Shown piece after piece: positions 1 through 24,454 of a stretch of DNA of 24,454 bases. Source of the stretch: a virus; IMG/VR virus record IMGVR_UViG_3300047470_000347, positions 1-24,454 of that record; one strand, given 5' to 3'. Below the pieces are notes generated by a model, which did not search any database, was not told where the DNA came from, and saw only the letters and a program-made list of their open reading frames with translations. Both the position numbers and the translations under genes were made by a program. How positions within the stretch are numbered: position 1 is the stretch's first letter; each line of letters starts with the position of its first letter.

Positions 1-2
1 AG

Positions 3-3000
3 TTCGCTAAAGCGGCGACAGGCAACGCCGATGCCCTCGGAGAAGCCTTGGCGCTTGGTGCAGACATCTCAATCCCGCTGGAGAAGTGGGCGTCGGTTAT
101 TGCCAAAGATGGCCACCACCGCGGCCTCGAGCAGGATATTCGTGCAACCCCGGACGCGATGACGCTACGGGAGCTTGCTGAGTTCCAACAACGCGCCCCG
201 GAGGAGCTTGAGCGCCTTCGTGATCAGGTCGAACAGGAACATGTGGGCGCATCGGATCGTCGAGTGTTTGAGGACGTGCGCGGCCAGTTGCTGGGCATTG
301 GTCGTGAGGCACAGACGGCAGACAGAGAGGCATCTCTTTATCAGTCTGCCTTCCGATCGCTGGGTGAGCGCGCCGGCGTAGACCCATATGAGCTGTTCAG
401 CCAATACCAACTGCGCGTTGGCCAGGACATTCCCGATATTCTTCGCAGCCCCACTGGCGCCGATCAATTGGATCTGCTGATCGATCGCCTGCGCGCCGGT
501 GATATCCCCGATGATGCGGCGATTCACGGGCCGTCCCTTGTCGACTTCATTCGGGAAAAGGGCGGGATTCGTGATGACGGCGGCGAGCTCGCGGCACGCG
601 ATGCTGATATTGGTCGCCGCGGCCGTAATCGAATTGCCCGGAAGGATGGGCGCAGCCTGGACGACATGGCTGCTCAGGCGGCAGAAGCGGGCTACCTCGA
701 CAACGCGACCAACGCAACGCCTGAGATGCTGCTGGCTTCACTGGACAAAGAGCTGCGCGGGCAAAGGCAGTCGGCTCCTGCAAACGTCAATCAGGCGCTC
801 CAGGATGCCCGAGGTAATCTGGATGAGCTGCAGCGAGCACTCGATCAGTCGGGCATCGATCTGAACGGCTTGGATAACGCTGCTGTACGAAAAGCGTTAC
901 TGGGTACCGATGCCGTTCGATTCGACCAGGCTTCAGGAGATTCCAAAGGTTTCATCCAGTTCGGAGACGATCGCAAGTTCAGTATCAAGCTCACCGACCG
1001 CGCGAACCTTTCGACCTTTTTGCACGAGACTGGACATTTCTACCTCGAGGTCGTTGGTGATTTAGCAGAGCGCGCTGATGCTCCAGATCAGATCAAGCAG
1101 GACTATCAGACCCTGCTGGGTTGGTTCGGAGTCGACGACCGTGGCGAAATCACCACAGAGCACCACGAGCAGTTCGCGAGAGGGTTTGAAGCGTATCTAC
1201 GCGAAGGGAAGGCGCCGAGCGCAGCACTGCAGTCGGCCTTTTCACGCTTCAAAGCGTGGCTGACCCAGATCTACCGAGACGCCAGCCGACTCAACGTCCA
1301 ACTCAATGACGACGTGCGCCGTGTGTTTGATCGGCTTCTGGCCACCGATGACGAAATCGCCGTTGCCCGGGCGCCCTACCGTAGCCTGTTCAGTGATGCA
1401 GAGGCAGCCGGGATGTCGCCGGCAGAGTTTGAGGCCTATCGCACTACAGCGGACAAGGCCGGCCAGGCAGCCGAGGAGCGCCTGACAGCCGAAGCGCTGA
1501 AGGAACTAAGCCGGGAACAGCAAAAGTGGTGGAATGATACTCGAGCAGCGCTAGAGACTGAGGTCACCAAGGAAGTAGATGCGCAGTCGGTCTACCGCGT
1601 TCAGGACTATCTGCGTGAGGGATTGCAAACTGACGGGACAATCGGGGCGCCGGCTAAGCTGGCCCGAGCCCCTCTGGTAGAGCTCTACGGCAAGCCGGTG
1701 GTATCGCGCTTACGTGGCCTGACCAGCGAGGACGGCATTCACCCTGACCTGATCGCCGAACAATTCGGATACACCTCCGGCGATGAGCTGGTGCGGGAAT
1801 TGGTGGGCGCTCGCCCCCGCAAAGAGCTGATTCGAGCGGAAACTGATGCGCGCATGCGCCAGCAATACGGCGATATGTTGAATGACGGCTCATTGGCTGA
1901 TCGCGCCATCGATGCGGTCAACAACGACGAGCGAGCCAAGGTCGTCCAGGAAGAGTTGCGGGCGATTGGCCGCCTTCAACGCCAGGTCAATCGAGTTCGC
2001 CGCGCTCAGGACGCCGATAGCCGTAACCTTCGCAACGAAGCATTTTCGGGTATCCCGGATCTTAAAGCCGTCCACGCTGTTGCGCGCCAAGTGATCGCCG
2101 ACAAGGTAGTCCGCGAGATCCAGCCTCACCTGTACCTAAACGCCGAGCGTAAAGCCAACCGCCAGGCCTTCGACTTTGCCGCCAAGTCGCGCTGGGAAGA
2201 GGCCTCCGAGGCCAAGCAACGGGAGCTGCTGAACCATTATCTGTTCCGCGAAGCGACTGCCGCCCGCAAGGAAGAGGAACGGATTTACACCTTCATGCGC
2301 CGCTTTGAAAAATCATCCACTCGCGAGCGAATAGGAAAAGCCGGCGCCAACTACTTGGAGCAGATCGAGGGGCTGCTTGATCAGTACGAGTTTCGCAAGG
2401 TCAGCGGCCCACAGGCTGAACGCCGCCGCAGCCTTGCCCAGTTCGTCAGTGAGCAGGAAGCCGCCGGCAACATTGTCGCGATACCACAACAACTGATTGA
2501 GCAGAGCGCCCGCGTCAATTACCGGGATCTGACCTTTGAAGAGCTTGGCGGCCTGCGCGACGCGGTGTCGAACATCGAGCATATGGCCAGGCTGAAAAAC
2601 AAGCTGCTGAACCGCAAGGACAAGCGCGATTACGAACAGGCGCGGGCTGACCTGATCAGCGCGCTCGATACGAATGTGCCCAAAAGCGCGCGACGGGTTG
2701 CTGTTTCCGAGAGCAGCGAAACTATGGGCGACAAAGCGACGGGTCTGCTGCAAGGCCTGGACGCCTCGCTGACGCGAATGGAAAACGTGATCAACCGCCT
2801 TGATGGCAGGGACACCAGCGGCCCTTGGCACCAGTTGATCTGGAGCCCGCTGGCCGAGGCACAGGCCAATGAGCGTCAGGTGTTCAATGCTGGTATTCGC
2901 TCAATAGTCGAACGCTTTGCAGGCATGAACGCAGAACGCCTGGCCGATCGTTTCCACATTCCAAGCCTCGGCAAATCATTCAACCGGCGTGAGCTGATCA

Positions 3001-4649
3001 TGCACGCGCTTAACACCGGTAACGCATCCAACCGCACCAAGCTTTTGAAAGGGAACAAGCTCGACGACGCATCGCTGACTGACATGCTCGGCCGGCTTGA
3101 TAAACAGGACTGGGATCTGGTGCAGTCGGTTTGGGATTCCTTCGACGACCTATGGCCCGATATCGCTGCCATGTACAAACGCTTGTCTGGTGTTGAACCG
3201 CCGCGCATTGAACCAACGCCAGTTAAAACTGCATTCGGGGAGTACCGTGGTGGATACTTTCCCATCATCTACGACCGAAAACGAGCGGGCGCACCGCCGG
3301 CGGCAGTCGGTGGCGAGCTGTTTGGCGAGGGGTTCGAAGGGGCATTGCCGGGCAACGGATTCACGAATCAGCGCAATGAGAGTGTATCGGGGCCGCTGCT
3401 GCTCGACCTAAGCGCCATCCCCCAGCGCCTGGCCCAGCATGTCCACGACCTGACTCACCGGGAAGCATTGCAGGACGCGCATCGCCTTACGCAGGATCCA
3501 TACGTTCGGGCCGTGCTTATCAACAAGCTAGGCCCGCGGGGAGCTGATGCATTCCTGCCATGGTTGAGGGCCATCGCAAATGACCGTAACCCACCGGAGA
3601 CTGGCAACTTTAACCAGTTCCTGGACGCGGCACGGACGAACACTTCCATCGTAGGATTGGGGCTTTCGACAACAACCCTACTGGCCCAGGCGGCGGGACT
3701 GATACCCGGTCTGCTGTATACGAAACCTCGTGAGCTCGCCACCTCCCTGCTTGAAGGCGTGCGGTCGCCAACTGAAACCTACCGGATGATCACCGAGGCC
3801 TCTCCTGCGATGCGTCAACGCTGGGACATGGAGGACGGGCGGCTTCAATCCAACATGAGCGCCCTCATCGGCCGCAATGCCTACTTTCGCAAGAAAGCCG
3901 ACCTGGTGCGCTTCTCATTCAACCTGTTGGGATATCTCGACCGGGGCATTTCCGGCGCGATCTGGCTGGCCTCTTACCGCGAAGCTGTTGCGGCAGGCAA
4001 AGACAGTGCCGCCGCAGTGTTGGACGGAGACAAGGCTGTCCGGCAATCCCAGGGTGGCACCGGGGCGATGGACATCGCAGCCATCCAACGCAAAGACCAG
4101 GGCGCTGCGATGCGATTGCTGACGATGTTCTACACACCGTTCAGCGCCTACTACAACCAGAACCGAGACCTGGCCTTCGAAGCACGTCAGGGGACACGAA
4201 CCGTTGCCAGTGCAGCGGCGTCAATGCTGGCTCTGGCGTTCTTCCAGGGTGTCATAGGTGATCTGCTTACTGGTAAGGGCCCAGAAGAGGATGAGAACAC
4301 GGCAGCGTGGATGGCGAAAAGCACGCTTGGCTTCGGCGTATCCGGCTTCCCAGTCATTCGGGACACTATCGGCTCCGCATTGAGTGGTCACGCCGGGTCG
4401 TTATCACCTGCATGGCAGGCGATCAACGCTGGCCGCCAACTGACCTCAGCAGTCGCTGGCGCAGCAAGTGGTGACAAAGACCCAGGGCAAGTGGTCAAAT
4501 CCGCCATAACGGCAACTGGCTACCTGCTAGGCATTCCAGTCAAACCTATCACCAGGCAAGGTACTTACCTGTGGGATATATCGGCTGGAGATGAAGAGCC
4601 GGAGGACGCAGCTGCGTTCATGAAAGGACTTCTCACAGGGAAAAAATAA
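3..4649 (+). CDS. Giant DNA-ejection / internal virion protein, C-terminal 1548 residues (5' end outside window)
   Basis: The frame is open from the first bases, so the gene starts outside the window; the TTG at 48 is only an internal codon. The product resembles the very large 'large polyvalent protein' ejection proteins of podoviruses, which fill the role of T7 gp16 and help carry DNA across the cell envelope. An HExxH motif (HETGH, nt 1023-1037) with a downstream acidic helix (FARGFEAYL, about nt 1173-1199) looks like a zinc-metallopeptidase remnant or active domain. Long charged helical and coiled-coil stretches fill nt 1380-2800. The C-terminal third has hydrophobic segments near nt 3650-3720 and 4200-4275, and an ending typical of this family. 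A small membrane-protein gene follows after 2 nt. It probably continues the truncated gene at 23012-24454. The role is inferred from family and context; the exact biochemical activity is unknown. Confidence 0.8.
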   Translation, partial: FAKAATGNADALGEALALGADISIPLEKWASVIAKDGHHRGLEQDIRATPDAMTLRELAEFQQRAPEELERLRDQVEQEHVGASDRRVFEDVRGQLLGIGREAQTADREASLYQSAFRSLGERAGVDPYELFSQYQLRVGQDIPDILRSPTGADQLDLLIDRLRAGDIPDDAAIHGPSLVDFIREKGGIRDDGGELAARDADIGRRGRNRIARKDGRSLDDMAAQAAEAGYLDNATNATPEMLLASLDKELRGQRQSAPANVNQALQDARGNLDELQRALDQSGIDLNGLDNAAVRKALLGTDAVRFDQASGDSKGFIQFGDDRKFSIKLTDRANLSTFLHETGHFYLEVVGDLAERADAPDQIKQDYQTLLGWFGVDDRGEITTEHHEQFARGFEAYLREGKAPSAALQSAFSRFKAWLTQIYRDASRLNVQLNDDVRRVFDRLLATDDEIAVARAPYRSLFSDAEAAGMSPAEFEAYRTTADKAGQAAEERLTAEALKELSREQQKWWNDTRAALETEVTKEVDAQSVYRVQDYLREGLQTDGTIGAPAKLARAPLVELYGKPVVSRLRGLTSEDGIHPDLIAEQFGYTSGDELVRELVGARPRKELIRAETDARMRQQYGDMLNDGSLADRAIDAVNNDERAKVVQEELRAIGRLQRQVNRVRRAQDADSRNLRNEAFSGIPDLKAVHAVARQVIADKVVREIQPHLYLNAERKANRQAFDFAAKSRWEEASEAKQRELLNHYLFREATAARKEEERIYTFMRRFEKSSTRERIGKAGANYLEQIEGLLDQYEFRKVSGPQAERRRSLAQFVSEQEAAGNIVAIPQQLIEQSARVNYRDLTFEELGGLRDAVSNIEHMARLKNKLLNRKDKRDYEQARADLISALDTNVPKSARRVAVSESSETMGDKATGLLQGLDASLTRMENVINRLDGRDTSGPWHQLIWSPLAEAQANERQVFNAGIRSIVERFAGMNAERLADRFHIPSLGKSFNRRELIMHALNTGNASNRTKLLKGNKLDDASLTDMLGRLDKQDWDLVQSVWDSFDDLWPDIAAMYKRLSGVEPPRIEPTPVKTAFGEYRGGYFPIIYDRKRAGAPPAAVGGELFGEGFEGALPGNGFTNQRNESVSGPLLLDLSAIPQRLAQHVHDLTHREALQDAHRLTQDPYVRAVLINKLGPRGADAFLPWLRAIANDRNPPETGNFNQFLDAARTNTSIVGLGLSTTTLLAQAAGLIPGLLYTKPRELATSLLEGVRSPTETYRMITEASPAMRQRWDMEDGRLQSNMSALIGRNAYFRKKADLVRFSFNLLGYLDRGISGAIWLASYREAVAAGKDSAAAVLDGDKAVRQSQGGTGAMDIAAIQRKDQGAAMRLLTMFYTPFSAYYNQNRDLAFEARQGTRTVASAAASMLALAFFQGVIGDLLTGKGPEEDENTAAWMAKSTLGFGVSGFPVIRDTIGSALSGHAGSLSPAWQAINAGRQLTSAVAGAASGDKDPGQVVKSAITATGYLLGIPVKPITRQGTYLWDISAGDEEPEDAAAFMKGLLTGKK

Positions 4650-4651
4650 CC

Positions 4652-4903
4652 ATGATGCGAGCGCTCGGTATCGTTTTGAATCTAGCCCTGATCGGGGTTG
4701 TGGTATTCCTAATCAGTAAGGAAGGGATGCCGAGTGGAGGGTGGCAGATTGCTCTAGTTGTTCTGCTGGTGCTCGCCCCCCTATTCAACTTGGTACTTTT
4801 GCGCAGCCGAACTGGCCAATCAAACGGCCAAGGGCTCTTGTCCCTTTACCTGGAGCGAAAGGCTTTGGAAGAGCGCAAGAAGATCGCAGAGCTGAAAAAG
4901 TAA
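4652..4903 (+). CDS. Small two-span membrane protein, end of late operon
   Basis: This 83-residue protein has two hydrophobic segments (about residues 5-22 and 31-50) separated by a short polar turn, then a charged tail ending in lysines (LEERKKIAELKK). It starts 2 nt after the stop of the giant ejection protein, with GGGA upstream as a weak ribosome site, so it is probably co-translated with it. Similar small membrane proteins often sit directly after gp16-like genes in podovirus late operons. That is a recollection of gene order, not a domain match. An intrinsic terminator follows, marking the operon end. It could be an inner-membrane partner of the ejection complex or a holin-like protein; the sequence does not decide between these. 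Confidence 0.7.
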   Translation: MMRALGIVLNLALIGVVVFLISKEGMPSGGWQIALVVLLVLAPLFNLVLLRSRTGQSNGQGLLSLYLERKALEERKKIAELKK

Positions 4904-4923
4904 CCTGACCACGCAGAACATCA

Positions 4924-4949
4924 GACCCGCTCCGGCGGGTCTTTTGTTT
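4924..4949 (+). terminator. Rho-independent terminator of the late operon
   Basis: A perfect 7-bp stem GACCCGC / GCGGGTC with a TCCG loop is followed by TTTTGTTT. It lies 20 nt after the stop codon of the small membrane protein and would end late transcription before the accessory region. Confidence 0.9.
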
Positions 4950-5037
4950 CCTCCGTCATGCTGGTAACAGCGATGTAACGTTTCATACAACAGCTGATGA
5001 AAGACATCGAGCACTCTTTCTGTGGCAACGATTCGTC

Positions 5038-5059
5038 AACGGTCGTTGAACGGTCGTTG
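5038..5059. repeat. 11-bp tandem repeat with internal palindrome
   Basis: AACGGTCGTTG occurs twice back to back (5038-5048 and 5049-5059), and each copy is part of a CAACG-GT-CGTTG type palindrome. It lies in the gap of about 220 bp between the late-operon terminator and the 3' end of the reverse-strand AlpA gene. It may be a protein-binding site. No coding function is visible in this gap. Confidence 0.6.
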
Positions 5060-5126
5060 GTTCCTCATGCCGTTGTCGCGCGCGCACGCCCATAGAAACC
5101 CAGCGGGCCATGCAGCTAGGCGCAAG

Positions 5127-5420
5127 CTAACGCTGATTGTTCATTGGTTGCTGATCGTTCGGGACGGACGGTACTGAATATCCTCGGGAGGCGGCTACCC
5201 GCTCGTGGGCCCATGCCAAAACCTCGGATTTGATCCAAGCAACGGAGTTGCCGCCCAGCCTGATCTGTTTAGGGAAAGTGCCCTCTTTGGCCATTACGTA
5301 GATTGAGGTTGTACTGAGACCAATGATCCTCTTCACCTCCCGCAACCGAATGAATTCAATATCGTCAGCAAATCGCTCGGACTCGCTAGCGGAGTTGATA
5401 CTGGGATTGGAGTTGTTCAT
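5127..5420 (-). CDS. AlpA-family helix-turn-helix regulator (second copy)
   Basis: This 97-residue protein carries the AlpA/MerR-like winged helix at about residues 20-80: IRLREVKRIIGLSTTSIYVMAK, then the wing GTFPKQIRLGGNSVAWIKSEVLAWAHERVAASRG. AlpA proteins are small DNA-binding activators, and sometimes excisionases, of P4-type satellites and prophages. The start is supported by AAGGAAG a few bases upstream on the reverse strand. It is divergent from the MobV gene, and the shared intergenic region holds the candidate oriT, so it may control mobilisation or excision. The core is clearly related to the AlpA at 13834-14055 (shared FPKQ, VxWIxxEVLAW and SRG blocks). The N- and C-terminal extensions are polar and look disordered. 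Confidence 0.88.
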   Translation of the reverse strand: MNNSNPSINSASESERFADDIEFIRLREVKRIIGLSTTSIYVMAKEGTFPKQIRLGGNSVAWIKSEVLAWAHERVAASRGYSVPSVPNDQQPMNNQR

Positions 5421-5642
5421 TTCTGGCTTCCTTCAGCAAATTGATGATTTCGATATATCCAGCGGCTCAGTGGGCTGACCGTTGGAATTGGTGAGCGTAG
5501 TGCGCAGGGACTGCCCACTTTCGATCGCTGCTGCCGGGTTGCAGCACCACGAAAACAGTTGAAGGAAAAAACGGACTGCTGAGCGCGCAGGTACATTATG
5601 GAGCGCCGACCTGATCCTCCACGGAACGTGGCGAACAACAAA

Positions 5643-5673
5643 CGCAGTTTGTGTAGTGAGTACACAAGCTGCG
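5643..5673 (+). other. oriT: Candidate origin of transfer (oriT) of MobV type
   Basis: A 12-bp inverted repeat (CGCAGTTTGTGT, 5643-5654; ACACAAGCTGCG, 5662-5673; one G-T wobble) encloses a 7-base loop AGTGAGT. Relaxases of the MobV/Mob_Pre family nick near the junction of such an inverted repeat; the pMV158 site is TAGTGTG/TTA, and here TAGTGAG/TAC is in the same position. It lies 76 nt upstream of the mob start codon, the usual oriT location. The nick position is inferred by analogy only. Confidence 0.6.
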
Positions 5674-5748
5674 CTTGGGGTGACTTGCGCCGGCCTTTGC
5701 TCCGCCCGCACGCTGAAGATGAGAACACTCAGCACGGGGGAGGCAGTT

Positions 5749-6708
5749 ATGCCTTACACGATACTAAGAACAAAAAAGCTGAAGTCAGTTGTCGGGATCT
5801 TGGGATCAGGCCGGCACACATTTCGGGAGATGCCCACGCCGAACTCCAATGGCACACCCAACCTGCATGTTGGTGGCGCATCGACTGCAGCCGGTCTTGC
5901 CAACGCGGTCTTGGCCAAGCTGCCTGAACGCCGGCGTAAGGGTGCGGTGCTCTGCATTGAATATCTAATCACCGCGAGCCCCGAGGCATTCACTCGGCAT
6001 GGCGGGACGATGCCAGACACAGGCGGCTACTTCGACCGGGCCATAGCTTGGCTGAAGGCTCGGCACGGCGGCGCGAACATTGTCAGTGCAACCGTTCACC
6101 TGGATGAGAGGACGCCCCACCTTGTCGCGTACGTCGTGCCGGTGACCAAGGACGGGAGACTGTCTGCGCGTGATTTTCTCGGTGGTGCCGCCAAGCTGCG
6201 CAAGATGCAGACCGACTTCCATCATTGGTGCGGGAAGCCGTTCGGGATGTCTCGCGGGATCGAGGGAGCCAAGGCCTCACATCAGAAGGTTGGCCAGTAT
6301 TACCAGGGGCTCGCCGCTGCTGAGCCGGCCATTGAACGATCAGACTTGGCCGCTGCGGTCGTCGGGATACAGACGAAAAACTATAAGGCGCTGCTGCTGA
6401 AGGCCAAGACTTCGGCCATACAGGACGAGCTTCAACGCTCAGCCACTGAGGCGCTACATGCGCGGCAGGCGGCTCTGGATCGGCAGGTGGTCGAGCTCAG
6501 GCAGGCCCAGCGGGCGCTTGAGGATCGGGAGATAGCGTTAGAAAAAGGAATTGATCAGTTGGCAGAGGTTGATCGAGCATTCGAGCTCGCAACCCTTACA
6601 GCCACTCGGGAAAGAGATCGGGCAGACCATTTCGGGAAACGGCTGGAAGCTTTGTTGTGGAAGCTAGGGGCCGCTAACATCGAAACAGTGCCTGAACCAG
6701 CAACCTAA
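5749..6708 (+). CDS. mobV: MobV / Mob_Pre family relaxase
   Basis: This 319-residue protein opens with the family's N-terminal motif (YTILRTKKLKS). It carries motif III of MobV relaxases, HLDERTPHLVAYVVP (H117, D119, E120, P123, H124), which binds metal and supports nicking of oriT DNA. The third histidine of the classic HxDExxPHxH version is Val here, which I believe is common in Gram-negative members. The C-terminal third (about residues 215-300) is Ala/Gln/Arg-rich coiled coil, as in other Mob proteins. The ATG at 5749 is chosen over an upstream in-frame ATG (5656) because GGGGGAGG lies just before it and family homology begins there. The gene would allow transfer of the element with help from another conjugation system. 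No coupling protein or mating-pair genes are present. Confidence 0.88.
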   Translation: MPYTILRTKKLKSVVGILGSGRHTFREMPTPNSNGTPNLHVGGASTAAGLANAVLAKLPERRRKGAVLCIEYLITASPEAFTRHGGTMPDTGGYFDRAIAWLKARHGGANIVSATVHLDERTPHLVAYVVPVTKDGRLSARDFLGGAAKLRKMQTDFHHWCGKPFGMSRGIEGAKASHQKVGQYYQGLAAAEPAIERSDLAAAVVGIQTKNYKALLLKAKTSAIQDELQRSATEALHARQAALDRQVVELRQAQRALEDREIALEKGIDQLAEVDRAFELATLTATRERDRADHFGKRLEALLWKLGAANIETVPEPAT

Positions 6709-6713
6709 ATTGA

Positions 6714-6735
6714 AAAGCCCAGCGCTTGGCTGGGC
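6714..6735 (-). terminator. Intrinsic terminator, reverse strand
   Basis: A 7-bp stem GCCCAGC / GCTGGGC (6717-6723 with 6729-6735) lies between two convergent genes. Read on the reverse strand it is followed by TTTTCAATTT, so it best fits the end of the XRE/ImmA-IrrE transcript. On the forward strand the T-tract is poor. Confidence 0.75.
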
Positions 6736-6739
6736 TCGA

Positions 6740-7804
6740 CTACTTGACGATATGGAATCGAGGTTTCGATTCTAGTTGGTAGAGCTTTCTAAAGTCTGTA
6801 GCGACCAACCCAAGGGTACTCATCATTTCTTCGTGAGAATACCCAAGATCCTCCATATGAACTTCCAATACATCAGTTGTCAATGCGGCACTCTCATGCG
6901 GAAAATCAAGCTCAGATGGTTCTCTTAGTCGAAACCCCATACTACTAAGCTGCCGCCACATGTAGTCTCCTTGGGATTTCGTAATTGCTCCGATAGTTAT
7001 CGAGCGATATAAAAGAGCCGCTATGGACACCTTCCAAACTGGTTTGAGTGCTGCAAGCGATTTTATGCTCGCGTACTTGAGGTCGTAATAAATATCCTTG
7101 GAAGGCATAAGAAACGCGGCAGCAAATTTATTTGCCTCGTCCTCCATTGAAGGGCTTGGCTGCCGATGCATTATTAAGTGGCCCAGCTCATGCGCCAGTG
7201 AAAACCTCATCCTGTCTGCCGGCTGATTCTTGCTGAGGAATATGCACGGGGGCATTCCTTTAACAGCCATCGTAACCCCATCAACCTTCCCATCTGGAAA
7301 GTCGCAGACAAAAATAAGAACTCCAGCCCTCTCAACGAAATCAATTAAGTTTTTAACTGGCCCGTTGGGCATCATCCAAGTCCTACGAACAAGAGATGCA
7401 ATTTCTTCGGCGTCACCGCCATACTGCTCTATATCAAGATAAGGGAGTTCGTACTCCTTCGATATATCAACAGACCTCAAAAGCTTTCTATAGTGCATCA
7501 TCCGAAGGTTCATTTCGGCCTGAACGGAGTCCAGCGTTTTCTGAGGAACGCTGGCTTTTTTCCTGTAGGCGTGAACACTAATAGGGAGCCCATAGACCCT
7601 ATCTTGATTGAAAAAGTGCACTTGTGGAAAGGACAACACCCTGGACAAAATTTCCAAGGTGTCTTCTCCCGGCTCAATTAGACCGTTTTCTATTTTTGAC
7701 AAGTAGCCTTGCGTTATTCCGGTTGCTTTGGCAAGTGCTATCTGGCTAACACCACGGAATTGTCGAGCCAATTGGAGCATTTCCGGATTGAATCTATTAT
7801 TCAT
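6740..7804 (-). CDS. XRE-family regulator fused to ImmA/IrrE metallopeptidase
   Basis: This 354-residue two-domain protein has an N-terminal XRE helix-turn-helix (about residues 8-62, with SQIALAKATGITQGYLSKIENG). It also has an ImmA/IrrE (COG2856, M78-like) peptidase domain with HELGH at 205-209 and the downstream ligand region EDEANKFAAAFLMP (E223 as probable third ligand). Such proteins cleave or inactivate repressors, or act as antitoxin/regulators in toxin-antitoxin and defence loci. Its ATG overlaps the stop of the upstream 212-aa gene (ATGA), so the two are translationally coupled on the reverse strand. The base composition of this pair is visibly more AT-rich than its neighbours, which points to separate acquisition. 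I favour a toxin-antitoxin or phage-defence unit; a lysogeny regulator is the alternative. Confidence 0.85.
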   Translation of the reverse strand: MNNRFNPEMLQLARQFRGVSQIALAKATGITQGYLSKIENGLIEPGEDTLEILSRVLSFPQVHFFNQDRVYGLPISVHAYRKKASVPQKTLDSVQAEMNLRMMHYRKLLRSVDISKEYELPYLDIEQYGGDAEEIASLVRRTWMMPNGPVKNLIDFVERAGVLIFVCDFPDGKVDGVTMAVKGMPPCIFLSKNQPADRMRFSLAHELGHLIMHRQPSPSMEDEANKFAAAFLMPSKDIYYDLKYASIKSLAALKPVWKVSIAALLYRSITIGAITKSQGDYMWRQLSSMGFRLREPSELDFPHESAALTTDVLEVHMEDLGYSHEEMMSTLGLVATDFRKLYQLESKPRFHIVK

Positions 7805-8439
7805 GTTGAAGGCGTAGCTTTATTACCGGTTTCAGGGGACGAAGCCAACTTATCAGCAAGCTCTTTTTTGACGGACACTCGCCGTTTTTTCGGTACCGCT
7901 TTCTGTTGATCCGCTTGCTTTTCTGGAGCAACCGCTTCGATAGAAACAACTGGAGCAGTATGACGTTCATATACAGAATGAGTCCAAGCTACAGACGCAC
8001 CATCTCTTCGAACGAGCTTAATGAAATTAATTTCTGTTTCGAGCTTATTGAGAACATAAATGATCTCAGTTTTTACGGCTTCAGGAATACCCAACACACG
8101 TTGCTCAGGATCGTGGAATGCCAAAGCCATCGCAGTCGGATAGTTACTGCTGACGCCCTTCTCATCCGCCTTTTTGAAGCGAAAAGCGAGCTGCTGGCCA
8201 ATCATGAAAATACATGTATTCGCAGATCGATTTACGTGAATATTAGGTAGAGGATCCAGTGTTTCCTCAAGTGCCTTGGTAGCTATATCCCATACCATAT
8301 TGGCTCGAGTACGATTGCAAAAGACAGTTCTGAGTGGCGTAGATAGCCAAACACTCCAAGCTTGGAGAATGGCCTCGGAAATATGTCTTTCGAAAGGTTT
8401 TATCAATTCGCTGAGATCGGAGTCTGATAGAGAGGTCAT
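7801..8439 (-). CDS. Unknown 212-aa partner of the XRE/ImmA-IrrE protein
   Basis: I do not recognise a catalytic motif. The N-terminal 150 residues look like a compact globular domain (for example AILQAWSVWLSTPLRTVFCNRTRANMVWDIATKALEE). The last 55 residues are low-complexity, Lys/Ala/Pro-rich and basic (KKRRVSVKKELADKL), like a nucleic-acid-binding or disordered tail. It is the first gene of a reverse-strand operon with the XRE/ImmA-IrrE gene, with a 4-base overlap. The arrangement of a small unknown protein with a COG2856 protein resembles toxin-antitoxin type defence pairs such as RosmerTA; this is from memory and not a sequence match. AT-rich codon use sets it apart from the phage-like genes on either side. 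Confidence 0.75.
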   Translation of the reverse strand: MTSLSDSDLSELIKPFERHISEAILQAWSVWLSTPLRTVFCNRTRANMVWDIATKALEETLDPLPNIHVNRSANTCIFMIGQQLAFRFKKADEKGVSSNYPTAMALAFHDPEQRVLGIPEAVKTEIIYVLNKLETEINFIKLVRRDGASVAWTHSVYERHTAPVVSIEAVAPEKQADQQKAVPKKRRVSVKKELADKLASSPETGNKATPST

Positions 8440-8825
8440 TCGGCGGCACCTTCGTTTCGATGTGGCAGCATAGCCCCACTACAAAACGAACGTCAAATTA
8501 TTCCAAAAAATATTCCTACCCCTATTTTCAGGCTGCCTAGCGGATCCGAACCTAAAAATGCAGCAACCGGAAACCTATCCTCAAGAGGCTTGTGCGAAAG
8601 GTATGCAATCAAAGGCTTACACCCTAGTAAGACCTGGGGTTCAAGGGTGATCGGCAACGAGTTTTGGCTGTGAATATCGCATAGGATCCAGAATCCAAAC
8701 CCTAGCTGTCACTGCGGCGCTCACAAAATAAATGGCTGGAGATGGCGGATTGAATGGCATGGGAAAACCCTTGGCACGGTTGGAAGAACTCCACCCTCGC
8801 GCGCGCGCGCGTTTGTGGGGCGACC
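8440..8825. other. Non-coding divergent region between defence-like operon and HTH gene
   Basis: About 385 bp without a convincing gene. The left part (8480-8530) is AT-rich (CAAATTATTCCAAAAAATAT) and probably holds the promoter of the reverse-strand operon. The right part contains the alternating (CG)7 run just before the HTH gene. I saw no convincing tRNA or terminator hairpin. Confidence 0.55.
8798..8811. repeat. (CG)7 alternating dinucleotide run
   Basis: Fourteen bases of uninterrupted CG alternation end 14 nt before the start codon of the small HTH gene at 8826. Such runs can adopt Z-DNA under negative supercoiling. No function can be assigned from sequence. Confidence 0.7.
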
Positions 8826-9089
8826 ATGACTAGGCGGACAACCCCAGCGCGATCAATTGATTGGTTTCAAGTGATCACGGAGATCTCACGTGCCGGTCAC
8901 CCGATGCAGGCGATTGCACAGTCGATTGGAGTCGCACGCACCACGTTGTTGGGTTGGAAGCAGGGCGCCGAGCCTCGCCACTCTGAAGGTGACCGACTGC
9001 TAACGTTATGGACGTGCATGACCGGCCGTGACAGAGCTGCAGTGCCCATGGTCTCGATCAGCGACTGGTGGGCTTATCACGCAAAGTAG
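8826..9089 (+). CDS. Small helix-turn-helix prophage regulator
   Basis: This 87-residue protein has a clear helix-turn-helix: WFQVITEISRAGHPMQAIAQSIGVARTTLLGWKQGAEPRHSEGDRLLTLW. The recognition helix is about VARTTLLGWKQG. The ATG at 8826 is preferred over the in-frame ATG at 8754 because the homology-like part begins here and GTGGGG precedes it; the extra N-terminal residues would be encoded by the (CG)7 run. Proteins of this form are frequent in the early/regulatory regions of Pseudomonas prophages. The target is unknown. It is probably transcribed rightward, away from the reverse-strand defence-like operon. Confidence 0.75.
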   Translation: MTRRTTPARSIDWFQVITEISRAGHPMQAIAQSIGVARTTLLGWKQGAEPRHSEGDRLLTLWTCMTGRDRAAVPMVSISDWWAYHAK

Positions 9090-9292
9090 ATAACCTCCAT
9101 CCGCCTGGCCTCAAAGCTATTGTCACGCGTTGTCACAAACGGTCACGACCGATAGAGCGAGTCCAAATTCATCCTCACAAGAACTTCGTGCCCGCATCAC
9201 CACCGGGGCATCCATCGCACGTTTTCAACTGCGGTGGATGGGATGGACGAAGAGCAGCTATGGTTGCTGCTCATACTCGGGGAGAATCCAGA

Positions 9293-9520
9293 ATGGCTGA
9301 ACAATACGCAGGACAAATCATCGCGGTAGGGCCGGACAATCTGGATTACCAGATTCAGGTCTTTCAAGACGTGATCACGGAACGCTTACTTAGCGGCGAG
9401 ATCAGGCATACCCACGGATTGAAGCGTTACCAAATGCAGGGTGGCGGCGCTGTAAATAAACTATCTGAGACCGAATATCAGGTTGTAGCGACTGGCTTAA
9501 AGTTGACTGTTTACGCCTGA
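9293..9520 (+). CDS. Hypothetical small protein (75 aa)
   Basis: The ATG at 9293 is preceded by GGGGAG with good spacing. The same frame can be extended upstream to 9068, but the extension is rich in His/Pro/Arg and would overlap the HTH gene, so the short form is chosen. The sequence (MAEQYAGQIIAVGPDNLDYQIQ...) predicts a small mixed alpha/beta protein with the tail YQVVATGLKLTVYA. I recognise no family. It follows the HTH regulator in the same direction and precedes another small reading frame. Confidence 0.55.
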   Translation: MAEQYAGQIIAVGPDNLDYQIQVFQDVITERLLSGEIRHTHGLKRYQMQGGGAVNKLSETEYQVVATGLKLTVYA

Positions 9521-9546
9521 ACAAAACGATTTTCAGAACCATCGTC

Positions 9547-9723
9547 ATGGGTGAGTTCTGCGTGCACGATCAATACGCGGTTCGCATCCGTGGCTCGCCT
9601 TCCAAATTGGCGCCTCACCTAAAGGCCAGGCGCGCCATCGCACGTGATGCGGAGACTTGGCGAGTCATCAGGGAAATGCGCTTTTCGTCGCCTAGCCGTA
9701 CTACCGGGATCTCGGTAATTTAG
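9547..9723 (+). CDS. Possible very small basic protein (58 aa)
   Basis: A short frame starts at ATG 9547 and ends at TAG 9721-9723. The product is strongly basic (YAVRIRGSPSKLAPHLKARRAIARDAETWRVIREMRF) and reads like a structured small phage protein rather than random translation. The ribosome site is weak (CAGAACC), so the start is uncertain. It sits 26 nt after the preceding small gene, in the same direction, and fills most of a gap of about 250 bp that would otherwise be empty. Confidence 0.45.
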   Translation: MGEFCVHDQYAVRIRGSPSKLAPHLKARRAIARDAETWRVIREMRFSSPSRTTGISVI

Positions 9724-9770
9724 AGAAAAATTTTCCTATGCGACGGAATCGCGAATAGCAAGGAGGCCAG

Positions 9771-10295
9771 ATGAAAGCCGATGATGACTGTTACAAGCTG
9801 TACGAGAAGATCTATTTCTTCGAGGCCGACCGAAAAGAAAAGCTGATCGCCCGCCTGAATCTGCCTCTGGCGATGCTGGTAGCGCTCTCCAGCTTTCTGT
9901 CCTATTTATTGGGTAAAGCGCCTCCATCCACACACACTGCAGGTGTGTTCTTCTGGATATTTTTCCTCTGGTGCGCGATCTGTGTCGGGATAGGAATTTT
10001 TCACTTCGCTAAGGCGTGGCGGATTCGGAACGCCGATCTTGCGATACCTACAACGACAAAACTAGAAGCTCACCGCCAAGCGTTAGTCGCGTATTACGGA
10101 GAGGGTGGAGAGGAGGCAGCAATTAGTTTTTTCTTCCAGACAATGGCCGATTACTACGTGATGGGTGCCACAAAAAACTCACTGAACAATGACGACCGAA
10201 CCGCAGAGCTCGACCTTCTGTCCAAGTTTGTCATCTGGTCTATAGTGCTCGCGATTCTCTCGTTCGTTCCCTTCTACCTCTACAACAATCCATGA
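9771..10295 (+). CDS. Three-span membrane protein, possible accessory/defence effector
   Basis: This 174-residue protein has an acidic/basic N-terminal helix, then hydrophobic spans at about 30-48 (LPLAMLVALSSFLSYLLG), 58-80 (VFFWIFFLWCAICVGIGIFHF) and 152-171 (FVIWSIVLAILSFVPFYLY). A soluble helical section of about 70 residues lies between spans 2 and 3. A strong Shine-Dalgarno, AAGGAGG, lies 4 nt before the ATG. A 44-aa polyproline frame begins 10 nt after its stop, so the two are probably one unit. The topology resembles SLATT-type membrane effectors of defence systems, but I see no diagnostic motif. Its place in cargo next to attP supports an accessory role. Confidence 0.75.
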   Translation: MKADDDCYKLYEKIYFFEADRKEKLIARLNLPLAMLVALSSFLSYLLGKAPPSTHTAGVFFWIFFLWCAICVGIGIFHFAKAWRIRNADLAIPTTTKLEAHRQALVAYYGEGGEEAAISFFFQTMADYYVMGATKNSLNNDDRTAELDLLSKFVIWSIVLAILSFVPFYLYNNP

Positions 10296-10305
10296 GTTCA
10301 TAGAA

Positions 10306-10440
10306 ATGACCGACCAGAAACCGCCACCGCCTCCGCCACCTCCCATGCGCAATATCAAAAGTGATGTTCCGCTGCCACGGCGAGACCCTCCTTCGCGCCC
10401 AGTTCCTCCCCCTCCCCCTCCTCCGCCAAAGCGAGGGTAG
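10306..10440 (+). CDS. 44-residue polyproline protein
   Basis: This short frame begins MTDQKP followed by eight prolines in all, then MRNIKSDVPLPRRDPPSRPVP and a second run of eight prolines ending KRG. Two Pro8 blocks around a basic centre are far from chance composition. It starts 10 nt after the stop of the three-span membrane protein without its own clear ribosome site, which suggests translation by reinitiation. It could be an extended ligand for a partner protein or a membrane-associated linker. No known family is recognised. Without a dedicated factor (EF-P), ribosomes would stall on the Pro8 blocks. Confidence 0.6.
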   Translation: MTDQKPPPPPPPPMRNIKSDVPLPRRDPPSRPVPPPPPPPPKRG

Positions 10441-10614
10441 ATTTGTAGCAGTTCTGGCAAGAACGCCTCAGTGTGGTGGAAGTGCCACACGTCGCAAGAA
10501 CCATTAGCGCCTAGCCTCAAAGTACAAGCCTACCGTTCGTCTGGCATTGATTGATCAAATCAATAGAATTCTGGGCACCGCCGGCAGAGTCTAAACAGAG
10601 CCGCATTTCAGAAA

Positions 10615-10638
10615 GAGAGTAGATTTGTGAGTAGATTT
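10615..10638 (+). repeat. Left integrase arm-site repeats (P arm)
   Basis: Two copies of GAGTAGATTT (10617-10626 and 10629-10638) stand 12 bp apart. The same motif with the same 12-bp phase recurs on the other side of the att core. A partial inverted copy (ATCTAC, 10643-10648) follows. Confidence 0.7.
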
Positions 10639-10688
10639 ATATATCTACCAACGCAAAACCCTTTTAATACTTGACCTGCAGCCATGTA

Positions 10689-10711
10689 TTCGATTCCGTC
10701 TCTGGGCACCA
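10689..10711 (+). other. attP: att core: tRNA 3'-end identity segment (attP)
   Basis: This 23-base segment reads as the T-loop TTCGATT, T-stem CCGTC, acceptor strand TCTGGGC, discriminator A and CCA. It therefore matches the 3' end of a tRNA whose 5' acceptor strand would be GCCCAGA, closest to bacterial tRNA-Phe. The rest of a tRNA is absent upstream, so this is not a tRNA gene but the core of an attachment site. It lies about 210 bp before the integrase gene, between two sets of arm repeats. Confidence 0.7.
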
Positions 10712-10757
10712 CCTTTCGTTTCCAGGTGATGCCAAGCACACCCGGAAGCACACAAGA

Positions 10758-10780
10758 AGCCCGCCTCGTGCGGGCTTTTT
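10758..10780 (+). terminator. Intrinsic terminator between att core and integrase
   Basis: A 7-bp stem AGCCCGC / GCGGGCT with loop CTCGT is followed by TTTTT. Its place just after the tRNA-like core suggests either a captured tRNA terminator or insulation of the integrase from upstream transcription. Confidence 0.85.
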
Positions 10781-10824
10781 GCTTTCCATGGTTCCCCACC
10801 GTTCCCTTGTAAGCCCAAACAGAT

Positions 10825-10872
10825 GTGAGTAGATTCGTGAGTAGATCCAGTTCGATCTAGAAATCTACTCAC
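10825..10872 (+). repeat. Right integrase arm-site repeats (P' arm)
   Basis: Two direct copies of GTGAGTAGAT (10825-10834, 10837-10846) have the same 12-bp phase as the left arm, and one inverted copy ATCTACTCAC lies at 10863-10872. Arm repeats on both sides of one core indicate an uninterrupted attP. Confidence 0.7.
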
Positions 10873-10920
10873 ACCACGCCGGCAGAACGCCCGCCTGGTG
10901 CGGCCTGCAAGGGGGCTGCT

Positions 10921-12126
10921 TTGCCACTGTCAGATACCACCATCCGTACCGCCAAGCCCAAGGACAAGCTTTATCGCCTGACCGACGCCAACGGTCTATG
11001 CCTTGAAGTCACCCCTACGGGATCAAAGCTTTGGCGCTACCGCTACCGCTTCAACGGCAGCGCGAAGATGCTGGCTCTCGGCACCTACCCCGCTGTAACG
11101 CTGCTCAAAGCTCGCCAGATGCGCGATGAGAGCCGCCAGATGCTTATTGATGGCGTCGACCCAGGCGAACAAAAGAAAGCCGCCAAGCAAGCGCAGAAGG
11201 TCGAAGGGATCACGTTCGAAACACTTGCACGTGAGTGGTTCGCCTATAACGCGCCGCGCTGGGCAGAAAGCACCACCTACAAAGCCAAGCTGTACCTGGA
11301 GAACGATCTGATTCCCGGCATCGGTTCTCGCGCCCTTAAATCGATTACCCGGCCTGAGCTGGTGGAGCTTGTTCGCAAGGTCGAGGCCAGAGGCACGTTG
11401 AATGCCGCCGGCAAGATTCGCCAGTGGCTTCACCAGATCTTTCGCTACGGCCTGGCCAAGGGCGTCGTTGATGCGAATCCTGCTACCGATCTGAGTGTGG
11501 TCGCAGCGCCAGCCAAAGCCGCCCGCCATCATCCCCATGTCGCTTTCGCTGAGTTGCCAGAGCTTTTGAGCAAGTGCGAAGCCGCGAACATCCATACCCT
11601 GACACGAAGTGCTATCAGGCTGCTGGTGCTGACCGCCGTTCGACCTGGTGAGCTCCGGGGGGCGCCATGGGCTGAGTTCGATCTGGATAACGCTACCTGG
11701 ACAATCCCCAAAGAACGGATGAAGGCCCGCCGGCCACATGTTGTGCCGCTTCCCATACAGGCCGTCGACATCCTGCGCCAACTTCAGGAAGTAACCGGCC
11801 GCTACGTTCTGGTCTTTGCCGGGGCAAACCCTGAAAGGCCTATGAGCGAAAATACGGTCAACAAGGCACTGCGCCAGATGGGCTACGAAGGGCGCCAGAC
11901 AGGCCACGGCTTCAGACATTTGCTCAGTACCGAACTGAATGGTCGCGGTTACAACAAGGATTGGATTGAGCGCCAACTCGCCCACGGCGACACGGACGAG
12001 ATCCGAGGGACTTACAACCATGCCGCCTACGTGCCGCAGCGACGAGAAATGATGCAGGCGTGGGCAGACTCAATAGACGCTCTATGTGCAGGCAACAAAG
12101 TAGTCAGCATCAAACTTAAGGCATGA
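10921..12126 (+). CDS. int: P4-type tyrosine integrase (DUF4102)
   Basis: This 401-residue site-specific recombinase integrates and excises the element at the att site. It has an N-terminal DUF4102 arm-binding domain (about 1-90; LTDANGLCLEV, LWRYRYRFNG, LGTYPAVTLLKAR), a core-binding SAM-like domain (about 98-195) and a C-terminal catalytic domain. Visible catalytic residues are R241 (LTAVRPGEL), K268 region, H329 and R332 (GHGFRH), H355 (LAHGDTD) and Y370 (NHAAYVPQRR). The start is TTG at 10921, preceded by AAGGGGG; the N-terminus MPLSDTTIRTAKPKDK is typical of the family. It lies just downstream of attP and points away from it, as usual. Length and motifs indicate an intact enzyme. Confidence 0.95.
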   Translation: MPLSDTTIRTAKPKDKLYRLTDANGLCLEVTPTGSKLWRYRYRFNGSAKMLALGTYPAVTLLKARQMRDESRQMLIDGVDPGEQKKAAKQAQKVEGITFETLAREWFAYNAPRWAESTTYKAKLYLENDLIPGIGSRALKSITRPELVELVRKVEARGTLNAAGKIRQWLHQIFRYGLAKGVVDANPATDLSVVAAPAKAARHHPHVAFAELPELLSKCEAANIHTLTRSAIRLLVLTAVRPGELRGAPWAEFDLDNATWTIPKERMKARRPHVVPLPIQAVDILRQLQEVTGRYVLVFAGANPERPMSENTVNKALRQMGYEGRQTGHGFRHLLSTELNGRGYNKDWIERQLAHGDTDEIRGTYNHAAYVPQRREMMQAWADSIDALCAGNKVVSIKLKA

Positions 12127-12133
12127 CAGTTTC

Positions 12134-12190
12134 GGCTGGTCTAGCTCGACGGAGCGAAAAGCGGGTGCCCACCCGCCCGGCCAGCCATCT
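12134..12190 (+). terminator. Nested hairpins after integrase, possible terminator/attenuator
   Basis: An outer stem GGCTGG/CCAGCC (12134-12139 with 12181-12186) encloses a tight hairpin GCGGGT-GCCC-ACCCGC (12161-12176); ATCTTTT follows. It lies in the gap of about 100 bp between int and the next gene and could partly uncouple them. Confidence 0.4.
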
Positions 12191-12224
12191 TTTCGTATTT
12201 GGGCGCGCCTTGGGAGGCGTAAAC

Positions 12225-13700
12225 ATGACCACTCAGAAAATCAAAAACTACAGCACCTGGGCGTTACGCGGTGACAACGACGCGAGCTGGTACGAGGCAT
12301 ATGCCAACAGAACCATATTTGAGCTTGGTGATGCCGCATCTATCTTGGCCAATGTGCAGCCTGAATACCCCGGCACCCTGGACGCGGATTGTCTCGCCGA
12401 CATTAGCCAATGGGTCGAAACGTTGAAAGCCAACGTCCACGAATTGCTGGCCCAGTCTGGCTACAACGAAAAAGAACCACTCCACCATCGACTATCACAC
12501 CAGAAGCTAAGAACCTGGTGCGGCAATACCGACAAGGTTTGGCCAATACCTGAGAGCAGGATCAGAGAGATTGAGCAGCAGCTTGAAGTGGAGCGCGGAC
12601 TACGTCTCGCCGCCGAACACCGAGCGGATCCCACAATGAGCCCGTTTACCCCTCCAGTCCTTGAATGGCATCAGCCCGAAGACGTTTACCGACATCTCGA
12701 CTGGCTCACCGAAAGCCAGGCCTTGGACTGGATGAGCCGCATTGCTGGTCGTGAGGTAGATATCTACTGCCTCCTGGTGATGGTGGATGCCCATATCTGT
12801 GACGCATTCATGGACTGCCGAGCGTTAAAAGGTTTTACCTATCCCTCAGCGGGGGAGCACGAACACCGAGAGGTTTATGGCTTAGGTATCTGCCAGGTAA
12901 TGAACGCATTACATACTGAAGGCTCGCCTATTTTTCTCACCGGCCCCGCTCTACACGTGGACAATGTGTACGACTATAAGGAAATAAAACCCAAGCGTTC
13001 GTGGTGGATAGATGCACCAAAAAGCTTCGACTTGCTTTTCAAACCATCTGAAATCGAGCAAGCAGGCGGGATGATCGAACCAGACGGGGGCTGGTCGGAT
13101 CAAAAACAAATCGACGAACTTAAATTAAACCCGCTTAAGGAGTTCTCCCCAGAACGCAGCGGTGCTGAGCTCGCCCTCCTCCTCAGTAGGCTTGAAATCT
13201 CCATCGACAATCAGCATGACCGGATTCGCTACTGCGTCAGTTTTGAAGATGGTGGAATCCTCGCTGAGCTTGGATCAGATTTGAAGCCACTCGGTACAGT
13301 CGCAGCTTCAGATTCGTCACAAAACGGGGAGCGTGCGTCGACCGACTATTCGCCCCATAACGAAGAAGCATACGAAGCTGAGCTCTCGCGATTGAATGCA
13401 CTTGTCGCTACGCAAACCAAACTTCTCGAGTCGCTTCAACAATTCAATGAAGCGGAGTTCCCTGAAACTCTTATCGGAACAACCTTCCCCTATTCCACAA
13501 AGGGGCTTGAAGCTTTGCGCGCTGTAGCTTTGAAACATTGGGCTGGCTACACCCCGGACAAGCGTCAGCCAACCCAGAAAGATATTGGGTATGCAATATG
13601 CGAAGAGCTAGGTTTGGAGTATCAGAAGACTAACGAGCCCCCACGGAAAGCAAAGGAACTGGCGACACTCATCAGGCCGGACGAACTGCCAGACGCATGA
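12225..13700 (+). CDS. Unknown 491-aa protein between integrase and alpA
   Basis: The ATG at 12225 is preceded by GGGAGGCG with good spacing; a longer in-frame start at 12123 overlapping int is rejected. No enzymatic motif is recognised. The N-terminal part is acidic and Trp-rich (TWALRGDNDASWYEAYANRTIFELGDAASI). Residues about 370-430 are polar with a coiled-coil stretch (ELSRLNALVATQTKLLESL). The final 65 residues form a separate helical module (ALRAVALKHWAGYTPDKRQPTQKDIGYAICEELGL ... RKAKELATLIRPDELPDA). This C-terminal module is reminiscent of putative DNA-binding tails in unknown proteins of other Pseudomonas islands. Its position between integrase and AlpA suggests a role in the lysogeny or excision decision or cargo defence; this is speculative. 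Confidence 0.75.
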   Translation: MTTQKIKNYSTWALRGDNDASWYEAYANRTIFELGDAASILANVQPEYPGTLDADCLADISQWVETLKANVHELLAQSGYNEKEPLHHRLSHQKLRTWCGNTDKVWPIPESRIREIEQQLEVERGLRLAAEHRADPTMSPFTPPVLEWHQPEDVYRHLDWLTESQALDWMSRIAGREVDIYCLLVMVDAHICDAFMDCRALKGFTYPSAGEHEHREVYGLGICQVMNALHTEGSPIFLTGPALHVDNVYDYKEIKPKRSWWIDAPKSFDLLFKPSEIEQAGGMIEPDGGWSDQKQIDELKLNPLKEFSPERSGAELALLLSRLEISIDNQHDRIRYCVSFEDGGILAELGSDLKPLGTVAASDSSQNGERASTDYSPHNEEAYEAELSRLNALVATQTKLLESLQQFNEAEFPETLIGTTFPYSTKGLEALRAVALKHWAGYTPDKRQPTQKDIGYAICEELGLEYQKTNEPPRKAKELATLIRPDELPDA

Positions 13701-13772
13701 CATGGCCACATGTCATGGTGGCCTGACTACATGCCAGGGTGACATGACGCCATGGCCCCCCTTCCTGACATG
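13696..13772 (+). promoter_or_regulatory. Palindromic operator cluster upstream of alpA
   Basis: A perfect palindrome CATGACATG-GCCA-CATGTCATG (13696-13717) overlaps the stop of the 491-aa gene. Two further TGACATG copies follow (13740-13746 and 13766-13772). The cluster occupies the intergenic gap before alpA and is likely a repressor or activator binding region. I see no strong sigma-70 promoter elements here. Confidence 0.5.
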
Positions 13773-13833
13773 CCACATACCTCTCCAGCATTGCCATCGT
13801 CGATTACCCAAACCGCCCTAGGAGGCGCAGACG

Positions 13834-14055
13834 ATGGCAAGCGCTACCAATCAAGCCCCGTCCCGCAAGTTCATCAAGATCATCCAGGTCAAAGAGCTGT
13901 CCAGCCTTTCGACGTCTGAGGTCTATCGGCGTATTGCCGCCGGCACATTCCCCAAGCAAGTCACCCTGGGCCCTAAGTGCGTTGTCTGGATCGAGGCAGA
14001 GGTTTTGGCCTGGCTGGATGCTCGCATTGCTGAGAGCCGCGGTGAAGCTGCATGA
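13834..14055 (+). CDS. alpA: AlpA-family transcriptional regulator (first copy)
   Basis: This 73-residue winged-helix protein of the AlpA family has FIKIIQVKELSSLSTSEVYRRIAAGTFPKQVTLGPKCVVWIEAEVLAWLDARIAESRG. In P4-type satellites and many prophages AlpA activates excision or early genes. AGGAGG lies just before the ATG (13834), so the start is firm. It follows the palindromic operator cluster and precedes the antisense-RNA leader, so it is placed where an early switch gene is expected. It ends 25 nt before a sigma-70-like promoter for the leader. It is the more compact relative of the reverse-strand AlpA at 5127-5420. Confidence 0.93.
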   Translation: MASATNQAPSRKFIKIIQVKELSSLSTSEVYRRIAAGTFPKQVTLGPKCVVWIEAEVLAWLDARIAESRGEAA

Positions 14056-14079
14056 ATCGTCATCAGCCGTTCCCAGTGC

Positions 14080-14108
14080 TTGCCAAGCCTTATCAGGACG
14101 ACTACAGT
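14080..14108 (+). promoter_or_regulatory. Sigma-70-like promoter of the early leader transcript
   Basis: TTGCCA (14080-14085) and TACAGT (14103-14108) are separated by 17 bp. Transcription would begin near 14115 and run through the target site, attenuator, C4-like RNA and the early operon. Confidence 0.5.
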
Positions 14109-14141
14109 TCGCCTGTCACTGCAAATTCAGTGGCCGGGTGT

Positions 14142-14208
14142 AGGAACCCGAGTAAGCAAAAGGCGCCCAGCGCCCAGAACTCTGTCTCAGGCGTTTTTTT
14201 ATGCCTGA
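14142..14208 (+). promoter_or_regulatory. Antisense-RNA target site and attenuator in the early leader
   Basis: AGGAACCCG (14142-14150) and GCAAAAGG (14156-14163) are exact complements of two overlapping stretches in the hairpin-2 loop of the downstream C4-like RNA (14254-14262 and 14260-14267). Directly after lie a hairpin GGCGC-CCA-GCGCC (14162-14174), a CGCC/GGCG stem ending in seven T (14194-14200), and an alternative hairpin TCAGGC/GCCTGA (14187-14208). This is the layout of an RNA-controlled attenuator, as in the seqA region of phage P4 immunity. Confidence 0.65.
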
Positions 14209-14221
14209 AATATCGTTTTAT

Positions 14222-14299
14222 GGCGGCTGTGTGTGGGAGGGCTTCGGCCCTGCCGGGTTCCTTTTGCCCCGGTATTCCTACCCTGCACACAGCTGCCAC
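14222..14299 (+). ncRNA. C4 / P4 cI-like antisense immunity RNA
   Basis: A compact folded RNA is predicted. The outer stem GCTGTGTG/CACACAGC (14226-14233 with 14286-14293) encloses a tetraloop hairpin GGGC-TTCG-GCCC (14239-14250) and a second hairpin CCGGG/CCCGG (14253-14257 with 14268-14272) whose loop is TTCCTTTTGC. This three-stem form matches what I know of C4 antisense RNAs (P1/P7 c4, P4 cI). The exposed loop is complementary to a site upstream (14142-14163) and to a shorter one downstream (AAGGAAC, 14313-14319). It would be processed from the leader and cause premature termination of early transcription in lysogeny. The family assignment needs a covariance-model search. Confidence 0.75.
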
Positions 14300-14345
14300 C
14301 CAATCCTGTAGGAAGGAACGTGGCAGCTCCTCAGCAGAAGGAGCT
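14291..14345 (+). promoter_or_regulatory. Mutually exclusive hairpins controlling the first early gene
   Basis: AGCTGCCAC (14291-14299) pairs exactly with GTGGCAGCT (14320-14328), showing the second antisense target (AAGGAAC, 14313-14319) in the loop. Alternatively AGCTCCT (14325-14331) pairs with AGGAGCT (14339-14345), hiding the ribosome site of the gene at 14352. The two folds share bases and cannot coexist. The first also competes with the outer stem of the C4-like RNA. Confidence 0.55.
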
Positions 14346-14351
14346 CCACCC

Positions 14352-14510
14352 ATGTACGCCCTCATTCCGTCCAAAATCCGCGCACTTGTTCATCGCCGCC
14401 TGGCGCTGAGCGCTCTCCGCGCAAACTCGTCCCTAGCTGTCCGCTTGAATCGCTACAACGCCAACATGGCCATCGTTCGCGTCCTCGAGACGCAGGGCGG
14501 TGATCAATGA
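14352..14510 (+). CDS. Small basic early protein (52 aa)
   Basis: The ATG at 14352 follows AAGGAG, which can be sequestered in a hairpin. The product (MYALIPSKIRALVHRRLALSALRANSSLAVRLNRYNANMAIVRVLE...) is a short, Arg-rich amphipathic helical peptide. The frame can be extended upstream to 14052, but that extension would run through the folded antisense RNA and attenuator, so the short form is chosen. It is the first gene after the C4-like RNA, the place held by small regulated genes in P4/P1-type immunity regions. Its stop overlaps the next gene's ATG. Function unknown. Confidence 0.65.
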   Translation: MYALIPSKIRALVHRRLALSALRANSSLAVRLNRYNANMAIVRVLETQGGDQ

Positions 14511-14770
14511 GCAAGCAAGCGCAATCTCTTGAGATTACTGGTCATTCCGCACTGTCTGACCTGCAGTCCGACATAGCGCAGTTTGAGTGGCTCCGATCCC
14601 TGATGTGGGCAATCAAACACGAAGCAAAGAATGACCGGCCTGGATCAATGAAGGTCATCAAGGATCTTGCCGATATCGGCAACTACCTTGCCGAGGACAG
14701 GGCGTTCACTTTGGATGAGGTCTGCAAACGCCTTGAGAACGATCTCGACACTATCGGGGGTGTGCAATGA
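14507..14770 (+). CDS. Early-operon small helical protein A (87 aa)
   Basis: Function unknown. It overlaps the preceding and following genes by 4 bases (ATGA), so it is translationally coupled. It shares a pattern with the next gene's product: WLRSLMWAIKHEAKN ... DIGNYLAED here against WLGALMRAIKASIVN ... AIGQYIAES there, with similar spacing. The two are probably diverged duplicates. The predicted fold is all-helical with an acidic C-terminus (LDEVCKRLENDLDTI). It is a candidate for a small regulatory or replication-accessory protein, given its place upstream of primase and helicase. Confidence 0.75.
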   Translation: MSKQAQSLEITGHSALSDLQSDIAQFEWLRSLMWAIKHEAKNDRPGSMKVIKDLADIGNYLAEDRAFTLDEVCKRLENDLDTIGGVQ

Positions 14771-15027
14771 GCGCCAAGCATCCTGCAATTGAACTTCGTG
14801 AGATCGCCGCTGAAGCGCTCTTTCAAGCATCTTGCGACAAGGAAAACATCAAATGGCTTGGAGCCCTGATGCGAGCAATCAAAGCCAGCATTGTCAATGG
14901 CAGTGAACATGACGCTGTCGCACTCGCTGCAATTGGTCAGTACATCGCGGAAAGCTCGATGGCCGCAGCAGAGGAAAGCGAAACCAGCTTGAAAGAGAAG
15001 CTGGAAGTTCTGGAGGTTGCGCAATGA
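14767..15027 (+). CDS. Early-operon small helical protein B (86 aa)
   Basis: Function unknown. It is the apparent paralogue of the preceding gene's product, with shared WLxxLMxAIK and IGxYxAE blocks at similar spacing. It has a polar, Glu-rich C-terminal helix (AAAEESETSLKEKLEVLEVAQ) that could form a coiled coil. Starts and stops overlap both neighbours by 4 bases. No catalytic motif is visible. Confidence 0.75.
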   Translation: MSAKHPAIELREIAAEALFQASCDKENIKWLGALMRAIKASIVNGSEHDAVALAAIGQYIAESSMAAAEESETSLKEKLEVLEVAQ

Positions 15028-15602
15028 ATACCTCTCGCAAAATCAGCTCTCAGGCTCCTGAACGCTCAATCAAACAATCACCCAAGAAACTCCGGGCTGG
15101 GTCGGGCAAGTTGCGCGGCAAGCCGGCGCTCAAACTGCGGGTACACCAACTCCCATTCGTAGGTCGCGACCACGAAAACAAAAGTGACAGCTCCATTTGC
15201 TTTTGGGATGTGCCCATGACTGGTGGCTATAGCGGTGGCTGCGATACAGGGCGAGAAATCGCGCTCATGTATTTGGCTTACCTGAGAGAAATCCAAGTAA
15301 ACCCTGGAGCCGATAACGGATCGGCTGCTAGCGATTTGACCCGCATTCTGCGTGACATCTCTGGAAAAGTACCAGCCGATGAGCAGGAGCGAGATTCGAG
15401 TCGCGGACAAATGGTCGGGTTTGCTAGCGAGATCAATCGCTTTCTGATTGGAGCAATCGGCGCCGGACTCGGCAGCGACTTCTTCGACAACTTCGACTGG
15501 AAAGCTTCGACTGATCTGGCGAACGAAGGGCTTATTCCAGCACCTCTGCGTGTTGATCAGATAGCGCCACCTACCATTCCCGCGACCCGCAAAAGGGCCT
15601 GA
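15024..15602 (+). CDS. Early-operon unknown protein (192 aa)
   Basis: The N-terminal 40 residues are basic and rich in Ser/Lys/Arg (SRKISSQAPERSIKQSPKKLRAGSGKLRGKPALKLRVHQ), like a nucleic-acid-binding tail. The rest is a globular domain with CFWDVPMTGGYSGGCDTGREIALMYLAYLRE and FLIGAIGAGLGSDFFDNFDW. The centre recalls conserved unknown proteins from Pseudomonas prophage early operons, but I cannot name a family. It overlaps the previous gene by 4 bases and is followed 2 nt later by the next one. Confidence 0.7.
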   Translation: MNTSRKISSQAPERSIKQSPKKLRAGSGKLRGKPALKLRVHQLPFVGRDHENKSDSSICFWDVPMTGGYSGGCDTGREIALMYLAYLREIQVNPGADNGSAASDLTRILRDISGKVPADEQERDSSRGQMVGFASEINRFLIGAIGAGLGSDFFDNFDWKASTDLANEGLIPAPLRVDQIAPPTIPATRKRA

Positions 15603-15604
15603 CC

Positions 15605-15913
15605 ATGACCAACTTTCAACAGCGCCTTGTTGCGCTGACGGGATCGGCTTGCCCGAAAAAAGTCACCGAGCTGTTCTACGTCACCCACCCCAAAGCGCCG
15701 AAACCGCTTATGGGGCCGTTCCTGACTGAGGCCGACGCCGAATGCGGACGCGTAGTTATGCGTAGTCCTGGAGCGCTGGTGACATCGAGCCAGGTTGAAT
15801 CCGTGGATGAGCCGACCTACTGGCGCTGCATGAACAATGGGGCAATCGCCCGGGTGTTCGCTGGTGCAGAACCTTCACAGCCAATCACCGTGGAGGCACT
15901 GCCATGTCCGTGA
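15605..15913 (+). CDS. Early-operon unknown protein (102 aa)
   Basis: AAAAGGG precedes the ATG. The product has a central beta-rich section (VTELFYVTHPKAPKPLMGPFLTEADAECGRVVMRSPGALV) that reads like a small domain for display or modification of another protein; no family is recognised. Its last codons overlap the start of the next gene by 10 bases, so translation is coupled. Confidence 0.65.
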   Translation: MTNFQQRLVALTGSACPKKVTELFYVTHPKAPKPLMGPFLTEADAECGRVVMRSPGALVTSSQVESVDEPTYWRCMNNGAIARVFAGAEPSQPITVEALPCP

Positions 15914-16122
15914 TCCCGTTCGATCCGACGATGAGCGTGTTAGCGAAGGAGCGCCCACACATCGACGCTTGCAGCCTGAGCATGATCAAGGTTGGCCTGG
16001 ATCATCTGATCAAGCTGCGTGATCGCGAGCAAGACCTTTTAGGCAAGGAATGCCTGGACGGCATGGTTCAGTTGCTTGCCGCAATCATGGAACGGCACAA
16101 CCCGCCGTTGGGTGCCGCATGA
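15904..16122 (+). CDS. Early-operon unknown protein (72 aa)
   Basis: This short helical protein (SLSMIKVGLDHLIKLRDREQDLLGKECLDGMVQLLAAIMERHN) lies immediately before the primase gene and overlaps it by ATGA. Amphipathic helices suggest a dimer or a partner-binding role. No family is recognised. The strict overlap with the primase suggests that it works in replication. Confidence 0.68.
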   Translation: MSVIPFDPTMSVLAKERPHIDACSLSMIKVGLDHLIKLRDREQDLLGKECLDGMVQLLAAIMERHNPPLGAA

Positions 16123-17000
16123 CTGACGCAGTGATCCTTTTCCGCGAAGCGCTCCAAGCTGTCTATGGGCAGCTCGACTGGCTTCCCGTGCCAGACGGAG
16201 CCATTCACCGGTTCCGCGTCCCGGAGGACAAGCCGGGCACTGTCAATGGTTGGTACGTCCTGTATCTGGACGGTATCGCCTCAGGTGCTTTCGGCAGTTG
16301 GAAGGCCGGTGCTACCAGCACCTGGTGTAGTCGTGAGCCGGTGGACGCTCGCGAAGCCGCGCAAATTCGCGATCGAGTTGACCAAGCTCGATGCCAGCGC
16401 AAGGCCGAGCAACTTCAGCGCCAGCAGAAGGCCGCTGAACTGGCCGGCCACTGGTGGCGGAATGCGCGCCGCGCCGCTCCAGATCATCCGTACCTGGTCG
16501 CCAAAGCAGTGCGCCCTCATGGCCTGCGCCAGCGAGGAACTGACCTACTTATCCCGCTGTACTTGGATGGCCTCCTGATCAACCTGCAAAGGATCGCCCC
16601 GGATGGTGCCAAGCGCTTCTTACCCGGCGGTCGCGTGAAGGGCACTTATTCCCCGCTGGGGATCATCGAGCCCGGCTCCGTGCTCTGCATCTGCGAGGGG
16701 TGGGCGACGGCCGCCAGTCTCCACCAACACGGCGGCTACGTCGTTGCCGCTGCCATGAACGCGGGCAACCTGATCTCGGCTGCTATGGGTCTGCGTTCCC
16801 GCTACCCGGGCCAGCCAATCGTTATCGCCGGCGACGACGACCGGTTCACTGATGGCAACCCAGGACGCAAAGCGGCGAATGCTGCAGCGGCGGCCGTGGG
16901 CGGCCAGGTGGCGTTCCCGGAATGGCCAGAAGGCGTACCCGATGACCTCACAGACTTCAACGACCTCGCAAACTGGAAGCTCGCAAATGGCCAAGCCTGA
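16119..17000 (+). CDS. TOPRIM-domain DNA primase
   Basis: This 293-residue protein has an N-terminal module typical of phage/island primases (VPDGAIHRFRVPEDKPGTVNGWYVLYLDGIASGAFGSWK, about 24-62), a charged helix (80-115) and a C-terminal TOPRIM domain. The TOPRIM signature is visible: CEGWATAASL with E193, and AGDDDRF with D239-D241. Such proteins make RNA primers for replication of the element. There is no zinc-finger CHC2 motif; short primases of this family often lack it. The start at 16119 overlaps the previous stop (ATGA), and the stop overlaps the helicase start by 14 nt, so primase and helicase are one coupled pair. Confidence 0.88.
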   Translation: MTDAVILFREALQAVYGQLDWLPVPDGAIHRFRVPEDKPGTVNGWYVLYLDGIASGAFGSWKAGATSTWCSREPVDAREAAQIRDRVDQARCQRKAEQLQRQQKAAELAGHWWRNARRAAPDHPYLVAKAVRPHGLRQRGTDLLIPLYLDGLLINLQRIAPDGAKRFLPGGRVKGTYSPLGIIEPGSVLCICEGWATAASLHQHGGYVVAAAMNAGNLISAAMGLRSRYPGQPIVIAGDDDRFTDGNPGRKAANAAAAAVGGQVAFPEWPEGVPDDLTDFNDLANWKLANGQA

Positions 17001-18783
17001 CACCAACGTGATCAACCTTCGGCCTGATGCGGCGGCCATTGCGCCTGAACGACCTTGCTGGGCCGTGTACGAGCAATGGGTAATCAACGAGAAAGGCCGG
17101 AAGCTTCGCCCTGGCGTTTACTGGCACGGCTTCAAGCGCGCCTCAGATCAAGACGACGTTGAGGGCGATGGTGGCGACCGCGCCATCATTGATGAATGGA
17201 TCTCCAGCCCCGTCAAGGTTGTGGCTCGCACAACCAACAGCGATGACGGTAGTGAAGGCCGTTTACTCCGCATGGTCACCGACAACGGTGTGAAGGATTG
17301 GATCATTGCGATGGAGGTATTCGGAGGCAGCGGCGAGGAAGCCAGGCGAGCGCTGTTCTCCATGGGGGTAATCATTTCCCTCAAGAAGCGCAGTCAGTTC
17401 ATGGAGTACCTGCTCGAGCAGCGCCCAACCGAAGTTTTCGTCACCACGAGCCGGCCCGGCTGGCACGAGTCGGGGGCGTTTGTTTTGCCTGGGCGCACCA
17501 TCGGGAGTGACACGGTTCGCTACCAAGCCAGCAGCCAAACGCAGAACCTGTTTAAGACGAAGGGCGACCTGGCCACCTGGCAACTGGAGGTCGCGGCCAA
17601 GTGTGCCGGCAACCCCGTACTGACACTTTCCATCGGCTGCGCGCTGGCTGGGCCGCTATTGAGTCTAGTCGGCGTTCTCGGCGGAGGTGTTCACCTCGTA
17701 GGTGACAGCTCGAGCGGCAAGTCATTGGTTCAGTTGGTCGGTTCTTCGGTATGGGGTGACCCCGGCGTATTCGCGGCATCGTGGGACATGACCAAGGGCG
17801 GCTTGGAGATTGAGGCGTCATCACGAAACGACACCCTCCTCCCCTTGGATGAAATCAAGCGCGCCGACCCCAAACGCGTTCAAGAAATGGCCTATGCGCT
17901 GGCAAACGGGCAAGGCAAAGGCACGATGACCCGGGAGCGCGAAGGCAGAGCCAAGCTGAATTGGCGCCTGCTCGCACTTTCAAGCGGCGAGCGTTCTCTT
18001 TCCGAACACGCTGCGATCTCAGGTAACGCTGCGCACGCCGGCGCCGAGTTACGCATGGTCGACGTGAACGCGGGCACTCGCACCCATCGCGCCTTTGACG
18101 AACTGCACGGACTTGAGGGTGCGGACTTCCACCGCCAACTGACTGTTGCCGTCACTCGTAGCCATGGCCATGTCGGGCCGGCTTTCGTTGAGCGACTACT
18201 GGCTAGTGATGATCGTCCAGGGTTACTGGAGGACTTCGCCAAAGTGCGCGCCACATTCGCTGAAGACAACGCACAGGCAGGGCGAGTCGCCGACCGTTTT
18301 GCGGTAATCGCGCTGGCTTGCGAAATGGCAATCGCATACAGGCTGCTCCCATGGCCTGAAGGCAGCGCCCTGGCGGACTGCCAACTGCTGTATCGCGAAT
18401 GGCTCAACCGAGTAGGCAGCGGCAACGCGGAGGATCGCCAGATCTTGTCCGGCATTCTCGACTTCATCGATCGACACGGCAGCAGCCGATTCTCCGATGT
18501 TGGTGAAGGCCAGTCAGAGGCGAAGGTATCCAATCGAGCTGGCTATTGGGAAATGTCAGGCACCAAGCGGCTACACCTGTTCAACAAGTCGGCCCTGGTC
18601 GAAGCCGCTCATGGATATGGCATGAGTCGCATCGTCAAGGCTCTCGAGAGTGCCGGAGCCCTTGCCAAGCGCGATTCCGACAAGAAGCGCCATACCAAGA
18701 AATACCGACTTCCAGGGGGCGGGACTAGCGGCCTGTACGTAGTCGACTCAGAAGCCCTGGATCGTGAGGCACTCGGCCAATGA
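16987..18783 (+). CDS. DUF927-family helicase-like replication ATPase
   Basis: This 598-residue protein has a DUF927 domain at about residues 25-310. It contains a Walker A motif GDSSSGKS (239-246) and Walker B-like LLPLDEI (284-290), followed by a sensor-type region (LNWRLLALSSGERSL) and a C-terminal winged-helix-like tail. This family acts as the replicative helicase or loader paired with TOPRIM primases in phages and satellites. The ATG at 16987 begins inside the end of the primase gene; a longer frame from 16852 overlapping the primase is rejected. The C-terminal end is adjacent to the iteron cluster, which would be its likely origin, by analogy with the P4 alpha protein. Confidence 0.9.
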   Translation: MAKPDTNVINLRPDAAAIAPERPCWAVYEQWVINEKGRKLRPGVYWHGFKRASDQDDVEGDGGDRAIIDEWISSPVKVVARTTNSDDGSEGRLLRMVTDNGVKDWIIAMEVFGGSGEEARRALFSMGVIISLKKRSQFMEYLLEQRPTEVFVTTSRPGWHESGAFVLPGRTIGSDTVRYQASSQTQNLFKTKGDLATWQLEVAAKCAGNPVLTLSIGCALAGPLLSLVGVLGGGVHLVGDSSSGKSLVQLVGSSVWGDPGVFAASWDMTKGGLEIEASSRNDTLLPLDEIKRADPKRVQEMAYALANGQGKGTMTREREGRAKLNWRLLALSSGERSLSEHAAISGNAAHAGAELRMVDVNAGTRTHRAFDELHGLEGADFHRQLTVAVTRSHGHVGPAFVERLLASDDRPGLLEDFAKVRATFAEDNAQAGRVADRFAVIALACEMAIAYRLLPWPEGSALADCQLLYREWLNRVGSGNAEDRQILSGILDFIDRHGSSRFSDVGEGQSEAKVSNRAGYWEMSGTKRLHLFNKSALVEAAHGYGMSRIVKALESAGALAKRDSDKKRHTKKYRLPGGGTSGLYVVDSEALDREALGQ

Positions 18784-19136
18784 CCAATCTTCGCCTCCCC
18801 ATTCAGCCAAATTCTGGTAGCGGCTCTGTTCCCACCAATTTTCGCAGTGGGAACAAGTGTGAACGCCTGGAGCCCTTGCCGGCGGGGCTCGTTCCCCCGG
18901 TTCCCACTGTTCCCACCGTTTTCAGAATCACAGAAACACATTGTGGTGATCGTGCTGAGAACCCTCGATTCCAATCCCTCGTTTTCAACATGTTGCATCG
19001 AGCAATTGGAAAAAGTGGTGGGAACAGTGGGAACGGTGGGAACAGCCAGATAGGCCGTGGCCTGCGAGCGTTCCCACTAATACAGAGAGGTGTGAACAGG
19101 TGGGAACACAAACCTGTTCTGGAGAACCAGCCATGA
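18780..19136 (+). CDS. Possible coupled reading frame running through the iterons (118 aa)
   Basis: The frame starts in an ATGA overlap with the helicase stop and ends in an ATGA overlap with the next gene's start (19133), exactly as its neighbours do. This argues for translation. However, its sequence is dominated by the DNA repeats (VPPVPTVPTVF, GGNSGNGGNS), has no recognisable domain and is low in hydrophobic core residues. It may serve mainly to carry ribosomes through the origin region to the downstream gene. It is either a genuine small protein or a translated spacer. Confidence 0.4.
   Translation: MTNLRLPIQPNSGSGSVPTNFRSGNKCERLEPLPAGLVPPVPTVPTVFRITETHCGDRAENPRFQSLVFNMLHRAIGKSGGNSGNGGNSQIGRGLRAFPLIQRGVNRWEHKPVLENQP
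18827..19108. repeat. ori: Iteron cluster, candidate replication origin
   Basis: At least eleven copies of GGTGGGAACA-type repeats (RGTGKGAACR) lie in both orientations. Forward: 18846, 18856, 19017, 19026, 19035, 19089, 19099. Reverse: 18827, 18899, 18908, 19069. A weak copy is at 18891. Several are spaced by 9 or 10 bp. Phage P4 iterons bound by its alpha protein are GGTGAACAG, very close in form. The cluster directly follows the primase-helicase genes. Confidence 0.75.
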
Positions 19137-19438
19137 CAGTCCTAGGCGGCATGTTTGAGCGGCTGAGTGCGACATCTCCTCCCGAAGAACCTCAGCCAAA
19201 TACGGAAATACAGACCGAAATACGGGACACACCGACGGTGCCTCGCCACTCCCATTGGCGTGTGGTTCGAGACGGGAAAGTTCTCTGCAGCATGATCGGA
19301 GAACCCATGACAGAAGCCCAGGCGTTGCAAGAAGTCCGGTATCGCTGGCCTAGCGCTGAGGTCATGCGCCCAGAGCACAGCGGTGATTTACCACTCACAG
19401 CCGGAAACGAGAGCACCAGCACTCGTCTGCATCCATAA
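19133..19438 (+). CDS. Unknown protein after the origin (101 aa)
   Basis: GGAGAA precedes the ATG with good spacing. The N-terminal 40 residues are polar and Pro/Glu/Thr-rich. The C-terminal part contains a compact motif, SHWRVVRDGKVLCSMIGEPMTEAQALQEVRYRWPSAEV, similar in style to small proteins that follow replication genes in Pseudomonas prophages. It ends 22 nt before the acetyltransferase gene, the boundary between replication and ejection modules. Function unknown. In a typical podovirus prophage the packaging and capsid genes would be expected after this point; they are absent. Confidence 0.7.
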   Translation: MTVLGGMFERLSATSPPEEPQPNTEIQTEIRDTPTVPRHSHWRVVRDGKVLCSMIGEPMTEAQALQEVRYRWPSAEVMRPEHSGDLPLTAGNESTSTRLHP

Positions 19439-19460
19439 GTCCACACACAGGAAACATGTC

Positions 19461-19922
19461 ATGGGCATTGAAACGACTATTCGGATCTGCACGATTGCCG
19501 AGATTGAGCAGTGTGGAGCCTTACCAGAACTGCTAGCCGCCTACGGCGAAGAGTCGAGCATTTCAGAGTTAGGCGAGGTGAATCCGTGCTTTGAAACCTA
19601 CCGAGCAATGGAAGCCTCTGGTGTCCTTCATATCGTCGGCGCATTCGCACCTGGCTTGGTCGGCCTTGCGTCCTTGCTGGTGTATGGACTCCCGCACTAT
19701 TCAGGACGACGCATCTGCGCGATGGAGTCGTTCTTTGTTGCAGCAGCTGCACGCCGTGGCGGAACCGGCATCAATCTGTTGCGTGCCGCCGAGGCCCGTG
19801 CACGTGAGCTTGGGGCTACGGCCCTGATGGTCAGCGCACCAGTTGATGGGCGCCTAGCAAGCGTGCTGCCTCGTTCCGGGTACCGGGAAACCAACAGGGT
19901 ATTCCTGAAGGGGCTCGTATGA
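19461..19922 (+). CDS. GNAT-family acetyltransferase in the ejection operon
   Basis: This 153-residue protein has the GNAT fold pattern: GVLHIVGAFAPGLVGLASLLVYG (beta strands 2-4), the acetyl-CoA loop region FFVAAAARRGGTGINLLRAAEARARELGATAL (Q/RxxGxG/A variant), and a C-terminal SGYRETNRVFLK strand. The ATG at 19461 has AGGAAA 7 nt upstream; an earlier in-frame start (19383) would overlap the previous gene. Acetyltransferases occur at this place, just before internal virion protein genes, in several podoviruses. The substrate is unknown and may be a virion or host protein. Confidence 0.85.
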   Translation: MGIETTIRICTIAEIEQCGALPELLAAYGEESSISELGEVNPCFETYRAMEASGVLHIVGAFAPGLVGLASLLVYGLPHYSGRRICAMESFFVAAAARRGGTGINLLRAAEARARELGATALMVSAPVDGRLASVLPRSGYRETNRVFLKGLV

Positions 19923-20377
19923 ACGACATCACCATAGCAACGCCTTTACTCCCTGCCATGACCAGCAGCGAAGTAGAGAAAGTTCAAAGACTGGAGTCGT
20001 ACCTGCTCGGCATTGAGCAGGTAGCCATTCAGACACAACACCATTTCCATGCGGGGCTCTACTCCCGAACCATCCGCATCCCCGCCGGCGTGATGATCAC
20101 CGGCGCCCTGATCAAGATCCCCACCCTGTTGATTGTCTCCGGGCACGTCACGGTCTTCATCGGCGGCGAATCAATTGAGCTGCTGGGCTACCACATTGTC
20201 CCGGGACAGGCCGGCCGCAAGCAGGTGTTTCTAGCGCATGCCGACACTGATCTGACCATGACCTTTGCCACCCAAGCCAAGACGGTTGACGAAGCCGAGT
20301 CTGAATTCACCGATCAACCCACAGCACTCATGTCGCGTCAGCAACGCGGCGACGTGACCATCACCACTGGAGAATAA
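19919..20377 (+). CDS. Phage late-operon beta-rich protein (152 aa)
   Basis: The ATG overlaps the acetyltransferase stop (ATGA). Residues about 45-115 are beta-strand rich with regular Gly/Ile/Val spacing and a cupin-like look: HFHAGLYSRTIRIPAGVMITGALIKIPTLLIVSGHVTVFIGGESIELLGYHIVPG. The C-terminal 35 residues are polar and probably disordered. Proteins of this size and type sit between the acetyltransferase and the gp14-like gene in related podoviruses (gene order from memory). It could be a small structural or assembly protein; a metal site (HH...H) is possible but unproven. Confidence 0.75.
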   Translation: MNDITIATPLLPAMTSSEVEKVQRLESYLLGIEQVAIQTQHHFHAGLYSRTIRIPAGVMITGALIKIPTLLIVSGHVTVFIGGESIELLGYHIVPGQAGRKQVFLAHADTDLTMTFATQAKTVDEAESEFTDQPTALMSRQQRGDVTITTGE

Positions 20378-20379
20378 CC

Positions 20380-20919
20380 ATGTCTGGATATACCGCTGCT
20401 GTAGCAGCCGCCACTGCCGTTGCTGGGACGGCATATTCCGTTTACTCGACTCAACAATCCGGCAAGCAGGCACAGCTAAATGCTAACGCGCAGTCCGATC
20501 AGTCAAAGCTGGATGCGGACACTGCCTCCAGCGCCGCGGTGGTTCAAGCTAACCGCATTCGCAGGATCGCCCGCAATCAGGCGAGCGAGGCCAACGCCGC
20601 CCTAGCAGCCTCTGGCGTTGAAGTCGGCGCCGGTACCGCGGTGAACATCAACGAAGAAATCATCGGCAATGCCGAGGAAGACGCGGCGCTGACCATCTTC
20701 AACGGCCAAAACCAGAAAGCTCGTGGCTATGTGGATTCAGGCAACTACAAGCTGGCCGGGAGCCAGGCGCGTACCGCAGCCAACACGCAATCGATCGGCA
20801 CCGTGCTTTCCAGTGGAGCCCAAATTGCCAGCGGCTGGAAGGCATCCGCTAACGGTCGAAATATGCAGGGTCAAACCCAAGAACTGAACACCAATCCAGC
20901 TTGGGTGAGGAACTCCTAA
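20380..20919 (+). CDS. Internal virion / ejection protein, T7 gp14-like
   Basis: This 179-residue protein starts with a hydrophobic, Ala-rich segment (YTAAVAAATAVAGTAYSVYSTQQSGKQAQ) followed by a long polar helix (ADTASSAAVVQANRIRRIARNQASEANAALAASGVEVGAGTAVNIN). It ends in an Asn/Gln-rich tail. This is the pattern of T7 gp14-type core proteins, which enter the outer membrane and form the first part of the DNA-ejection channel. GGAGAA precedes the ATG. The stop overlaps the next start (TAATG). It is the first member of a gp14-gp15-gp16 set. Confidence 0.85.
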   Translation: MSGYTAAVAAATAVAGTAYSVYSTQQSGKQAQLNANAQSDQSKLDADTASSAAVVQANRIRRIARNQASEANAALAASGVEVGAGTAVNINEEIIGNAEEDAALTIFNGQNQKARGYVDSGNYKLAGSQARTAANTQSIGTVLSSGAQIASGWKASANGRNMQGQTQELNTNPAWVRNS

Positions 20920-23015
20920 TGGCACAAATCCCACTCGGCCCGGGCGTTCGCGTAATGCCCGAAGCAACTCAGAACCGCGTGATCACTCCAGATCCAAACA
21001 CGCTGAATCGAGGCGCGCAGCAGATAGCAGGCGCTGTTCAAAATGTGGCGTTGTCCCAACTTGATCAGCAAAACAGAGAAAGCCGCGAGCTTGCCAAGGT
21101 CAAAGTTAGCAATGCTCTGCTGGATTACGAAAGTCAGCTCGACACAGGTGTAAACGAGCTCAGCGGAAAACTGAAAACTCTGGAAGTCCAGCCAGAGCAA
21201 GGTGAATCAAGCTACCAGCAGTTCGTGAGCAAGCTAGAACCCCCCAAAGTCTTTGGTTTAGATATCGTAGACCAGGAGCACTTGAGTCTTGCCATGCGCA
21301 AGATGCAAGCCAGCAAACTTCAACAGATCCAAGGATCTGTGACTGAGGCGCGTACGGGAGTCGCGAAAACCGAATTACGCTCTAGGTTCGATCTGCTTGA
21401 GACCGCCGCGGCCAGGCCTGATGCTGATTTGGGGACGATATTCAACAGAGCGCGCGCCGAAGGCGTGCAGGCCGTCGGCCGTGGTGCTTATGGCATAGAC
21501 GGCTGGGACATGGAGATGCGCAATTTTGAACAATCTGCGTACTCAGCCAACGCCCTGGCCCGCATCCACAACGCGGAGAACGACCCTCAGCAACTCCAGC
21601 AGGTTCAGCATGACCTGGCCAACTGGGATGACGGCCCTTACGCATCACTGACACTCAAAAACCGTGAAAGCCTGATCAAGACCCTGAACCCGCTACTTGA
21701 TCGGAGCATTGGCGTAACAGCCGGTCAGCAAGCAATCCAGCAGGTAGCCAGTGGTAGCAACCAGCTCTTCTCAGCAATGGTTCAAGCCGAAAGTGGTGGC
21801 CGTCAGCTTGATGATGCTGGAGCTCCAATCACGTCGAGCCGTGGCGCGGTTGGCATTGCTCAGGTAATGCCCAGCACCGGCCCAGAAGCTGCCAAAGCCG
21901 CAGGTCTGCCATGGGATGAGCAGCGCTTCAAAACAGACGCGAGTTACAACCGATCTCTGGGAGAGGCTTATTTCGGCAAGCTGCTCCAGTCGTTTGATGG
22001 CTCGGAAGCATTGGCAGTTGCGGCTTACAACGCGGGGCCTGGCAAAGTCCAGGAATGGGTCAAGCAGATCGGCGATCCCCGGAAGGGAGAGATCAGTGAA
22101 GCCGACTTCATTGACCGTATTCCTTTCCAGGAAACGAAGGATTACACCCATAAGGTCATGAACAGTGCAGGGCGAGATGCGGAACCTACGTTCGGGCCCA
22201 TTGCGCAGACGATTGACGCTCGCAGCGACTTGACTCAAGAACAGAAGCGCATAGCGATCGCCGATGCTCGCGACCGGTTCAATTGGCAGCAGGATAAGGT
22301 GAAGCAAGAGCACGTCCAAAACCAAGGGCAGGCTTGGGACTTCTTGCTGAAAGGGAACAGGTGGCAAGACATCGACGCGGACGTATGGGCGAAGCTGCCG
22401 GCGAAAGACCGAAAGCAGCTCATGGGCTACCGGCCGAATCAGCAAACCGATCCTGAGGTATATACCCACGCCAGGGATCTCATCGCCAGTGGCAATGAAG
22501 TCAACCTACTCGACATGCGCGACAAGCTGAGCAACGAGGACTTCACACGCCTCACCGACCTACAAATCAAACGCCTCACCGGCGGCCCAGCCGCAACGGC
22601 CTCCATCTCCACGAGCACGGCTCTGTTTAACGACGCCCTGCGTAATGCTGGCATGCCTTCCAGCCCTAAGCCTGGATCAGCAGTAGCCAAGCAAGTGGCA
22701 ACAGCACGCCGTTATGTGGATGACCAAATACGTGGCCTTGAAGCACAGCAGGCCAAAAAAGCCACCCACGAGCAGGTGCAGCAGATCGTCGATCACGCCT
22801 TCATTGAAGGAACGGTTGAAGGGTCGGGAGTGTTCGGTTTCTTCACCGATAAGCAGCGCGCGTTTGAGCGAAAGCCTGGTGACAACGTTCGGGTCACGGA
22901 CATCAAGCAGATTCCCGCAGATGAGCACGAGCAGATTACAGCGGCGCTCAAACGCCACGGCCGCACTGTGACTGATGCCGAGATTCTCAAACTGTTCAAT
23001 GAGGCCAACCAATGA
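20919..23015 (+). CDS. Ejection protein with lytic transglycosylase domain, T7 gp15/gp16-like
   Basis: This 698-residue protein has an N-terminal Gln-rich helical part (about 1-270) and an SLT (soluble lytic transglycosylase) domain at about 280-385. The catalytic Glu291 lies in AMVQAESGGRQ, with downstream signatures SRGAVGIAQVMPSTG, EAYFGKLLQ and ALAVAAYNAGPGKVQEW. A long helical C-terminal part follows. It would cut peptidoglycan locally so that the ejection tube can cross the periplasm. The start at 20919 has GAGGAA upstream; an earlier in-frame ATG at 20901 is rejected for lack of a ribosome site. In T7 this enzyme domain sits on gp16; here it is on the middle protein. The stop overlaps the next start (ATGA). 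Confidence 0.9.
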   Translation: MAQIPLGPGVRVMPEATQNRVITPDPNTLNRGAQQIAGAVQNVALSQLDQQNRESRELAKVKVSNALLDYESQLDTGVNELSGKLKTLEVQPEQGESSYQQFVSKLEPPKVFGLDIVDQEHLSLAMRKMQASKLQQIQGSVTEARTGVAKTELRSRFDLLETAAARPDADLGTIFNRARAEGVQAVGRGAYGIDGWDMEMRNFEQSAYSANALARIHNAENDPQQLQQVQHDLANWDDGPYASLTLKNRESLIKTLNPLLDRSIGVTAGQQAIQQVASGSNQLFSAMVQAESGGRQLDDAGAPITSSRGAVGIAQVMPSTGPEAAKAAGLPWDEQRFKTDASYNRSLGEAYFGKLLQSFDGSEALAVAAYNAGPGKVQEWVKQIGDPRKGEISEADFIDRIPFQETKDYTHKVMNSAGRDAEPTFGPIAQTIDARSDLTQEQKRIAIADARDRFNWQQDKVKQEHVQNQGQAWDFLLKGNRWQDIDADVWAKLPAKDRKQLMGYRPNQQTDPEVYTHARDLIASGNEVNLLDMRDKLSNEDFTRLTDLQIKRLTGGPAATASISTSTALFNDALRNAGMPSSPKPGSAVAKQVATARRYVDDQIRGLEAQQAKKATHEQVQQIVDHAFIEGTVEGSGVFGFFTDKQRAFERKPGDNVRVTDIKQIPADEHEQITAALKRHGRTVTDAEILKLFNEANQ

Positions 23016-24454
23016 GCCAGTACGACAAAATTCTCGCCGGCAAAGAAGAACCTCAGGGCGCAGAGGCAAACAAGTACGACGCAGTTATCCAGCGGCAGCA
23101 GAGCAAACCCAATCCTCGCACGGCCTTGAGTTATGTGGCCGATACCAACCCGGATGAACAAGCCAGCATTCAACGCCTGGCCGAGCTGACAGGTCTCGCA
23201 CCTGATTTGGTTGTCCGTAACCGCAAGCAGGTTGAACGGCAAACCAAGCTGGCAGCCGTGGACTACGACGCTCTGATTGAGCGAGCACCGACCACCAATC
23301 AATTCCTGACTGACCCGGACAACGCCAGCGTGGCCCACGATGATATAGATGGGCTTTCGAACGTCGAAGGCGCATTTGACAGTTTCGTCAAGGAGTCGGG
23401 GCAGCAGCATTCGACGAGCAAGGGCGACTCCTTCGAGAGAGGTTTTGGTCAACTTGGCATAATCGGCGAGGCCGGCGCCAACATGCTGGACAGGGCGCTG
23501 TCTTCGTTCGGTGGCTTCTTTGTGAACGCGCTGGCGCCGCAGAGCGCATTGGATCGCAACAATGGGGAAGAACCGAACTACACAGGGCGCACGGAAAGCA
23601 ACATCACCAATGCTGCCCAAGGGTTCCTAGCTCTACCACGCGACCAACGCATTGCTTTTGCAGGGCAGATATTCGACAAAGCCCGAGCCGGCGGTGCTGG
23701 TGTGGGTGGCGCGGCAGGTGATACGGCCCGGTACGCATTACGCAACCCCGGACTGATCGGCAGCGCACTGACTGAATCGTTACCAAGCCTTTTGGCGGGC
23801 GGAGTTGTAGGCGGGATTGCGGCGCAGCCGGTGAAGAGCTTTGCCGTCAGCCGTCTTGCCAGCGCCTTTGCGCAGCGCGCTGCTGAAAAGGCCATCGTGG
23901 TTGGGGGCGCGAACTTTGGCGCGGGTATCGCTGGCGGTGCTGGCGAGAACCTGGCCGAAGGGCTCAAGAAAACCGGTGATTTAGACCATGCATACGCCTA
24001 CAGCCTTAAGCGCACCCTGGCTGAAGCATCGGTCAACGCCTTGGGTGGCATGGTGCCGATTCCGTTCGCTGGTCGTGGCATGGCCGGAAAGCTAGGCAAC
24101 ATCGCAGTAGAGGGTACTGCCCAGGCCGCCGGTGGAGCTGGTAGCACGGTGGCGGGTGCTGCTGCCGTCGGTGAGCAAGCCACTGGGGGCGAAATGTTCT
24201 TGAACGCAGCAATGGGCGCAGTCACCTCTCCGCTTGATGTCGCGATCGCTGGCGCCAGCTCCGGGCGGCGGTACTGGCAAATCGAGCAGGATCTGGCTGC
24301 TGTCCAACAACTGGGCGACATGGCCCAGAACTCCAAGATGTTCAAGCGCTCGCCACCACGTGCTGAAGCGCTGGTGGCAAGGCTGAAAGAACAGGCAGGC
24401 GGCGCCGTAGAGAACATCCTGGTACCAGCCGAGCAGTTCCAGCGCTACTTCCAA
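23012..24454 (+). CDS. Giant DNA-ejection / internal virion protein, N-terminal 481 residues (3' end outside window)
   Basis: The ATG at 23012 overlaps the stop of the gp15-like gene, and the frame stays open to the last base. It begins MSQYDKILAGKEEPQGAEANKYDAVI, typical for N-termini of large polyvalent ejection proteins. A Gly/Ala-rich hydrophobic region follows (NPGLIGSALTESLPSLLAGGVVGGIAAQ, VVGGANFGAGIAGGAGENLAEG, about residues 245-320) that may enter the membrane. It ends ENILVPAEQFQRYFQ. In this family such a sequence is followed within 10-20 residues by a segment like that at the left end of the window (GNADALGEALALGADISIPLEKW). I therefore think it is the 5' part of the gene at 3-4649, giving a protein of about 2040 residues. 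Confidence 0.85.
   Translation, partial: MSQYDKILAGKEEPQGAEANKYDAVIQRQQSKPNPRTALSYVADTNPDEQASIQRLAELTGLAPDLVVRNRKQVERQTKLAAVDYDALIERAPTTNQFLTDPDNASVAHDDIDGLSNVEGAFDSFVKESGQQHSTSKGDSFERGFGQLGIIGEAGANMLDRALSSFGGFFVNALAPQSALDRNNGEEPNYTGRTESNITNAAQGFLALPRDQRIAFAGQIFDKARAGGAGVGGAAGDTARYALRNPGLIGSALTESLPSLLAGGVVGGIAAQPVKSFAVSRLASAFAQRAAEKAIVVGGANFGAGIAGGAGENLAEGLKKTGDLDHAYAYSLKRTLAEASVNALGGMVPIPFAGRGMAGKLGNIAVEGTAQAAGGAGSTVAGAAAVGEQATGGEMFLNAAMGAVTSPLDVAIAGASSGRRYWQIEQDLAAVQQLGDMAQNSKMFKRSPPRAEALVARLKEQAGGAVENILVPAEQFQRYFQ

Follow-up and report, generated by a model that had tools for sequence, protein, structure and literature searches.

A C4/CI-type antisense-RNA module with an attenuated leader ahead of the replication operon of a mobile element, and its relatives in Pseudomonas

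Does the stretch between an AlpA-type gene and a replication operon encode a protein of its own, or an RNA that controls the genes behind it? We addressed this question in the window, that is, the whole stretch of 24,454 nt that was analysed (positions 1-24,454 of IMG/VR record IMGVR_UViG_3300047470_000347), which comes from a mobile element whose host is Pseudomonas-like. The locus very probably serves an integrating element as its antisense-RNA immunity module, is of the C4/CI type, and is predicted to govern the replication operon of that element. The type of module is already known from P1 C4, P4 CI and Gifsy-1 IsrK, and its features in the window are collected in Table 1.

Table 1. Positions in the window of the C4 module, its pairing sites and the adjoining genes.
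Feature	Position	Strand	Remarks
Integrase	10921-12126		Upstream of the C4 module; phage-type
AlpA-family regulator	13834-14055	+	Pfam PF05930, 4.6e-15; immediately upstream of the C4 module
Predicted promoter TTGCCA-17-TACAGT	14080-14108	+	Sigma-70-like; predicted to drive leader, C4 and downstream operon
c4-a1b1 target element	14102-14154	+	Rfam RF03163, 56.8 bits, cut-off 46.7
Attenuated leader RNA (IsrK / P4 seqA type)	14115-14200	+	Predicted start to end of U-run
a1 site GTAGGAA	14140-14146	+	Pairs with a′ of C4; covaries with a′
9-base block AGGAACCCG	14142-14150	+	Overlaps a1; conserved only in its CCCG part
b1 site GCAAAAGG	14156-14163	+	Pairs with C4 loop; overlaps 5′ strand of antiterminator; covaries with b′ loop
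Antiterminator hairpin GGCGC-CCA-GCGCC	14162-14174	+	From folding
Intrinsic terminator	14169-14200	+	14169-14174 with 14190-14195, then U-run 14194-14200
C4 antisense RNA	14216-14303	+	Rfam RF01695, 83.2 bits, curated cut-off 45
b′ loop of C4	14254-14268	+	CGGGTTCCTTTTGCC
a′ segment of C4	14275-14281	+	TTCCTAC
Hairpin A	14290-14328	+	3′ strand of C4 (14290-14299) with 14320-14328; a2 in loop
a2 site GTAGGAA	14308-14314	+	Covaries with a′
Hairpin B	14325-14345	+	14325-14331 with 14339-14345; covers Shine-Dalgarno region
b2 site GCAGAAGGAG	14334-14343	+	Shine-Dalgarno region; ten pairs with C4 loop, one of them G-U; covariation
First controlled ORF (52 aa)	14352-14510	+	ATG 14352; conserved in related elements
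Operon downstream of C4	14507-18783	+	Last gene is the primase-helicase (16852-18783)

The initial annotation had placed a C4/cI-like RNA at 14222-14299, and a covariance search with the Rfam C4 family bears this out, with a score well above the curated cut-off. The RNA folds at -49.8 kcal/mol (z -5.9; 0 of 200 shuffles as strong), and compensatory changes occur at 18 of its 28 stem pairs. C4 RNAs are cut by RNase P from a longer transcript at a GG motif; a GG is present at 14222, and the mature 5′ end is predicted near it. According to the initial annotation, the loop complements two blocks, of 9 and 8 bases, of an upstream site; both matches are exact (14142-14150 and 14156-14163), and none of 4000 dinucleotide-preserving shuffles of the upstream region contained the two together. 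What had been overlooked is a second pairing segment, a′, the complement of which is found both upstream (a1) and downstream (a2) of C4, together with the real downstream partner of the loop, b2. The 7-base downstream site first assigned to the loop, AAGGAAC, does exist at 14313-14319 but is not conserved (AAGGATC in the closest relative, L023); its match to the loop is due to chance, and downstream it is a2 and b2 that are conserved.

Covariation of the loop with its targets in related elements, proposed at the outset as a check on such a switch that would fail if covariation were absent, was found for all four pairings, i.e. those of a′ and of b′ with their upstream and downstream sites. About 100 related C4 modules were gathered from phage records, IMG/VR and Pseudomonas genomes, and each distinct loop was scored for pairing both to its own flanks and to those of other modules, using 2000 permutations. 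Among the attenuator-type modules, which contributed 25 distinct a′ and 43 distinct b′, 0 of 2000 permutations reached the observed value for any of the four pairings, although these counts are not strict probabilities because the modules compared are related, even with distinct loops only. The mean run in these modules was longer for cognate than for non-cognate flanks both upstream (a′, 7.00 versus 4.60; b′, 6.65 versus 4.30) and downstream (a′, 7.04 versus 3.79; b′, 7.79 versus 4.30). Loop-target covariation was also found in an earlier, smaller set of modules.

The predicted promoter upstream of these sites matches the consensus at 9 of 12 positions, a match expected 0.1 times in shuffles, and a TA...T hexamer lies ~37 nt before a1, at a fixed distance in most related modules. 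Downstream of it the leader is laid out in the order 5′ hairpin, a1, b1, antiterminator hairpin and terminator. A permissive search matched this leader to Rfam isrK (RF01394) over its exact span, with 45.0 bits (E 1.1e-8), which lies just below the cut-off of 50 that is exceeded by relatives; the start of the match coincides exactly with the predicted leader start at ~14115.

A predicted intrinsic terminator is present between promoter and C4, and the site that was said to lie just before an attenuator is real. Its three-strand layout (GGCGC/GCGCC/GGCGC-T7) is conserved by identity, and a permutation test of covariation is uninformative for these strands because they are nearly invariant. Here and in most related modules, the last bases of b1 are the GG that opens the antiterminator strand GGCGC. 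When RNA 14115-14200 was folded at equilibrium, not co-transcriptionally, the free leader gave mixed folds, and covering b1 is predicted to raise the probability of the terminator from 0.12 to 0.97 and to lower that of the antiterminator from 0.38 to 0.00. With only a1 covered, the predicted terminator stayed as it was. When long-range pairs were admitted, terminator pairing came out mixed in single modules, and a local measure from the predicted start was used instead. By this measure the terminator hairpin of 44 modules with a T-run rose from a mean of 0.54 to 0.93 with a1 and b1 covered (Wilcoxon p 1e-11) and was unchanged with a control stretch covered, while the window on this cruder scale moved only from 0.77 to 0.80, its large effect appearing when the specific terminator pairs are counted. 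Occupation of the upstream site, and of b1 in particular, is therefore predicted to cause termination. Termination at t1 of P4 needs both CI RNA and seqA, so that this attenuator model explains known behaviour in structural terms and proposes no new mechanism.

On the downstream side, the duplex between b2 and the C4 loop has a calculated energy of -20.0 kcal/mol. Two hairpins had been suggested to compete here, and the folds agree: hairpin A shows a2 in its loop, hairpin B covers the ribosome site, and the two are mutually exclusive, since 14325-14328 is common to both. Hairpin A, of which P4 has a counterpart, covaries in the attenuator-type modules (0 of 2000 permutations); the covariation of hairpin B is weak, and we do not claim it as demonstrated. 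The initial annotation had seen in this a translational layer added to the switch, but the layout is the ordinary one of P1, where b2 likewise covers the ribosome site of the gene that follows. The 52-aa ORF that follows has the consensus MxALxPSxIRAxAHRRMALxALRANSSLxVRLxRY... in related elements, and we take its position to correspond to that of P1 icd, P4 kil and Gifsy-1 orf45. The ORFs behind it are closely packed or overlapping as far as the primase-helicase, which is in line with C4, control of a replication operon being a trait of the P4 CI type.

That all of this might be a decayed remnant, intact in sequence and out of use, is highly improbable. Nothing direct speaks for it beyond the single G-U pair in b2, whereas the stems, the promoter hexamers and all four target sites, with their match to the loops, are preserved, and the near relative L023 retains the a1, b1 and a2 pairings.

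The same stretch could also be read as a protein gene. ORF 14052-14510 (152 aa) runs open through the leader, C4 and the first ORF, and its product matches Pfam Phage_ASH (PF10554; E 3e-4; 21.6 bits, under the curated cut-off of 26) as well as phrog_6928; the old cI ORF of P4 likewise matches Phage_ASH, and strongly (59.7 bits). The match in the window, however, spans the leader, the C4 RNA and a2 (14103-14330) and is readable as translated RNA, and conservation as protein begins only at ATG 14352. Nor is the frame conserved: it is open through C4 in only 27 of 106 modules and carries a stop in phage P1, which led us to reject a true Ash-family protein and makes any functional product of this ORF barely credible. 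The Phage_ASH match sits on the C4 RNA in P4 too (L129, 8168-8584, minus strand). Ash has been equated with epsilon (PMC8628076), and P4 epsilon matches a different Pfam family; given this and the strong match of the P4 cI ORF, the Phage_ASH family may in part consist of C4 RNA in translation. A search of the genomes of relatives with the Phage_ASH profile found next to nothing.

From the sequences, the folds, their conservation and the covarying pairings, we infer expression, C4 processing, termination, repression and immunity along the following lines. The promoter would yield a transcript of the leader (with a1, b1 and the attenuator), C4 and then the replication operon, from which C4 would be excised. 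Free C4 would use a′ and b′ to bind a1 and b1 on newly made transcripts; once paired at b1 it would sequester the opening bases of the antiterminator stem, whereupon the terminator forms and transcription ends before C4 and the operon. Transcripts that escape would carry a2 and b2; there C4 would mask the ribosome site used by the first ORF, blocking its translation and probably that of the operon as well. In an uncut transcript the 3′ strand of C4 could instead pair downstream as hairpin A, breaking hairpin B and exposing the ribosome site.

The same parts could also work mainly in the opposite sense, the attenuated leader pairing in trans with the C4 part of read-through transcripts and switching the first ORF on, with C4 chiefly a target and not a repressor. 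IsrK has been shown to work so and its homology to P4 seqA is stated by its authors (PMC4825925), the isrK match here is exact from leader start to U-run and is above the cut-off in relatives, and hairpins A and B form a ready on/off structure. P1 and P4, on the other hand, use these pairings for repression, and C4-driven intrinsic attenuation fits the overlap of b1 with the antiterminator. Activation as the main mode thus appears unlikely to us, and it and repression by C4, which we prefer, are not mutually exclusive.

Several known systems come close to this one. P1/P7 (C4-icd-ant, immI) have a C4 with a′ and b′, a1/b1 before and a2/b2 after it, b1 shortly before a terminator and b2 covering the ribosome site that serves a small first gene; they differ in the sequence of the first ORF and in an operon that leads to an antirepressor, where that of the window leads to a primase-helicase. 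P4 CI (seqA/seqC, t1, eta/kil) is a C4 homologue (74.9 bits) with an AlpA-type gene immediately upstream, an attenuator between leader target and CI, and a primase-helicase operon under control, which in P4 leads to alpha. Most of the gene content is unlike that of P4, the window having a Mob_Pre relaxase and a giant phrog_9880 protein, and the open frame through C4, which in P4 is eta, is no conserved feature among the modules studied here. P4 CI is described as ending transcription by pairing with seqA and seqC (PMC4825925). Gifsy-1 of Salmonella (IsrK/orf45, STnc1160) shares the terminator-ended leader, matching isrK over the exact span, and a small first ORF in the same place, and a processed RNA of ~80 nt is reported from it (PMC4825925); unlike the scheme above, IsrK has been shown to activate, and the next gene there is an antirepressor. 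We assign the module to this known type because its layout recurs in P1, P4 has a C4 homologue in matching surroundings, and the authors of the IsrK study equate IsrK with P4 seqA and STnc1160 with CI (PMC4825925).

The rest of the window gives some idea of the carrier. An int-alpA RNA (RF02996; 54 bits, cut-off 35.8) lies directly after the integrase at 12134-12203 and is shared with L004, L008, L015, L016, L019, L020 and L022. A 1533-aa ORF at 48-4649 matches phrog_9880, a giant phage family, over its C-terminal part (1250 bits), and a 704-aa protein at 20901-23015 has a transglycosylase SLT domain and matches endolysin families. The Mob_Pre relaxase domain (5656-6708) occurs in the same record as the phage-type integrase and primase, and the element is possibly a mobilisable hybrid. 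A second candidate regulator in addition to C4 is encoded at 6740-7804 on the minus strand, combining an HTH with an IrrE-type peptidase (PF06114, phrog_2439). A near-identity search of phage records gave no match, while a distant search did retrieve relatives.

Beyond phages, the C4 arrangement seems, from a wider survey, to be very common among Pseudomonas. The c4-a1b1 element was found in 181 of the 199 Pseudomonas genomes searched (at most 27 candidates scored per genome), and single genomes held 28 and 25 copies of C4. The nearest precedent is found in Acinetobacter baumannii, where a single genome encodes numerous C4-like RNAs, the Group 1 sRNAs, processed at a GG motif; an attenuator/operon arrangement is not described for them in the portion of that account drawn on here (PMC5320573). 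The modules fall into two classes, 60 with a long gap (47 with a T-run) and 48 with a short gap (0 with a T-run), and the short-gap, attenuator-less modules retain covarying a1, b1, a2 and b2. Most of the latter precede small ORFs starting MLKIVPDPP or similar; where such a peptide is the first ORF, as it often is, its ribosome site is the b2 target (Pseudomonas G001 and G005-G008; L109-L128 and L133-L152).

Five Pseudomonas genomes were compared for the genes behind these modules. A same-strand C4 lies within 1 kb upstream of 54 of 61 DUF3077 genes and 20 of 28 DUF6124 genes, and, three contig-edge C4 matches of G001 being excluded, 73 of 102 C4 matches are followed by a DUF3077 or DUF6124 gene. 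A literature search found no paper linking either family with C4. One locus (L142) holds four C4 modules in 9.5 kb, three of them followed by a DUF3077 gene, with a Schlafen-type helicase gene adjoining. Within one genome some loops fit the sites of other modules as well as their own. We lean towards the view that C4 in Pseudomonas extends beyond phage immunity, the attenuator-less form having multiplied in the chromosomes, where the same a/b pairings would control translation of the small first ORF (MLKIVPDPP...) and of the DUF3077/DUF6124 genes behind it; each genome would then run tens of loop-specific antisense switches in parallel, which might also interact with one another or with elements entering the cell.

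The module in the window is a clean and complete case of C4, in which every proposed loop-target pairing is backed by covariation. It offers a concrete model of the attenuator in which, here as in most related modules, the loop target overlaps with the stem of the antiterminator, and the survey that grew around it provides a first handle on the uncharacterised DUF3077 and DUF6124 gene families.
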